This document shows positions 1-64,000 of a stretch of 64,000 nucleotides of DNA, piece by piece (the stretch's first letter is position 1; every line of letters begins with the position of its first letter). The DNA comes from Candidatus Hydrogenedentota bacterium (lineage in GTDB: Bacteria; Hydrogenedentota; Hydrogenedentia; Hydrogenedentales; JAEUWI01): NCBI GenBank assembly GCA_016791475.1, contig JAEUWI010000009.1, forward strand, positions 1-64,000, written 5' to 3'. The notes below the pieces were generated by a model that was not told where the DNA came from, ran no database searches, and saw only the letters and a program-made list of their open reading frames with translations. The position numbers and the translations under genes are program-made.

Positions 1-24
1 GTATCATGGCAAAGCAAAACGCGG

Positions 25-87
25 AGGGGACATTTTCATTGAGTTAAGGATGGGGACATTTCTAAAGAGTTCCGACAACGCGCGCCG
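25..87. repeat. possible insertion-sequence end remnant
   Basis: Two near-direct copies of a motif beginning GGGGACATTT lie about 30 bases apart. The spacing and wording resemble the subterminal repeats found at the ends of some rve-type transposons, but no transposase is visible, so this is either the edge of an element lying left of the window or a relic. The 9-mer GTATCATGG occurs at 1-9 and again at 118-126, which could be a target duplication or chance. Confidence 0.3.
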
Positions 88-94
88 TGGTCCG

Positions 95-124
95 TTGAGT
101 GAAGCCGGAAGCCCGTGGTATCAT
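95..124 (+). promoter_or_regulatory. predicted promoter of cmk-recJ
   Basis: TTGAGT at 95-100 and an extended -10 box TGGTATCAT at 116-124 (hexamer TATCAT) are separated by 18 bases and lie 65 bases before the cmk start. The TGn extension also occurs before several other genes in this window. Confidence 0.4.
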
Positions 125-188
125 GGGACCGCGAGAGTGCGCCGGAGATCCTGGCGGGCCAAATCCAGCAAGGGGAAGTCCTTACAGC

Positions 189-863
189 ATGAGTGAAGCA
201 ACCCAGATTGTGGCCATTGACGGCCCCGCCGGCGCCGGCAAGAGTACGACCGCGAAGCATGTGGCGCGAATCCTGGGCTTTGCTTTTCTGGATACGGGAG
301 CCATGTACCGTTCGGCGACCTGGTGGGCCCTGGATCAGGGAGTGGACCTCGATGATCCCGAGGCGCTGGCCGCGAATACGGCGAAGATGACGCTCGAAAT
401 TGAGGAGACGGATCGCGGACAGGTGGTCCGAGTCAATGGCGTGGATGTAAGCGATGCCATACGCACGCCGGCCATCACCAATCTGATCTACAAGCTCGAC
501 CAGAACTCCAGCGTTCGTGCCCAGTTGGTGGCGCTGCAGCGCCGCTTCGGCGAGCAGCAGCCCACGGTGGCCGAAGGCCGCGATATCGGCACGGTTGTTT
601 TTCCGAAGGCGAAGTGCAAGATCTTCCTGGATGCCTCGCTGGATGCGCGCACGGAGCGGCGGGCGCGGCAACTGCGGGAAAAGGGTTCCCCGGTGGATTG
701 GGATAAACTCCGGGCGGATCTCCACGAGCGGGACGAACAGAGCCGTAATCGGGCGGATTCTCCTTTGAAACAGGCCGAAGACGCGATTTTGCTCGATACC
801 ACGCTGTTGACCTTTGAAGAAGCCGTGGACGAGATCGTCGCGCTGGCGCGAAAGGCACTGTGA
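189..863 (+). CDS. cmk: cytidylate kinase
   Basis: Cytoplasmic (d)CMP kinase that phosphorylates CMP and dCMP with ATP for pyrimidine nucleotide synthesis. The 224-residue product opens with a P-loop, GPAGAGKST at residues 12-20, followed by the family's DTGAMYR motif and a central EGRDIGT segment; length and order fit the Cmk family throughout. The frame is open upstream to base 99, but the ATG at 189 is preferred because the P-loop then sits at its usual distance from the N-terminus and a purine-rich ribosome site (AGGGGAAG) precedes it. The stop overlaps the GTG start of recJ, so the two genes are probably translationally coupled. Confidence 0.95.
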   Translation: MSEATQIVAIDGPAGAGKSTTAKHVARILGFAFLDTGAMYRSATWWALDQGVDLDDPEALAANTAKMTLEIEETDRGQVVRVNGVDVSDAIRTPAITNLIYKLDQNSSVRAQLVALQRRFGEQQPTVAEGRDIGTVVFPKAKCKIFLDASLDARTERRARQLREKGSPVDWDKLRADLHERDEQSRNRADSPLKQAEDAILLDTTLLTFEEAVDEIVALARKAL

Positions 864-2560
864 ACGGACTCGGCGTCAGCAACAAGTGGAATATCGCGCC
901 CCAGGATCATCCGGGGGTTCGGCACTTGTCGACGGCCCTGGGCATCCCCCCCATTCTTGCCCAGTTGTTGATCCGGCGCGGGCTGGATACGCCCGAGGCC
1001 GCCCAGACCTTTCTCACCCCTTCCCTGCAGCACCTTTCGGATCCCTTTCTGCTGACGGGCATGCGGGAGGCCGTGGAACGCATTACGCGGGCGCGCGATG
1101 CGGGCGAGCATGTGCTGGTCTTTGGCGACTACGACGTGGACGGAATCAGCGGCACGGCGATCCTGGTAAACGGCCTCAAGCGCTTCGGGCTGACCCAGGT
1201 GAGCTTCAACATGCCCAAGCGGCTCACCGAGGGCTACGGCCTGGACAATGAGCATGTGGACGAAGCCCTGGCGCAGGGGGTGTCGCTGATCGTGACCGTG
1301 GACAACGGCATCGCGGCCCATGGCCCCGCGGCCCACGCCCGGGCCGCCGGCCTCGACCTGATCATCACGGATCATCACTCCATCGAGCACGGACTGCCGG
1401 ACGCCCTGGCGGTGATCAATCCCCAGCGCGAGCCGGAATCCTATCAGGGCCGCTATCTCTGCGGCGCGGGGGTGGCCTTCAAGCTCTCCACGGCCCTGAA
1501 CGGCACACCGAACGACCTCGACATCGCGGCCCTGGGCACGGTGGCGGATATCGTACCCTTGTTGGAAGAGAACCGGGTCATCGTGGCGCTGGGCCTGAAG
1601 CATATCGCCCGGTATCAGCGCAACGGCATCGCCCGGCTCGCGAGCGTGGCGGGGATCGATCTCCAGTCGATCACGTCGGTGGACATCGGCTTTCAGATCG
1701 GCCCGCGGATCAATGCGGCGGGCCGGCTGAACAATGGGCTTGCGGCCCTTCATCTGCTGCTGACGGAGTGCCCCGATCAGGCCGCGGAAATGGCGAATTT
1801 TCTCAATGACGCGAATGCGGAGCGCCGCAGTATCGAGAAGGATATTTACGAAGAGGCCCTGGAAGAACTGGATGCCTGCTTCACGCCCGCGCAGCGGGGT
1901 ATTGTGCTGGCGCGGGAGGGCTGGCATCCCGGTGTTATCGGGATTGTCGCCTCTAAAATCCAGGGCCGCTACCAGCGCCCCGTGGTGATCATCGCGGTGG
2001 GCGAAGACGGCCTGGGCCGGGGCTCCGCCCGGGCCAACGGCGGCTTCGACATGGTCAAGGCCTTCCGGGGCTGCCAGGAGCATCTGGTGAAATTCGGCGG
2101 GCACCGTTCGGCGGCCGGGCTCACGATCGCTATGGAAAATCTGGAGCGATTCAGCGCGTCCTTCGAGCAGGCGGCCCGGGAGCAACTGGGCGATGGGGAG
2201 ATCATCTCGGAGCTTGAGGTGGATGTTATCGCGTCGCTGAGCGAGCTCGACCCTGTCTTGTTGAACGCGATTGCGCGTCTGGAGCCGCTGGGGCACCACA
2301 ATCCCGCGCCGGTTTTCTGCACGCTGGGCGTGGAAGCCCTCGGGGCGTCGGCCCGTATTCTGAAAGATCAGCACCTCAAGGTGTCTTTCCGCCAGGGCGA
2401 TACGGTGGTTCCGGCCATCGGCTTCAACATGGCGGAGCGCTTCTACACCGAAGATCTTACCGGACTGGTGGATATCGCCTATACGCCCCAGTTCAACGTG
2501 TGGCGCGGCGAGACGACGATTCAGTTGCTGCTGAAGGACATCCGACCGGCGGCGGGCTGA
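860..2560 (+). CDS. recJ: single-stranded-DNA-specific exonuclease RecJ
   Basis: 5'-to-3' single-strand DNA exonuclease used in recombinational and mismatch repair. The 566-residue protein has the DHH-superfamily motifs: GDYDVDG at residues 89-95, the DHH signature at 171-173, and the DHHA1 motif GGHRSAAGL near residue 413, followed by the C-terminal OB-fold region. The length is that of a compact RecJ. The GTG start at 860 overlaps the cmk stop, and no better start with a ribosome site is seen downstream before the conserved domain. An oppositely oriented lipoprotein gene converges on its 3' end. Confidence 0.95.
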   Translation: MNGLGVSNKWNIAPQDHPGVRHLSTALGIPPILAQLLIRRGLDTPEAAQTFLTPSLQHLSDPFLLTGMREAVERITRARDAGEHVLVFGDYDVDGISGTAILVNGLKRFGLTQVSFNMPKRLTEGYGLDNEHVDEALAQGVSLIVTVDNGIAAHGPAAHARAAGLDLIITDHHSIEHGLPDALAVINPQREPESYQGRYLCGAGVAFKLSTALNGTPNDLDIAALGTVADIVPLLEENRVIVALGLKHIARYQRNGIARLASVAGIDLQSITSVDIGFQIGPRINAAGRLNNGLAALHLLLTECPDQAAEMANFLNDANAERRSIEKDIYEEALEELDACFTPAQRGIVLAREGWHPGVIGIVASKIQGRYQRPVVIIAVGEDGLGRGSARANGGFDMVKAFRGCQEHLVKFGGHRSAAGLTIAMENLERFSASFEQAAREQLGDGEIISELEVDVIASLSELDPVLLNAIARLEPLGHHNPAPVFCTLGVEALGASARILKDQHLKVSFRQGDTVVPAIGFNMAERFYTEDLTGLVDIAYTPQFNVWRGETTIQLLLKDIRPAAG

Positions 2561-2582
2561 GCCAGGGTGATCCCCCCACTTC

Positions 2583-2992
2583 TCAGGGCTGTTCCCGCTC
2601 CGCGTTCGTCGAGGTGGGGATCTCGCTCGATACAGGGGGCGCACATCGAGGGTGGTGAAGCGCCAGTCCAATATCCCACGGGACACGCGGAACGGGCCCT
2701 CGATCCGTTCAATGGTGTGTCCGCCTTCTTTAAACTCCGCGCGGACCCAATAGTTGCCGGGTCGGGTGAGCACGGCGGAATAGACGGAGTCGGGTTCGAG
2801 CGGTTTCGGCAATCGGTTGGCGGCCCGCTCCACATCCTGTTCGGATAAGCCCACGGCGATAAGGGTGATTGGCGAGTCGCTGGCATTCTCCAGATGAATC
2901 CGGGTGACGCTGGCGGAATCCGAAGTTCCGCATCCGGCGCCGAGACTCAGGCACACCAGGGTGGTGCGAAGTATCGTCGAGCAGGTTTTCAT
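2583..2992 (-). CDS. small lipoprotein, apparently frameshifted near its C-terminus
   Basis: The ATG at 2992 follows a good ribosome site (GGAGG, 5 bases away). The protein starts with a signal peptide ending in GAGC, a loose lipobox, then about 110 residues of plausible soluble sequence ending TLDVRP. As written, the frame does not stop there: it runs on through the antisense of recJ for more than 700 codons to base 488. Adding one base in the G run at 2635-2639 would instead give a natural end, with a stop at 2583-2585 just beyond the recJ stop. I take the true gene to be about 136 codons, with a homopolymer indel in the assembly or in the genome. I recognise no family; function unknown. 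Confidence 0.55.
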
Positions 2993-3325
2993 GAATACCT
3001 CCAAAACTACCGGGGCCCGGGGCGGCCATATGGGAAGGTCATCATCACTGTATCTACAAGAACGCACGAAGTTACAGGCAATTGGACAGTCGCCTTAAAA
3101 AAAATGGTATTCCGGCGGGGGCAGGGCGATCCTTTTCGGGTATTCTCACTTCCGAGATTCGGGGCCAAGTATTTTCCTCTCGGGGGTGAGGGCATCTCTC
3201 GTCGGGATGCATGGTGGGGCCGTGTCCGCGGACCCGAGGCGGGTTGCCCTGGGGGTATCCTTCGGGTCCCGGTTACACCGCCCGCCGCCTGCATTTGCGG
3301 CCCGGATCGTGGTAGACTCTCCCCC
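2993..3325. other. intergenic region between divergent genes
   Basis: About 330 bases without a convincing gene, separating the minus-strand lipoprotein gene from the plus-strand ABC operon. It holds a run of A at about 3097-3104 and the -10-like box just before the ABC gene. Frames open across it are extensions of the flanking genes and look non-coding. Confidence 0.5.
3310..3318 (+). promoter_or_regulatory. extended -10 box of the ABC operon, possibly leaderless
   Basis: TGGTAGACT ends only 7 bases before the ATG at 3326, so transcription would start at or next to the start codon. No ribosome site is seen in front of that ATG, which agrees with a leaderless message. No good -35 box is visible. 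Confidence 0.35.
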
Positions 3326-4228
3326 ATGCCTGCGTGTATTTCTTTCTCAAACGTATCGAAGTTCTACGGATCCCACTTCGCGGTCGGCGGCTTCACCCTC
3401 GAAATCGAGCCGGGTGAGACGGTGGGCCTTCTCGGGCCCAATGGGGCGGGGAAGAGCACCGTGCTGCACATGCTGACGGGGCTGGTGCGCCCTACCTCGG
3501 GCACGATTACCGTGTTTGGCAAGGACCTTCGGGAAAACTTCGTGGATATCGCCGGGCGCCTGGGCGCGCTGGTGGAGCGCCCGGCGTTTTATGAGTACCT
3601 TTCGGTGCGGCGCAACCTGCACATTCACGCGATGCTTTCGGGACGCGAGGTGAATCTGGATCGGGCGCTGGATCTGGCCAACATGCTGGAGCACGGCGAT
3701 GTGCGCGCGGGTGAACTTTCCCAGGGGCTGCGCCAGCGTCTGGGGCTGGCCATGGCCATGCTGACGGAACCGGAGTTGCTCATCCTGGACGAACCCACGG
3801 CCGGGCTGGATCCGGAGGCGACGCAGGATATTCTCACTTTGTTGCGGCGGCTCGGGGAGGAGACGCGGGTCACGCTGCTGTTTTCCAGCCATTTGATGCA
3901 TGAGGTGGAGACGTTGTGCAATCGCGTGGCGATCTTGAACAAGGGGCGGCTGGTTTCCTGCGAGGACACGGCGGCGCTCATCTCTTTTGACCGCAGCCAT
4001 GTGGAGGTGCTGCTGGACGGTGCGGAAAACGCGGCGCGGCGGCTGCAGGAGCAGGACTGGGTGGTGAAGGCGACGGCGAAACCGGGCCGGATTTTTGTGC
4101 AACTTCGCGACGAAAACGTCCACCAGTTGAACAGCTTTTTGATCCATGCGGGCTATCAGGTTTCGGGCGTTATTCCCCGGCGTCGCACGCTCCAGGACTA
4201 CTTCCTCAAAGTGATGAATGCGCAATGA
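3326..4228 (+). CDS. ABC-2 type transporter ATP-binding protein
   Basis: Cytoplasmic ATPase subunit of an exporter. The 300-residue product has a Walker A motif GPNGAGKST at residues 37-45, an LSQG signature near 131, a Walker B and D-loop (LILDEPTAGLD) near 151-161 and a SSH switch histidine. The C-terminal third matches the extra domain seen in CcmA/NatA-type exporter ATPases. The frame is open far upstream, but the ATG at 3326 starts exactly where the domain begins. It is the first gene of a tightly packed operon with a permease and two FG-GAP proteins; the permease starts 28 bases downstream. Substrate unknown. Confidence 0.9.
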   Translation: MPACISFSNVSKFYGSHFAVGGFTLEIEPGETVGLLGPNGAGKSTVLHMLTGLVRPTSGTITVFGKDLRENFVDIAGRLGALVERPAFYEYLSVRRNLHIHAMLSGREVNLDRALDLANMLEHGDVRAGELSQGLRQRLGLAMAMLTEPELLILDEPTAGLDPEATQDILTLLRRLGEETRVTLLFSSHLMHEVETLCNRVAILNKGRLVSCEDTAALISFDRSHVEVLLDGAENAARRLQEQDWVVKATAKPGRIFVQLRDENVHQLNSFLIHAGYQVSGVIPRRRTLQDYFLKVMNAQ

Positions 4229-4256
4229 GGGCGGGCGTGAAGGGAGGTCTGGGTCT

Positions 4257-5051
4257 ATGATCAGGCGAATCTGGCTGCTTTACCGGATCGAGGTATTCAA
4301 GGCGTCGCGGCGGCGTCAGCCCTATGTGGGTCCGCTCCTCCTGACCGCGCTGGTGCTCCTTTCGCCGCTGCTGCGCCCCATCCTGCGGGACGGGATCCAG
4401 GACTATGGTTTCATTGCTTATATCACGCCGGTCGCGCTGAACTTTCTGGGCTACATCATGCTGTTGACCTTTGCGTCGACCCTCGTGGTCTCGGAAACGG
4501 CGCGGGGCAGCGTGCGGGCGATCCTGCTGCGCCCGGTACTGCGGGAGGAGTTCATTCTGGCCAAGGTGCTGCTGGGCTTCAGCTATGCGGCGCTGCTCAC
4601 GGCGGTGGTGGGGGTGTGTGCGTGGGCGGTGGCGTGGACGCGGGGCGACCTGATGGGCGTGCATGTGGGCGGCGAACTGGTGTACACCACGGACGAGATG
4701 TGGAAGAGCTATGTGGCGGGGGCCCTGCTGTCGCTGCTGCCCCAATGGGCGGGTGTAAGCGTGGCGGTGCTTTTTTCCACGCTGGCGCGTAGCACGAGCA
4801 TGGCGATCAGCCTTGCGCTGGGGTCCTGGATACTGGTCGATCTCGCCAAGTATCCGCTGGGTATTGCGCCCTATGTCTTTACGACCTATCTGGAGGCGCC
4901 CTGGCGGATTTTCTCCGGCCAGTGCGACGCCCTGGCGCAGCCGTGGATGCCTATGGCGGCCTGGTGCGCGGCGAGCTCCGGATTGCTCATTGTGTTGCCC
5001 ACGGCGCTGGCGATCCTCGTGTTCAAACGGCGGAATCTGGGCGCATGCTGA
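4257..5051 (+). CDS. ABC-2 type transporter permease
   Basis: The 264-residue inner-membrane protein has about six hydrophobic segments separated by short charged loops, and ends with a positively charged tail (FKRRNLGAC). It begins with the RRIWLLYRIEVFKASRR type of cytoplasmic N-terminus common in ABC-2 permeases. The ATG at 4257 is preceded by a strong ribosome site (GGGAGG). It partners the ATPase encoded immediately upstream; the next gene overlaps its stop codon, so all are probably co-translated. The family assignment rests on topology and context; substrate not predictable. Confidence 0.85.
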   Translation: MIRRIWLLYRIEVFKASRRRQPYVGPLLLTALVLLSPLLRPILRDGIQDYGFIAYITPVALNFLGYIMLLTFASTLVVSETARGSVRAILLRPVLREEFILAKVLLGFSYAALLTAVVGVCAWAVAWTRGDLMGVHVGGELVYTTDEMWKSYVAGALLSLLPQWAGVSVAVLFSTLARSTSMAISLALGSWILVDLAKYPLGIAPYVFTTYLEAPWRIFSGQCDALAQPWMPMAAWCAASSGLLIVLPTALAILVFKRRNLGAC

Positions 5052-6538
5052 CGCTGGTCGCGCTGCTGGCCCTGGGCCAGATTACGTTGGAGGCGCAGCC
5101 CCTGCCGGGCGTGCGGGTCGGCCCGGTGACGCCGTTCACGGGCCAGCCGACCACGAATTATCTCCAGGCGGATCTGGATGGGGACGGGGCGCTGGATCTT
5201 ATCCTGCCCGAGTACGCAAATCTTCAAGAGGGCGGGCAGTTTCCGGAATCGAGGCGGGCCCCTCTTCCGCCCTGCGACGGGGCCACGGAGGCGGACCTTT
5301 TCGGGGGACAACTCTACTATCGTGGCCCGGCTTCGCTGAAGGTTTACACCTGGACCGACGGTCGATGGAATCCGGCGCTGGAGCAATCCCTGGAGCGGCC
5401 CGGCAACGATATCTCCTTCAGTCCGGTGGGTGCGGGCGGCGCGGTTCCCGTGTTCCGGCGCTTCACCTGCGATCTTGACGGGGATCAAATTCCGGAACTG
5501 GTGGATCTGGATACGGATGGCGTTCACCTCTACCGGCGCGGCGAGGCGCGTTACGAGCGCGCGGGGATGCTTGCGGTTTTTCCTACGACCGTGGTGAACC
5601 GCTCGGGCCCTCAGACGATCTGGCCGCCGGCGGACCGGCAACTGGTGCTTCCCGAACAACGGATGTCGTGCAGGCTTCTGCTGATGGAGTATGCCCTGGC
5701 GGTGATTATCGATCTGGAGGGGGCGGAAGGACGGGCCCGCTTCCGCCGGGACGATCTTTCGTTGAAACTTGACGATGCGGGGCAGTTTGTTGTTTCGGGC
5801 ACGGCGAGTTTCACTTCGGAGGAGCTCCCGGAACATGTGCGGCCCTGTTTTCTGAACGGCGACGCGATCCCGGACTATGGGGGCTCTCACTGGGTGATCT
5901 CCGACGTGGCGCCGGTTCCAATGCCGGTCCACGAGACGTGGGCGAGCCTGGATGGGGGCAAGACGTTTCAGATCGAGCGGGCGACCACCTTTCACAATTT
6001 CCGGCCCTACGCGTCCTTTGTGGATTTCGATTCGGATGGGGATCAGGACATGATCGTGGAGTCCACGGGTTTTTTCGAGCTGGGCCTGCGTGAATCGATC
6101 AACCAGTATCTGTCCAGCAAGATTATCCCCCATACGATCCGCATACTGCCGCAGGCCGATGGACGATTCGGCGGCGAAGAACTCGTGTGCGAGTTGTCGC
6201 TGGAAATCGAGGCGCCGCCGGTTTCGCCGGGCCCCATGCTGGCGCGCTATCAGGCGGGCGAGCTGGTGAACCTGACCGGGGATTTCAACGGCGATGGCTT
6301 TCGGGATCTTGCGTGCCGGCGCAATGCCGCGGAGCTCGAAATACGTCTCGCCCATGGTTGGGCGGGATTCGAGCGAGACCCGGCCGCGAAGATCGCAGTT
6401 CCGGTACAGGCCCATGTGGCGGTGGCGGATATCAATGGCGATGGACTGTCGGACCTCCTGGTGCGCTGGGAAGACGAGGGCTCGGAGGGCACGGGCCCGC
6501 GAAGCACCGTCCATTTTGCCCGAAAGGCCAAGCCATGA
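5045..6538 (+). CDS. secreted FG-GAP/VCBS repeat protein, first copy
   Basis: A 497-residue exported protein with a short hydrophobic leader. Several calcium-loop motifs of the DxDxDGxxD type (DLDGDGALD, DLDGDQIPE, DFDSDGDQD, DFNGDGFRD, DINGDGLSD) mark FG-GAP/VCBS repeats of a beta-propeller. Such proteins act outside the cytoplasm in adhesion or sugar and protein binding. The start overlaps the permease stop by 7 bases, and the stop overlaps the start of a second FG-GAP gene as ATGA. Its linkage to an ABC exporter suggests a shared envelope task, which is inference. Confidence 0.8.
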   Translation: MLTLVALLALGQITLEAQPLPGVRVGPVTPFTGQPTTNYLQADLDGDGALDLILPEYANLQEGGQFPESRRAPLPPCDGATEADLFGGQLYYRGPASLKVYTWTDGRWNPALEQSLERPGNDISFSPVGAGGAVPVFRRFTCDLDGDQIPELVDLDTDGVHLYRRGEARYERAGMLAVFPTTVVNRSGPQTIWPPADRQLVLPEQRMSCRLLLMEYALAVIIDLEGAEGRARFRRDDLSLKLDDAGQFVVSGTASFTSEELPEHVRPCFLNGDAIPDYGGSHWVISDVAPVPMPVHETWASLDGGKTFQIERATTFHNFRPYASFVDFDSDGDQDMIVESTGFFELGLRESINQYLSSKIIPHTIRILPQADGRFGGEELVCELSLEIEAPPVSPGPMLARYQAGELVNLTGDFNGDGFRDLACRRNAAELEIRLAHGWAGFERDPAAKIAVPVQAHVAVADINGDGLSDLLVRWEDEGSEGTGPRSTVHFARKAKP

Positions 6539-7947
6539 TCTCGGCTGTCGCGACGCTGACCCTTCTGGCGGGTGGGGCCCTGCTCCAAGTGCAGATGCTG
6601 CCCTGGACGCCGGAAAAGTCCGCCTGTTTCACGACGGACGTGAATCTGGACGGGCGGGCGGAAATCTGTATTCTCCAGGAGCAGTTGCTCCACATATATG
6701 GCCGCAGGTCTACCGAGCCGCTCTACTCCATCGCACTTCCCGCCCGGACCACGGCGATCGACATTGCGGACGTGGACAATGACGGGGTGGCCGACCTGAT
6801 CGCGCTTCGGGGGGAGGATGTGCTGCGCTATGCGCTGTCGGGCAGTGGCGCGCCCGAACCGGAAGTGCTCTTCACGCAACAGAGCCAGTTCAGCCGGGCG
6901 GACGGCTATCCCTTTCCCGCGGTGCTGATCGTGGATCGGGGAGATGGCCCGCTTATCGCGCTGCCGACGGAAGAGGCGCTGGAAGTGCGCAAGCTCAGCG
7001 GGGAACTGGTGAACAGCTACCCCATTGGCGTCAATGCGCCGTACCACGTATCGATTGGTAAGCCATTCAGCTATTGGGTCAACCAGCACGCCCAGTCCGG
7101 CCCGGCGGACGCGCTGGAGTTTCGGGTGAACCGGCTGGCGAGTTTCAAGCCCCTCCTTCCGGACGACGCCTTTCCCATTGATGTGGCGGGACGCCCTCCC
7201 CAGCGGCTGGGCCTGAGCCGCCAGCAGTGGGAGGCGGACGCGCACCGGCCCGAGAGCTGGCCCTGGTTTTCGATTGCACACACCGCGACGGAGGAGGTGC
7301 GGGGGCTGTATCGCCAGTCGGAGTCCGAACCCGACGCCACATCTATCCGGGTTCGAACGTTGCCCTCGAAAAACAATCCGGAGACCGCAGCGGGGGAGGT
7401 CCTGGGGCCCTCCCGGCTCTATCCCGGTTCACTGGTCCTTCACGCGGAGGCCTTTCCAGACTTCAACGGGGACGGATTCAGCGACATCATGCTCTGGAAA
7501 GCGCCGCGTCCGGGCCTTTCCGCCGATGGACTGTCCCGGGCGCTCACGAGCAGCCGCTGGCCTCTGAACATCACCACGCACGTGTATCTGCCCGAGAAGA
7601 AGCGCTTTTCGCCGCGCCCCCAGACGCTGATAAGCATGGAAATACCCGTGGCGTGGTTCATGGCGCCGAGCCCGCAGGGCCCGCTTCAGGCGCTGGTGCT
7701 ACGCGATTTCAACGGGGATGGTCGGACGGACTTCGGGTGTCTGACGGCGGAGGACACATTCACGGCGTGGCAGGCGGAAGGGGAAGGCCTGGCGGCGAAG
7801 GCGGCGATCGAGGAACGTTTTCCTTCGCGGGTGGACGAGGTCATGTTTGAGACGGATCTGGATGGGCAGGGCACCACGAGTATCGCCCTGCGTTGTGGCG
7901 AACAGCTCGCCATCCTGCGTCCCAGTCCGGTTCTGCCTTCCGACTGA
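6535..7947 (+). CDS. secreted FG-GAP/VCBS repeat protein, second copy
   Basis: A 470-residue exported protein with an N-terminal hydrophobic segment and scattered calcium-loop motifs (DVNLDGRAE, DVDNDGVAD, DFNGDGFSD, DFNGDGRTD), so a beta-propeller like the product of the gene before it. The two proteins share motif pattern and size but are clearly diverged. The ATG at 6535 overlaps the upstream stop (ATGA), which indicates translational coupling. It is the last gene of the ABC-transporter operon and its stop lies 10 bases from the stop of a converging TPR gene. Ligand unknown. Confidence 0.8.
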   Translation: MISAVATLTLLAGGALLQVQMLPWTPEKSACFTTDVNLDGRAEICILQEQLLHIYGRRSTEPLYSIALPARTTAIDIADVDNDGVADLIALRGEDVLRYALSGSGAPEPEVLFTQQSQFSRADGYPFPAVLIVDRGDGPLIALPTEEALEVRKLSGELVNSYPIGVNAPYHVSIGKPFSYWVNQHAQSGPADALEFRVNRLASFKPLLPDDAFPIDVAGRPPQRLGLSRQQWEADAHRPESWPWFSIAHTATEEVRGLYRQSESEPDATSIRVRTLPSKNNPETAAGEVLGPSRLYPGSLVLHAEAFPDFNGDGFSDIMLWKAPRPGLSADGLSRALTSSRWPLNITTHVYLPEKKRFSPRPQTLISMEIPVAWFMAPSPQGPLQALVLRDFNGDGRTDFGCLTAEDTFTAWQAEGEGLAAKAAIEERFPSRVDEVMFETDLDGQGTTSIALRCGEQLAILRPSPVLPSD

Positions 7948-7957
7948 GGGGCCACCT

Positions 7958-8863
7958 TCAGGGCTGGGTCTGGGAGGCGACCTGCATGCGGCTCACCTGT
8001 TTCTTAAGGGCGAGGGCCACGTCTTCCGCGTCCTGGTCCCGTTTGGCTGCGCGATACAGGTGGGTCAGCCGCAGGGTTGCGAGCCTGGAGAGGGCGATGG
8101 ACTCTTCCGGGCTCAGGCCTTCGGGCATCCCCCCCATGGCGTCAAAGACCGCGCGGTAATTCGTCTCCGCGAGTTCGCTCTGTCCCGCACGTTCATGCAA
8201 CTGGCCCAGGAGCAACTGGAGCTTGTATCCGGCGCCGCCGGTCGGCGGCGCGCTCTTCACTTGGGCGGCGGCGCGCTCGAGGGCTTCCGGATCCCGCCCC
8301 GCCTGCATGAGCATCTGGACCATCTCGTGCTGGATTTCCTCGCGGAGACGGGGATCTTTGGCCATTTCCAGGGCCTTTTCAAAGGCGAGCCGCGCCTGCT
8401 CAAAATCGGGGGGATCCATTCGCGTGTAGAGTTCCGCGCGGGCCTCGTGAAGTAGGGCGGCCTGCTCCTGATTGTGGGGCAGGGCCAGGGCCGTTTCCAC
8501 CTGCCGGAGCCCGGACTCGGGCGAGAGGTTGTTGAGTGCCGCCTGGGCCACCTCGTTGGCGGGGCCGCTGCGCGCACTCGAGGCGGTCCCGGAGAGGGAC
8601 TTTACTTCGAGGACGTCGTCCTCGTGCTCCGGCTTGATCGGTTTCTCGGGGCCCGCGGGCTCGGGATCTTTGGTGGATTTCCGGTCCGCGCTGGTGAGCA
8701 GCATGGCGTTCTCGCGGGTGGTACCAGGCTTGGCGGTGAAGCGCTGGCCCTTGTCGAACTCTCCGTCGGCGATGGGGCTCTTGCCAAACTGGGACACGGC
8801 GATGGCGATCAAGAGCGCCACGAGAATGACCCCCCCGGCGATCAGAGCGTTTCGCTGGAGCAT
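7958..8863 (-). CDS. membrane-anchored TPR-like protein
   Basis: A 301-residue protein with one N-terminal transmembrane helix (residues about 5-25), a charged proline- and lysine-rich linker, and a helical C-terminal part with TPR-like units (the NNLSPESGLRQVETAL and ARLAFEKALEMAKD stretches). The ATG at 8863 follows a GAGGGG ribosome site and lies 13 bases after the stop of the BON-domain gene, so the two form an operon. It probably acts as a periplasm-facing scaffold; the partner is unknown. The open frame extends upstream but without coding character. Confidence 0.7.
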   Translation of the reverse strand: MLQRNALIAGGVILVALLIAIAVSQFGKSPIADGEFDKGQRFTAKPGTTRENAMLLTSADRKSTKDPEPAGPEKPIKPEHEDDVLEVKSLSGTASSARSGPANEVAQAALNNLSPESGLRQVETALALPHNQEQAALLHEARAELYTRMDPPDFEQARLAFEKALEMAKDPRLREEIQHEMVQMLMQAGRDPEALERAAAQVKSAPPTGGAGYKLQLLLGQLHERAGQSELAETNYRAVFDAMGGMPEGLSPEESIALSRLATLRLTHLYRAAKRDQDAEDVALALKKQVSRMQVASQTQP

Positions 8864-8876
8864 GCCGCCCCTCCCC

Positions 8877-9824
8877 TCAGGGATCGCCCAGTGCGGTCTC
8901 TTGCACCGATGGCGTGAGGCCGGGCGCCGCTTCGTCGGGGGGGTCTGAACCCTCCAGGGTCGACGGCGCTCCGGTTGCGCCACCGCCGCCTTCCGCAGGC
9001 TGCTCTGTGGGCTGCTCCGTAGGAATATTGGGGACGACGATGCCCCCGGCGCGGACGGTGATGGTGTTGCGCACTTCCGTGATGCCCTGGACGTTTCGGG
9101 CCACTTCTTCGGCGAGGACGCGCTTCTCTTCGGAATCGACAGTGCCGCTCAGCATGCAGATGCCGTCGTCCACTTCCACGTCGAGCTCGCGCATCTTGAG
9201 ATGTCGGTTGAGCATGATGGCCGTGGAGACGCGGCTTTCGAGCCACTCATCGGAGATCTGCTGTCCGGTGCCGCGGACCGCGTCGTAGGCGTCGTCTTTT
9301 GGGCGAATGGTAAGCTGGTTGACGACGTCTTCAACGCCTTTGGTGTTGGAGGCGATGTTGATCATGGATTCGACATGGGCTTCGGTGGGCACTACGCCGA
9401 AGAGCGTCACCACGTTGTTGATGGTGGTGATGCCGATCTTGAGGCCTTTAAATTCGCCGCTGCCGAGCATGCGGCCCCGGACCGCTGCCGTGACGGCCCG
9501 GTCCTGCACGCGCTGGCTCCACGTGCGCTGTTCTTTTTCGCCGATGACGGTGTTGATGACGACGAGCTGGTTGTCCACGAAGCGGACGCCGAGGACGCCG
9601 AGGGCGAGGTCTTCGGCCAGATCCCGCTGGACCTGATCATTCACGCTGCCGGAGAGCATGACGTTGCCGTCGCGGGTGGTGGTATTGATGTTGAGGGGGT
9701 TCAGGTGCTGGTCGAGGAGGTAGAGCGCTTCAATGCGCGCGGTGATCGTGCTGTCTTCGACCCCGGTGACGACCTGGCCCGCCGGCGAAGCGAGAAGAGA
9801 CGCTATCACAATCAATGCAAACAT
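8877..9824 (-). CDS. secreted protein with three BON domains
   Basis: A 315-residue exported protein: signal peptide (residues 1-17), three BON domains (roughly 25-95, 105-175 and 190-258) recognisable by the repeated G-x-V-x-L-x-G-x-V strands (NVMLSGSV, VVTLFGVV, ICMLSGTV), then a low-complexity tail rich in P, E, Q and G. BON domains, as in OsmY, bind phospholipid surfaces and stabilise envelopes under stress. The ATG at 9824 has an AAGGAA ribosome site. A promoter lies upstream at 9928-9957, and a TPR protein gene follows in the same operon. Confidence 0.85.
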   Translation of the reverse strand: MFALIVIASLLASPAGQVVTGVEDSTITARIEALYLLDQHLNPLNINTTTRDGNVMLSGSVNDQVQRDLAEDLALGVLGVRFVDNQLVVINTVIGEKEQRTWSQRVQDRAVTAAVRGRMLGSGEFKGLKIGITTINNVVTLFGVVPTEAHVESMINIASNTKGVEDVVNQLTIRPKDDAYDAVRGTGQQISDEWLESRVSTAIMLNRHLKMRELDVEVDDGICMLSGTVDSEEKRVLAEEVARNVQGITEVRNTITVRAGGIVVPNIPTEQPTEQPAEGGGGATGAPSTLEGSDPPDEAAPGLTPSVQETALGDP

Positions 9825-9927
9825 CAAACGGGTTCCTTGATACACTTGGCCGGCCCGGAGGAAAACTCCGAAACACCGACAACTCCAGCGGGAGGCCCAG
9901 CCGCAGACTAACACGTGTGCTGGTGTT

Positions 9928-9957
9928 ATTATAGGGTCAAGTCAGGATGGCTTACAA
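9928..9957 (-). promoter_or_regulatory. predicted promoter of the BON-TPR operon
   Basis: On the minus strand a perfect -10 TATAAT (9933 to 9928) is preceded at 18 bases by TTGTAA (9957 to 9952). It lies about 100 bases before the BON gene start. Confidence 0.5.
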
Positions 9958-10113
9958 GAAGATTCGGCGGCGGGCCACCGTCCGCCTTGAGTCCATCCTT
10001 CGCTGGGCGGAAAAGTTCCCTGCGCTTCGAAATGGCGGCGCGGGGCCGTGGCGCCGCCGGCCCCTCGTGGGCTATAGTCTGGCAGACACCCCCACCGCCG
10101 AGGAACTGGATGC

Positions 10114-10821
10114 ATGGCTGGAATGACGCGAATTAAACGATTTGCCCTTGTCCTGGCGGCGCTCATCGCCCTTGGCGGCGGGATCGGGTACTTCGCCGGT
10201 TCCGGCGACCCGGTGCCGTCGGGCAATCCGACTGCCGCGCCCGAGGGCCCGGACTGGCAGGACCTGCTGGGCGATGACTCGGCGCGGGCGTGGCGGAACA
10301 TCACGGACGAATCCGAGATTTTCGAGATTCGGGAGGGCATGCTCCATATTCCCGGCAACAGCGTGTACCCGCTCCGTTATGTGGCCTGGGGGGATGAGCG
10401 CCTCGGGGATTTCGAACTCCACCTGGAGTTCAAGGCGGCGTCGGGCGCGAACAGCGGGATCTTTCTTCGGGCACAGCCCAATGACCCGGTCTATCGGGGC
10501 TTTGAAGTGCAAGTGCTGGAGGATTTTGGTGACCCGCCGAACAAAAATGGATCGGGCGCGATTTATGACGTGGTTACCCCGATGTTCAACCTGGCGCGGC
10601 CGACCGGCGAGTGGAATTCCTACGACATCACGGTGCGCGGCACGAGCGTCGTGGTCATCATGAATGGCTGGAAGGTGATCGACACGGATCTGGCGCTGAT
10701 GACGGTGCCGCTGGGGAAGTTTTCGGTGGCCTATGCCGATCTGCCCCGGGAGGGCCTGCTGATGCTTCAGGATCACGGCGGCGAGGTGTGGTACCGGAAT
10801 ATCCGGCTGAAGCGATTGTAA
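10114..10821 (+). CDS. DUF1080 (3-keto-disaccharide hydrolase-like) protein
   Basis: A 235-residue exported or membrane-anchored protein: one N-terminal hydrophobic helix (residues about 8-29), then a beta-sandwich domain of the DUF1080 family. Supporting motifs are the FELHLEFKA strand, NSGIFLRAQP, GFEVQVLED, the GAIYDV segment and the final VWYRNIRLKRL. Members act on 3-keto-glycosides or bind sugars outside the cytoplasm. ATG codons at 10114 and 10123 are both possible; the first is taken. It stands alone, converging on the ion-channel gene with a hairpin between them. Confidence 0.8.
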   Translation: MAGMTRIKRFALVLAALIALGGGIGYFAGSGDPVPSGNPTAAPEGPDWQDLLGDDSARAWRNITDESEIFEIREGMLHIPGNSVYPLRYVAWGDERLGDFELHLEFKAASGANSGIFLRAQPNDPVYRGFEVQVLEDFGDPPNKNGSGAIYDVVTPMFNLARPTGEWNSYDITVRGTSVVVIMNGWKVIDTDLALMTVPLGKFSVAYADLPREGLLMLQDHGGEVWYRNIRLKRL

Positions 10822-10824
10822 ATG

Positions 10825-10852
10825 GGGCAGCCGCCCGCCGGGACGGCTGCCC
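10825..10852. terminator. hairpin between convergent genes
   Basis: GGGCAGCCG at 10825-10833 pairs with CGGCTGCCC at 10844-10852. There is no T run, so it may be a weak or factor-dependent terminator serving both converging genes. Confidence 0.4.
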
Positions 10853-10860
10853 GATTCGCA

Positions 10861-11628
10861 TCAGCTCAATTTGTGTTGCAGCAACTCGCTCAACTCTTTG
10901 CTCAATTCGGCGATGCGCTGATCCACGCTCTCCGCGGACATGTTTTTCATCTTCTCTTTCTCGTGCACGACCTGATAGTTGTTCAACACGGCGCCGACGA
11001 CAAGGTTGATAAGGAGGAAGGTGCTGATCATGACCCAGGAGACGAAGTAGGCGGTGACGACCCAGTAGTTTCCATGGGCGAGGCAGGCGCCGCGAAGTTC
11101 GGCCCAGGCGTCGCAGGTGAGGATGCGGAAGAGGGTGAAGAAGGACTCCTGGAGATTGCCGAATTCGGCAGGCTGGACCTTGCCGAAGAGTTCCACGCCC
11201 ATGACCGCGTAGATATAGAAGCTGATGAACATGAGCAGCGCGATATAGGTCATGGAGGTGAGGGACTTGATCAGCACGGTGACGATGAGCCGGAGTTCGG
11301 GGAGCCCGTCGACGAGACGGAGCACACGGAAAACCCGGAGGATTCGCAGGAGGGTGGCAATGGTGGTGATGTTGGGGATGAAGGCGGAACCGACGACAAT
11401 GATGTCGAAGATGTTCCAGCCGCTCTTGAAGAAGGCGGCCGTGCTCTCCCTCGCGTAGAACTTGAGTCCGATCTCCGCCACGAAGATCCAGATACAGATC
11501 CATTCGAGGGTGAAGAGAATGGGATAGGGCTCGTAGGTTGAGATGCCGATGAGGACGGCGTTGAAGACGATGACCCCGAGAATTATTTTCCCGAAGGTGC
11601 TGTGATTGATCATGGCTTTGGCGTTCAT
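10861..11628 (-). CDS. voltage-gated cation channel, NaChBac type
   Basis: A 255-residue inner-membrane channel subunit with six transmembrane helices, expected to form a homotetramer. S4 carries four arginines at every third position (R95, R98, R101, R104). The pore and S6 follow bacterial NaV channels closely (FGNLQ, then a helix ending STFLLINLVVGAVLNN). The filter is T171-C-D173-A-W175-A-E177 where NaChBac has TLESWAS, so the key glutamate is an aspartate and a second acid is present; ion preference may differ. The C-terminus is a helical coil (residues about 225-255). The 9-bp minisatellite lies upstream, between it and a divergent MaoC-like gene. Confidence 0.88.
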   Translation of the reverse strand: MNAKAMINHSTFGKIILGVIVFNAVLIGISTYEPYPILFTLEWICIWIFVAEIGLKFYARESTAAFFKSGWNIFDIIVVGSAFIPNITTIATLLRILRVFRVLRLVDGLPELRLIVTVLIKSLTSMTYIALLMFISFYIYAVMGVELFGKVQPAEFGNLQESFFTLFRILTCDAWAELRGACLAHGNYWVVTAYFVSWVMISTFLLINLVVGAVLNNYQVVHEKEKMKNMSAESVDQRIAELSKELSELLQHKLS

Positions 11629-11671
11629 GGGTGCTGGTTCCTCGTCCCCGACTTGCTGCGAATAACGGAAT

Positions 11672-11684
11672 GCCCCGCTGGGGC
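11672..11684. repeat. 13-bp palindromic motif, copy 1
   Basis: GCCCCGCTGGGGC upstream of the channel gene. The same 13-mer occurs at 18404-18416 in a larger repeat cluster, so it is probably part of a dispersed intergenic palindrome family. Confidence 0.45.
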
Positions 11685-11732
11685 GGCGCTAGTCTAGCAA
11701 ACGGACGCGGTGGGAGGAAATGAGCGCGGGGC

Positions 11733-11857
11733 GGGGTCTTATGGGTCTTATGGGTCTTATGGGTCTTATGGGTCTTATGGGTCTTATGGGTCTTATGGGT
11801 CTTATGGGTCTTATGGGTCTTATGGGTCGTATGGGTCGTATGGGTCGTATGGGTCTT
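11733..11857. repeat. 9-bp tandem repeat array 1
   Basis: Thirteen full units of ATGGGTCKT from 11741, after a partial unit at 11733: nine units with CTT, three with CGT, then one with CTT. It fills the space between the divergent channel gene (starts 11628) and MaoC-like gene (starts 11953). Because the unit is a multiple of three, all frames stay open, but the resulting Met-Gly-Leu type strings are not convincing proteins. A second array is at 27386-27466. Confidence 0.95.
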
Positions 11858-11952
11858 GGGGTCTTTTCTTTGGCGGTTTGGCGACCTATAATGGCGAGGT
11901 GATCGTCGGATGACGACGCGCCCATACCGCAACCCATAGATCGGCCTGTGCC

Positions 11953-12858
11953 ATGACGAGCAACAATCTCCTTCTCCATTATGATCGGGTCCCCGGCTTT
12001 CTTCCTATTTACCGCCGCCTGCTGCTGGGGCGACGGGCACGGCATGTGAAGGGCGAGGCGCTGCCCCACTTCGAGGGCGTTTGGCCTGGCGCAAAGGCCG
12101 ACGCCGCCCTCATCAAGCGCTATGCGGAGGCCTGTGGCCTGCCGGACGATGGCTTTTATCCCCTGCTTTATCCCCATGTGCTGACCTCGGCTATTCACAT
12201 CGATTTCATCAGCCGCCCCGAGTTTCCCCTCTCTCCCATGGGCGCGGTACACACGCGAATGCATGTGCTGCAGCATGCCCCGATTGCGGCGGACTCGGTG
12301 GTGGATATAGCGTGCGCGCTGACATCGACCCGCGTGCTGAAACCGGGTATCGAATTTGAAATCACCACGACCCTCACCCAGAACGGCGTGAAGGTCTGGG
12401 AAAGCCTGAGCGCCAATCTGATCCGGGGCAAAAAGTTCGGCGAGCCTGCGGAGGCATCCGCCCTTTCCAACCTGCCCGATTTGGAGGGCGAGCCCGTTGA
12501 AGCGGGCTGGACAGTGCCCAGGGACATGGGCTGGCGCTATGCAAAGATTACGGGGGACTACAACCCCATCCACGTCTCCCGGGCGCTGGCGAAGTTCATG
12601 GGCTTTGATCGTGATCTGATCCATGGCATGTGGTCGGCCGCGCGTTGCCTGGCCCACCTCCCGCAGCTGGACACTTCACAGCCAATCCGCGCGGATATTT
12701 TGTTCAAGGGTCCGGTGTACATGGAGAGTTCGGTAAGCATGAAGCAGGTCACGGGGGAATCGGGTCAGCACTTTGATCTATACTGCTCGGACAACCCCCG
12801 CCCCGTCCTTCGCGGACGCGTGCGTCAAGAAAAGGACGGCGCCACGCTGGCGCCCTGA
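11953..12858 (+). CDS. MaoC-like hot-dog domain dehydratase
   Basis: A 301-residue cytoplasmic protein with the MaoC/(R)-hydratase hot-dog fold in its C-terminal half. The hydratase motif is GDYNPIH near residues 201-207 with catalytic D and H, followed by the IHGMWSAAR helix. The N-terminal half looks like a second, degenerate hot-dog, as in other two-domain hydratases. Such enzymes hydrate enoyl-CoA or enoyl-ACP thioesters. The ATG at 11953 is the first in frame after the minisatellite. YajQ starts 15 bases after its stop, so they likely share a transcript. Substrate unknown. Confidence 0.8.
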   Translation: MTSNNLLLHYDRVPGFLPIYRRLLLGRRARHVKGEALPHFEGVWPGAKADAALIKRYAEACGLPDDGFYPLLYPHVLTSAIHIDFISRPEFPLSPMGAVHTRMHVLQHAPIAADSVVDIACALTSTRVLKPGIEFEITTTLTQNGVKVWESLSANLIRGKKFGEPAEASALSNLPDLEGEPVEAGWTVPRDMGWRYAKITGDYNPIHVSRALAKFMGFDRDLIHGMWSAARCLAHLPQLDTSQPIRADILFKGPVYMESSVSMKQVTGESGQHFDLYCSDNPRPVLRGRVRQEKDGATLAP

Positions 12859-12873
12859 GAAAGGAATACCCGA

Positions 12874-13365
12874 ATGCCTTCTTTCGATGTGGTCAACAAA
12901 GTTGACCTCCAGGAAGTGGACAATGCCGTCAACATCACGACGAAGACCATCACCACGCGCTATGACTTTCGCGATTCGGAGACGGAGATCAACCTGGACC
13001 GCAAGGAACTGAAGATCACCATCTCGACCGAAAATACAATGCGTTTGGATGCGGTGAAGGATACGCTGGCGAGCAACTTGATCAAGCGCGGCGTGAGCCC
13101 CAAAGCACTGGAATACAAGGAGCCCGAGGGCACCTCCAAGGGGGGAGTGCGCGTGACGGTGTCGCTGAAACAGGGTATCGACAAGGAAATCGCGAAGAAG
13201 ATCACCAAGCTTATCAAGGAGCAGGGCCTGAAGGTGCAGGCGCAGATTCAGGATGACCAGGTGCGCGTCACCGGCAAGAGTATCAATGACCTGCAGTCCG
13301 TCATTGCCATGCTGAAAGGCGAAGAGATGGATATCCCGCTTCAGTATGTGAATATGAAGAGCTGA
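12874..13365 (+). CDS. yajQ: YajQ family nucleotide-binding protein
   Basis: A 163-residue protein matching the YajQ family end to end: it begins PSFDVVNKVD and ends with the LQYVNMKS type tail, with two ferredoxin-like domains between. YajQ proteins bind nucleotides or RNA, and some members bind cyclic di-GMP and act as effectors. The usual length is about 160 residues. A ribosome site (GAAAGGA) precedes the ATG at 12874. It follows the MaoC-like gene directly in the same direction. Confidence 0.92.
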   Translation: MPSFDVVNKVDLQEVDNAVNITTKTITTRYDFRDSETEINLDRKELKITISTENTMRLDAVKDTLASNLIKRGVSPKALEYKEPEGTSKGGVRVTVSLKQGIDKEIAKKITKLIKEQGLKVQAQIQDDQVRVTGKSINDLQSVIAMLKGEEMDIPLQYVNMKS

Positions 13366-13471
13366 AGATTGCGCTGATTGCCGGCGAATCCGCAGGGACG
13401 GCTGCCTTGCGTTGCGCAAGAATGCTTCCCACCCACTCAATCGACTTTCAAAGAGGAGCAACCGACCACCG

Positions 13472-14560
13472 ATGCGCATCACGATCACGTTCCTGTTCGC
13501 CGCCCTCTTCGCCGGCTTCGCGGTTCAGGCCGCCGAGAAGGGTCCACTCACGCTTCACCCGAAAGTTACGCCGCTGCCCACGGATGCCATGGGGCCTTTT
13601 GTGCGCCTCGCGGACAGTCGAATCCTGGCGGTGGACAAGGATCTGGTCCGGGCGAGCAGCGACGAAGGGCTGACGTGGGAAACGTGGCCGCTGGAAGTGG
13701 GTATGGATTTTGAGGTCAGCAACGAGCGGGCGCTGATCCTGACCCGCGAGGGGACGCTCATCCTGGCGTGCATGAACAATGCGGAGCTGGTGTGGAAGTG
13801 GAACAAAGAAATTCACGATGCCGACCCCGGCACGACGCTGCCCACCTATGCCCTTCGCAGCCTGGACAACGGCAAGACCTGGGAGAAGCCACGGAAGCTC
13901 CACGATGAGTGGAGTGGCGCCGTTCGCAATATGATCCAGGCGAAGGATGGCAAGGTGGTCTTCACGGCCATGCGGCTGTTAAACAAGCCGGGTCGCCACT
14001 CGGTGCTGACCTACGCCTCGACGGATCAGGGCGCAAGCTGGAAGCCGAGCAACGTAATTGATCTGGGTGGCAACGGCCACCACGACGGCGCCACGGAGGC
14101 CACGGTCATCGAGTTGAACGACGGCCGGCTTTGGAAACTGATCCGCACGAATTTCGGCAAATTCTGGGAGGCCCATTCAGAGGATGGCTTCTACTGGAAG
14201 AGCATGGGGCCGACGTCCATCCCCGCAAGCAGCGCGCCGGGCCAGTTGTTCCGCCTTCAGAGCGGGCGCATCCTGCTGGTGTGGAACCGGCCCTTCCCCG
14301 AGGGGCAGACGAGCTTCCCCCTTTCCGGAGGCGACAATGAATGGTCCGAAGTTCCGGTGAGCAATCACCGCTGGGAGCTCTCCGCCGCCCTTTCTGAGGA
14401 CGATGGCAAGACCTGGACCACGCCGGTGGTGCTGGCCCATCAGGAGGGCGCTTCCCTCGCGTACCCCTATCTCTTCGAGCAGGCACCGGGACGGCTCTGG
14501 CTCACGACCATGCAGGGCGGCATCCGCATTGCCCTGAACGAATCAGATCTGCTTCAATAG
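13472..14560 (+). CDS. secreted sialidase-like (BNR) protein
   Basis: A 362-residue exported protein: signal peptide ending AVQA, then a six-bladed propeller of sialidase type. Asp-box motifs of the S-x-D-x-G-x-x-W form are visible (SSDEGLTW, SLDNGKTW, STDQGASW, SEDDGKTW). This fold covers exo-sialidases and related glycoside hydrolases, so the exact substrate is open. The ATG at 13472 starts the signal peptide; an AGAGGAG site lies about 13 bases upstream, rather far. Genes for a PhyH-like dioxygenase and a DapA-like aldolase follow in the same direction. Confidence 0.8.
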   Translation: MRITITFLFAALFAGFAVQAAEKGPLTLHPKVTPLPTDAMGPFVRLADSRILAVDKDLVRASSDEGLTWETWPLEVGMDFEVSNERALILTREGTLILACMNNAELVWKWNKEIHDADPGTTLPTYALRSLDNGKTWEKPRKLHDEWSGAVRNMIQAKDGKVVFTAMRLLNKPGRHSVLTYASTDQGASWKPSNVIDLGGNGHHDGATEATVIELNDGRLWKLIRTNFGKFWEAHSEDGFYWKSMGPTSIPASSAPGQLFRLQSGRILLVWNRPFPEGQTSFPLSGGDNEWSEVPVSNHRWELSAALSEDDGKTWTTPVVLAHQEGASLAYPYLFEQAPGRLWLTTMQGGIRIALNESDLLQ

Positions 14561-14591
14561 TCGCTCAACGGGCAAGCGAGGTGAACCGGCT

Positions 14592-15437
14592 ATGGATCTG
14601 GACAAGCGTGAACAGTTGGATGTGGACGGTTTCTGCATCATCCCCAATTTGCTGCCGCCGGAGTTGCTGGCGCGGATCCAGGCGGAGTCGATGCGGATTC
14701 TGGAGGCGCTGCCCAAAGAGCACGAGCAGGACAACCGCTCCACCGGCAGCATGGTGAGCGTTTACGAGAGTCCGGTCTTTGCGGAATTGATTGCCCTTCC
14801 CGAGGCGCAGGCGGCCCTGCGCAGTCTGGGTTTCAGCGAGGCCCGCTTTTCCAGCGGCTACATCATCAGCAAGCCCGCGAAGAGCCCGCGCCTCTTCTGG
14901 CACTATGACTGGGCCGGCTGGGACGCGCCCGAGTCGTTTACCGTGCGCCCGACGCCCCAACTGTTCTTCATGTATTACCTGGTTAACACCACGCCCTACA
15001 ACGGCTGCCTCCGGGTCGTGCCCGGCTCACACGTCGGCGACAATGACCTGATTCCCCTGCTGGACGAGGCCCACGCGCCGGAACTGCGCGCGGCGGCGAA
15101 TATGGACCGGCCCGCCTTCAGCGATCGGCCCGACGAAGTGAATGTGTGCATCACGGCGGGCGACCTGCTCATCGGCGATTCCCGCCTGCTCCACGCCTCC
15201 CACGCGAATGAGAGCGACGAGCGGCGCACGGTGATCACGCTGTGGTTTCACCCCGACCCGCAGACCTTTGGCGGGCGACTTCAGGCCTTCTGCGCAAACA
15301 TGGCCGCCCAGCCACCGAAAGACTGGCCTGCGGATGCCCGGGAGAAAGTGAGCGAGGTGCTCTGCCGCTACGAAGGCGGCGAGGAGGCCTGGCCCTGGAA
15401 CCGCAATCGGCCCTATCCCGCGCCGGTGGCGGAGTAA
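14592..15437 (+). CDS. phytanoyl-CoA dioxygenase family protein
   Basis: A 281-residue Fe(II)/2-oxoglutarate-dependent oxygenase. The double-stranded beta-helix shows an H-x-D iron motif (HYDW, near residue 103) and a distal histidine in the LLHASHAN segment, with the arginine of ERRTVITLWF as the likely 2-oxoglutarate ligand. The VVPGSH turn is also typical. Substrates of such proteins vary widely. The ATG at 14592 lies 31 bases after the sialidase-like gene, so they are probably co-transcribed; natural target unknown. Confidence 0.85.
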   Translation: MDLDKREQLDVDGFCIIPNLLPPELLARIQAESMRILEALPKEHEQDNRSTGSMVSVYESPVFAELIALPEAQAALRSLGFSEARFSSGYIISKPAKSPRLFWHYDWAGWDAPESFTVRPTPQLFFMYYLVNTTPYNGCLRVVPGSHVGDNDLIPLLDEAHAPELRAAANMDRPAFSDRPDEVNVCITAGDLLIGDSRLLHASHANESDERRTVITLWFHPDPQTFGGRLQAFCANMAAQPPKDWPADAREKVSEVLCRYEGGEEAWPWNRNRPYPAPVAE

Positions 15438-15439
15438 CG

Positions 15440-15482
15440 CCGAAGGACGAAGGACTTAAGGGACGGAAGGGACTTAAAGGAC
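15440..15482. repeat. purine-rich GGAC-containing repeat stretch
   Basis: Between the PhyH-like and DapA-like genes the sequence repeats GGAC and GACTTAA words (for example AAGGACTTAAGGGACGGAAG). It has no coding character and looks like a degenerate dispersed intergenic repeat. Confidence 0.4.
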
Positions 15483-15578
15483 ATCCCTGATTTCTTGGTG
15501 GTCTCCAATTTCCGTCGTGCGGTCTCTTGTGTCTTTCTTGTTCTTTGAGTTCATCAACCAACCCAAAGGCCCGATTCC

Positions 15579-16490
15579 ATGAACCCCACCACCGACCTCC
15601 GCGGCATCATCACGGTGCTCAACACGCCTTTCAATCTCGACGATACCCTCGATCTTCCGGGGCTCGCCCGCAACGTGGAAAACGCGATCCAGGCCGGCGT
15701 TGCGGGCTTTCTCGTGCCCGCCATGGCCAGCGAAGTGGGCACCCTGTCGGAAGCCGAGCGGACGGCTGTGGTCCAGTGCACTGTCGGGACGGCAGCGGGG
15801 CGCGTGCCGATCATCGGCGGGGCCTCCGCGCCCGATCAGGCCGCGCGGACGAATGCGGCGCGGCGACTAATCGATCTGGGCTGCGCGGGTGTGCTCGTGA
15901 GCATGAACTACACCGACGACGCCACCTACACCCGCGACGTGGAAGCGCTGGCAAGTCTGGAGCCCGGCTTCCTGATGCTGCAGGACTGGGACGCCAGCGG
16001 CTATGGCCTGCCCGTGCCCTTGATCAAGCGCCTCTTCGAGACGGTGCCCGCGTTCAAGTGCCTCAAGGTGGAGGTCGTGCCCGCAGGCCCGAAATACACC
16101 GAAGTATTGCAGGTGACCAGTGGCGGCTTGCATGTTTCCGGCGGCTGGGCCGTGGGCCAGATCATCGAGGGCCTTGATCGCGGCGTTCACGCCTTCATGC
16201 CCACGGGCATGCACCCCATTTATACCGCGATTTACCAGCGCTACGTCCGGGGTGAGCGAGAGTCCGCCCGCGCATTGTTTGAGGAGTTGCTGCCCGTGCT
16301 GGCTTTCTCCAACCAGCACCTGGACATCTCCATTTACTTCTTCAAGCGCTTGCTCCATGCGCAGGGCGTCTACGCCACGGGAAAGGTTCGCTCGCCGAAG
16401 GTGGCTTTCGACGCGGTACACCAGAAGATCGCCGATGGCCTGATCGAGCGCGTGATGGCGATGGAAGCCCGGCTCGCGATCGAGGCGTAG
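15579..16490 (+). CDS. dihydrodipicolinate synthase/N-acetylneuraminate lyase family protein
   Basis: A 303-residue TIM-barrel aldolase-like protein. The Schiff-base lysine is present in the CLKVE segment (about residue 162), and the N-terminal GIITVLNTPF and central GASAPDQAARTN match the DapA/NanA family. The tyrosine-bearing YNxP motif that normally lies before it is replaced by LQDWDAS, so the proton relay differs and this is unlikely to be true DapA. Close to a sialidase-like gene, a sugar-acid aldolase role is conceivable but unproven. Start at the ATG after the repeat stretch. Confidence 0.8.
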   Translation: MNPTTDLRGIITVLNTPFNLDDTLDLPGLARNVENAIQAGVAGFLVPAMASEVGTLSEAERTAVVQCTVGTAAGRVPIIGGASAPDQAARTNAARRLIDLGCAGVLVSMNYTDDATYTRDVEALASLEPGFLMLQDWDASGYGLPVPLIKRLFETVPAFKCLKVEVVPAGPKYTEVLQVTSGGLHVSGGWAVGQIIEGLDRGVHAFMPTGMHPIYTAIYQRYVRGERESARALFEELLPVLAFSNQHLDISIYFFKRLLHAQGVYATGKVRSPKVAFDAVHQKIADGLIERVMAMEARLAIEA

Positions 16491-16565
16491 AGCGGATCGC
16501 CCTGAGGCTTTGTATTAATCCATCAATCCAGTCGTCAATCAAGAGCGCGGTTTTTCTTACCCGCG

Positions 16566-16612
16566 TTTCGTGCGACGGAGTCGCACGAAAATCACGGACT
16601 GGAAAGTCCGTG
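16566..16612. repeat. pair of adjacent perfect hairpins
   Basis: TTTCGTGCGAC (16566-16576) pairs with GTCGCACGAAA (16580-16590) around GGA, and CACGGACT (16593-16600) pairs with AGTCCGTG (16605-16612) around GGAA. No T tract follows. It lies in the 262-base gap between the aldolase-like and BRO-N genes and looks like a REP-type element. Confidence 0.6.
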
Positions 16613-16752
16613 CTCCCGCTGGGTGATACCTTCACAAGCTCCCTGGAAACCAGGACTGAATACACTTTCAGTTGCCATGGAAATCGGACGCAAGCGCGTG
16701 ATACAGTCGGACCCAGTTTTCCACTGTCCGTTAGCAAAACTGGAGAGGGCCG

Positions 16753-17610
16753 ATGGACCACGAAAAAGCACTTGCCGTATTTGAAAACTTCAAGATCCGC
16801 CGGGTTTACGACGAGAAGACCGAGACGTGGTATTTCTCCGTCGTGGACATTATCGCGGCACTGATCCAGCAGCCGGAATATCAGGCCGCCCGCAATTATT
16901 GGAAAGTGCTGAAGAACCGTCTCAAGAAGGAGGGCAGCGAGTCGGTTACAAAATGTAACCGACTGAAGTTGCCCGCTGGGGACGGGAAGTCCTACCTCAC
17001 CGACGTAGCGGATCCGGAGACCCTGCTGCGCCTCATCCAGTCCGTCCCCAGCCCGAAGGCCGAACCGATCAAACTCTGGCTCGCCAAGGTCGGCTACGAA
17101 CGTATGCAGGACATGGGCGACCCCGCCCGTTCGCTGGACCGCGCCCGCGACTACTGGCGCAAGCTCGGGCCCAGCGAGAAGTGGATCCAGCAGCGGATGA
17201 TGGGCCAGGAGACCCGCAACAAGCTGACGGACTATTGGAAGGACCACGAAATCAGGGGCGAAGAGGAATACGCGATCCTGACCAATATCATCCATCAGGA
17301 ATGGAGCGGGGTACCGGTCAAGAAGCACAAAGAAATGAAGGGACTCAAAACCCAGAACCTGCGCGACCACATGAGCGAAGCAGAATTGATCTTCACCGCC
17401 CTGGCGGAGCTGTCCACGCGCCAGATCGCCGAGAGCGTGGAGGCCACCGGTATGACCGAAAACGCGGCGGCGGGTAAGCAAGGGGGAACGATTGCGAAAG
17501 GCGCGCGCGTCGAACTGGAGCAAAAGACCGGCAAGCGCGTGGTGACGGAGGAAAACTTCCTGCCGCCCGCCTCAGCGCGAGGGAAAGTCAAAGGGCCGGC
17601 GGACGACTGA
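16753..17610 (+). CDS. BRO-N domain protein (phage antirepressor/DinD-like)
   Basis: A 285-residue protein beginning with a BRO N-terminal domain (residues about 5-120: the NFKIRRVYDEKTETWYFSV opening and VVDIIAAL helix) and continuing into a helical part resembling bacterial BRO/DinD-like proteins (MSEAELIFTALAELSTRQIA). BRO-N domains bind DNA and are spread by phages and mobile elements. Its lysine-rich C-terminus ends KGPADD. It sits between palindromic repeats on the left and the tandem small genes on the right, which fits an acquired gene; role in this host unknown. Confidence 0.8.
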   Translation: MDHEKALAVFENFKIRRVYDEKTETWYFSVVDIIAALIQQPEYQAARNYWKVLKNRLKKEGSESVTKCNRLKLPAGDGKSYLTDVADPETLLRLIQSVPSPKAEPIKLWLAKVGYERMQDMGDPARSLDRARDYWRKLGPSEKWIQQRMMGQETRNKLTDYWKDHEIRGEEEYAILTNIIHQEWSGVPVKKHKEMKGLKTQNLRDHMSEAELIFTALAELSTRQIAESVEATGMTENAAAGKQGGTIAKGARVELEQKTGKRVVTEENFLPPASARGKVKGPADD

Positions 17611-17769
17611 AGAACCACCGCCAAAAATTGAGCAGGGCCATGGCGGACCGGGGGCGAATCGGCGCTGCGGCAACTTGTACAACCCCCGAAATTTCAGATA
17701 ACGTAATCGCCTGAGGGGCGAGTTGTTCGCTCCTGTAACTGGACGTTCGGCACAACTCAGGAACCTACC

Positions 17770-17901
17770 ATGGCAGACAAAGAACTTGAAAAAGAAATGA
17801 AGGCGCTCGCGAAGGAACTGATGGACTACACCAACAAGCAACTGGCTCAGTTGGAAAAGAACCTGGTGGCGTATATTGACAAGAAAGCTGCGGGAAAATA
17901 G
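17770..17901 (+). CDS. small charged helical protein, tandem copy 1
   Basis: A 43-codon gene starting ATGGCAGAC after an AGGAA ribosome site. The product is almost all helix-forming, rich in K, E, L and A, with the pattern EKEMKALAKELMDYTNKQL and a YIDKK end. A second gene of the same length class 100 bases downstream encodes a clear paralogue: both share KE-EKE-K, a central LEK and a Y-DKK ending, while the codons differ. Conservation between copies argues for real coding. No family recognised. Possibly a coiled-coil or surface-binding peptide. Confidence 0.65.
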   Translation: MADKELEKEMKALAKELMDYTNKQLAQLEKNLVAYIDKKAAGK

Positions 17902-18001
17902 CAGCGTCTTTGGCGCCAAGCAGTGTCCCGATAGTTGCGGCACAATCGCAGACTGGTTGAAGACGCCCATTGGGCGATTCCCCCCTTCGAAAGGCAACAC
18001 C

Positions 18002-18130
18002 ATGGCAAGTAAAGAACAGGAAAAAGAACTGAAAGAATTGATGAAGGAAACCATGAACTTCATCGACAAGCGCATCGGGGAGCTCGAGAAGAGCCTTCTG
18101 AAATATGCGGACAAAAAGCTCTCGAAGTAA
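18002..18130 (+). CDS. small charged helical protein, tandem copy 2
   Basis: A 42-codon gene, paralogue of the one at 17770-17901, starting ATGGCAAGT after AAAGG. The product is predicted as one long amphipathic helix (EQEKELKELMKETMNFIDKR, then LEKSLLKYADKK). The upstream regions of the two copies also share a GTTnCGGCACAA word, so the duplication included regulatory sequence. A 34-base near-palindrome lies 84 bases beyond the stop. Function unknown. Confidence 0.65.
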   Translation: MASKEQEKELKELMKETMNFIDKRIGELEKSLLKYADKKLSK

Positions 18131-18214
18131 CGACGTTGCGGCGGGGCTTGCGACGTGCGGACAACACTGCCGCACCGAACGCAGAAACAGATTTTTCCAA
18201 TGAAACTACCGCCA

Positions 18215-18248
18215 CCGCGCATGGACCAGAATCTGGATCCATGCGCGG
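18215..18248. repeat. 34-base near-perfect palindrome
   Basis: CCGCGCATGGA (18215-18225) is the exact reverse complement of 18238-18248; the inner CCAGA and TCTGG also pair, leaving one bulged base and a tiny loop. No T tract follows, so a cruciform or protein-binding site is as likely as a terminator for the small genes. Confidence 0.7.
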
Positions 18249-18403
18249 TTCTATCTCGTTTACAAGCCGCAGCGGATGGAGCGAGATCGCCGACGCGCCG
18301 AAAGCGGGAACGAGCGGAACCTTGGGTCACCGGGCCCCTAGACATTGAAACCCGAAGGGATGGCACAGAAGACCGGGGATGGATTTTCCGGCTCTTCCAT
18401 GCC

Positions 18404-18490
18404 GCCCCGCTGGGGCTTGTGAGTTTTCTCCTTAATACCCAGGACTCGCTTCGCTCGCGCCTGGGCTACGATATGACGTCCCTTCGGGAC
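18404..18490. repeat. cluster of three hairpins, REP-like
   Basis: Three inverted repeats in a row: GCCCC/GGGGC (18404-18416), CCCAGG with CCTGGG (18438-18465, enclosing a CGCTTCGCTCGCG core) and GTCCC/GGGAC (18478-18490). The first shares a 13-mer with 11672-11684. The pattern suits a dispersed extragenic palindromic element. Confidence 0.6.
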
Positions 18491-18768
18491 TAAAACAATA
18501 GTCTCTTGTCCCGCGAAACTTATGGGTAATGACAAGAGCTCCGCCTGGGAACGAGGAAAATAAACTCTCACCGGCTGAACCGGTGGTTTAGCGTGGGAAT
18601 TAGTTGGGAACCCTTTACCGGTCCGGTCCATCTGATTCGCTTGATTTCCTACCCCCCTTCTCCCTTCGCCATCAAATTTCCCTTCTTGACAGAATTACGG
18701 TATCATGCCCGGATCGGCAACCAACAGCCTGACCGCCGCGAATCCGCGGCCCTGGAGTAGAGCACCCT

Positions 18769-20073
18769 ATGGCACACAAGACTTCCATGAATCGCAGAAA
18801 ATTCCTCACCCGCTCCTGCCGCGCCCTGGGCGTGGGGGCGGTATTGTTCACGGGTTCGAAATCGGGCAAGGCCTTTGCCGCGCGGGTGGGTCCTTCGGAT
18901 CAGGTGCGCATTGCGGTCATCGGCAATGGCGGTATGGGCGGACGCCACGTGGAAGCGCTGGCGGAGAACCCCAACTGCCACATCACGGCGCTGTGCGACG
19001 TGGCGAAGCAGCGCTTTAATAACTCCCTGGACAAGGTGAATGAGATGACGGGCCGTCGCCCGGAGGGCTTCCAGGATTTCCGCTATGTGCTGGATCACAA
19101 GGAAGTGGACGGTATTTTCATCGCCACGCCGGATCACTGGCACCCCCTGCTGGCTATCATGGGCTGCCAGGCGGGCAAGGATGTGTATGTGGAGAAGCCG
19201 GCCGCGCCGACGGTGGCCGAGGGCCGCGCGATGGTGGAGGCGGGTCGCCGCTATGGCCGGGTGGTACAGCTCGGCACGCAGCAGCGATCGATGCCGGTTT
19301 TCCAGAAGGCGATTGACGTGGTGAAGAGCGGCAAACTGGGCACGATTACTTCGGCAAGCTGCTGGGTGGGTGTGAACGATGCGTGGAGCGTGGGCACGCC
19401 GGTGGAGGAGGTCCCGAACGGCCTGGACTGGGATCTGTGGCTGGGACCGTCACCCTATGAGCCCTTCTCGAAGAATCGCTTTTTCGGTTTCATGGGCAAT
19501 CACGACTACGCGAAGGGTGGCCAGCTCACGAACTGGGGCGTGCATCTGATGGATATTCTCCATTGGGGCATCGGCCAGGACAAGCCGCTTAATGTGCAGG
19601 CGATGGGCACGAGCCCCCGGGGCGGCGCGGGCGGCCACAATTTTGAGACGGTGGACGCCATGTGGGAGTATCCCGGTTGCAGCGTGACCTGGGAGCAGCG
19701 CCACTCCAATGAACACGGCGGCAAGGGCTATGGCATCAAATTCCAGGGTACCGAAGGCCAGTTGGTGGTGGATCGCGGATCGTTCAAGGTTTTCCCCGAA
19801 GGCCTGGGCATTGCGGAGTGGGTCGGCGAGCCGGAACGGAGCTGGGCCAACCCGGATCACCACAACAACTTCTTCGACTGCATCCGTAACCGGAAGCGCC
19901 CGGCGGCGGACATCGAGCAGGGCGTGCGCTCCACGATTCCGGTGCTCCTGGCGGGCATCGCCCTGAAGACGCGCCGGAAATTGACCTGGGACGCCGAGGC
20001 GGAAAAATTTGTCAACGACGACGCGGCCAACCGCTACCTGAGCCGGGCCTATCGCTCGCCCTGGCACCTCTAG
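18769..20073 (+). CDS. Tat-exported Gfo/Idh/MocA family oxidoreductase
   Basis: A 434-residue NAD(P)-dependent oxidoreductase. The N-terminus is a twin-arginine signal (NRRKFLTRS, then a hydrophobic stretch ending AFAAR), so the enzyme folds with its cofactor before export. The Rossmann motif is AVIGNGGMGGRH (residues about 48-60), and the family EKP motif lies in VYVEKPAAPT. The C-terminal half is the usual beta-sheet substrate domain. Relatives oxidise sugars or inositols. The ATG at 18769 is used; Met at codon 7 is an alternative start. A HEAT-repeat protein gene begins 49 bases after it. Confidence 0.9.
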   Translation: MAHKTSMNRRKFLTRSCRALGVGAVLFTGSKSGKAFAARVGPSDQVRIAVIGNGGMGGRHVEALAENPNCHITALCDVAKQRFNNSLDKVNEMTGRRPEGFQDFRYVLDHKEVDGIFIATPDHWHPLLAIMGCQAGKDVYVEKPAAPTVAEGRAMVEAGRRYGRVVQLGTQQRSMPVFQKAIDVVKSGKLGTITSASCWVGVNDAWSVGTPVEEVPNGLDWDLWLGPSPYEPFSKNRFFGFMGNHDYAKGGQLTNWGVHLMDILHWGIGQDKPLNVQAMGTSPRGGAGGHNFETVDAMWEYPGCSVTWEQRHSNEHGGKGYGIKFQGTEGQLVVDRGSFKVFPEGLGIAEWVGEPERSWANPDHHNNFFDCIRNRKRPAADIEQGVRSTIPVLLAGIALKTRRKLTWDAEAEKFVNDDAANRYLSRAYRSPWHL

Positions 20074-20122
20074 GCCGATAGCCCATTGTCCCCAAAAAAA
20101 TTGATTTACAGAGGAAATTCCC

Positions 20123-22228
20123 ATGCTGAATAAATTTTCCCGCGCCTGTGCCGTCACCTTGCTGGTGGCCGGTGCGCTTCCCGTTTTTTCGCCGCTTCCG
20201 GCCCATGCCGCAGGTGCGGCGCGCCCCGCTTCATTTGATGAACTGGTGGGCGACCTCCGCGGTGCGGATGAACCGAAGCGGAGCCTGGCGCGCCAGTTGA
20301 TCCCGCGCCAAGGCGCCGCAGCGGTGCGTCCGGTGCTGCCCCTGCTCTTCGACGGTAACGAGACGATCTCCTGGGCCGCTATGAACGTGCTCCTCGATAT
20401 CGCCAACGACGTTACGAAACCCGGTCTGGAAGCTGAGCGCGCGCAGGTGGCGAATGCGCTGCTGGAATGCTTGAAGGCAACGACCAACGAGCCGCACCAG
20501 TTCCTGCTGCTGCGTATTCTTCCGATTGTCGTGCCGGAAGGCGCGGACCTCAGCCCGATCTCGGCCCTGCTCCATTCGGACACGGCCAAGGAGAAGGCGC
20601 GCGTGGCGCTGCAGGAAGCCAACACGACGGAGTCGCGCGCGGCTTTGCGCGGGGCACTCCCCCAGGCGGATGCGAACTTCGCGGTTGCGCTGATGGATGC
20701 GCTGGACAAGGTTCATGATACGGAGAGCTACGCGCTCTTTCAGCAGAAGCTGCAGAGCGGCACACCGGCGGAGCAGGCGGCGGCGGCTCGTGGCTTGGCG
20801 GCTTCGGGCGATCCCGCGCTGGTGGAGCCGCTCCTCGCGCTGGCAAAATCCATCGACATCAACTTCCGATTTACGGCGGAAGACGCGGTATTGCGCCTTG
20901 CGGACAACCTGGTGAAGCAGGGTGGCCGCTGGGACGGCGGCATCGCGCTGTACAAGGCGGTGCTGGCCCAGTCGGAGAACCCCGTGGTGCAGGCGGGCGC
21001 GTTGAACGGCCTCGGCCGCTTCGGCGATGAGACGGCGCTGGACACGATCATGACCGCGTGGTCCGCGGAACCGACGGGCCTGCTCGAAGGACCGGCCATG
21101 GCCGCGATTGAAGCCCTTCAGGGCCCGGCGATTGCAGACAAGCTGATCGCGGCCTATGACGCGCAACCCGCGCCCGTGCAGGAGCGTCTCCTTGGCATCA
21201 TGGGGCGCAAGCAGGATCCGCGTTACCTGCCCATCATCGAAAAGGCGACGGGCCTGAGCGCCGCCGCGCGCATCAGCGCCCTGCAGCAATCCATGTTGCC
21301 GGAGGCGGTTCCCCAGTTGGAGGCGCTGGCCAAGGGCGGCACGGAAGCCGATGCGGCCCAGGCGGACGAGGCCATTTCGCGTCTGGCGAAGGCCTTCCGC
21401 GATCAGGGTAATCCCGCGGGTGCGGGGCGCGCCTATCTGGCCCAGTACCGCATCGCGAAGACCGACGATGCACGGAATACGGCGCTGGAAGGCATCAAGA
21501 GCTTTCCCGTCCCCGAGGCCTATGACGAGCTGAAAGCGACACTCGGCGAAGAAGGCCTGCTCGCGCTGCCGGTGAACGTACTTTCCGGCATGGCCCAGGC
21601 CCTGGCCGGTGCTGGTCGCGGCGAAGAAACCAAAGCCATCCGCACGGCGCTCCTCGCGCGCGCGACGGACACGGCCACGGTGCAGCACCTGATCACGCTG
21701 GGGCCGGTGGAAGGCACGCCGGAGGAATTCGCGAAGCAGCTCGGCTTTATCAACACGTGGAAAATTGTGGGTCCCTTTGCCCTTGCAGGCGCACCTGAAG
21801 ACGGGTCCCCAGTGCTGGTCAACGGAACGGTTGATCTGAACGCGCGCTACGGCACGGAGGCCTCGGCCCCGGTCTGGACGGATAAGGTGGCCGGCGGCGC
21901 CTTCCCCCACGTCGATCTTATGGGATACGCCAAGGATCAAGCCCGCGCCTTCGCCGTGACCACCATCAAGGTTGCCGCCGATCAGGACGCGGTTCTGCGG
22001 CTCGGCAGCGATGACGGCATCCGCGCGTGGGTCAATGGCGCGAAGGTACACGACAACGTCGTTGATCGCGGCGTCGCGCTGGACAACGATCTGGCGCCCA
22101 TCAAGCTGAAAGCGGGCGAGAATGTCATCCTGCTGGAAATCATCCAGCACGCCGGCGGCTGGGGCTACATCGCCCGACTGACGGCGGTAGACGGTACGCC
22201 GCTGGCTTTCGAGCTGGTGTCGAAGTAA
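20123..22228 (+). CDS. secreted HEAT-repeat protein with C-terminal beta-sandwich
   Basis: A 701-residue exported protein. A signal peptide ending AHAA is followed by a long helical-repeat region (residues about 35-530) with alanine- and leucine-rich HEAT-like units, then a beta-sandwich domain (about 545-700) with RLGSDDGIRAWVNG and GENVILLEI motifs, similar to carbohydrate-binding/PA14-like modules. A good ribosome site (AGAGGA) precedes the ATG. It follows the Tat-exported oxidoreductase gene at 49 bases and is probably in the same operon, so it may bind or present a sugar outside the cytoplasm; that is inference. Confidence 0.75.
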   Translation: MLNKFSRACAVTLLVAGALPVFSPLPAHAAGAARPASFDELVGDLRGADEPKRSLARQLIPRQGAAAVRPVLPLLFDGNETISWAAMNVLLDIANDVTKPGLEAERAQVANALLECLKATTNEPHQFLLLRILPIVVPEGADLSPISALLHSDTAKEKARVALQEANTTESRAALRGALPQADANFAVALMDALDKVHDTESYALFQQKLQSGTPAEQAAAARGLAASGDPALVEPLLALAKSIDINFRFTAEDAVLRLADNLVKQGGRWDGGIALYKAVLAQSENPVVQAGALNGLGRFGDETALDTIMTAWSAEPTGLLEGPAMAAIEALQGPAIADKLIAAYDAQPAPVQERLLGIMGRKQDPRYLPIIEKATGLSAAARISALQQSMLPEAVPQLEALAKGGTEADAAQADEAISRLAKAFRDQGNPAGAGRAYLAQYRIAKTDDARNTALEGIKSFPVPEAYDELKATLGEEGLLALPVNVLSGMAQALAGAGRGEETKAIRTALLARATDTATVQHLITLGPVEGTPEEFAKQLGFINTWKIVGPFALAGAPEDGSPVLVNGTVDLNARYGTEASAPVWTDKVAGGAFPHVDLMGYAKDQARAFAVTTIKVAADQDAVLRLGSDDGIRAWVNGAKVHDNVVDRGVALDNDLAPIKLKAGENVILLEIIQHAGGWGYIARLTAVDGTPLAFELVSK

Positions 22229-22322
22229 ATTGATCACAGGGACGGCAGGGACGACAGCGACGGGAAAAAAAGCCGCGCTTCGCTCTCCTGCTGTCCCTGC
22301 AAGTATTGAGAAGATCCCGATC

Positions 22323-23891
22323 ATGGAAAACCTTCGAATTCAACAGTTGCTGAAAGCGGGCGAATCTCGCGCTGTGGAATTCAAGGCATCCCGCAATGCG
22401 CTGAACCGCGACATCTATGAAACGGTCTGCGCGTTCTTGAATGGCGAAGGCGGCGACATCCTTCTGGGTGTTGCGGACGATGGCACTACTCTGGGCGTCG
22501 CCCCGGAATACCTGGCACAGATGCGGCGGGACTTCGCCAATGCCATCAACAACCCGCAGCTCATCAATCCGCCCTGCTACCTCGGCGTCGAGGAAGTGGA
22601 CTGCGATGGCGCAACTCTCCTGCATATCCTTGTTCCACCGAGCTCGCAGGTTCACCGTTGCAAGGGTCGGATTTACTTTCGGAACGAAGACGGTGACTTC
22701 GACATAACTGATGACCAGGACCGCGTGTCAAGGCTTTATCTGAACAAGCAGAGCCACTACTCCGAAAACACGATTTACCCCTATGCCGAATTGGCGGACC
22801 TGCGCCCCGAACTGCTCGACCGCGCGCGGCGGATGGCGGCATCGATTCAACGCAACCATCCGTGGGCCGGTATGGACGATACGGAATTGCTGTCCAGTGC
22901 GCGGCTCTTCCAGCGGGACTATCAACGTGGCACGGAAGGTCTCACGCTCGCGGCGATTCTTTTGTTTGGGAAAGACACGACGATTCTGTCCGTATTGCCC
23001 CATCACAAGACGGACGCGATTCTCCGCCGGGTTGATGTTGACCGCTATGACGACCGCGACGACATCCGCACGAATTTGTTTGAAAGCCATGACCGGCTGA
23101 CGGCCTTTGGCGAGAAACATCTGAACGACCCTTTCTTTCTTGACGGGATTCAGCGGGTCAGTGCGCGGAGCCATATCCTGCGGGAGATTGTGGGAAACAT
23201 GCTGATCCACCGCGAGTACAGCCACGCCTTTCCCGCGAAGCTCGTGATCGAGGCGCATCGCCTATATGCGGAGAACAGCAACCGTCCCCATGGGCATGGG
23301 CCCATTGATCCACGGCTGTTTTCGCCGTACCCGAAGAATCCGATCATCGCACGAGTGTTCAAGGAGACCGGTCTGGCCGACGAACTGGGATCCGGCGTGC
23401 GTAAGCTCTTCAAGTTCGGAAAAGCCTTTGCCGGACACGACCCGGTGTTGATGGAGGATGATATCTTCCGGGTCAGTCTGCCGATTTCCGAGGTTATGAG
23501 AGAAGAAACATACGCTGGGTTGGTAGATGGGTTGGTAGTTGGTACGGAGAAAGGCAGAAGTTCGGTAGAAAGTACAGAGAAAAGTTCGGAGAAAGACAGA
23601 AGTTCGGTAGAAAGTACAGAGAAAAGTTCGGAGAAAGGCAGAAGTTCGGTAGAAAGTACAGAGAAAAGTTCGGATGAAAAACTTCCGTTAACTCCTCGGA
23701 TAACTAAGAATACCGCTGAAGCTATATTGACGCTCGCTGAGGGAAATCCACAGATCACCGTGTTCCAGCTCTCCCAAAAACTGGGTCGCTCAACTAGCGC
23801 AATCAATAAGCAAATTTCAAGACTCAAAAAGAACGGCCAGTTGGTACGTGTCGGCCCAGACAAAGGCGGTAGCTGGAGCGTGACCCGTTAA
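22323..23891 (+). CDS. AlbA/Schlafen-domain putative transcriptional regulator
   Basis: A 522-residue protein with an AlbA_2 (AAA_4/Schlafen-like) domain at the N-terminus (about 5-130: ESRAVEFKAS, FLNGEGGDILLGVADDG), a middle region typical of these regulators (LREIVGNMLIHREYS, GLADELGSGVRKLFK) and a C-terminal winged helix (QLSQKLGRSTSAINKQISRL). Between them is a serine- and glutamate-rich linker built of three 14-residue repeats from 42-bp DNA units. The start is set at the ATG at 22323, where similarity to the family begins. The 3' part is less GC-rich than its neighbours. Likely horizontally exchanged; target unknown. Confidence 0.85.
   Translation: MENLRIQQLLKAGESRAVEFKASRNALNRDIYETVCAFLNGEGGDILLGVADDGTTLGVAPEYLAQMRRDFANAINNPQLINPPCYLGVEEVDCDGATLLHILVPPSSQVHRCKGRIYFRNEDGDFDITDDQDRVSRLYLNKQSHYSENTIYPYAELADLRPELLDRARRMAASIQRNHPWAGMDDTELLSSARLFQRDYQRGTEGLTLAAILLFGKDTTILSVLPHHKTDAILRRVDVDRYDDRDDIRTNLFESHDRLTAFGEKHLNDPFFLDGIQRVSARSHILREIVGNMLIHREYSHAFPAKLVIEAHRLYAENSNRPHGHGPIDPRLFSPYPKNPIIARVFKETGLADELGSGVRKLFKFGKAFAGHDPVLMEDDIFRVSLPISEVMREETYAGLVDGLVVGTEKGRSSVESTEKSSEKDRSSVESTEKSSEKGRSSVESTEKSSDEKLPLTPRITKNTAEAILTLAEGNPQITVFQLSQKLGRSTSAINKQISRLKKNGQLVRVGPDKGGSWSVTR
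23547..23672 (+). repeat. three in-frame 42-bp tandem repeats
   Basis: Units at 23547-23588, 23589-23630 and 23631-23672 are almost identical and encode repeats of the EKGRSSVESTEKSS type in the linker of the AlbA-domain protein. Copy-number change would keep the frame and only alter linker length. Confidence 0.9.
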
Positions 23892-24003
23892 AGACATTGG
23901 TGAAGAAATAAATGGACTTGTAGAATGGTGAAATTGGTTTGGAAACACGCACCAACGCAAGTTTCGATTGAACTCAGATCACAACAAGAGATGGACACCC
24001 GAT

Positions 24004-25125
24004 ATGATTACCTCAACCCTACTCGCGGCCGCCTTCTGTGTCGCTGCCGAACCCTCGGTTCTATTTGAGCGCCAGAAGATCGGTACAACCACTTTTGAAG
24101 CCGCGTCGATCTTCGACGTGAATAACGACGGTCATCTGGACCTGGTATCCGGTGAATACTGGCATCAAGGGCCGGACTATGCGAAGGCCCACAAGATCTG
24201 CACCATCATGCAGGCCGACGACTACTACGACGACTTCAGCGATTACCCCATGGACGTGAATGGCGATGGCTTCCTGGACATTGTCACCGGCGGCTGGTTT
24301 GGCGGCGCGCTTCAGTGGCGCGAGAATCCGAAGGGGCGTCCCGTGGAATGGGTGACGCACGAGGTGGCCAAGACCGGCAATATCGAGCGAAATTCCTTCT
24401 ACGACATCGACGGCGATGGCTACGAGGAGGTGTTCTGCACCACGTCGCCGGTGCACTTCTTCCGCCTTGTGCGCGATGAGAAGGGTAAGCCGCAGGGCCG
24501 CTTCGAGCAGTACACGATTACTGAGGGCGGCGGCGGCCATGGTTTCGGCTGTGGCGACGTGAACGGTGACAAGCGCCCCGATATGATCTTTGCGGGCGGC
24601 TGGCTGGAAGCGCCGGAGAATCCCTTTGATGTGAAGGCCTGGAAGTGGCACAAGGAATTCGATCTGGCCAGGGGCATGGCCTCGGTGCCGATTCTTGTAC
24701 ACGACGTGAATCAGGACGGGAAGAACGATATTATCGTAGGCGGCGCCCACAACTATGGCCTCTGGTGGCACGAGAATCTCGGCGGCGGCCAGTGGAAGGA
24801 GCACGCGGTCGAGGAACACCGCAGCCAGTTCCACGAGATGCAGTTGTGCGACATCGACAACGACGGTGAACTGGAACTGGTGACCGGCAAGCGCTTCCGC
24901 GCGCACCGTGGCCATGATCCCGGCGAGTACGATCCCCTCGGCCTCTATTATTACGACATCGCCCCTGAAGGCTTCACGCGCCACACGCTCGACTACGGTC
25001 CCCATACCCGCGCGAGCGGTGCGGGCATCTACCTCTGGATCGCCGATATCGACGGCAACGGGTGGAAGGACATCCTGGCTCCGGGCAAGGAAGGCCTTCA
25101 CCTCTTCACAAGCCTGGGCCGATAA
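24004..25125 (+). CDS. secreted FG-GAP/VCBS repeat protein
   Basis: A 373-residue exported protein with a short signal peptide (ATG at 24004, cleavage near AAFCVAAEP) and a propeller with regular calcium-loop repeats: DVNNDGHLD, DVNGDGFLD, DIDGDGYEE, DVNGDKRPD, DVNQDGKND, DIDNDGELE and DIDGNGWKD. Seven repeats suit a closed seven-bladed beta-propeller, a shape used for extracellular ligand or sugar binding. It stands alone between the AlbA-domain gene and a strong bidirectional terminator. Confidence 0.88.
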   Translation: MITSTLLAAAFCVAAEPSVLFERQKIGTTTFEAASIFDVNNDGHLDLVSGEYWHQGPDYAKAHKICTIMQADDYYDDFSDYPMDVNGDGFLDIVTGGWFGGALQWRENPKGRPVEWVTHEVAKTGNIERNSFYDIDGDGYEEVFCTTSPVHFFRLVRDEKGKPQGRFEQYTITEGGGGHGFGCGDVNGDKRPDMIFAGGWLEAPENPFDVKAWKWHKEFDLARGMASVPILVHDVNQDGKNDIIVGGAHNYGLWWHENLGGGQWKEHAVEEHRSQFHEMQLCDIDNDGELELVTGKRFRAHRGHDPGEYDPLGLYYYDIAPEGFTRHTLDYGPHTRASGAGIYLWIADIDGNGWKDILAPGKEGLHLFTSLGR

Positions 25126-25151
25126 GGCGGAATAAGAGACCCGAAAAAACA

Positions 25152-25189
25152 ATCGGACCGATCAGTCGGATCAGACTGATCGGTCCGAT
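25152..25189. terminator. bidirectional intrinsic terminator
   Basis: A perfect 16-bp stem (25152-25167 with 25174-25189, loop GGATCA) is followed on the plus strand by ATTATTTT and flanked on the other side by AAAAAA, which reads as a T run on the minus strand. It lies between converging genes and can end transcription both ways. Confidence 0.9.
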
Positions 25190-25216
25190 ATTATTTTGAG
25201 GCGAAGGTTTGAGCCT

Positions 25217-26926
25217 TCACTCCCCGTCGTCCTTCTTCTTCAACAGCAACAATTTCCCCATATCCCCCGCGAGCCAGGAGCCGTAGGGCACTTCCTCCAC
25301 TTTGGAAAAGCCGGGCCGGGGCAGCCAGGAGATCGCATAGCGATCATCCACCACCCACCAGCCGAGGGGGCCCGAGCGCAGGAAGGCCCGCGCGCCGGAC
25401 TCTTTGATGTAGTCCTGGCTTGTGTACCAGCCATTGAACTCATAGCCCCCGTCGATTTCCTGGGGCTTGAGCCCCTGCTCGTTCATGAGCTTGTTGAGCA
25501 TGGCCCAGCGGGTGGTGTTCCAGGCGAAGTAGTCTTGCACGCCGAGCAGACTAAAGGCGAAAAGGGCCGTCAGCGTCACGACCTGGAACGCGCGGCCCGC
25601 CAGACTGCGGCCGGATTCGGCCATGGCCACCAGCAGCACCACGGGCACAAGGGCCCCGATCAGGTAGCGGTCGAAGCGCACCGGAAGCCAGGGATGGTAC
25701 AGGGCGAGGATCATGAGGATGGCCCAGAACATAAGGAAACACTGCTGGCGGCGCCGGGGATCGTGCAGAGGTCGGCGCCCGTCGCCGGGAATAAGGAGAA
25801 GCCAGCGAAGGCAGCCCGCCACCATCCACCCGGCCACCAGAACACCGGCCAGGGTGGGCAGCCACCACCAACCGCCGATACTGACGGGACGCCACAGGTA
25901 GCTTCCCATGAGGATGCCCCGCAGGGTCATGGGCCCGGCGCCGGTGTCGTAGAGGATGTTGCCCATGAAGGGGATCCGATTGGGATCGCCGGTGCAGGCG
26001 GTCAGTAAGATGTAGAGCATCGCGCAGGCGAGGGCCATGGCGCGGCGGGCCACGCGGCCCTCCTTGTGGCGAAGCCATTGCCAGCCCTGCGCCGCGGCGA
26101 GGGGCAGCACGAGACACCCGAGGAGCAGCATCGAACTGGAGTAGAATTTCAGCCCGCCAAAGAATCGCTCTCCCCAGGAATCCCCAAGCACCTGGGGATC
26201 CCAGACGTGCCCGAGCTCCGCGGCGTGAGAAGGGAGAAACTGGAGCAGGAGCCAGGCCGCGAACCAGGGCGCCACGAGCGCGATCAGCAGGGGGAGCATT
26301 TCGCGGCGGCGCCAGCGGGTATCCCAGGGGCAGGACGACAGTACGAAGGCGATGGGCAGTAGAACGGCGAACTGGCGGGTAAGCAAGGCGGCGGCGCCGA
26401 AGAGCGAACCAAGGAGCACCCATTGCCAGCGAGGCGTTTCGAGGGCGCAGAGGTAGGCCAGACCGGCGAGGGCCATGAAGGCCATGAAGGGCACGTCGGT
26501 CATGAAGGTGTAGCCAAGATTCATGGCGATCGGATTGGCGATGATGAGCGCGCCCGCGAGGGCGGCGGTGAAGGGGCGCGCCCGGAGCCGCAGCGCGGAC
26601 AAGGTGGTGGCGAGGGCGGCGAAGAGCCAGAGCACCAGCGTGGACCAGCGGAGTGCGGTGAAGCTGAAGCCGCCGCCAGCGCAAAAGAGCTTGCCCCACC
26701 AGGCCTGACCCACGAGATTGGCGGTGGAAAAGGGGTGACCTTGATAGGTACCGGTGTCAATCCAGTCGCTGACCGCGCGGGCGTAAATCCAATCGTCATT
26801 GAGGGGGAATTCGCCCGCGGGCGACACGAGGAACAGGGTGAGTCCCCAGAGTGCCACCACCAGGGCGAGGACGGTGAAGACATGCCTGGGCGCGATGGAC
26901 GTCACGTTTTCCTCCCGATTTCCCAT
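25217..26926 (-). CDS. family-39-type membrane glycosyltransferase
   Basis: A 569-residue polytopic inner-membrane protein with about 11 hydrophobic segments. The first extracytoplasmic loop holds the acidic LNDDW motif (near residue 42) typical of GT39/PMT and ArnT-like enzymes, which transfer sugars from polyprenyl-phosphate donors to lipids or proteins. The C-terminal soluble part is about 110 residues. The ATG lies 9 bases after the stop of a SUI1-like gene, so the two share an operon. Acceptor and donor unknown. Confidence 0.8.
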   Translation of the reverse strand: MGNREENVTSIAPRHVFTVLALVVALWGLTLFLVSPAGEFPLNDDWIYARAVSDWIDTGTYQGHPFSTANLVGQAWWGKLFCAGGGFSFTALRWSTLVLWLFAALATTLSALRLRARPFTAALAGALIIANPIAMNLGYTFMTDVPFMAFMALAGLAYLCALETPRWQWVLLGSLFGAAALLTRQFAVLLPIAFVLSSCPWDTRWRRREMLPLLIALVAPWFAAWLLLQFLPSHAAELGHVWDPQVLGDSWGERFFGGLKFYSSSMLLLGCLVLPLAAAQGWQWLRHKEGRVARRAMALACAMLYILLTACTGDPNRIPFMGNILYDTGAGPMTLRGILMGSYLWRPVSIGGWWWLPTLAGVLVAGWMVAGCLRWLLLIPGDGRRPLHDPRRRQQCFLMFWAILMILALYHPWLPVRFDRYLIGALVPVVLLVAMAESGRSLAGRAFQVVTLTALFAFSLLGVQDYFAWNTTRWAMLNKLMNEQGLKPQEIDGGYEFNGWYTSQDYIKESGARAFLRSGPLGWWVVDDRYAISWLPRPGFSKVEEVPYGSWLAGDMGKLLLLKKKDDGE

Positions 26927-26935
26927 GGGTATGGT

Positions 26936-27325
26936 CTACTTCTGGTGCTTGTCGAGGAACGCGGCCACTTTCACGCGGTGGTCGCCCTGCAGTTCGATGA
27001 CGCCGTCCTTGAAGGCACCGCCGGCCGCGCATTGCTTCTTCAGCGCGGTTACGAGAGCGGTTCCGTCGCCGGATACATTCTGGATGACGGTGGCGAGTTT
27101 GCCGCCTGGTCGCTTTTCATAGGTCAGGGGCCAGCCGCCCTTGCGGGTCTTGGCGACGCGCCAGGCGACCTTGGGCGTGTCCACGATGATCTCCGCCTTT
27201 GGTTTGGGTGGTGCGACGGGCTCGCGGGGTAAATCGCCGCGCAGGGCGCCCAGTGCTCCGAAGGGGGAATCGGTGAGGGGGGTGCGGGGGGCGTTTGTGT
27301 CGATTTTGGGGTTCTTGGCGCTCAT
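26936..27325 (-). CDS. SUI1/eIF1-like translation initiation factor (YciH type)
   Basis: A 129-residue protein. The C-terminal 75 residues match the SUI1 domain of bacterial YciH: the RKGGWPLT beta-hairpin, a GGKLATVIQNVSGDG segment, a CAAGGAFKDGVIELQGDH strand-turn-strand, and a FLDKH end. The N-terminal 50 residues are a proline-rich linker. SUI1 proteins in bacteria are thought to act at the ribosomal P site in start selection. Start at ATG 27325. It lies upstream of the glycosyltransferase and downstream of the second 9-bp repeat array. Confidence 0.85.
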   Translation of the reverse strand: MSAKNPKIDTNAPRTPLTDSPFGALGALRGDLPREPVAPPKPKAEIIVDTPKVAWRVAKTRKGGWPLTYEKRPGGKLATVIQNVSGDGTALVTALKKQCAAGGAFKDGVIELQGDHRVKVAAFLDKHQK

Positions 27326-27338
27326 GGGGAAATTGTAG

Positions 27339-27489
27339 CAGTTGATGGTTGATAGTTGATAGCGGGCGGGGGCTTTGGGGGAGAGATGGGTCTTATGGGT
27401 CTTATGGGTCTTATGGGTCGTATGGGTCGTATGGGTCGTATGGGTCGTATGGGTCGTGTGGGTCTCTATCAATTGTCAACTGTCAACTG
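27339..27489. repeat. 9-bp tandem repeat array 2 with flanking inverted repeats
   Basis: Nine units at 27386-27466: three ATGGGTCTT, five ATGGGTCGT and one GTGGGTCTC, in the same CTT-then-CGT order as array 1. The array is flanked by imperfect 24-bp inverted repeats, 27339-27362 and 27466-27489, that match at 20 positions. It lies between divergent genes, SUI1-like on the left and mcsA on the right. Confidence 0.9.
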
Positions 27490-27515
27490 TCTACGTGCAC
27501 TGGCTCTTTCGGGGG

Positions 27516-27524
27516 TGGTATACT
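27516..27524 (+). promoter_or_regulatory. extended -10 box of the mcsA-mcsB-clpC-bamA operon
   Basis: TGGTATACT ends 21 bases before the mcsA start. The expected -35 position has only a weak match (GTGCAC), so it may depend on the TGn extension. No CtsR-like direct repeat was seen here. Confidence 0.4.
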
Positions 27525-27545
27525 TCTCACAGAGGATTTTGGGCC

Positions 27546-28067
27546 ATGCTCTGCCAGAAGTGTCACAAAAAGCGCGCCACCATTCGCTATGCCGAAGTCG
27601 TTGACGGTCACGTCACCGATCAGTTCTGGTGCAAGGACTGCATGGCCCTTCAGCGGAGTGCGAGTGAGGGCTTTGAGCTTTCGGAGGTGCCTTCGGCGCG
27701 TCCCAGCAAGGCCTCGATCCACAAGGTGGTCAGCCGGGTGGTTCGGGCGCAGCGCACGTGCCCGCAGTGCGAGACGCGGCTTCAGAGCGTGCTGGATACC
27801 AAAATGATGGGATGCCCGGCGTGCTATGCGCAGTTTGCCGATGAAGTCCCCGCCCTTGCGGCGAAGCTCCACGAAGCCCAGGTCCACCGGGGCAAGACCG
27901 CGCATCCATCCGACGTGCGCACCCAGTTGCGTTCGGATTTACAGGCCAAGCGTGCGCTCTTGCGCAGTGTACTCAAGTCAGAAAACTACGAGGCTGCCGC
28001 GCAGTTGCGCGATGAAATACGGGAGCTCGAAGGCGGATTGTATGCATCCGGCCCGGGGGCGGACTGA
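27546..28067 (+). CDS. mcsA: McsA-like zinc-binding UvrB/UvrC-motif protein
   Basis: A 173-residue protein with four CxxC zinc-ligand pairs (CQKC, CKDC, CPQC, CPAC) in the N-terminal two-thirds and a UVR helix near the C-terminus (KRALLRSVLKSENYEAAAQL). McsA activates the McsB arginine kinase and helps feed targets to ClpC in Firmicutes and other phyla. Start at the ATG at 27546 after an AGAGGA site. It stands first in a run mcsA, mcsB-like, clpC, bamA, with the mcsB-like gene 3 bases downstream. Confidence 0.9.
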   Translation: MLCQKCHKKRATIRYAEVVDGHVTDQFWCKDCMALQRSASEGFELSEVPSARPSKASIHKVVSRVVRAQRTCPQCETRLQSVLDTKMMGCPACYAQFADEVPALAAKLHEAQVHRGKTAHPSDVRTQLRSDLQAKRALLRSVLKSENYEAAAQLRDEIRELEGGLYASGPGAD

Positions 28068-28070
28068 GCC

Positions 28071-29243
28071 ATGACGCTGGATACGATTTTATCGCGCGAC
28101 CCGCAATGGCAACGGGGTGAAGGGGCCCCCAACACCGAGACGGTGGTGCTTACGCTTTGTAATCTGGGCCGCAATCTCAATGACATGCCCTTCCCCGCGC
28201 TGTGCAATCCGGACGAGCGCAGTTCCGTGGAGGACCGCCTGCTCCGGGTTTTCGACCAGTTCAATCTGCTGGCGACGGGCGAATACTTCAGTCTGGTCGA
28301 TCTCCGGGCTTCGGACGTGCAATTGCTGGCGGAGCGCCAGCTCATCACGTTGAATCTGACGACGCCGCGCAAGGGGCAGGGCATCTATGTTGCCCACGAC
28401 CAGTCTCTCAGCATTCTGGTGAACGACGAGGATCACTATTGCATTCGGGTGCTTTCTTCCGGGCTGAACCTTCAGGACGCGTGGACCCGGGCCAGCCGTA
28501 TGGACGACCTTCTCAGCGGTGTGCTGGATATTGCCTTTTCGCCGACGCTGGGTTTCCTGACGCGGAATTTGAATCATCTGGGCACGGGGCTGAAGCTGAG
28601 CCTGTTGATGCATCTGCCCGCCTGTGTTCAGGAGGGGGCGCTTCACGAGATTCACGCGCTGACGGAACCGCAGAATCTGGATTTCAGCGGCGTCGGCACG
28701 GGCGTTCCCGATTTGCACCCCGCCGACAAGCAGGAGTTGAGTGATCGCTGGCCGGTGTACAGCCAGGCCCTGTACAACGGCATGGGTGGCTTCATGCCGC
28801 GAGGGATGCACGAGACGGAGGGGGATCTCTTTCAGCTCAGAAATCGTACCACGCTGGGCCACACGGAAGAGGAGATCATCTTCCGGCTGAAACAGTGCGC
28901 CGAGGAGATAATCAAGAAGGAGTCCGCGTTGCGCCTCCGGCTGTATGAAAAGAACGTGGAAGTGCTGCAGGACCGGATAGAGCGGGCCCAGGCGCTGGCC
29001 GCGAGCGCCCGGCTTATTCCTTTTGAGGAGAGCTTTTCCCTCCTGTCCTCCTTGCGGCTTGGGGTCGCCCTGGGGCTGCTCCCCGGTCAGACAGTGGCAG
29101 ACCTGAACGGATCACTGATACACTGTCAGGGAGCCCACGTGGAGCGGCAGCTTCAATCCGGGACGGTCACCCTGGATGATTTGAGCCTGAAGCGGATGCG
29201 GGCGAAGCAGTTTAAGACGCAGTTTGCGCCCACTCAGGGCTGA
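28071..29243 (+). CDS. mcsB: McsB-like protein with a degenerate arginine-kinase active site
   Basis: A 390-residue homologue of the protein-arginine kinase McsB, identified by its place between mcsA and clpC and by retained stretches: GTGL near 171, MHLPA near 180, RTTLGHTEEEI, and a C-terminal SSLRLGVALGLLPG. Known catalytic positions are altered: SSRIRLARN is LTLCNLGRN (27-35), NEEDH is NDEDH (118-122), the cysteine of SCPTN is lost (TRNLNH, 164-169), and RASV is KLSL. An insertion of about 30 residues lies near 210-240. It may be a pseudokinase that still binds partners or substrates. Alternatively it uses another chemistry. Confidence 0.8.
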   Translation: MTLDTILSRDPQWQRGEGAPNTETVVLTLCNLGRNLNDMPFPALCNPDERSSVEDRLLRVFDQFNLLATGEYFSLVDLRASDVQLLAERQLITLNLTTPRKGQGIYVAHDQSLSILVNDEDHYCIRVLSSGLNLQDAWTRASRMDDLLSGVLDIAFSPTLGFLTRNLNHLGTGLKLSLLMHLPACVQEGALHEIHALTEPQNLDFSGVGTGVPDLHPADKQELSDRWPVYSQALYNGMGGFMPRGMHETEGDLFQLRNRTTLGHTEEEIIFRLKQCAEEIIKKESALRLRLYEKNVEVLQDRIERAQALAASARLIPFEESFSLLSSLRLGVALGLLPGQTVADLNGSLIHCQGAHVERQLQSGTVTLDDLSLKRMRAKQFKTQFAPTQG

Positions 29244-29384
29244 TTGGGCCCCGCCTCCGGGCGCCGGGCTTGCAGGTAAAGTGTTGCGCCACAACCATTT
29301 GATGTCGCGCACGGGCAGTACGGAAACCAATGGCCTCCCCGCGCCTACCCTGGCGTTGGTCGGCCGTAAAGAAAGGATCACCAC

Positions 29385-31847
29385 ATGTGGGAACGATTTA
29401 CGGAGCGCGCAAAACATGTCGTGAGCGCCGCACGTGAAGAGGCCACCCGCCTGGGTAGCGAATACGTGCGCACGGAGCACATCCTCCTTGGGCTTTGCCG
29501 CGAGCCGGAGGGGATTGCCGCCCGAGCCCTCGAAAACCTGGGTGTGGATATAGAAGCCCTGGCCATCGAGATTGAGCAGCAGGTCCAGCCCGGTTCCGCC
29601 GTGGTTTCCGGCGACGAAATTGCCTTCACGCCCCGCGCCAAGAAGGTGCTGGAGCTGGCGGTGGAGGAAGCGCGTCGTTTCAACCACAGCTACATCGGCA
29701 CGGAACACATTCTGCTCGGCCTGTTGAAAGAGGGCGAAGGCATTGCCGCCAAAGTCTTGCAGGACATGAAGATAGACCTTGGCCGCATCCAGGCGGAGGT
29801 CATCCGCCTGCTGGGCGATCAGGGCCGTTCGGGCAGCGAGCAGGCGCAGACGGGCAAGAAATCCCAGACGCCCGCGCTGGATAACTTTGGTCGCGACTTG
29901 ACCCAACTTGCCCGGGAAGAAAAGCTTGACCCGGTCATCGGTCGCGAAGGCGAGATCGAGCGCGTGATCCAGGTGCTCAGCCGCCGGACGAAGAACAACC
30001 CCGTACTGATTGGCGAGGCCGGTGTGGGCAAGACGGCGATTGTCGAAGGGCTGGCCCGGGCGATCATCGCGGGCGACGTACCCGATCTGCTTTTGAAGAA
30101 GCGCGTGTTGACGCTGGATCTGGCGGGGGTGGTGGCGGGCACGAAGTACCGCGGCCAGTTTGAAGAGCGCCTCAAGTCGGTGATGAAGGAAATCCGCCGC
30201 GCGGACAATATTATTCTGTTTATCGACGAACTCCACACGATTGTGGGCGCGGGCGCGGCCGAGGGTGCCGTGGATGCGGCCAACATGCTCAAGCCGGCCC
30301 TGGCGCGCGGCGAGCTCCAGTGCATCGGCGCGACGACGATGGACGAATACCGCAAGTATATCGAGAAAGACGCGGCGCTTGCCCGCCGCTTCCAGACGAT
30401 TATCGTGGAAGCGCCCAGTGTGGAGCAGACGATTGAGATTATCAAAGGCCTGCGCGACAAGTACGAGGCCCACCACCGGGTGAAATTTTCGGACGAGGCC
30501 GTCATTGCCGCCGCGAAGCTTTCGAATCAGTACATCGCCGATCGTTTCCTGCCCGACAAGGCGGTGGACGTGATCGACGAGGCGGGTAGCCGCGCTCGTC
30601 TTCAGATTACGACCCGCCCCCACGCGCTGAAGGAGATCGAGCTCGAAATCGAGGCGATCACCCAGGAGAAGGAGTCGGCGATCCGCCGACAGGAATACGA
30701 GAAGGCGGCGGCGCTCCGGGACAAGGAGCGGACCTACATCAACAAGCTCGAGGACAAGAAGCGCGAGTGGGAGATGAAGCGGGACTCGTCGGAGACGATC
30801 ATCAACGAAGAGGACATTGCCTATATTGTGTCCAAATGGACGGGCGTGCCCCTTACGAAGCTGGAGGAGAAAGAGTCGGAGCGGCTCCTGCGCATGCGCG
30901 AAGAGTTGCACCGCTCGATCATCGGCCAGCACGAAGCCATTGATTCGATCACGCGGGCGATCCAGCGTTCCCGCGCGGGTTTCCGGGATCATGCGCGGCC
31001 GGTGGGCTCTTTCCTGTGCCTCGGGCCGACGGGCGTGGGCAAGACGCTCATGGCCAAGACGCTGGCAACGTTCCTCTTCGGCAACGAAGACGCGCTGATC
31101 ACGGTGGACATGTCGGAGTACATGGAACGCTTCGCGGTTTCTCGCCTGACTGGTGCGCCTCCCGGCTACGTGGGCTACAACGAGGGTGGTCAGTTGACCG
31201 AGCAGGTGCGTCGTCGGCCCTATTCCGTGGTGCTTTTCGACGAAATTGAAAAGGCCCACCCGGACGTGTTCAACGCGCTGCTTCAGGTGCTCGAAGAGGG
31301 GCAGATGACCGATTCCACCGGACGCCGCGTTGATTTCCGGAATACGGTCATCATCATGACGAGCAACGTGGGCGCGCGCCGGATTGGCAAGGGCGGCGGC
31401 ACGCTGGGCTTCCAGCGGGACGACCAGGAGTCCATGTATCTGAAAATGAAGGAGCGGGTGATAGAAGAGGCCAAGAAAGTCTTCAATCCCGAATTCATGA
31501 ACCGCCTGGACGACACGCTGGTTTTCCACCGTCTGACGGACGAGCAGTTGATTGACATTGTCGATATACAGGTCAAGGATATGGTGGAACGGGTGGCGGC
31601 AAAGGGTGTACACTTGCGGTTGCGCCACGAGGCCAAAGAGTTCCTGGTTCGCTTGGGAAGTAACGAGGAATATGGCGCTCGGCCCCTCCGGCGCGCGGTA
31701 CAAACGTACATCGAGGATCCCCTGGCGGAATTGCTGCTTCGGGGCAACTTGGAACCTGGAACCCAAATCGAAGTCTGGCCCTCGGACGCGGAAGACAAGC
31801 TCGTGTTCGAACAGGCTGAATTAGCTGCGGAAGGTATCACTACTTGA
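29385..31847 (+). CDS. clpC: ATP-dependent unfoldase ClpC
   Basis: An 820-residue AAA+ protease partner. It has a double Clp-N repeat (residues about 1-145), a first AAA module with Walker A GEAGVGKT near 210, a middle domain holding a UVR motif ([13 protein letters not shown], near 430), and a second AAA module with GPTGVGKT near 547. ClpC unfolds marked proteins for ClpP. No clpP lies in the window. It follows mcsB-like at 141 bases. Its stop codon overlaps the bamA start, joining proteolysis and outer-membrane assembly in one transcript. Confidence 0.96.
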
Positions 31848-34141
31848 AGAAACTAGCGTTGGGTCTCGCCCTCGCGCTGTTCACTGTCCTTACTCAATCC
31901 CAGGCGGGCGCCCAGGCGGGCGGAACCGTTGGGGAAGTGCGTATCGATGGTCTGGAACGCGTTAGTGAACAGTTGGTCCGTTCGAAGCTGGAAGTGCAGG
32001 CCGGTCAGGAGTACAACCCGCTGGCCGTCTCCCGCGACATCCGCCGGTTGAACGAGCTGGGGTTCTTCACCCAGATCAAGGCCGATGCCGCCCGCGAGAA
32101 CAACGCGCTGACGATCACGTACATTGTTGCCGAGAAGCAGGTCATTGAAAAGGTCCTGGTGATGGGCAACAAGAAGATCAAGGAGCGCCGGATCCTTTCG
32201 GCGCTCTCCATGCGCGAAGGGGATCCCTTCATTCCCGAGGCCTACGAGGAGGAGCGCATTGCCATTCTGGGGCTGTATGAAGGCAAGGGCTTTGCGAACA
32301 CCACGGTGGACGTGGTGGCGGAGCGGGTTGGCCCCTCGCGCATGCGCCTGATCTACACGATCCAGGAAGGTCGGAAAGCGAGAATCCGCAGTATCAAGTT
32401 TGAAGGCAACGACACGCTTTCGGGGCGCAAATTGCGCAAGCTGATGGCGACAAAGCAGGCCCGGTGGTTCCTGGGCGGCAAGTATGAGGAAGAGAAGCTC
32501 GAGTTTGACCTCCAGCAGATCATCAACAATTATGGCGATTTCGGCCGGCTTGAGGCGGAGATCACCAAGACCGATCTTCTTTACAGCGACAACGGCAAGA
32601 AGATGGACCTGACGATCCACGTTCAGGAAGGGGCGGAGTACAAGCTGGACAACCTCGAGATCGCGGGCAACGCGGTATTCGACGACGACGAGCTTCTGGA
32701 GCAGGTGGAGGTGACGGCGGGCGAAGTGCACAACAAGTCGCAGGTGGAGAAAGACGCCGCCGAACTTCAGGACGGCTACCAGAGCAGCGGCTATGTCGCG
32801 GCCAACGTTTCACCGGTGGTTATCCTGGATAAAGACAACAAGACCACGCGGGTGACGCACAAGATTGAGGAGGGCGACCTCAAGTACATCCGGGAAGTAA
32901 AGATTATCGGCAACGAACTCACGAAGGACGAGGTTATCCGCCGCCAGCTCGCGCTGGAGCCGGGGGAGCGCTACGACGGTTCGCGCCTGGAGTTGAGCAA
33001 GCGCAACCTCCAGCGCACGGAATATTTTGAGACGGTGCGTACGAATCTGAACTTTGCCGACGACGAGGACCTTTTCACCGATCTGATCTTCGACGTGGAA
33101 GAGGGCAAGCAGGGCAACTTCAATTTTGGCGCGGGGTTCAGCAGCGACGAAGGCCTGGGCGGCTTTGCCGAGTTGCGGCTGAACAACTTTGACGCGTTGA
33201 ACTGGCCCAACTTTACGGGCGGCGGCCAGCAGTTGGCGTTGAAGTTCAACATCGGCAGCCAGCGCGACCAGTACTCCCTGAGTTTCACGGATCCCGAGTT
33301 CCTGGGCTATCCCTTCGCGGTGGGCTTTGACGTGTTCGACGATTCCTACGAAGTTCGGGGCGGCGCGGACTATACGGAAGATCGCCAGGGCGGCCAGTTG
33401 CGCCTGGGCAAGACCCTTTCGAACTATGTGAGCATGCGGTCGGCGCTGCGCCATGAGACGACCGAGATCACGGGCCTGCCCTTCTTTGTGAACCCGATTA
33501 TCCGGCGTCAGGCGCAGGAAAGCACGACGATCAGTCTGCAGAACGAGTTTGAGCGCAATACGCTCGATGCGTTCCGGGACCCGACGAAAGGCAGCAAGCA
33601 CGTGCTTAGCCTGGAATTTGCGGGCCTGGGCGGGGACAACGACTTCTATAAGGTCTTCATGGATTCCCAGTGGTACCGGGCGCTGGACGAGAAAGAGAAG
33701 TGGATCTTCTCCTTCCGGTCTCGCGAGGGTTACGTAGCGGAGTACGGAAACTCGGACTACGTGCCTCTTACGGACAAGTTCTACGCGGGCGGCACCAACA
33801 CGGTGCGCGGCTATGACAACCGCGACATTGGCCCCAAGGCGAAGGAGTATATCTTCTTTGGCGACGAGTTCCCGCTGGGCGGCAACATTACCTATATCGG
33901 CAATCTGGAGTTGAAGTACAAGCTCACGGAGCAGATGCGTTTCTACACCTTCATCGACGCGGGCGGGGTGTGGGACGACAGCGATTTCGACTTTGGCGAG
34001 ATGCGTTACAGCGCCGGTATCGGCATTGGCATGGAAGTGCCGCGCCTTGGACCGATTCGCGTGGATTACGGCATCCCGCTGAACGCGGACGAGGATCAGG
34101 GCAGCGGACGTCTCCACCTGATTTCGGGCATCCGGTTCTAG
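31844..34141 (+). CDS. bamA: outer-membrane assembly factor BamA
   Basis: A 765-residue Omp85 protein: signal peptide ending AGAQA, tandem POTRA domains over residues about 27-400, then a C-terminal beta-barrel ending in the terminal phenylalanine of SGIRF. The conserved barrel-lumen motif is present as VRGYDNRD (loop 6), and GGTNTVRGY is typical of BamA. It inserts proteins into the outer membrane. The TTG start at 31844 overlaps the clpC stop (TTGA) and has a GGAAGG ribosome site, so no other start is needed. A terminator and a new promoter for skp follow. Confidence 0.95.
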   Translation: MKKLALGLALALFTVLTQSQAGAQAGGTVGEVRIDGLERVSEQLVRSKLEVQAGQEYNPLAVSRDIRRLNELGFFTQIKADAARENNALTITYIVAEKQVIEKVLVMGNKKIKERRILSALSMREGDPFIPEAYEEERIAILGLYEGKGFANTTVDVVAERVGPSRMRLIYTIQEGRKARIRSIKFEGNDTLSGRKLRKLMATKQARWFLGGKYEEEKLEFDLQQIINNYGDFGRLEAEITKTDLLYSDNGKKMDLTIHVQEGAEYKLDNLEIAGNAVFDDDELLEQVEVTAGEVHNKSQVEKDAAELQDGYQSSGYVAANVSPVVILDKDNKTTRVTHKIEEGDLKYIREVKIIGNELTKDEVIRRQLALEPGERYDGSRLELSKRNLQRTEYFETVRTNLNFADDEDLFTDLIFDVEEGKQGNFNFGAGFSSDEGLGGFAELRLNNFDALNWPNFTGGGQQLALKFNIGSQRDQYSLSFTDPEFLGYPFAVGFDVFDDSYEVRGGADYTEDRQGGQLRLGKTLSNYVSMRSALRHETTEITGLPFFVNPIIRRQAQESTTISLQNEFERNTLDAFRDPTKGSKHVLSLEFAGLGGDNDFYKVFMDSQWYRALDEKEKWIFSFRSREGYVAEYGNSDYVPLTDKFYAGGTNTVRGYDNRDIGPKAKEYIFFGDEFPLGGNITYIGNLELKYKLTEQMRFYTFIDAGGVWDDSDFDFGEMRYSAGIGIGMEVPRLGPIRVDYGIPLNADEDQGSGRLHLISGIRF

Positions 34142-34155
34142 GAGTTTCCCCCACC

Positions 34156-34190
34156 GCCCCGCGGGCCTCAATCGGCCTGCGGGGCTTGTT
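34156..34190 (+). terminator. terminator after bamA
   Basis: A 12-bp stem with one G-T pair (34156-34167 with 34174-34185, loop TCAATC) followed by TTGTTTCTTG, so probably intrinsic. Confidence 0.75.
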
Positions 34191-34192
34191 TC

Positions 34193-34222
34193 TTGCATGA
34201 ATTTTGCGGGTCTTGATATAAT
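34193..34222 (+). promoter_or_regulatory. predicted promoter of skp-lpxD-lpxC
   Basis: An extended, perfect -10 (TGATATAAT, hexamer 34217-34222) lies 18 bases after TTGCAT at 34193-34198, just beyond the bamA terminator. The long leader that follows (about 180 bases) holds GC-rich stems but no gene. Confidence 0.6.
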
Positions 34223-34411
34223 CCCGTATTACCCCCCGGATAAAACTCCGGGCTCCGTCACACATTCACGGCGGACAGGCCGCACTGGGCTGTCCAATGG
34301 AGACCGGGCGGGGTGGGGCCTCTGAGAAGCCCCGGCCAACGCCGCGCGGCAGAGCTCACAAGATCCTGGTTGCGCTTACACTAACGACTCTAGAAAGAAG
34401 GAACGAAACTC

Positions 34412-34960
34412 GTGACACATGCACTGAAAAATTTCGTGATCGCGTCCGCCTGCTGCGCACTCTTTGCCGCTTTTGGATCCACCCACGCGTTCGCCCAGGA
34501 TACGAGCTACAAGATCGGCGTGGTGAACATGCAGGAAGTGCTGGCCAAGTACGACAAGCGCAAGTCCAAGTATGACGACCTCCAGAAGCAGGTGGATGCC
34601 CTTCAGTCCGGAATCGACGCGAAGTCCAAGGCGATTGAGGCGGCCAAGGCGGACTACGAGAAGAAGCAGAAGGAAGGCAAGATTCCCGCCGAAGAGTTGT
34701 CGGCGCTGGAACTTAAGATCCGCAGCGACTATGTGGATTACCAGGCCGAGCTGACCCGCAGCCAGCAGAAGATCGACAGCATGGAAGAGGAAGTGCTGAA
34801 GGAAGTCCTGAAGGATGTTCAGGAGAAGCTGGAGTCGATTGCGACGGCGGGCAAGTACCACCTGATCCTGAACCACCGCAGCGGCCCGAACGGCGCGGTG
34901 CTCTATGCGGCTCCGGCCATCGACATTACCTCTCAGGTGCTTGCCGAGTTGAACAAGTAA
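34412..34960 (+). CDS. skp: periplasmic chaperone Skp/OmpH family
   Basis: A 182-residue exported protein. A signal peptide ending AFAQD is followed by a KIGVVNMQEVLAKY strand at the mature N-terminus, long charged coiled-coil arms (KYDDLQKQVDALQSGIDA through VLKEVLKDVQEK) and a C-terminal LILNHRSGPNGAVLYA strand, matching Skp throughout. It carries unfolded outer-membrane proteins to BamA. The start is GTG at 34412 after AAGGA; no in-frame ATG serves. It heads the lpx operon. Confidence 0.9.
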   Translation: MTHALKNFVIASACCALFAAFGSTHAFAQDTSYKIGVVNMQEVLAKYDKRKSKYDDLQKQVDALQSGIDAKSKAIEAAKADYEKKQKEGKIPAEELSALELKIRSDYVDYQAELTRSQQKIDSMEEEVLKEVLKDVQEKLESIATAGKYHLILNHRSGPNGAVLYAAPAIDITSQVLAELNK

Positions 34961-35004
34961 CCCAGGCGGTTGCTCTTGATGTTATTACAGCTTGCATAAT
35001 CGCG

Positions 35005-35037
35005 GCGCGTACCAGGCGGATGACGCCTGGTACGCGC
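35005..35037 (+). promoter_or_regulatory. strong hairpin between skp and lpxD
   Basis: A perfect 14-bp GC-rich stem (35005-35018 with 35024-35037, loop GATGA) with no T tract. It lies 41 bases before the lpxD start and may protect the skp message or attenuate lpxD. Confidence 0.6.
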
Positions 35038-35077
35038 TTGATTATAGGACCCGTTGCGCGCTAGAAATGGAATTCCC

Positions 35078-36109
35078 ATGAATCTGACCGTCGGCGACAT
35101 AGCCGCCCTGGTGGGTGGAAAGGTCTCCGGAGACTCCTCCGTCACGATCACCGGCGTCAACGGTGTCGACGAAGCCGGCGACGGCGACCTCTGCTTCATC
35201 CGGAATGCGCAATACCTGCCCCAGTTGGCGAAGTCGGGTGCGTCGGCCGTCCTCATTCAGGAGGCCCCGGCGGACCTGACGATTCCGGCGATCCTGGTAC
35301 CGAAGCCGGATCTGGCCTTCGCCATGGTGTTGAAGTATTGCGAGACGCAGCAGCTCCGCCACCCTTCGGGCATCCACCCGGCGGCGGTGATTGACCCTTC
35401 GGTCATGCTGGGTGCGAACGTGGCGGTGGGCGCGTGCGCGGTGATTGAAGCGGATGTGCAAATTGGCGACGGTGCCATCATCTATGCGGGCGTGTATGTG
35501 GGGCATGCCTCGCGGATTGGCGCGGGCAGCATCATCTATCCGAACGTGACGATCCGGGAAGAAACAGAAATTGGCGCGGGTTGTATCGTACATGCGGGGG
35601 CCACACTTGGCAGCGATGGATTCGGCTATGCGCCGCTTGAAGGCGCCTGGATGAAGATCCCCCAGGTGGGCCGGGTGGTGCTGGAGGATGAAGTTGAGAT
35701 TGGATCGTGCACTTCGGTGGACCGTGCGACCTTTGGCGAGACGCGCATCGGAAAAGGTACGAAAATTGACAATCTGGTGCAGATCGGACACAATGTTCGC
35801 ATTGGCGAACACTGTGCTCTGGCGGGCATGGTGGGCGTCGCGGGCAGTGCGCAGTTGAGAGATCGCGTCCAGGTGGGCGCGTCGGCGGGGTTAAAAGGCC
35901 ATATCACGGTGGGCGAGGGCGCCATCGTCGCCGCACGTAGCGGTGTTGTGAAGTCTGTGGAGCCCGGCGCGATCGTATCGGGATTCCCGGCCATCGATCA
36001 CGACGAAGAGCGGCGGGTGATGGTCGCACAACGACGTATTCCAGAGCTGATCCGGCGGGTCAGAAGCCTGGAGCGCGAACTGGAAGCATTGAAAGAACAG
36101 CTTACATGA
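35078..36109 (+). CDS. lpxD: UDP-3-O-acylglucosamine N-acyltransferase
   Basis: A 343-residue enzyme of lipid A synthesis that adds the second 3-hydroxyacyl chain from ACP. An N-terminal uridine-binding domain (residues 1-100) is followed by a left-handed parallel beta-helix of hexapeptide repeats (about 105-310), then a C-terminal helix. The catalytic histidine lies in IGHNVRIG; the LGSDGFGYA segment is conserved. The ATG at 35078 is preferred over an upstream TTG because it gives the usual N-terminus NLTVGDIA. The stop overlaps the lpxC-fabZ start as ATGA. Confidence 0.95.
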   Translation: MNLTVGDIAALVGGKVSGDSSVTITGVNGVDEAGDGDLCFIRNAQYLPQLAKSGASAVLIQEAPADLTIPAILVPKPDLAFAMVLKYCETQQLRHPSGIHPAAVIDPSVMLGANVAVGACAVIEADVQIGDGAIIYAGVYVGHASRIGAGSIIYPNVTIREETEIGAGCIVHAGATLGSDGFGYAPLEGAWMKIPQVGRVVLEDEVEIGSCTSVDRATFGETRIGKGTKIDNLVQIGHNVRIGEHCALAGMVGVAGSAQLRDRVQVGASAGLKGHITVGEGAIVAARSGVVKSVEPGAIVSGFPAIDHDEERRVMVAQRRIPELIRRVRSLERELEALKEQLT

Positions 36110-37443
36110 GCAAACAGAAGACGATCAGCAAGCCTGTTTCCTTCTCCGGTATCGGACTCCACACGGGAAGTCTGACCACGGTCACCTTCAAGCCGGCCCC
36201 GGAAAATTCGGGGATTACGTTCTTCCGTGTGGATATCAAAGACAGCCCCCCGATTCCGGCGAATATCGACTATGTGGTTGATGTCTCCCGGGGGACGACC
36301 ATCGGCATTGGCGAGGCGAAAGTTCACACGGTGGAGCATGCGCTGGCGGCGATGGTGGGGCTGGGCATCGACAATCTGAACATTGAGCTTGATGCCGAGG
36401 AAATTCCCAATGGCGACGGCAGCTCTCTTCCTGTGATGTCCACGCTGCAGAAGGCGGGCATTGTGGAACAGGACGCGGAGAAGCAGTATATCCAGGTGGA
36501 CCGCCCGGTGTACTATCGTCAGGGCGACGTTACGCTGAGTATTCTGCCTTCGGACGAACTCCGGGTATCCATGACGATTGCCTATGACCACGTGGCCATC
36601 GGCACGCAGTACGCTTCGTACACGATTACCGAAGACACCTTTGCCCGGGAAATTGCCCCGGCGCGGACCTTCTGCTTCCTTCGCGAAGTGAAGATGCTCC
36701 AGGAGAAGGGCCTGATTCGGGGCGGCAGCCTGGAGAGCGCCGTGGTCATCGGCGACGACACGATTCTTAATGACGAGCTCCGGTTTCCCGACGAATTCGT
36801 GCGCCACAAGATTCTGGACCTGATTGGCGACATGTACCTTCTGGGACGTCCGGTGAAGGGCCACGTGGTGGGCGTAAAGGGCGGTCACGAGAAGAACGTG
36901 TTGTTCTCCAAGCAGATTCGCGACACGATGGCGAACGGCAATGGAAAGCGTCACGTGGACCGGCGCACCTTGCCGACGTTGAACACGCCGCCGGCGCTGG
37001 ACGTGAACAAGATCATGAAGATCCTCCCCCACCGCTATCCGTTTCTGCTGGTGGACCGGATTCTTTCTTTCGTTCCGATGGAACGGGTGACGGGCATCAA
37101 AAACGTCAGCGTGAACGAACCCTTCTTTCAGGGGCACTGGCCCGAGACGCCGGTCATGCCGGGGGTCATGATCATCGAGGCCATGGCGCAGGTTAGCGCG
37201 GTGTTGATTTTTGGTGATAATCGCGATCCCGACGGCAAGCTGGCGTTCTTTCTGGGGGTGGACAAGGCCCGTTTCCGGCGGACGGTGGTTCCCGGCGATC
37301 AGCTCGTGATCGAGTGCGAAATGGTCCGCCGCCGCAAGAACGCGTGCAAGGTGGCGGCGAAGGCGCTTGTGGATGGCGTGGTCGTTGCCGAGGCGGTGAT
37401 GACCTTTGGTCTGATGACGCCCGACAGCCGCCTGGCGGAATAA
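36106..37443 (+). CDS. lpxC-fabZ: fused UDP-3-O-acyl-GlcNAc deacetylase and 3-hydroxyacyl-ACP dehydratase
   Basis: A 445-residue bifunctional protein. Residues about 1-290 are LpxC, with zinc ligands in HTVEHALA and in FVRHKILDLIGD and a catalytic histidine in VKGGHEKN. Residues about 300-445 are FabZ, with HRYPFLLVDR and the FQGHWPETPVMPGV active-site helix. LpxC commits the pathway to lipid A and FabZ competes for the same hydroxyacyl-ACP pool in fatty acid synthesis, so fusion could balance them. Such fusions are known in Bacteroidetes and related groups. It overlaps lpxD by 4 bases and is closed by a strong terminator. Confidence 0.95.
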   Translation: MSKQKTISKPVSFSGIGLHTGSLTTVTFKPAPENSGITFFRVDIKDSPPIPANIDYVVDVSRGTTIGIGEAKVHTVEHALAAMVGLGIDNLNIELDAEEIPNGDGSSLPVMSTLQKAGIVEQDAEKQYIQVDRPVYYRQGDVTLSILPSDELRVSMTIAYDHVAIGTQYASYTITEDTFAREIAPARTFCFLREVKMLQEKGLIRGGSLESAVVIGDDTILNDELRFPDEFVRHKILDLIGDMYLLGRPVKGHVVGVKGGHEKNVLFSKQIRDTMANGNGKRHVDRRTLPTLNTPPALDVNKIMKILPHRYPFLLVDRILSFVPMERVTGIKNVSVNEPFFQGHWPETPVMPGVMIIEAMAQVSAVLIFGDNRDPDGKLAFFLGVDKARFRRTVVPGDQLVIECEMVRRRKNACKVAAKALVDGVVVAEAVMTFGLMTPDSRLAE

Positions 37444-37465
37444 CGTTCGAAGTAGCTGATTACAC

Positions 37466-37500
37466 AACAGGCGCTCCCCGGTGGGAGCGCCTGTTTTTTT
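37466..37500 (+). terminator. intrinsic terminator of the skp-lpxD-lpxC operon
   Basis: A perfect 13-bp stem (37466-37478 with 37483-37495, loop CGGT) running into a T tract. Confidence 0.95.
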
Positions 37501-37529
37501 TGTTGCGGTTGGGGCGACGGGTTGGCGGA

Positions 37530-39005
37530 TCAGCCCTTGGCGGCCAGCCATTCCTGGGCCCGCTTCAAAACGATATCTTCCCGTTTCTGGAAGAGGGCGG
37601 CTCCATTGACCCGATCCAAAGCGACGGTTTCCTCGGGCGTCACGGCACCCTCGCCTTTGGCGTCCGCCGTGCCCTGAATCCTGCCACGGGCATCGAGGGA
37701 ACGCCGATTCGGGACAAAGACGACGTAGCCGCCGGGCAGGGTGATCTCCAGGCTCGGGGTGCCGGGCGATCCGCAGGTTGGGGAAAGGCCACAAATTCGG
37801 ACGTTTTTCCGGTTCTGGAGGAAGTTCGCGAGGGACTCCGCCGGGCCCATGGTGTAGCCATCGACGAGGACGACGAGAGGCCCTTCCCAGGCCGGCAGTT
37901 GAGGCTCCACTTCTATGGTGTCTTCGCTCTCCACGAGAAAGGTTTCCAACTCGCTGTCCCACAGGGAGGGGGTCTCATAGAACTCGGGCTGGGAGACGAA
38001 GGAGGAAAGCAGCTTTGGCGTCAGGGCTGCGTCGCCCCCCTGGGTGCCCCGCAAATCGAGGATGACGCCTCGGGCCTTCCCGTCGATGGCGGCCTTGACG
38101 GCCGTGCGAAAATCCCGCGTGGGGAAGGGTGTGGAGAACGTCGGGGCGATGGCGGCGATGCGAATGTAGTGAACTTCACCCGGAAGGGCGCGCGATTCTA
38201 TGGGGCTGTCGAAGAGCTCCACGGGCTTCCAGAGCGGTCGTGCGAGGGCGAGGGTGGCATAGTCGTCGAATTCCATTTCGAGCTGCGCGGAGGCTTTCTG
38301 CGCGGCATCGGGGTTCTTCCAGGTCAGCTCGCAGGTTTCGCCGTTGCGCCCCCGTGGGAGCCAGGCAAGCTGCTGCTGCAGGCGACCGGCCGGGGTTGCG
38401 GGCGGGGCGTCGGCCCAGAAGAGGGAGGTCTCCGCGAGGGCCTTGGCGATGGGCTGCCCCCCCCACTCCAGCATGGTGGCGCCCCACTGGATACCGGCCC
38501 GTTCCGCGGGCCCGCCGGGCGTGATGCCGCAGACCATTACGGCGCCATCGGCAAGCTGGGCGAGGGCGAGACCGGCCGAAGCGCCCTCGGCTTCGCCGCG
38601 CATGAACTCATTGGGGTCGAACTGGATGTTGCCATCGGGGATGGCGTAGAAATATTTGCGCAGGGCGAGATACCAGCCGTCGGGATCCTTGGCGGCTTCG
38701 GCGGCGGCGACTTCGGGGGCCGTGGCGGCGTAGAGGGCGTTCCAGTCGATGGCCTTGTGCTCGGTGTAAGCGTATTCGAGGGCGAGTCGGGTATGGAGGA
38801 TATCGAAGGCTTTGGTCCAGGAACGGCTACGCAGGTCGTTCTGGGTGCGCAGCAGGGCGGGCAGGGGAATGTTGGGTACGGGGACTTCGATCCCGGTGAC
38901 GGGTATCCGCGCCTTCGTGGTGCAGCCGCCGAGGGCAACCGCAACCACACCCAGGGCCAACAGGGCCGCCAGACCCGATCCCGACGTATGCACTAACCGC
39001 TTCAT
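37530..39005 (-). CDS. S41-like lipoprotein lacking the catalytic dyad
   Basis: A 491-residue lipoprotein (lipobox ALGGC, Cys28). It has a central PDZ-like stretch (AGLALAQLADGAVMVCGITP) and a C-terminal S41/C-terminal processing peptidase fold with VILDLRGTQGG and the PLVVLVDGYT strand. At the nucleophile site the usual S-A-S-A-x-E is T-M-G387-P-A-E, and the basic residue site is TCGS413 instead of TFGK, so serine and lysine are both missing. It is probably an inactive, peptide-binding relative. The ATG at 39005 starts a clean lipoprotein signal; an upstream ATG at 39023 is less likely. Confidence 0.75.
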   Translation of the reverse strand: MKRLVHTSGSGLAALLALGVVAVALGGCTTKARIPVTGIEVPVPNIPLPALLRTQNDLRSRSWTKAFDILHTRLALEYAYTEHKAIDWNALYAATAPEVAAAEAAKDPDGWYLALRKYFYAIPDGNIQFDPNEFMRGEAEGASAGLALAQLADGAVMVCGITPGGPAERAGIQWGATMLEWGGQPIAKALAETSLFWADAPPATPAGRLQQQLAWLPRGRNGETCELTWKNPDAAQKASAQLEMEFDDYATLALARPLWKPVELFDSPIESRALPGEVHYIRIAAIAPTFSTPFPTRDFRTAVKAAIDGKARGVILDLRGTQGGDAALTPKLLSSFVSQPEFYETPSLWDSELETFLVESEDTIEVEPQLPAWEGPLVVLVDGYTMGPAESLANFLQNRKNVRICGLSPTCGSPGTPSLEITLPGGYVVFVPNRRSLDARGRIQGTADAKGEGAVTPEETVALDRVNGAALFQKREDIVLKRAQEWLAAKG

Positions 39006-39580
39006 CCGATTCCCCTGACGCAATTAAACTCTGGTTTATCCGACCGGCCGTTTCAACGGAGCGCGCCCCAAGAATGCGCGCTGACTATACGATAGCACAT
39101 TTAACCGGGGGGATGAAGGATGAAGTTGGACGAAACTGTCGCGCGGAAATTGCGGTCCCGGCCCCCGCGCCACCTTGACGCAAGCACGAGGGTCTTCACG
39201 TCGATTTTTTTCGTAACTGGAGGGCGACCCGACGTTCGAAACGGTAACCACCGACGGATACGAACGTGCGCGGCACGCCACCTGCCAAAGCCAAATCTTT
39301 CACCACGAACGGACTCAGCGCAGCCTGCAGCCGCAACCAGAGTACTTGGACCACGGCGACACGGAGGCGCGGAGAAGATAAGGCGGATAGAGGCGCGGGC
39401 GCCGAGTCGCGGTAGGCGTGTTTTGTTCCGCTTGGAATCGGAGTAACGAATCTCGTCACTCGTGAAGTTGGTCTCGGAAGCCTGGCTAACCAAATACTCA
39501 CTTGACAACATATACAGGCGCTTTGAGATACTCCCGCGAATTTTCGACCCCGCGCCCCAACCCCGACAGGAACGCCCGCC
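39006..39580. other. intergenic region upstream of phnW
   Basis: About 570 bases between divergent genes. Frames open here have no recognisable family, and part of the sequence (39350-39380, CACGGCGACACGGAGGCGC) looks like a degenerate copy of a common CACGGAG-type intergenic repeat. The region holds the promoter at 39502-39532; otherwise I see no gene. Confidence 0.5.
39502..39532 (+). promoter_or_regulatory. predicted promoter of phnW-phnX
   Basis: A perfect -35 TTGACA (39502-39507) is followed after 19 bases by GATACT (39527-39532) with a TGA extension. The phnW start is 49 bases further on. Confidence 0.5.
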
Positions 39581-40708
39581 ATGCCCTCCCCGATCAGCGG
39601 ATGGAAAGACAAAATTCTTTTTACGCCCGGCCCCCTGACGACAAGTCAGACGGTAAAGCTGGCGCTGCTTCGCGATCTGGGATCGCGCGATGGGGACTTC
39701 ATCGCCCGGGTCGCGGACATCCGCCGTCGGCTGCTGGATCTGGGGGGCGTGTCGCCGGATGAATTTACGGCCATCCCGATGCAGGGCAGCGGGACTTACG
39801 CGGTGGAGTCGGTCTTTTCATCCACCGTTCCGCGCGACGGCAAGGTTCTGGTAATCATCAATGGCGCCTACGGCCGCCGGATCGCCCAGATGTGCGCGAC
39901 TCTCGGCATCGCTACGGGCACGCTGGAGTTTCCCGAGTATCAGACTCCCGAGCTTGCCCGGATTGAGACGGAACTGGCGGGTGGCGCGTACACGGATGTC
40001 GCCGTGGTTCACTGCGAAACCACGACGGGCATCATCAATCCCATCGAGGCCATCGGCGCACTCGTGCGACGCGCGGGCGCGCGATATATTGTGGACGCGA
40101 TGAGCAGCTTCGGGGCTGTGCCAATCGATATTGCCGGTGCGGGTATTGACTATCTTGTCTCGTCCGCGAACAAGTGCATTGAAGGGGTGCCCGGATTTGG
40201 CTTTGTGATCGCGCGGCGGGCGGCGCTGCTGGAGACGGAGGGACGAGCGCGCAGCCTGAGTCTGGATCTCCTGGCCCAGTGGAAGGGTCTGGAAACCAGC
40301 GGCCAGTTTCGCTTCACCCCGCCGACGCACGTGTTGCTTGCTTTTCATCAGGCCCTGCTCGAACTGGAAGCGGAGGGCGGCGTTGCGGGGCGGTCGGCGC
40401 GCTACAGGGAGAACTACCGGGTGCTGGTGGAGGGCATGGGCGCACTGGGCTTCGAGGCGTATCTTCCACCGGCGCTTCAGGGCTATATCATCACGTCCTT
40501 TCGCTACCCCGCGACGCCGGGCTGGGACTTCGAAACCTTTTACGCGCGACTCAATGAACGGGACTTCGTCATCTATCCCGGCAAGGTCAGCGATGGGGAT
40601 TGTTTCCGGATCGGAAATATCGGGCGCATCTTTCCCGCCGACGTGAAGGCCCTGCTGGCCGCGATAAGGGATGTCCTGGCAGCAATGAACGTCGCGCCGG
40701 GCACTTGA
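39581..40708 (+). CDS. phnW: 2-aminoethylphosphonate--pyruvate transaminase
   Basis: A 375-residue PLP enzyme converting 2-aminoethylphosphonate and pyruvate to phosphonoacetaldehyde and alanine. The N-terminus has the family motif [11 protein letters not shown], the middle holds [10 protein letters not shown] and VDAMSSFGA, and the PLP lysine is in SSANKCIEG. The size fits PhnW. It is followed 65 bases later by phnX, the next enzyme. No regulator or phosphonate transporter gene lies nearby. Confidence 0.93.
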
Positions 40709-40773
40709 ATGGCGGGTGCGCTGAGAACCACCGTTATGCCGTTTGAAAATCCTGAACTCCGAAAGGTCTTTTG

Positions 40774-41601
40774 ATGTCTTCCATTCGCAGCCCATATCGT
40801 GGGCCCCTCAAAGCGGTTATCTTTGACTGGGCCGGCACCACGGTCGACCATGGATCCCGCGCGCCGGCCGGGGCCTTCCAGGCACTGTTTCGGAATCATG
40901 GCGTGGAGGTGAGCATCGCCCAGGCCCGTGGCCCGATGGGAATGCACAAGCGGGATCATATCGCGGCGATGCTGGCCATGCCCGAGATCGCTTCCCAGTG
41001 GAGGGCGGTCCATGGCGGGGCGTGGACGAATGGGGACCTTGACGCCCTTTTTGAGGCGTTCATTCCATTGCAGATGGAGGCCCTCCCCCATTTCCTCGAT
41101 GTCATCCCCGGAATCCCGGCGATGGCGTCGGCGCTGCGCGAACGGGGCCTGAAGATTGGTGCGACGACGGGCTACAACGAGGCCATGATGGGGTTGTGCC
41201 AGCGTGCCGCACGGGACGCGGGTTACACGCCCGATGTGAGCGTGGCGGCCAGCCAGGTGCCCGCGGGGCGCCCCGCGCCGTGGATGGCGGTCACAGCCGC
41301 GATGGAGATGGAGGTCTATCCCTGGTCGGCGATTGTGAAGGTCGGCGATACGGTAACGGATATAGAGGAGGGGCTGAACGCGGGGATGTGGACGATTGGC
41401 GTCACGCGTACGGGGAACGAAGTGGGTCTCTCCCTCGAAGAGGCCGCGCGCCTGGACAGTACGGCGCTGACCGCGCTGGTCTCTCGGGCCGAGGAGAAAC
41501 TCCGTGCCGCGGGCGCGCACTATATTGTGGAGAGCGCGGCGGATATCCTGCCGGTGCTCGATGCAATCGACGCCCGATTGTCGGCGGGAGAAACGCCCTG
41601 A
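40774..41601 (+). CDS. phnX: phosphonoacetaldehyde hydrolase
   Basis: A 275-residue HAD-superfamily enzyme that cleaves phosphonoacetaldehyde to acetaldehyde and phosphate. The nucleophile motif is FDWAGTTVD (residues about 17-25); the Schiff-base lysine typical of PhnX lies in MGMHKRDH, and the VKVGDT segment holds the metal-binding aspartate. The ATG at 40774 after GAAAGG is used; a TTG just before it is also open. With phnW upstream it completes the two-step route from aminoethylphosphonate to usable phosphate and nitrogen. Confidence 0.93.
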   Translation: MSSIRSPYRGPLKAVIFDWAGTTVDHGSRAPAGAFQALFRNHGVEVSIAQARGPMGMHKRDHIAAMLAMPEIASQWRAVHGGAWTNGDLDALFEAFIPLQMEALPHFLDVIPGIPAMASALRERGLKIGATTGYNEAMMGLCQRAARDAGYTPDVSVAASQVPAGRPAPWMAVTAAMEMEVYPWSAIVKVGDTVTDIEEGLNAGMWTIGVTRTGNEVGLSLEEAARLDSTALTALVSRAEEKLRAAGAHYIVESAADILPVLDAIDARLSAGETP

Positions 41602-41636
41602 TCCACGCCAGGGAGGGGGCGTGATGACCATCGATG

Positions 41637-41645
41637 TGCTATGAT
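41637..41645 (+). promoter_or_regulatory. extended -10 box before the TlpA-like gene
   Basis: TGCTATGAT lies 49 bases before the start at 41695. A clear -35 box is not visible. Confidence 0.35.
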
Positions 41646-41694
41646 AGGGCATGAGTCACCGCAGCCTTGGCACCCCCGTGCTGGAAAGAACGTC

Positions 41695-42891
41695 ATGAGA
41701 GCTCACTGGTCTGTCTTTACCTTCGCCCTGTTCCTTTTCGCCTGCGGAGCGGTCCATTCGCAGGAGGCCCCCTCGCCCCCTTCGCCGGAGAAGGCGCTGC
41801 TTCAGGGCAGCATCGATTTTCTGAGCGGGCTTCCCGCCTTTTCGACGGAAATCCAGATGAACTTTGAACTGGCGGACAAGGCGGGACGAACCCGCGACGG
41901 AAGCATGAAGGGGAAGCTGGACTTCTCGGGGACGGACAAGGTCCGGTTCCGCGTGGATATGGAAGACGGCTACATGGAGCTTTTCTTCTCTCCCGCGGGC
42001 AAATTCCTGTATATCTCTCAGGAAAACCAGTATGTGGTCGGAAAGAATTTCGGGAATCGGCAGCGTGCCCTGACGCTGATGCCGGGGCGCGAATTCGGTC
42101 CCGCGCAGATCATGCTGACCGATTTCCTGCACAATGATCCCTCCCTGATGAAATCCATGGAGACGGCGACGCTGGTCAAAGCGGAAACGGAAGACGCGGA
42201 GGCGCCGGAGCGGGTTCAGACGAGTGGCGGCGGGGTAACCGCCGACTTCTGGCTGCGCCGTGGCGCGGAGCCCTTTCTGGAGAAGCTTCAACTGGATCTG
42301 CTGAAGATGGCGAACGAAGGGAACCCCGAGCTCACGAAGGTGCTGGTGACCTACACCTTCAGCAATTGGAACACATCGCCGGAGTTTGGTCCGGAGCATT
42401 TCGCCTTCACCAAACCCGACGGCGCGACGGAGCTTGACCCGACCGGGGGTCGCCCGGAGGATCCGCTGAAGGGCAAGCCGGCGCCGCCGATCACGCTTTC
42501 GCTCCTGGGCGAGGGAACGCTCGACCTTACGGCGCACGTGGGCAAGAACGTGGTGATTCTGGATTTCTGGGCGTCGTGGTGCGGTCCCTGCCGCCAGGGC
42601 CTGCCCATTGCTTCTTCGGTTGCGAAGGAGTTTGAGGACAAGGGCGTGGTGTTCTACGCGGTGAACATTGGGGAGAACGCGGAAGTCGCCAAGGCGTTCC
42701 TGGCCCAGACGGGCCTGGATTTCCCCGTGGCGCTGGATCTGAATCGGGAAGCCCAGCAGAAGTATCAGGCGAACAGCATCCCCAAGACGGTGATCATCGG
42801 CAAGGATGGTGTGGTGCATACGGTCCATCTGGGTGTATCGCCTACGTTCCGGATGGATCTCACGGCGACGCTTCAGGAACTCACCCAGTAG
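41695..42891 (+). CDS. exported TlpA-like thioredoxin with N-terminal LolA-like domain
   Basis: A 398-residue exported protein. A signal peptide (about 1-22) is followed by a domain of roughly 220 residues resembling DUF2092/LolA-like lipid-binding folds (strands DGSMKGKLDFSG, KVRFRVDMEDGYMELFF), then a TlpA/AhpC-type thioredoxin domain with the active site WCGPC at 295-299 and the cis-proline in SIPKTVIIG. Such proteins reduce periplasmic disulfides. The ATG at 41695 starts the signal peptide. A small gene converges on its stop. Confidence 0.85.
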   Translation: MRAHWSVFTFALFLFACGAVHSQEAPSPPSPEKALLQGSIDFLSGLPAFSTEIQMNFELADKAGRTRDGSMKGKLDFSGTDKVRFRVDMEDGYMELFFSPAGKFLYISQENQYVVGKNFGNRQRALTLMPGREFGPAQIMLTDFLHNDPSLMKSMETATLVKAETEDAEAPERVQTSGGGVTADFWLRRGAEPFLEKLQLDLLKMANEGNPELTKVLVTYTFSNWNTSPEFGPEHFAFTKPDGATELDPTGGRPEDPLKGKPAPPITLSLLGEGTLDLTAHVGKNVVILDFWASWCGPCRQGLPIASSVAKEFEDKGVVFYAVNIGENAEVAKAFLAQTGLDFPVALDLNREAQQKYQANSIPKTVIIGKDGVVHTVHLGVSPTFRMDLTATLQELTQ

Positions 42892-42913
42892 TGCCTGCGG
42901 GGCGCGCACGAAA

Positions 42914-43135
42914 TCAGGCGCCGCCCCAGAGCTCGATAAAGATGTCGCCTTCGGCAGGCTGGAGCAATTCCGGGCGGATAAGGCGCTTGACGATGGGATC
43001 GGGCACGCGGGTAATTTCACCGGTATCGGGGATGTGGGTCAAGGTGCGCAGGACCTTTTGTGCGTCGTCGCACTCATAGTACATCCAGGCATTTCCTTTG
43101 CCGGGGACAAACTGTGATGTCTTGAAGTACTGCAT
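42914..43135 (-). CDS. small conserved-looking protein of unknown function
   Basis: A 73-residue protein starting MQYFKTSQFVPG, with aromatic residues and a hydrophobic, tryptophan-containing tail (EGDIFIELWGGA). Coding is supported by the GAGG ribosome site just before the ATG at 43135 and by normal amino-acid use. It lies downstream of the Kef-type antiporter gene and converges on the TlpA-like gene. No family recognised. Confidence 0.55.
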   Translation of the reverse strand: MQYFKTSQFVPGKGNAWMYYECDDAQKVLRTLTHIPDTGEITRVPDPIVKRLIRPELLQPAEGDIFIELWGGA

Positions 43136-43198
43136 GGGGATCCTCGTGCGCCCGGGGCGCGTGTTGGCGGTTTTCTTCCGGCTGCTGTTGGCGGGGTA

Positions 43199-45199
43199 TT
43201 ACTCGACTTCGGTCGCTTCTTTTTCAGTGGGGTTCAGACAGCCCTGGGCGGCATCCAGCTCGGCGTGGCTCCCCACCAGTACCAGCACGTCGCCCAGCGA
43301 AAGCTCGAAGGCGGCGGCGGGGTTGGTGTTGGGCTTTCCGCCCCGGACGACCGCAATGATCGTGACCCCGGAGCGTGCGCGCAGGTTGAGCTCGGCGATC
43401 GTCTTGCCAACGGCGGCACTGCCCTCGCCGATGTAGTAGGTCTTGGTGGCGGTGAGCCGGAAGACTTCGAGCAGTTCCTGCATGTTGTTGGACAGCTCGA
43501 CGGTTTCGTCTCTGAGGAGGCCGTAGCCGCCGGCGCGGACGGAGGCGATCTGGGCCTGGATGATGTTGTCCGGCACGCGGAATTCTGTCAGCACGGTGGC
43601 GAAGAGCTTGATGGAGACTTCGAAATCGGCGGGAATCACGGTGGTTGCGCCGGCGGACACGAGGGGCTCGAGTTCATTGATATAGTCCGTGCGGACGATG
43701 ATGGGCACATCGGGCCGCAGCACGCGGGCCTGGGCCACCATGCGGCGGGTGGCTTTTCTATCGTTTACGGCGATCACGAGGGCGCGCGCCTGGGCCAGGC
43801 CGGCCTCGGCGAGGATGCGCATGCGGGTGCCGTCCCCCACGAAGACCTCCTGCCCGTTGTCCCGACCTTCGCGGGCGAGCATGGGATTCATTTCGAGTAC
43901 GCAGCAGGGAATGTGGGTGGCCTTGAGGACGCGGCACAAGTTCTTTCCGTTGATGCCATAGCCCACGACGATGACGCGCTGCACGGCATCGTCGTCGCCG
44001 CCCGGGCCCTGCTCGTCCTTTGCGCCGCGCCGGAGGAGGTTTTCCGCGAACCGGCTGATGGCTCCGGACATGGGCAGGAGGGCCGCGCCGACCATCATGG
44101 TGCCCACGATGATGGGGATGAGGCTGTCGAGGATTTTCACGTCGAGGAGTTGGGCGCTGTTGGCCTCGCGGGCGAAGACGTAGCCGAATTCGCTTACGGT
44201 GCAGAGCCCGATGCCCGCCTGCACGCCCACGCGAAGGGGCCAGCCCGCGATGATGACCGCGGCGGTGTTTATGAGCGTCTTGGCGACGAGGATGGCGAGG
44301 ACGATGCCGAGGAGGCCAAGCCAGTGGTCGAGCACGTAGTGCATATCGACGAGCATGCCGAGTGAGATGAAGAAGAGGGCGTTGAATACGTCGCGGAAGG
44401 GGGTTATCTCGGCGACGAGCTGGTGGCGCTGATCGGCCTGGGCCAGGAGGAGCCCGGCCATGCAGGAGCCGAGTGCGAGGGGCCAGCCGACGAGGCCGGC
44501 AAAGGCGGCGCCGCCGAAGGCCATGAATACGGCGAAGAGGGTGAGCAGTTCGGGTCCGCCGTAGCGTCCGAGCCCCGAGAGGACCTTGGGGAGGACGATT
44601 CTGACGGCGACGACGGCGAGGACCATGGCAATGAGGCCGATGAGGGCCTGAATGATGGAGGCGCTTGCGGAGGAATCGCCGGATTTTGCGAAGAAGGGGA
44701 AGAGGAGCATGAGCACGATGACGTAGACGTCCTGCAGGAGCAGGTTACCGGTGCTGATGTGTCCCGCCGGGGTGCGAATTTCGTCGCGGTCGCTGAGGGT
44801 TTTCAATACGATGGCGGTACTGCTGAGGCTGATGGCGATGCCCATGAGGAGGGCGGGAATGGCCCCCATGCCGGTGAACAGGGTGAGGCAGGCGAGGGCG
44901 GCCACCGCGACGCCGACAAGTTGGATTGCCGTCATGACCAGGAGTCGGCGCCCCGCGTGGAGGAAGTGCTGGGGGGAGAGCTCGAGGCCGATGACGAAGA
45001 GCAGCAGCACCAGACCGAACTCGGCGAAGGACTCGACCTCTTCTTCATTGACCATGTGCAGTACGGAGGGGCCGATGAGTATGCCGGTGCAGAGGAAGCC
45101 GAGAATGGACGGCGCCTTGATAAATCGAAACGCGAGTGCGGCGATGAGCGCCGTGCCGAAGAGGACGGCGGATTGTGAGAGCAATTCTGCACTGTGCAT
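43199..45199 (-). CDS. Kef-type cation:proton antiporter with TrkA domains
   Basis: A 666-residue inner-membrane transporter: about 13 hydrophobic segments of the CPA2 Na+/H+ exchanger family over residues 1-385 (GFLCTGILIGPS, ISLSSTAIVLKTLSD), then a TrkA-N/RCK nucleotide-binding domain with the GYGINGKNL glycine motif near residue 410 and a TrkA-C domain at the end (IAELNLRARSGVTIIAVVRGG). It probably exports K+ or Na+ against protons under NAD(H) control. The gene starts 25 bases after the stop of a 50-codon gene in the same direction. Confidence 0.92.
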   Translation of the reverse strand: MHSAELLSQSAVLFGTALIAALAFRFIKAPSILGFLCTGILIGPSVLHMVNEEEVESFAEFGLVLLLFVIGLELSPQHFLHAGRRLLVMTAIQLVGVAVAALACLTLFTGMGAIPALLMGIAISLSSTAIVLKTLSDRDEIRTPAGHISTGNLLLQDVYVIVLMLLFPFFAKSGDSSASASIIQALIGLIAMVLAVVAVRIVLPKVLSGLGRYGGPELLTLFAVFMAFGGAAFAGLVGWPLALGSCMAGLLLAQADQRHQLVAEITPFRDVFNALFFISLGMLVDMHYVLDHWLGLLGIVLAILVAKTLINTAAVIIAGWPLRVGVQAGIGLCTVSEFGYVFAREANSAQLLDVKILDSLIPIIVGTMMVGAALLPMSGAISRFAENLLRRGAKDEQGPGGDDDAVQRVIVVGYGINGKNLCRVLKATHIPCCVLEMNPMLAREGRDNGQEVFVGDGTRMRILAEAGLAQARALVIAVNDRKATRRMVAQARVLRPDVPIIVRTDYINELEPLVSAGATTVIPADFEVSIKLFATVLTEFRVPDNIIQAQIASVRAGGYGLLRDETVELSNNMQELLEVFRLTATKTYYIGEGSAAVGKTIAELNLRARSGVTIIAVVRGGKPNTNPAAAFELSLGDVLVLVGSHAELDAAQGCLNPTEKEATEVE

Positions 45200-45224
45200 G
45201 AAACGGGGGGCTCCTGTCTGAAGG

Positions 45225-45377
45225 TCAGGTCGCGCGATCGAGCAGGATATCCACTTCGCCGCGGATTAGCTTCAGGATCTCTTTTCGGTGCTCTTCGGAG
45301 ACTTTGTAGTGTTGCTTTTCTTCGAGGAGTTCGATTGTTCGCATCGCAACCTGATGGGCGAAATCATGTACTTTCAT
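45225..45377 (-). CDS. 50-residue protein upstream of the antiporter
   Basis: Start at ATG 45377 with a GGGAGC ribosome site; the product (MKVHDFAHQVAMRTIELLEE...) is predicted to be mostly helical with a basic middle and an acidic end (EVDILLDRAT). It starts 20 bases beyond the metK terminator and stops 25 bases before the antiporter start, so the two may be co-expressed. No family recognised; a small regulator is possible. Confidence 0.5.
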   Translation of the reverse strand: MKVHDFAHQVAMRTIELLEEKQHYKVSEEHRKEILKLIRGEVDILLDRAT

Positions 45378-45396
45378 GGAAAGCTCCCGTGAATGT

Positions 45397-45434
45397 AAAA
45401 AAGCCATCTGACGCGTGTGAGTGTGTCAGATGGC
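45397..45434 (-). terminator. intrinsic terminator after metK
   Basis: A perfect 10-bp stem (45403-45412 with 45425-45434, loop of 12), followed on the minus strand by TTTTTTACATT. It ends the long rpsL-to-metK transcription unit. Confidence 0.9.
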
Positions 45435-45472
45435 CTGGGTGAATTCAATCGTGGACGATCATGCGCGGAATA

Positions 45473-46624
<1,152 letters not shown>

Positions 46625-46683
46625 GCGATCTTCCTGGCTCACGGTGGTCTCCTTAATTGGCCCTGGGGGCTGCTTGCGGGTGC

Positions 46684-47391
46684 TCAGGTCAACTGGGAAG
46701 CGAGAGAGGCCACATCGAGACGCACGCCGGGTCCCATGGTGGTGCTCATGCAGCAGCCTCTGAGGTAGATGCCTTTGCACGCCGACGGCTTCGCCTTGAT
46801 GATGGCGCGGATGACTTCGACGGCGTTTTCCTTGAGCTGCTCTTTGGTGAAGGAAGCACGGCCCACGGGAACGTGGATGTTCGCGTTCTTGTCGACGCGG
46901 AACTCGATCTTACCCTTCTTGATGTCCGTGACGGCCTGACCGACATTCGGCGTGACGGTGCCGGCCTTGGGGCTGGGCATCAGGCCGCGGGGTCCGAGGA
47001 CTTTGCCGAGGCGACCGACGAGGGCCATCATGTCGGGGGAGGCGACGGCGCTGTCGAAATCCGTCCAGCCGTCCTGAACGCGCTGGACGAGGTCTTCGGC
47101 GCCGACGGCTTCCGCACCGGCTTCCTTTGCCGCCGCGATCTGGTCGGCCTGCTTGCAGAAGACGACGACGCGGGCGACTTTGCCGGTGCCGTGGGGCAGG
47201 GACACGGAGCCACGGACCATCTGGTCCGCGTGGCGGGGATCGACGCCGAGGAGGAAGGCGAGGTCGACGCTCTCGTCAAACTTGGCGGTGGCGCATTCCT
47301 TGGCCTTTTCGGCGGCTTCTTCGATGCCGTGGAGGCGGTTGGGGTCGATTTTGCCTTCGAGGGCCTTGCGGCGCTTGCTGAGCTTTGCCAT
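46684..47391 (-). CDS. rplA: 50S ribosomal protein L1
   Basis: A 235-residue ribosomal protein of the L1 stalk that binds 23S rRNA and, in many bacteria, represses its own operon. It begins [11 protein letters not shown] and carries the typical [16 protein letters not shown] segment and [18 protein letters not shown] strand. The ATG at 47391 is preceded by GGGAGAA. It follows rplK after 128 bases containing a stable hairpin, and metK follows it. Confidence 0.97.
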
Positions 47392-47464
47392 GATGAATTC
47401 TCCCGTGGTGCATGCGAAGCCGGGGCTTCTCCCACTGTTGGCATTCACTATCGTTTAAGAACAA

Positions 47465-47491
47465 CACCGTCTCGGTGATTCCGAGACGGTG
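47465..47491 (-). promoter_or_regulatory. hairpin in the rplK-rplA intergenic region
   Basis: A perfect 11-bp stem (47465-47475 with 47481-47491, 5-base loop). On the minus strand TTGTTCTT follows, so it could be a partial terminator, attenuator or protein-binding site between L11 and L1. Confidence 0.6.
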
Positions 47492-47519
47492 CAAAAGAAC
47501 GGTTTTACATGAGCGGAAC

Positions 47520-47948
47520 TTATCCTTCGACGAGAAGGCCCATGCTGCGGGCGGTGCCCGCGATCATGCTTTTGGCCGACTCGATGCCGGATGCGTTCAG
47601 ATCGGGCATTTTGATGGTGGCGATTTCCTCGATCTGGGCGGCGGTGACGGTGCCGACTTTGACCTTGTTGGGCTGGCCGGACGCGGAGGCGAGCTTGGCG
47701 GCTTTTTTCAGCAGAACGGCCGCGGGCGGCGTCTTGGTGATGAAGCTGATGCTGCGGTCGTCATAGATGGTGATGACGACGGGGATGACCATCCCGGACT
47801 GCTCGCGCGTGCGTTCGTTGAACTGGTTGCAGAAGTCCATGATGTTTACGCCATGTTGGCCGAGGGCCGGACCCACGGGGGGTGCGGGGTTGGCCGCACC
47901 GGCGTTGACCTGCAACTTTACGATGGCTTTTATAGGTTTTGCCGCCAT
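47520..47948 (-). CDS. rplK: 50S ribosomal protein L11
   Basis: A 142-residue ribosomal protein of the GTPase-associated centre. It shows the proline-rich N-terminus ([18 protein letters not shown]) and the C-terminal [12 protein letters not shown] end, both standard. It lies between nusG and rplA, the normal order. Confidence 0.97.
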
Positions 47949-48056
47949 GGCATTAACGCTCCATTCTTAGTGATTTGGTGCTCAAGAGCCTCGAACTGGA
48001 TTCCGTTGTATTCCAGCATGGGCAGCACCAGGTGTTGTTGGCTTGCGCCCGGTACC

Positions 48057-48704
48057 CTAGACTCGCTCCACCTGCCAGAATTCGACTTCCACACTGGTCA
48101 GGCGCTCAAAAATCTCTACCATAACCTTCATGTTACCGCGCTCGGCGTTGATCTCGTCGATCTTGCCGATGAAGTTCGCGAAGGAACCGTCAATAATCTT
48201 GACCCGTTCACCTTCGTCGAACTCGACTTTCGGCTTGGGACGGGCTTTTTCGCCGCGGCTCACCTCAACGATCTCGGCGATTTCCGAGTCTTCGAGGGGC
48301 ACCGGCAGGGTGCGGGACCCGATGAAACCGGTGACGCCGGGCGTTTCCTTGATGAGGTGCCAGAGCTCGGCGTAGTTTTCCGGGTGCTCGGGAAGCTGCA
48401 CGAGAACGTATCCCGGATAGGACTTCCGGCTCGGGCTGGCCTTGGTGCCGGGCCGAAGGTCGGTGTTCTCTTCCATCGGGACGAGCACGTTCGAGATCAG
48501 GTCGGAAAGGCCTTCCTGCTCGGCGGCGGCGATGAGCATATTCTGCACGTTCGCCTCCTGACCGGAGTGGGCGTGCAGGGCATACCAGCGCCGCCGGATG
48601 CCGTCCTGCGGGACGGGCTTCAACCGGATGCCGGAAACATCATCGTCATCACCATCGTCGAGCACATTCGCGTCTTCGATGTCTGCGAGGGGCTTGTCGG
48701 TCAC
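48057..48704 (-). CDS. nusG: transcription antitermination protein NusG
   Basis: A 215-residue RNA polymerase-binding factor. The NGN domain starts at about residue 38 (RRWYALHAHSGQE) and a KOW domain closes the protein (GERVKIIDGSFANF). The first 37 residues form an acidic, flexible extension (DDGDDDDVSG). The GTG at 48704 is preferred because GGAGG precedes it at the right spacing; an upstream ATG would overlap secE. It sits between secE and rplK as usual. Confidence 0.95.
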   Translation of the reverse strand: MTDKPLADIEDANVLDDGDDDDVSGIRLKPVPQDGIRRRWYALHAHSGQEANVQNMLIAAAEQEGLSDLISNVLVPMEENTDLRPGTKASPSRKSYPGYVLVQLPEHPENYAELWHLIKETPGVTGFIGSRTLPVPLEDSEIAEIVEVSRGEKARPKPKVEFDEGERVKIIDGSFANFIGKIDEINAERGNMKVMVEIFERLTSVEVEFWQVERV

Positions 48705-48717
48705 GGTGCGGCCTCCA

Positions 48718-48945
48718 TTATCCCGAAATTGCAAACAACAGGAGCACAAACTGCTCGAACACTTTGTCAAACAGGAATACGACCGCAGCCATGGCCAGCA
48801 GGAGGAACATGGTCACCTTGGTGGACACCTTGAGGTCATCGAGCGTGGGCCATGTCACCTTGCCCATCTCCACCAGCACGTCGGCGTAAAAACTCTGAAT
48901 CCGCGCGATGAGACCCGGTTTCTGTTGTTCTGTTGCTGTCGCCAT
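48718..48945 (-). CDS. secE: preprotein translocase subunit SecE
   Basis: A 75-residue inner-membrane protein with the family's amphipathic EMGKVTWPTLDDLKVSTKVT segment followed by a single transmembrane helix (MFLLLAMAAVVFLF). It clamps SecY in the translocon. The ATG at 48945 gives the short single-span form; the upstream open frame covers the tRNA and is not coding. Located between tRNA-Trp and nusG. Confidence 0.95.
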   Translation of the reverse strand: MATATEQQKPGLIARIQSFYADVLVEMGKVTWPTLDDLKVSTKVTMFLLLAMAAVVFLFDKVFEQFVLLLFAISG

Positions 48946-48978
48946 GAATAACCTTTGCGTCGTACGAAAAAACTTAAA

Positions 48979-49054
48979 TGGCAGGCCTGGAGGGACTCGA
49001 ACCCCCAACCTTCGGCTTTGGAGGCCGCTACACTAGCCATTGTGTTACAGGCCT
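48979..49054 (-). tRNA. tRNA-Trp (CCA anticodon)
   Basis: A 76-base tRNA on the minus strand: acceptor stem AGGCCTG with CAGGCCT, anticodon loop CTCCAAA giving anticodon CCA, the TTCGAGT T-loop, and an encoded 3' CCA. Its place between rpmG and secE is common in bacteria. Confidence 0.97.
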
Positions 49055-49095
49055 GCAGTACCATCCGGGGTAAGGATGGTAAAGATCGAGTTGGA

Positions 49096-49245
49096 TTAGC
49101 GCGTTTCCCGGTGCAGGGTGTGCTTGCGGTCGAACTTGCAGTATTTCTTCAGTTCGAGGCGCTCGGGATGCTTGCGCTTGTCACGCATGCCGGTGTAATT
49201 ACGGCGCTTGCACTCGGTGCATTGTATCGTTATTTTCTCTCTCAT
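49096..49245 (-). CDS. rpmG: 50S ribosomal protein L33
   Basis: A 49-residue ribosomal protein starting [12 protein letters not shown] and ending [10 protein letters not shown]. The first zinc-type pair (CTEC) is present but the second is CKFD, so one ligand is missing and zinc binding is probably partial or lost. It lies between tuf and tRNA-Trp. Confidence 0.93.
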
Positions 49246-49280
49246 GCAACTATACCCACTGGTTGTGGACCGCGGAGGGT

Positions 49281-50471
<1,191 letters not shown>

Positions 50472-50556
50472 GTCTTCGTTTCTCCTTCTTTACGGCTGCC
50501 GCGGGGTTGTCGCGGCGATTCCAAATTTACGGTCTTCGGTAACGCAGTGCCGGATA

Positions 50557-52650
50557 TTAGAACCGGAAGCTGTTGCCAGCCTTTTCCATGATTTCGTTGG
50601 CCACGCTGGTGGGCGCGGGTTCGTAGCTCGCAAATTCCATGCTGTAGGAAGCGCGGCCCTGGGTGCGCGAACGGAGGGTGTTGGCGTAGCCGAACATTTC
50701 CGCAAGGGGCACATAGGCCTTGATCGTCTGGGTCGTGCTTTCGCTTTCCATACCTTCGAGGCGGCCGCGGCGGCTGTTGAAGTCGCCGATCACGTCGCCG
50801 GTGTATTCGTCGGGGGTAATCACTTCCACCTTCATCACCGGCTCAAGCAGCACGGGGGACGCCTTGGGGGCGGCCTGCTTCAGGGCCATGGACCCGGCGA
50901 TCTGGAAGGCCATTTCGGAGGAGTCCACTTCGTGGAACGAGCCGAAGGTAAGGGTTACCTTCACGTCCACCATGGGGTAGCCGGAGATAACGCCGGATTC
51001 CACCGCTTCCTTGCAGCCTTTTTCCACCGCGGGAATGTATTCCTTGGGGATCACGCCGCCCACCACCTTGTTTTCAAAGGTGAAGCCGGAGTTCGGCTCG
51101 CCGGGTCCCAGGGTAAGGACCACGTGGCCGTACTGACCGCGACCGCCGGACTGGCGGACGAACTTGCATTCGGCTTCGGCTTCCTTGCGGATGGATTCGC
51201 GGTAGGCCACCATGGGCTTGCCCACGTTGGCTTCGACCTTGAACTCGCGCTTCATGCGGTCGACGATGATGTCGAGGTGAAGCTCGCCCATGCCGGCGAT
51301 GATGGTCTGGCCGGTTTCTTCGTCGCTGTAAACGCGGAAGGTCGGATCTTCTTCGGCCAGCTTGACCAGCGAGTCGGACATCTTGTCCTGATCGGCCTTG
51401 GTCTTGGGCTCGATGGCGATGTGCACCACGGGCTCGGGGAAGTCCACCTTCATCAGAGCGATGGGATTCTTTTCATCGCACAGGGTGTCGCCGGTGGTCG
51501 TGTTCTTGCAGCCGATTACCGCGCCGATGTCACCCGCGCGCAGCTCCTGAAGGTCGGAGCGTTCGTTCGCGTGCATTTCCAGCAGGCGGCCGAGGCGCTC
51601 GCGCTTGCCCGTGCGCACGTTGATCACCTGGTCGCCCGCCTTCAGAACACCGGAGTACACGCGGATGAAGGTAAGACGGCCAACGTGGGGGTCGGTGATG
51701 ATCTTGAAGGCAAGGGCCGAGAAGGATTCGTCGTCGGAGGGCTTGCGGACCATCCGGTTTTCGGGGTGGTGGGGTTCCGCGCCGACGATCTCATCCACAT
51801 CCACGGGGGAGGGAAGGTAGGCCACGACATTGTCGAGCATGAGGCGCACGCCCTTGCTGCGCAGGGCCGTACCGGCCATAACGGGCGTAAAAGCGCCGTG
51901 GAGAGTGCCCTTGCGGATGCCGGCCTGAATTTCTTCGATGGTCAGCTCTTCCTCGGCGAAGTACTTTTCCATGAGGGCCTCGTCCGCTTCCGCAGCCGCT
52001 TCCACCAGGGTATGACGCCATTCCTCGGCCTGTTCCTGAAGCTCCGCGGGAATCGGGATTTCGACCTGTTCGGTGGCGGCGCCCTCACCCTTCCAGGTGA
52101 AGGCCTTCATGGTCACGAGGTCAATCACGCCGTTGAACTGGTCTTCGGAACCGATGGGGAGCTGAACCGGAATCGGGTTGGCGCCCAGACGGTCCTTCAT
52201 GGTCTTGATGGCTTTTTCGAAGTTCGCGCCCACGCGGTCCATCTTGTTGATGAAGGCGATACGGGGAACGTGGTAGCGGTCGGCCTGGCGCCACACCGTT
52301 TCGGACTGGGGCTGCACGCCCGCCACCGCGCAGAACACGGCCACCGCGCCGTCGAGCACGCGCAGGGAGCGCTCCACTTCGGCGGTGAAGTCCACGTGGC
52401 CCGGGGTGTCGATGATATTGATCTTGTGGCCCTTCCATTCGCACGCCGTTGCGGCCGACGTAATGGTGATGCCGCGTTCGCGTTCCTGGGCCATGTAATC
52501 CATGGTCGCGGCGCCGTCGTGCACTTCGCCCACGCGGTGCACGCGACCGGAGTAGAACAGCACGCGCTCGGTGACGGTGGTCTTACCCGCGTCAATGTGC
52601 GCCATGATGCCGATATTCCGAACTTTGTCCAGGGGAAGTGAACGAGCCAC
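50557..52650 (-). CDS. fusA: elongation factor G
   Basis: A 697-residue translocase GTPase. The N-terminal G domain has [17 protein letters not shown] and [10 protein letters not shown]; domains II-V follow at normal length, with the domain [11 protein letters not shown] segment. It lies between rpsG and tuf. The ATG at 52650 is followed by the usual [19 protein letters not shown] opening. Confidence 0.98.
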
Positions 52651-52865
52651 AATATATTCCTCTTAAATTAGCTGTAAAACGCCTCGTGTGCGCTGCGCAT
52701 CTGTCTGCGCAAACCCTGAATACGCCCATACCGGGCGTCAGGCACACACAACACAGCCCGTCACCCCGCCTACGGAAAGACAGGGCGCAAGACTGGCAAT
52801 TCTCCTACGAGGGCCCGGGTCGGACGACATGTCACAAGGACACGGCGCAACCTCGAACCACGAAA

Positions 52866-53339
52866 CTAGAATCGGAAATGGGCAAACGCTTTGTTGGCTT
52901 CCGCCATACGGTGCGTATCTTCTTTCCGCTTGATGGTGGTACCCTGACGCCCGTAGGCATCCAGAAGCTCACCCGCGAGACGCTCGCGCATCGTCTTCTC
53001 GCCGCGCTTGCGGGAGAATTCGATCATCCAGCGGAATGCGATGGCCGTGCGGGTCGCGGGCGCGATCTCCACAGGGACCTGATACGTCGCACCGCCAACA
53101 CGGCGGGACTTGACGTGAAGCAGGGGCTTCGCGTTGTCGATGGCCGTGTTGAAGACAGACAGAGGATCTTCCGAGGGCAGTTTGGCCTTTACCAAATCCA
53201 GTGCGCCATAGACGATGGATTCGGCCACGCTCTTCTTGCCATCAACCATTACGGCATTGATGAACTTGCTGAGCGTGATGCTGCCAAACTTCGGATCAGG
53301 CAGGATTTCCCGTTTTTGAATTTCTCTCCGTCGAGCCAT
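52866..53339 (-). CDS. rpsG: 30S ribosomal protein S7
   Basis: A 157-residue 16S rRNA-binding protein. It begins [16 protein letters not shown] and carries the [13 protein letters not shown] loop and a C-terminal [20 protein letters not shown], all standard. It follows rpsL by about 50 bases; a 215-base gap without recognisable features separates it from fusA. Confidence 0.97.
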
Positions 53340-53388
53340 TTTATTATCGTTCCATTAGCTTCTAGCTACTCGTAAATACAGACGAAAA

Positions 53389-53811
<423 letters not shown>

Positions 53812-53878
53812 AACGACTACTCCTCATTGGGAAACGGATTGTGCGGACAGAAGAACTCCGCCCAGACAACGGCCCAGA

Positions 53879-53907
53879 AGCATAGCAAAATTTGCTGGCT
53901 TTGTCAA
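53879..53907 (-). promoter_or_regulatory. promoter of the rpsL-to-metK cluster
   Basis: On the minus strand TTGACA (53907 to 53902), a 17-base spacer and an extended TGCTATGCT (hexamer 53884 to 53879), about 68 bases before rpsL: the best match to a housekeeping promoter in the window. Confidence 0.8.
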
Positions 53908-54105
53908 CACCCTTGTTCTTTCCAAGGGCATTAACTTTGCCTGCAGGTTCAGGGGACTTCGGGGCAAGACGTGTATTATCCCTTTTATGCGGTGGTCATG
54001 TCAAGTTTCACGCAGCTTTTCTTTTCTCGGTCGTTTCCCGTTGACCCGGAGCGCCATCCCGGCCTACCATCCAATGGTGTATGAACCGGGTTTGGAGCTG
54101 CCTCT

Positions 54106-55338
54106 ATGAACACCTTCTCCGTGCTTGCCTGCCTCCTCCTCCTCGCTGCTGGCCCGCTGCCGTCGCCCGGCCCCCATGCCGTTTCGGGTAGCGATGGCCT
54201 GACCTATACCATTGATTTAACTACAGTTATCGAGGATTTTGATGGGGAAAAGTGCTGGTTTCACCCCCGCGCCGGCATCCTGCCCAATGCCAATGGCGAC
54301 CCCACCGTCCTCTTGACGATGCAGCGCTGGCAGGTCAACGTTTCGGACTATTTCTCGGGCCTGAGCATGGTCCAGTCGGTGGACCTCGGGCGCTCGTGGA
54401 CCCCGCCGGTCGTGGTCGAGGCGCTCGCCATGCGCCGGGAAGACGATCAAGCCACGGTCGGTGTTTGTGACTTCACCCCCGGCTGGCACCCGCAGACCGG
54501 GAAGCTCCTCGGCTTTGGACATACCGTGCGCTACCAGGGTGGCAAACTGATGAAAGACCCGCGCCCCCGCGAAACGGCGTGGTCGGTCTATGACGCCGAG
54601 GCGGGCACCTGGCGCGCGTGGCAGACGATCAACATGCCCGATGTGCCCGAGTTCTATAACAGCGGCAACGGCTGCGGACAGTGGCTGGTGGACGACAGCG
54701 GCGACCTGCTCGTTCCATTCTACTTCAAGGAGAGGGGAAGCAACGTCTACGCAAGCGCCGTGATGCGGCTTCGTTTCGATGGCAACGCCATGACTTATAT
54801 AGAACATGGTGCGCCACTGCGTGTCGAGACGCCGCGCGGCGCGTACGAACCGTCGCTCACGCGCTTCCGGGGGAAGTACTACCTCACGCTGCGCAACGAC
54901 GATCGCGCCTACGTTTCTCGCGGCGGGGACGGCCTCAACTTCGAGCCCATCCGCCCCTGGACCTTCGACGATGGCGAAGAGATCGGCAGCTACAACACCC
55001 AGGCCCACTGGGTCACCCACAGCGACGCGCTGTTCCTCGTCTACACGCGCAAAGGCGCGAACAACGACCACATCCTGCGCCACCGCGCGCCCCTGTTCAT
55101 GAGCCAGGTGGACACCGAACGCATGTGCCTGATTCGCGCCACGGAACAAATCGTCATCCCGGAACGCGGCGCCATGCTCGGCAATTTCGGCGTGGTCACC
55201 GTCAACCCGCACGAGACCTGGATCACCGACGCCGAAGGCATGCACAAGTCCGGTGAGCCGGAAAAACACGGCGCCACCGGCGCGGTCTGGGCCTCGAAGA
55301 TTCGGTGGTCGAAGCCGAATTTGCTGCGGTTGCCATAG
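54106..55338 (+). CDS. secreted sialidase-like (BNR) protein
   Basis: A 410-residue exported protein with a leucine-rich signal peptide and a propeller of sialidase-superfamily type: an Asp-box-like VDLGRSWTPP, repeated beta-strand blades (AVMRLRFDGNAMTYIEHG, YYLTLRNDDRAYVSRGGDG) and a late YNTQAHWVTHSDALFLVY. It is distinct in sequence from the shorter one at 13472. Likely acts on external glycans; substrate unknown. The ATG at 54106 follows a promoter-like TTGACC (54041) and TACCAT (54065). Confidence 0.75.
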   Translation: MNTFSVLACLLLLAAGPLPSPGPHAVSGSDGLTYTIDLTTVIEDFDGEKCWFHPRAGILPNANGDPTVLLTMQRWQVNVSDYFSGLSMVQSVDLGRSWTPPVVVEALAMRREDDQATVGVCDFTPGWHPQTGKLLGFGHTVRYQGGKLMKDPRPRETAWSVYDAEAGTWRAWQTINMPDVPEFYNSGNGCGQWLVDDSGDLLVPFYFKERGSNVYASAVMRLRFDGNAMTYIEHGAPLRVETPRGAYEPSLTRFRGKYYLTLRNDDRAYVSRGGDGLNFEPIRPWTFDDGEEIGSYNTQAHWVTHSDALFLVYTRKGANNDHILRHRAPLFMSQVDTERMCLIRATEQIVIPERGAMLGNFGVVTVNPHETWITDAEGMHKSGEPEKHGATGAVWASKIRWSKPNLLRLP

Positions 55339-55456
55339 GACTGGATGGGGTTTTTCTGTTGCGCAAAATGGTGAGAAAAAGGTGTACAATGGCGTGCGGG
55401 ATCGACTGTGGTTAACGCCAGGCCCGAGTGTATTCAATGAAGGATAGCAACACGCA

Positions 55457-55672
55457 ATGACCTCAATCCCAACCAATCGAATCTGCACCAGCCGGGTAAT
55501 TCGCCCCGGCGCAACGCCGCAGGACGAGCCGCAGCCAGCCCCCTCAACACCGGGGGAACGCATGGAAGCTGTATGGACATTGACGCTGGCTTGTCTGGCC
55601 TGGAACGGGGGCATTGATGGTGAACCAAGACTTCAGCGATCTGTTGTCCGAATTCAACGCCCAGAGCGTTGA
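55457..55672 (+). CDS. 71-residue protein overlapping the nucleotidyltransferase gene
   Basis: Starts at ATG 55457 and ends within the next gene, overlapping it by 56 bases. The product has a proline-rich first half, then SPGERMEAVWTLTL-type sequence (here STPGERMEAVWTLTLACLAW) and a basic tail (RLQRSVVRIQRPER). The overlap and order suggest co-expression with the nucleotidyltransferase, as in toxin-antitoxin pairs; that is inference, and no family is named. Confidence 0.5.
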   Translation: MTSIPTNRICTSRVIRPGATPQDEPQPAPSTPGERMEAVWTLTLACLAWNGGIDGEPRLQRSVVRIQRPER

Positions 55673-56060
55673 GTACCTCGTCGTGGGAGCCCATGCACTG
55701 GCCGCCCACGGGCATATCCGGGCCACCAAAGACCTCGATGTATGGGTGCGTACTGATCCAGCCAACGCACGGCGTGTATTGAAGGCCCTGCGAAGTTTCG
55801 GCGCGCCGTTGCTCGACCTGAGCGAGTCCGACCTTTCAGAACCGGGCATCACATTTCAGATCGGCGTGGAACCGCTGCGCATTGATATACTGACTCGGAT
55901 CGATGGGGTGACATTTGACGAAGCTTGGGATGCTCGTGTGCTTGCCACATTCGCCGGAGTTCCCGTCACGGTGCTATCGAAAGCCTATTTGATTCAGAAC
56001 AAACGTGCATCGGGTAGAAAGCAGGACCTTGCGGATGTCGAGTGGCTGGAGAAAGCATAA
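55617..56060 (+). CDS. minimal nucleotidyltransferase-like protein
   Basis: A 147-residue protein of the nucleotidyltransferase superfamily (DUF6036/AbiEii-like): the N-terminal VVGAHALAAHG and RATKDLDVWV bear the GxH...DxD active site, then DILTRIDGVTFDEAW and a C-terminal SKAYLIQNKRASGRKQDLADV helix. Many such proteins are toxins or modify tRNA ends. The ATG at 55617 has a GGGGG site before it; a TTG one codon upstream is open too. It overlaps the small gene before it. Confidence 0.75.
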   Translation: MVNQDFSDLLSEFNAQSVEYLVVGAHALAAHGHIRATKDLDVWVRTDPANARRVLKALRSFGAPLLDLSESDLSEPGITFQIGVEPLRIDILTRIDGVTFDEAWDARVLATFAGVPVTVLSKAYLIQNKRASGRKQDLADVEWLEKA

Positions 56061-56151
56061 AGGACTCTGACCGTAGCGAGTGTATGGGTTTTCGAGTGTA
56101 CGAATTCAACTCAGTTTTCTGAGTAACGAAACTCATGTTGGAATTAACGAT

Positions 56152-56493
56152 ATGGCCGCAGAAGAGACGATCAAGGAGTTCAAATGCACCGAGAATCCGT
56201 TTCGTGACTTTGGCGTACGAAATCCGGACCAAGCCATGGCGAAATCCATGTTGGCTATGTACATTCAGGATGCCATCGAATCCAAAGGCATCAGCCAACG
56301 TGAGGCGGGCGAACTCATGGGCGTCGACCAGGCCAAGGTCTCCGCAATCATTCACGGCAAGCTCAAAGGCTTTACCATGGAGCGACTGTTGCGCTGCCTG
56401 AACGCTCTGGACCTCAACGTCGAAATCAAAGTCACGCACAAGCCCAGCCGCGCCAAGCAAGCCCACACTGTGGTAACGGGCATCGCGGGATGA
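56152..56493 (+). CDS. XRE/HTH_37-type antitoxin-like regulator
   Basis: A 113-residue DNA-binding protein with a helix-turn-helix of the XRE class (SQREAGELMGVDQAKVSAII) followed by HGKLKGFTMERLLRCLNALD, typical of HigA-like antitoxins of the HTH_37 group. Such genes normally follow a toxin gene, but the 91 bases before it hold no toxin, so it is an orphan or its toxin was lost. The stop overlaps the next gene start as ATGA, joining it to a HEAT-repeat gene. Confidence 0.75.
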   Translation: MAAEETIKEFKCTENPFRDFGVRNPDQAMAKSMLAMYIQDAIESKGISQREAGELMGVDQAKVSAIIHGKLKGFTMERLLRCLNALDLNVEIKVTHKPSRAKQAHTVVTGIAG

Positions 56494-57062
56494 GGTCCAT
56501 GCGGACGGCGATGCGTCTATTGGCACAGGGTTGTTCTTGGCGCATGCGACCGACCAGTGCCAAAGCCTCTCGCTCTCCGCTTGCCAATTGGCTCGCCCTC
56601 TACAACTCGGCGAACCCAGACGTCAGACTTCGCGCTGCCCAGGCGCTGGTCAAGCGTCCAGACACCCCCCTGCGGGTACTATTGGATACGTTGGACACAT
56701 TATCCCACAGGGGCCTTGGGGCCGACGTCTGCGAAGCACTACTATCGCGCCAAGATCCCGATTTGTACAAAGAAATGGTTGGACGGCTTGAATCCAACGA
56801 CCATTTCCTTCGCGAAACGGCATGTAAGGTGCTCGGTCGTTCTGGGAATCCGAGCATTTCGGCAAGGTTGCTGCCCATGCTTGACGACCCCCACGTCGCG
56901 GTCCGGCAAGCCGCCGGGCATGCCCTCGCCGCCCTTGCCGATCCCGCTTCAACCCCGGAAATAAGACGGCGGCTTGTGGCACATCAGAATGACAACATCA
57001 ACGTCGTAGTGGCCCTGCAAGCCGCTCTAAATGCCCTCGATAGTGAAACTGACAGCGTGTAG
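56490..57062 (+). CDS. HEAT-repeat protein coupled to the HTH gene
   Basis: A 190-residue protein with about four HEAT-type helical repeats (residues 30-185: PDVRLRAAQALVKRPDTP, HFLRETACKVLGRSGN, PHVAVRQAAGHALAALADP), each with the usual proline and aspartate turn. The first 25 residues are not conserved-looking and the true start may be further in, but the ATG at 56490 overlaps the HTH stop, which supports it. Short HEAT proteins act as protein-binding adaptors. It may partner the HTH protein. Confidence 0.65.
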   Translation: MRSMRTAMRLLAQGCSWRMRPTSAKASRSPLANWLALYNSANPDVRLRAAQALVKRPDTPLRVLLDTLDTLSHRGLGADVCEALLSRQDPDLYKEMVGRLESNDHFLRETACKVLGRSGNPSISARLLPMLDDPHVAVRQAAGHALAALADPASTPEIRRRLVAHQNDNINVVVALQAALNALDSETDSV

Positions 57063-57136
57063 TTGCTCAGTTGGTTACTGGCGTAGCGATGGGACGTCGC
57101 CAGTTGCCGCGGCCAGTCATATTCGAACGGACCCCC

Positions 57137-57214
57137 TTCCGTGTATTTCCGTGCCCTTCCGTGGTCAACTCTTATCCTCGACCGCAGGAAGAAGGTACGG
57201 AAATTCGCGGAAAC
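57137..57214. repeat. inverted pair of CCGTG-type repeats
   Basis: The left copy (57137-57164) repeats TTCCGTG three times; the right copy (57187-57214) carries the complement type GGAA in similar spacing (TACGGAAATTCGCGGAA). The pair lies just before the GH36 gene, like the boundary elements at 59341-61912 but with another word. Confidence 0.45.
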
Positions 57215-57326
57215 GCTATTGAAGCAGACTGTCATACGCCAAAGATGCTACTCTTTGTGCAATGTGCGTTTTTTCGCGGCAAATTCCGATAACACCGCGC
57301 ACCATATCACCCTTTGGAGCCTTCCC

Positions 57327-59330
57327 ATGTTTCGAGACCTCTTTCACCTCGTCGCGACGCTCTGCATGGTAGCCAGTTCGTCCCACGCAACGGATCTGAA
57401 TGACTTCCCTGGCAAGAGTACCGCCCCCTTCTCCGTGACTTACGGCGGCGAAACCCACGCCGGCACCTTCCCCGACACCTGGGTTGTTGCTCACAAAGCC
57501 AACGCGGATCTCCCGGCCGACCGCCAGCAGCGAAGCACCCAGTGGACCGACCCTGCGACGGGCCTGGAAGTGCGCCTTGAGATCACGCGCTATACCGACT
57601 TCGACGCCATCGAGTGGGTGCTCCACCTCACCAACCACGGCAGCGCGGACACGCCCATCCTCGAAAACATCCACGTGGCCGATTTTGCCTGGAAGGACGC
57701 CGGGGCCGCCCCCATCACCCTCCACCACGCCGAGGGCAGCCACGCCATCATCACGGACTTCCAGCCGAAGTCCACGCCCCTGGAATCCGGTACGCCCGCC
57801 GTCTTCACGCCCTTCGGCGGACGCTCCTCGGACGGCGTTCTGCCCTTCTTCAACCTCGCCGGGCCCGACGGCGGACTGATGGTCGCCATTGGCTGGACGG
57901 GACAATGGACAGCGTCATTCAACCGCACCGACGCGGGCGTCCAGATTCAGGCGGGCTTCGAGCAGGCCCATTTCAAGCTCCTTCCGGGCGAATCGGTGCG
58001 CACGCCGTCCGTCCTCCTCATGCCCTGGACCGGCACGGACCGTATGGTGGGCCAGAACAAATTCCGCAGGCTCCTCCTGGAGCACATCGTGCCCCAATAC
58101 GACGGCGCGCCTGCCGCACCCCTGTTGGCCGCGTCGCCCCACGCCGTCATCCCCTTCGAAGGCACGACCGAGGCGAATTGTGTCGAGGCCATCCGCAACA
58201 TCGCGGCGCAGAAGCTTCCCGTGGACCACTTCTGGATCGACGCGGGCTGGTTCGTGTCCCCGCAGAAAAACTGGGCCCGGGGCGTGGGGAACTTCACCCC
58301 CGATCCCGAGCGCTTCCCCAATGGGATGAAGCCCGTGGCCGACGCGGCCCACGAGGCGGGTCTGAAGTTCCTCCTCTGGTTCGAGCCGGAGCGCGTCATG
58401 ACCGACACCTTCCTCTTCAACGAGCACCACGATTGGCTCATCCAGCCGCCCAGCGACTTCCCCGCCGATCTGATGTATCAGTACAACGACAAATTCCACC
58501 TCCTCGACCTCGGCAGGCCCGATGCCGCGAAATGGGTCACGAAGACCGTCTCCGACGCCATCACCGAGGTCGGCATCGACGCCTACCGCAACGATTTCAA
58601 CATGTACCCCTCCTACTACTGGCGCGCCAACGAAGCGCCCGATCGCCAGGGCATCAACGAGATCAAGTACGTGACCGCCCTCTATCAATACTTCGACACC
58701 CTCCGCGCGCAGCACCCCCAGCTCCTCCTCGACACCTGCGCCAGCGGCGGACGGCGCATCGACCTGGAAATGCTCAAGCGCGCCCTCATCCTCACCCGCT
58801 CCGACTACCTCTGGGACCCGACCGGCCAGCAATGCCACACCTACGGCCTCGCCCAATGGCTCCCCATCACCGGCATCGGCGCCGCCAGCACCGGCCCATA
58901 CGAATGCCGCTCCGGCTACGGGTCCCACTTCACCTTCGCCGTGGACTATTTCTCCAAAGACCCGGCCGTATGGGACGCCGCCCGCAAGGCCCTGGAAGAG
59001 TGCAAGGCCATCGCCCCCCTCTCGCGCAAGGACTTCTACCCTCTCACGCCGTACACGACGCAAAACGACGCTTGGATGGCTTGGCAATATCATGACCCGG
59101 AAAGAGACCAAGGGGCCGTGCAGGCCTTCCGACGGCAGGATTGCAAGGAGGGTACACTGACTTGTACGCTGCACGGATTGACGCCTGGGACGGAGTACAA
59201 ATTGGCCAACGCGGACTCCGGGGACGTGACGCGCATCACCGCAAATGAGAGCGGCAACGCCGATATCAGCATTACCTTAGCCACCGCACCAGTCGCCGGA
59301 ATACTCACCTATGAGGCTGTAAGCAATTAG
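57327..59330 (+). CDS. secreted GH36 alpha-galactosidase
   Basis: A 667-residue exported glycoside hydrolase. After a signal peptide comes a beta-supersandwich N-terminal domain (to about residue 270), then the TIM barrel: VDHFWIDAGWF, the LLWFEPERV strand, the nucleophile Asp423 in YRNDFN, and the acid/base Asp479 in CASGGRRID. A short beta-sandwich ends the protein. It should release terminal alpha-galactose from oligosaccharides outside the cytoplasm. The ATG at 57327 (GGAG site) starts the signal; the longer frame to 57141 crosses the repeats and is not used. Confidence 0.92.
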   Translation: MFRDLFHLVATLCMVASSSHATDLNDFPGKSTAPFSVTYGGETHAGTFPDTWVVAHKANADLPADRQQRSTQWTDPATGLEVRLEITRYTDFDAIEWVLHLTNHGSADTPILENIHVADFAWKDAGAAPITLHHAEGSHAIITDFQPKSTPLESGTPAVFTPFGGRSSDGVLPFFNLAGPDGGLMVAIGWTGQWTASFNRTDAGVQIQAGFEQAHFKLLPGESVRTPSVLLMPWTGTDRMVGQNKFRRLLLEHIVPQYDGAPAAPLLAASPHAVIPFEGTTEANCVEAIRNIAAQKLPVDHFWIDAGWFVSPQKNWARGVGNFTPDPERFPNGMKPVADAAHEAGLKFLLWFEPERVMTDTFLFNEHHDWLIQPPSDFPADLMYQYNDKFHLLDLGRPDAAKWVTKTVSDAITEVGIDAYRNDFNMYPSYYWRANEAPDRQGINEIKYVTALYQYFDTLRAQHPQLLLDTCASGGRRIDLEMLKRALILTRSDYLWDPTGQQCHTYGLAQWLPITGIGAASTGPYECRSGYGSHFTFAVDYFSKDPAVWDAARKALEECKAIAPLSRKDFYPLTPYTTQNDAWMAWQYHDPERDQGAVQAFRRQDCKEGTLTCTLHGLTPGTEYKLANADSGDVTRITANESGNADISITLATAPVAGILTYEAVSN

Positions 59331-59340
59331 CGCTCTTCCC

Positions 59341-59405
59341 TTTTGCGATAGCGTCATGGCGTGAACTCCAGAAGTTCGGGCACGCAAAGACGCAGAGGCG
59401 CAAAG
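59341..59405. repeat. boundary repeat pair P0
   Basis: A degenerate minus-type copy (59341-59364, TTTTGCGATAGCG...GGCGTGA) faces a clear plus-type copy (59381-59405, CACGCAAAGACGCAGAGGCG...) across a 16-base spacer. It is the leftmost of four such pairs and lies 29 bases from the stop of the 500-residue gene. Confidence 0.5.
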
Positions 59406-59434
59406 AGCTACAGACGATGCTACGCGTTAGTCAT

Positions 59435-60937
59435 TCAATCGCCGTACACCATGAACTCGTCCGCCAACGCCATAAAAGAATCCGGCTCCTGATGGAATTC
59501 CAACCATCGGCGCATCAACGCAACCACCTGAATCATCCTGTGGCAGTAAGCGTGCCCCATCGGCTTGCCACTCTCCCGATCGAAAGTAACCAGAAAAATT
59601 GACGGCTCTTTGTCTTTTGCGAACATGAGAGTGCATGTCCTTCCTCCTTCCACCGCGCGTGCAAATGCCACATCACGCGCCTCCCCCTGAAGCACGCCGA
59701 GAGCACTGCCCTGCTCCGTAAGGATGTAATTCGCGGGTTCGATGAGCGCGTGCACCAGCTCCCCATAGACGCCCGATTCCCAGACATTCGCAAGGTATCG
59801 TTTCAGGAACTGGAAGACCACACCGGCATCGCCCTCGACCTCACAAGTGCTGCAGTGTCTATCGTGCCCGGCACTGTATCCCAACGGTTTTGGGTACGCC
59901 GATCTGTCTGCCCACACCCAGGGCATGCCCGCCGTCGCATAGGGATACTCGGAGCAACGACTGAAAGCGAGTCTGCCCATGCTCGTGAACGTAAAGAAAC
60001 GGCGCGTGACCGGATCCGCCCCAAGTAGCTCCAAGAGTGGCAGGTAACATGCCATATATTGGCTCTCGCAGGACTTTCGGTCTTCTCGCGCCCAATGGAT
60101 CTCGCGATTCCAGTGCCAACCAGCGTAGTCACCGCGCTCGAAAAAGTCCGCGTAAGGATGAATCGTCAATTGAGGGACTGCCGACCCAATTCCCGTTACG
60201 GACGCTTCTTCCACGATCCACACTTGCGCTGCTTTAGCGATTTCAGGGAATGAGGCCGCCTTCACGCTTCCGACGACTGTATTCCTCAGCTCTACGGTGC
60301 AGCGAAAACATCTGTCCTCCGGCATTCGCGAAGCATCGATTCTAAGCAAACGCCCCGTGCCCTCAATGCGAACCTCGCCGCCGTCCCCAAACTTACCCGG
60401 TTCAATCTCGATTCGCATTGAAATACCGTGTAGTGCGCAATAGCTGGTGACGTAACCTACGAGCTCTAATAATGCGCGTTTTCGTATATCGACACAAGGA
60501 AACGCCTCGTAGAGATCATCCTTCGTTGCGACATCAAGCACCCAACGCCGAATACAGGCCACGACGGCTTTCGAGGTGTAGAATCGCCCCTCGGGATCGC
60601 GTTCGGAAGTCCTCTCCTCGCAGGCCCTGTCGCTCACATCACGAAAGACGATAAGAAATTCCGCGCCCGGATACTTCCTTGAAATATCACGGAAGCTAAA
60701 ACGACTGGCCTCACGTTTTCGCATACGCTTTACACGCCGTAGACCATCCGCTACATAATTGAAGCAATTGATGTGGCAGGTGCGTGCGCCCGCCGATGCG
60801 TCGATGTGCCAATGCACGCCGAAGCCCGAAATGGAGAGGGACACCGCAGGCTCAGCGCCACTTAGCGACTTCGTCAGATGGTGCAGCATATCCTTCGCAA
60901 GGTCTTCTTCAATAAATCGACTCTTCTCGCCCATCAT
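59435..60937 (-). CDS. uncharacterised 500-residue protein
   Basis: A long, well-behaved frame with no family I recognise. The protein is soluble, with no signal peptide. The N-terminal part (residues 1-190) is rich in conserved-looking H, C and R (GVHWHIDASAGARTCHINC, then a basic RRVKRMRKREASR), the middle holds many aromatic residues (HWNREIHWARED), and the C-terminal third has HDRHCSTCEVEGD, which could bind a metal or be a zinc knuckle. Codon use is less GC-biased than in neighbours, as expected of an acquired gene. It is the largest gene of the repeat-bounded set at 59341-61912. Confidence 0.6.
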   Translation of the reverse strand: MMGEKSRFIEEDLAKDMLHHLTKSLSGAEPAVSLSISGFGVHWHIDASAGARTCHINCFNYVADGLRRVKRMRKREASRFSFRDISRKYPGAEFLIVFRDVSDRACEERTSERDPEGRFYTSKAVVACIRRWVLDVATKDDLYEAFPCVDIRKRALLELVGYVTSYCALHGISMRIEIEPGKFGDGGEVRIEGTGRLLRIDASRMPEDRCFRCTVELRNTVVGSVKAASFPEIAKAAQVWIVEEASVTGIGSAVPQLTIHPYADFFERGDYAGWHWNREIHWAREDRKSCESQYMACYLPLLELLGADPVTRRFFTFTSMGRLAFSRCSEYPYATAGMPWVWADRSAYPKPLGYSAGHDRHCSTCEVEGDAGVVFQFLKRYLANVWESGVYGELVHALIEPANYILTEQGSALGVLQGEARDVAFARAVEGGRTCTLMFAKDKEPSIFLVTFDRESGKPMGHAYCHRMIQVVALMRRWLEFHQEPDSFMALADEFMVYGD

Positions 60938-61033
60938 CTGCCTTCCGGTGAAAAACTCTCAATTTGCCCGCACCAGATTCCGATCCAGTGTATTCCTCCT
61001 CAACTCCTACACTCAACTCCATTGCTCCCCTCC

Positions 61034-61107
61034 TTTGCGCCTTAGCGCCTTTGCGCCTTTGCGTGAGACCAAATAGATCCGTCACGCAAAGACGCAGTGG
61101 CGCAAAG
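61034..61107. repeat. boundary repeat pair P1
   Basis: A minus-type copy (61034-61066, TTTGCGCCTTAGCGCCTTTG...CGTGA) faces a plus-type copy (61082-61107, TCACGCAAAGACGC...) across 15 bases, so the RNA could form a long hairpin. It separates the 500-residue gene from the GxxExxY gene. Confidence 0.8.
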
Positions 61108-61111
61108 ATTC

Positions 61112-61495
61112 TTACTCCTCCAGCCCGTTCACAATCCGCCAGATGCCGTCTTTCATCAATGCGGCGCCAAAATTGAGCAACAACCCCAGTCGCTTGTCCA
61201 TCAGCCGAATATAGGTGAGTGTTTGTTTCTTGTGTACTGGAGCTACGCTCTCCACCGATTTCAATTCGAGCACCACCTTATCCTCCACCACCACGTCCGC
61301 CCGAAATCCCTCCTCAAAATGGAGTCCGTCATAAACCACCGGCACGGCCACCTGCCGCTCCACCTTCAGTCCCCGCTTGCGCAATTCGTGGCACAACACC
61401 GTTTCATATACCGACTCCAGCAGCCCAGGCCCCAGCGCCACATGCACCGTGTATGCCGCATCCACCACGTGCTTCGAAATCTCGTTCTCAGTCAT
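61112..61495 (-). CDS. GxxExxY family protein
   Basis: A 127-residue protein with the family motif GPGLLESVY at residues 22-30 and a nuclease-like core: FRADVVVEDKVVLELKSVE, where D, E and K match a PD-(D/E)xK-like pattern, and QTLTYIRLMDKRLGLLLNFGA, typical of the family. It has no known function; members turn up in repeat-rich and mobile regions. The ATG at 61495 gives the standard N-terminus. Its stop lies 4 bases from boundary pair P1. Confidence 0.85.
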   Translation of the reverse strand: MTENEISKHVVDAAYTVHVALGPGLLESVYETVLCHELRKRGLKVERQVAVPVVYDGLHFEEGFRADVVVEDKVVLELKSVESVAPVHKKQTLTYIRLMDKRLGLLLNFGAALMKDGIWRIVNGLEE

Positions 61496-61555
61496 TGCGC
61501 TGCTCCTCTGCCGCCCGGTTGGGGGCAATGTTGAAAACCACCACGCACGAAGCGC

Positions 61556-61620
61556 CCCTGCGCGTTTGCGTGACTGGATGAAACAAAAATAATCTCACGC
61601 AAAGGCGCTAGGGCGCAAAG
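61556..61620. repeat. boundary repeat pair P2
   Basis: A short minus-type copy (about 61556-61573, CTGCGCGTTTGCGTGA) faces a plus-type copy (61596-61620, CACGCAAAGGCGCTAGGGCG...). The pair separates the GxxExxY gene from the 79-residue frame. Confidence 0.7.
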
Positions 61621-61834
61621 GAAAAATTCGCACGGGCACTTCTGAACCCAGTCCCCTCAGTGAGTTCCATAGCAGGGGTAAACCGCTCGCCGAGTCACCG
61701 CAATTGATCACCGTCATCGAGCAGACTTCAGGACCCAATACGATCTCAACTTTGTCAGCGACCAACTCAAACCGATGCCGTCTAAAGCTTAGCCACGCTT
61801 GACCGTGGCCACTTTGAAAGCCGCCAATTGCCAT
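61595..61834 (-). CDS. short frame bounded by repeats, doubtful gene
   Basis: A 79-codon frame between boundary pairs P2 and P3. Its last residues (RIFPLRPSAFA) and its stop codon come from the P2 repeat itself, so the end may be a by-product of insertion. The N-terminal part is ordinary-looking but matches nothing I know, and no strong ribosome site precedes it. It could be a gene fragment. It is listed because its layout matches its neighbours. Confidence 0.3.
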   Translation of the reverse strand: MAIGGFQSGHGQAWLSFRRHRFELVADKVEIVLGPEVCSMTVINCGDSASGLPLLWNSLRGLGSEVPVRIFPLRPSAFA

Positions 61835-61857
61835 AGCCCCTTCTCTTCCTTCCCCTC

Positions 61858-61912
61858 TTTGCGCCTTAGCGGCTTTGCGTGAGAATGTTTCTGTTGAACG
61901 CTAAGGCGCAAA
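61858..61912. repeat. boundary repeat pair P3
   Basis: TTTGCGCCTTAGCG (61858-61871) is the exact reverse complement of 61899-61912; the left copy continues as GCTTTGCGTGA. It is the rightmost of the four pairs. Confidence 0.8.
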
Positions 61913-62005
61913 TAAGGATTCTTGCCTCCCGTCGCCCCCCTGTGCCACCATTAACCCCAGTCCGGGGGGGAACCGGACACCCCTCCCCCGGGAAAGGAGG
62001 CCGCC

Positions 62006-63565
62006 ATGCGCGCCATGTCTTTCTTGTGCTTTTTCATGCTCGTCAGTACGTCCCTCTTCGCCGATCCCACCCAGGACGCCGAGCGCAATGGCGAGCAGGC
62101 GCGCAAAGCTTTTCTCGCCTGCTCCCGCTTTGTGGAGGGTTGGCTGCAGCACGCAGACCCCGCTTCTGGCCTGATTCCCCGCAACCTCACGCAGGATTTC
62201 TACTGGAACGCGAAGGACGCGGCGGCGGACAACTATCCTTTCATGGTCCTCTCGACATGGTTCACCAACCGCGCCGTATTCGACGGACCCATGCACGCCA
62301 TCCTGGCGACGGAGCAGCGCGTGGCGAATCGCGTGGGCGTATTGCCCGATGATTTCCTCTTCGCCACCCAGGCTTTTCGCACGGACACGCCCGACGTGGC
62401 CGCCATCATCTTCGGCGCGAGCGAGTATGTGAAGGACGGCCTCCTGCCGCTCAACGAACTCCTCGGGCCGAGTCCCTGGACGGACCGCATGCTGGGCCTG
62501 CTGGACGGCATCTGGGAACACGCCACGATCGACTCCGAAGTGGGCAAGCTGCCCTCTACCTCACACGAAGTGAGCGGCGATCTCATGCAGGGCTATTCGC
62601 GCGCCTATTGGATGACGGGCAACTCGGCCTATCGCGACCACGCCTTTCAACTTGCGGCCTATTTCTTCGAATACCACTCGCCCGTGGATGCCCCCGAGCT
62701 GCGCCTGGACGATCACGGTTGCGAGGTCATCAGCGGCCTCTCGGAAGCCTACTACATCGCCGCGCAGCAGGATCCCGAGCGCCACGCGCGGTGGAAGCCC
62801 GCCATGCACCGAATCCTCGATCGCATCCTCGACGTCGGCCGCGATGAGAACGGCCTGCTTTACAACAAGATCGATCCCCGCGACGGCAAGATCCTCGACC
62901 AGGACCGGACGGATAACTGGGGCTACAACTACAACGCCTTTCTCGTGGTGGACCAGATCGATAACGTGCCGCGTTATCGCGAGGCGGTGGCCTTCGCGCT
63001 GCGGAATCTCATGGCGAACAAGGACTTTCCCTGGGAGGGCGACATCGCTGATGGCATCGCCGACTCCCTGGAAGGCGGGATCAACCTCATGAACCGCCTT
63101 CCCGACCCCGCCGCCGCCGAATGGGCCGATTACATGGCCACGCGCCTCCTCGCCAAGCAGCGTGACACGGGCGTCGTCGCAGGGTGGCACGGTGATGGCA
63201 ATTTTGCGCGGACGGCCCTCATGTGGGCGCTGTGGAAAACCCAGGGCTGCTACCTCGAACCCTGGCGCAACGATCTGCGCATCGGCGCCGTGCCCGACGG
63301 AGCGGGCGGCCTCCAGATCGCCGTCTCCGCCGACTGGCCCTGGTCCGGCAAGATCCGCTTCGACGTGCCGCGACACGCGGAGTACTTCAAGATGCCCACG
63401 GACTACCCCCGCCTCAACCAGTTCCCCGAATGGTTCACCGTAAAGGAGGAGGAATCGTTCACCGTGGACGGCAACGCCATGTCCGGTGAAGCTCTCCGCG
63501 CCGGGCTGCCGGTACAGGTGGACGGCAAGACCGTGGCGCACCTGGCGCTACGTCGCGCGCCCTGA
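62006..63565 (+). CDS. secreted helical-barrel protein, possible glycan-active enzyme
   Basis: A 519-residue exported protein. A signal peptide (1-19, ending LFA) is followed by about 400 residues of paired helices with aromatic- and acid-rich turns (NYPFMVLSTWFTNRAV, HEVSGDLMQGYSRAYW, DDHGCEVISGLSEAYY, DNWGYNYNAFL), a pattern of alpha/alpha-barrel glycoside hydrolases and lyases, then a beta-rich tail. The exact family is uncertain. The ATG at 62006 has a perfect GGAGG site 5 bases before it. It lies just beyond the repeat-bounded genes. Confidence 0.65.
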   Translation: MRAMSFLCFFMLVSTSLFADPTQDAERNGEQARKAFLACSRFVEGWLQHADPASGLIPRNLTQDFYWNAKDAAADNYPFMVLSTWFTNRAVFDGPMHAILATEQRVANRVGVLPDDFLFATQAFRTDTPDVAAIIFGASEYVKDGLLPLNELLGPSPWTDRMLGLLDGIWEHATIDSEVGKLPSTSHEVSGDLMQGYSRAYWMTGNSAYRDHAFQLAAYFFEYHSPVDAPELRLDDHGCEVISGLSEAYYIAAQQDPERHARWKPAMHRILDRILDVGRDENGLLYNKIDPRDGKILDQDRTDNWGYNYNAFLVVDQIDNVPRYREAVAFALRNLMANKDFPWEGDIADGIADSLEGGINLMNRLPDPAAAEWADYMATRLLAKQRDTGVVAGWHGDGNFARTALMWALWKTQGCYLEPWRNDLRIGAVPDGAGGLQIAVSADWPWSGKIRFDVPRHAEYFKMPTDYPRLNQFPEWFTVKEEESFTVDGNAMSGEALRAGLPVQVDGKTVAHLALRRAP

Positions 63566-63850
63566 GTGGACCGTTGTCTTTGGGCCTGACGGAGGAAGAA
63601 CTGGCGCACGTATTCCAGCAGCTTCCCGGTTCAATGGGCTTATGGAAGTTCGCCGCGCCGGGGTTGCGCACACGAGAGCGATCACGTCTCCGGTGTAGCC
63701 GGAAATGCACTCAACCCGGCGCCGACCAGTCCGCAGCGGGCCAATGGCTGATGGCGACGTGATGTGCATCCCGACCGTAAAGCGATCCAGATACGCGATT
63801 GCATAATCACCATCGCAACTCTTCCCTCTCTCACCCTTCCCGCATCCCGC

Positions 63851-64000
63851 TTAGAACCCTGCCACGCCAATTCCCAGACGAACCGGCGTGCTCTCTTCCA
63901 GTTGATCACGGTAGTGCCGCAGAAGCGCGCAGCGGTCCGCGTCGATGATGTGGTCATTGCCCTTCTCGTACACAATCTGGCCCGACGTTCCCACGCCGTA
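63851..64000 (-). CDS. C-terminal end of a gene cut by the window edge
   Basis: The last 150 bases hold, on the minus strand, 49 codons ending in TAA at 63851: YGVGTSGQIVYEKG..., DHIIDADRCALLRHYRD and a final RLGIGVAGF. The ADRCALLRHY part recalls the end of phage terminase large subunits, but this is a weak guess. Between this stop and the previous gene (63566-63850) I see no clear gene. Confidence 0.45.
   Translation of the reverse strand, partial: YGVGTSGQIVYEKGNDHIIDADRCALLRHYRDQLEESTPVRLGIGVAGF

Follow-up and report, generated by a model that had tools for sequence, protein, structure and literature searches.

The mcsA-mcsB-clpC locus

The window, that is the whole 64-kb stretch of DNA analysed, contains an mcsA-mcsB-clpC cluster at positions 27546-31847 (Table 1), an order of genes common to most families of the phylum Hydrogenedentota. 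Three bases separate the stop codon of mcsA from the ATG of mcsB. The original prediction that both neighbours of mcsB are normal holds, as the McsA of the window has all eight cysteines and the UVR motif, and ClpC is complete in length and domains. An alternative start of mcsA in the list of open reading frames, a TTG at 27375 within a 9-bp repeat, is unlikely to be the real one. The 9-bp repeat (ATGGGTCGT / GGGTCTTAT) forms two arrays, at 11734-11865 and at 27386-27464; the latter lies just upstream of mcsA and opposite a SUI1/YciH-like gene (26936-27472, minus strand). On the other side of the cluster, the start of a BamA-like outer-membrane assembly gene (31844-34141) overlaps the end of the clpC open reading frame by 4 bases, and genes resembling lpxD and lpxC-fabZ lie farther downstream. 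It is possible that clpC is co-transcribed with envelope biogenesis genes.

Table 1. Genes and sequence features of the cluster, in window coordinates; residues are numbered as in B. subtilis (Bs) McsB
Feature	Position	Strand	Description
mcsA	27546..28067	+	173 aa, ATG at 27546; NCBIfam NF053706 83.9 bits, under its cut-off of 210
mcsB homologue without kinase site	28071..29243	+	390 aa, ATG; Pfam PF00217 127.5 bits
LTLCN for SSRIR	28149..28163	+	Bs R29->L, R31->N; alignment
NDEDHYC for NEEDHIR	28422..28442	+	Bs E121 kept, R125->C; alignment
FSPTLGF, McsA-docking loop equivalent	28536..28556	+	S. aureus Y147-Y153, Bs FNEQRGY; alignment
RNLNHLGTGLK for SCPTNVGTGLR	28563..28595	+	Bs C167->N, R176->K; alignment
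34-residue insertion in active-site lid	28692..28793	+	between Bs R207 and E212; alignment
LKRMRA, equivalent of phospho-arginine (pArg) receptor RDIRRA	29187..29204	+	Bs R337->L, D338->K; R341-A342 kept; alignment
clpC	29385..31847	+	820 aa, full length; Clp_N, AAA and D2-small domains

By homology and fold, the product of the central gene belongs with McsB, as found with PF00217, with phmmer (1.8e-38 against 8wtb) and with Foldseek. The NCBIfam McsB models match it clearly but below their equivalog cut-offs (223.7 versus 385 and 190.1 versus 500 bits). Structure modelling, which had been proposed with the original prediction, was carried out with AlphaFold2 from 92 genome-derived sequences and gave an intact McsB fold (pLDDT 96, pTM 0.94). 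As the first twelve Foldseek matches of this confident model are all McsB chains, with 6tv6 and 6fh1 as the best (E = 5.7e-29 for 6tv6), the fold is that of McsB. It is common to the McsBs of B. subtilis, G. stearothermophilus and S. aureus (PDB 6tv6, 6fh1-3, 8gqd, 8wtb), including the two-domain layout with a C-terminal helical domain. TM-scores against full-length McsB structures are about 0.75–0.82 normalized by the length of the query and 0.86–0.92 by that of the target. Known McsBs and the window locus are also alike in the gene order mcsA-mcsB-clpC, the McsA-docking loop and the invariant R341-A342. The window protein differs from them by the absence of C167, of E212 and of a complete set of ATP-phosphate arginines, by the loss of R337 and D338 from the pArg receptor, by a longer lid and by its NCBIfam scores.

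Among other phosphagen kinases of PF00217, the invertebrate arginine and creatine kinases have a catalytic domain of similar fold (Foldseek E about 1e-14), but they are small-molecule kinases with intact catalytic residues and no link to ClpC. Bacterial serine/threonine pseudokinases are comparable only in that they, too, keep a kinase fold without catalysis; their protein-kinase-like fold is unrelated. McsB is named only in the reference list of a 2025 review of bacterial pseudokinases (PMC12599244).

The kinase site in the window and in the phylum

The sequence of B. subtilis McsB used for residue numbering was checked against 8wtb and 6tv6. In Limulus arginine kinase, E225, E314 and C271 contact the guanidinium, and R126, R229, R309 and R330 contact the transferred phosphoryl (PMC11075012). 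By standard motif equivalence, we read the corresponding McsB residues as E121, E212, C167, R31, R125 and R207. The residues compared are R29, R31, R125, R176 and R207 for the ATP phosphates, E121 and E212 for the substrate guanidinium, and the reactive cysteine C167.

Aligned with the B. subtilis protein, the window McsB keeps only E121 out of these eight residues, and the combination of catalytic cysteine, guanidinium-binding glutamates and ATP-phosphate arginines is absent. The arginine-kinase site is thus ruined, as originally predicted, down to the details: both arginines of SSRIR are gone, the active cysteine is replaced in SCPTN, which has become RNLNH, and RAS has become KLS. Additional losses concern R125, the lid residues R207 and E212, replaced by serine and glycine, and R337 and D338 of the pArg receptor.

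An insertion of about 30 residues had also been noticed. It is real, comprises 34 residues and is located in the active-site lid, where it abolishes the R207...GEG(E212) motif. It was modelled by AlphaFold2 with a helix, at a block-mean pLDDT of 85 or more. Homologous long lids, with about 28–67 extra residues, are found in 36 of the 61 phylum members, most of them with a recurring Q-x-L-x-x-D-x-x-G signature; lids are short in families f5 and f11. In most families, what was once the ATP lid is now a longer structured element, a candidate new binding surface. Lid lengths had raised the suspicion that the decay was confined to the genus of the window, which was discarded as the short-lid members of f5 and f11 also lack the kinase site.

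The extent of the loss was examined by the alignment with McsBs of many phyla that had been suggested at the outset. Hydrogenedentota were sampled with 68 genomes from one order and 11 families, 63 of which had a match to the window McsB, 61 being readable. The full set R29/R31/E121/R125/C167/R176/R207/E212 is present in none of these 61 McsBs, and C167 is absent in 60/60. The set is complete in 80/80 outgroup McsBs from Planctomycetota, Omnitrophota, Bacillota, Verrucomicrobiota, Lentisphaerota, Latescibacterota and other phyla, although these were fetched with a pattern including NE[RE]D and are biased at E120/E121. The loss is not a matter of chance, since it is common to 61 homologues in the phylum and found in 0/80 outgroup McsBs.

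Because the fetching motif touches E120/E121, a second control free of that bias was drawn by profile from Planctomycetota. McsB was found in 282 of 294 genomes, with the exact CPTN-GTG motif in 212. The 30 best-scoring McsBs all have the full set. When 60 genes without the exact CPTN-GTG motif were read, 55 were intact, 3 were incomplete, with no residue lost in the part covered, and 2 were degenerate, so that every covered residue is kept in all but 2 of the 90 Planctomycetota McsBs read. The idea that the loss is unique to Hydrogenedentota was abandoned on account of these two (loci L266 in genome G101 and L263/L314 in G098). Both L266 and L263 have lost the catalytic cysteine and most other residues of the site, as in Hydrogenedentota, and the degenerate McsB of L263 likewise lies within an mcsA-mcsB-clpC cluster. 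They sit on long isolated branches of the tree, not robustly grouped with the Hydrogenedentota McsBs, and are probably separate, independent losses.

Each Hydrogenedentota genome has one phosphagen-kinase (PF00217) gene, which rules out an active McsB copy elsewhere in the genome. A search of the window's own genome with an McsB profile found no second McsB.

In a maximum-likelihood tree, all McsBs of the phylum lie on one side of a single branch (SH-aLRT 100, length 0.94), and the same split was obtained with the catalytic columns removed (SH-aLRT 99). Hardly any phylum member retains C167, P168, R31, R207 or E212. R125 and R176 persist in some members, R125 chiefly in f11. This pattern fits a chemistry lost once and early, with the ATP site eroding afterwards. 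The survival of E121 and of some arginines in some members counts against the favoured explanation of a pseudokinase.

Hardly any variation is seen in the phylum at N119, H123, H182 and the GTG segment beside the former site, and most families conserve the long lid, as might be the case if the pocket had acquired a new catalytic or ligand-binding role that leaves the classical arginine-kinase residues unused. However, active McsBs conserve the same residues and segment, which may have a structural role. Pocket columns vary freely between families, unlike what would be seen in a new active site, and phylum-specific conserved changes, such as P168->L and L277->A, are few. Such a new role is considered unlikely.

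The gene could also be a decaying pseudogene, or the product of an assembly error, and mcsB does evolve faster than clpC. This explanation is hardly credible, and is refuted by the conservation throughout the phylum, where nearly all members across families have full-length open frames, by the confidently predicted fold and by low dN/dS values (0.04–0.27 for the 13 close pairs that allowed an estimate of dS). In most pairs, dN/dS of mcsB is similar to that of mcsA, or up to about twice as high. These values support purifying selection on mcsB which, together with the conserved synteny, indicates a working gene that is not decaying. McsA, its docking loop on McsB and ClpC are likewise maintained by purifying selection.

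The McsA-docking loop and the phospho-arginine receptor

The zinc finger of S. aureus McsA binds residues Y147-Y153 of McsB and so positions the catalytic cysteine (PMC12467219). The equivalent loop persists throughout the phylum in the form F..(r)LG(Y/F), and the eight zinc-finger cysteines and the UVR motif of McsA are kept in all 57 members with these columns. As the loop is conserved although the cysteine that it served is gone, the simplest reading is that McsA would still dock on McsB, for a purpose other than catalysis. Once ClpC divergence is allowed for, distances between McsAs and between McsBs are still correlated (partial r 0.74, 0/2000 permutations), as is to be expected of partners, but also of neighbours whose rates changed together.

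It had further been suggested that McsB may recognise phospho-arginine, and this part of the original prediction is not supported. The pArg receptor of B. subtilis McsB consists of four named residues, including R337 and D338 (PMC8370763). Both are lost in nearly all McsBs of the phylum (R337 is kept in about 3%), whereas R341 is invariant; the window McsB has L, K and R at the three positions.

The phosphatase YwlE, the eraser of the mark, was searched by its active-site P-loop motif CTGNTCRSP, of which the threonine is presumably the residue that sets the specificity. The specificity of YwlE is reported to hinge on one residue (PMC5506225). The motif was found in 0/68 phylum genomes, compared with 10/17 outgroup genomes and 34/65 Planctomycetota. 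The 30 LMW-PTPs of the phylum that were read have CLGNICRSP or CMGNICRSP, of the tyrosine type, or CTGN(S/A)CRSQ, of the arsenate-reductase type (ArsC). The two Planctomycetota with a degenerate McsB are also without the YwlE motif, but so is roughly every second Planctomycetota genome tested.

Of the 68 phylum genomes, 67 have ClpC. Both T/E pairs of its N-domain, the phospho-arginine-binding residues of the B. subtilis protein, are conserved in the window and in 75/75 sequences. With the invariant R341 of McsB, this conservation would suit an McsB that still reads phospho-arginine, on proteins modified by another kinase. That McsB remains such a reader is very improbable, given the loss of R337 and D338, the absence of any other phosphagen kinase from the phylum genomes and that of the YwlE motif.

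Possible roles of McsB beside ClpC

The kinase residues being lost phylum-wide, the view of McsB as a pseudokinase is strongly supported by sequence. The protein is a pseudokinase of the phosphagen-kinase type in that its fold is kept under selection without the catalytic residues; from these features, the window McsB is expected to be devoid of kinase activity. The explanation that we favour, with moderate confidence, is that of an McsB orthologue that underwent a single loss of kinase activity, no later than the base of the phylum, and was kept as a pseudokinase partnering McsA and ClpC. The phylum probably gave up phosphorylating protein arginines at its base, with McsAB persisting as a kinase-independent partner of ClpC. 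It is somewhat more probable than the contrary that the entire phylum has abandoned protein-arginine phosphorylation and yet keeps McsA-McsB-ClpC as a phosphorylation-free quality control.

Gene order and known biology suggest that the window McsB binds ClpC. In the proposed mechanism, McsA would still bind McsB, and the complex would act on ClpC in a stoichiometric manner, by bringing substrates to it or by governing its assembly, with no writing or reading of phospho-arginine. Targeting without phosphorylation, as put forward in the original prediction, can reasonably be inferred, and an adaptor role is plausible. McsAB would most likely be a stoichiometric adaptor or gate of ClpC, the two not being separable here.

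Two roles are ascribed to McsB, that of a kinase whose phospho-arginine marks send proteins to ClpCP and that of a ClpC adaptor, and they are hard to tell apart in B. subtilis. According to a review, the adaptor role in B. subtilis needs the kinase activity (PMC5506225), and a kinase-free adaptor would therefore be a departure. In the absence of stress, ClpC and McsB of B. subtilis bind each other, and oxidation of McsA is a known switch (PMC5506225). The McsA-McsB complex could accordingly be an inhibitor of ClpC, a stress gate released upon oxidation of the McsA zinc fingers or by competition with substrates. The invariance of all eight McsA cysteines in the phylum and the position of mcsB ahead of clpC in most families are in keeping with such a gate. 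However, the present data fit delivery and inhibition alike, and no stress-regulation site was recognised, as motif searches near the operon found neither a CIRCE-like element nor a match to a sigma-70-type promoter. The gate is regarded as a rather doubtful alternative.

The Hydrogenedentota system belongs with McsA-McsB-ClpC as a variant and does not form a kind of its own. In the open-access literature searched, no naturally occurring kinase-dead McsB is described. With the kinase removed and McsA, the McsB fold and ClpC kept, the phylum offers a natural separation-of-function experiment, where a kinase-independent function of McsAB becomes a directly testable question. If McsA-McsB-ClpC does operate without phosphorylation, McsB would have a function with ClpC that does not depend on the kinase, be it ancestral or evolved. 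It would be a case of pseudoenzyme within the phosphagen-kinase fold, and 'protein arginine kinase' is probably an incorrect annotation for the mcsB genes of Hydrogenedentota.

In family f3 (for example at loci L021, L026, L032 and L035), clpC usually does not follow mcsA-mcsB and is found elsewhere in most genomes, so that a ClpC-independent role of McsAB is possible in this family. In genus g7 of f3, the gene directly after the dead mcsB (L016:810-1628 and L022:792-1628, both on the minus strand) encodes two ClpC N-domain repeats and a UVR-like tail, without AAA+ modules. At least one g7 genome (G006) has a full clpC elsewhere. The free ClpC N-domain beside mcsAB could be a decoy or an adaptor platform.
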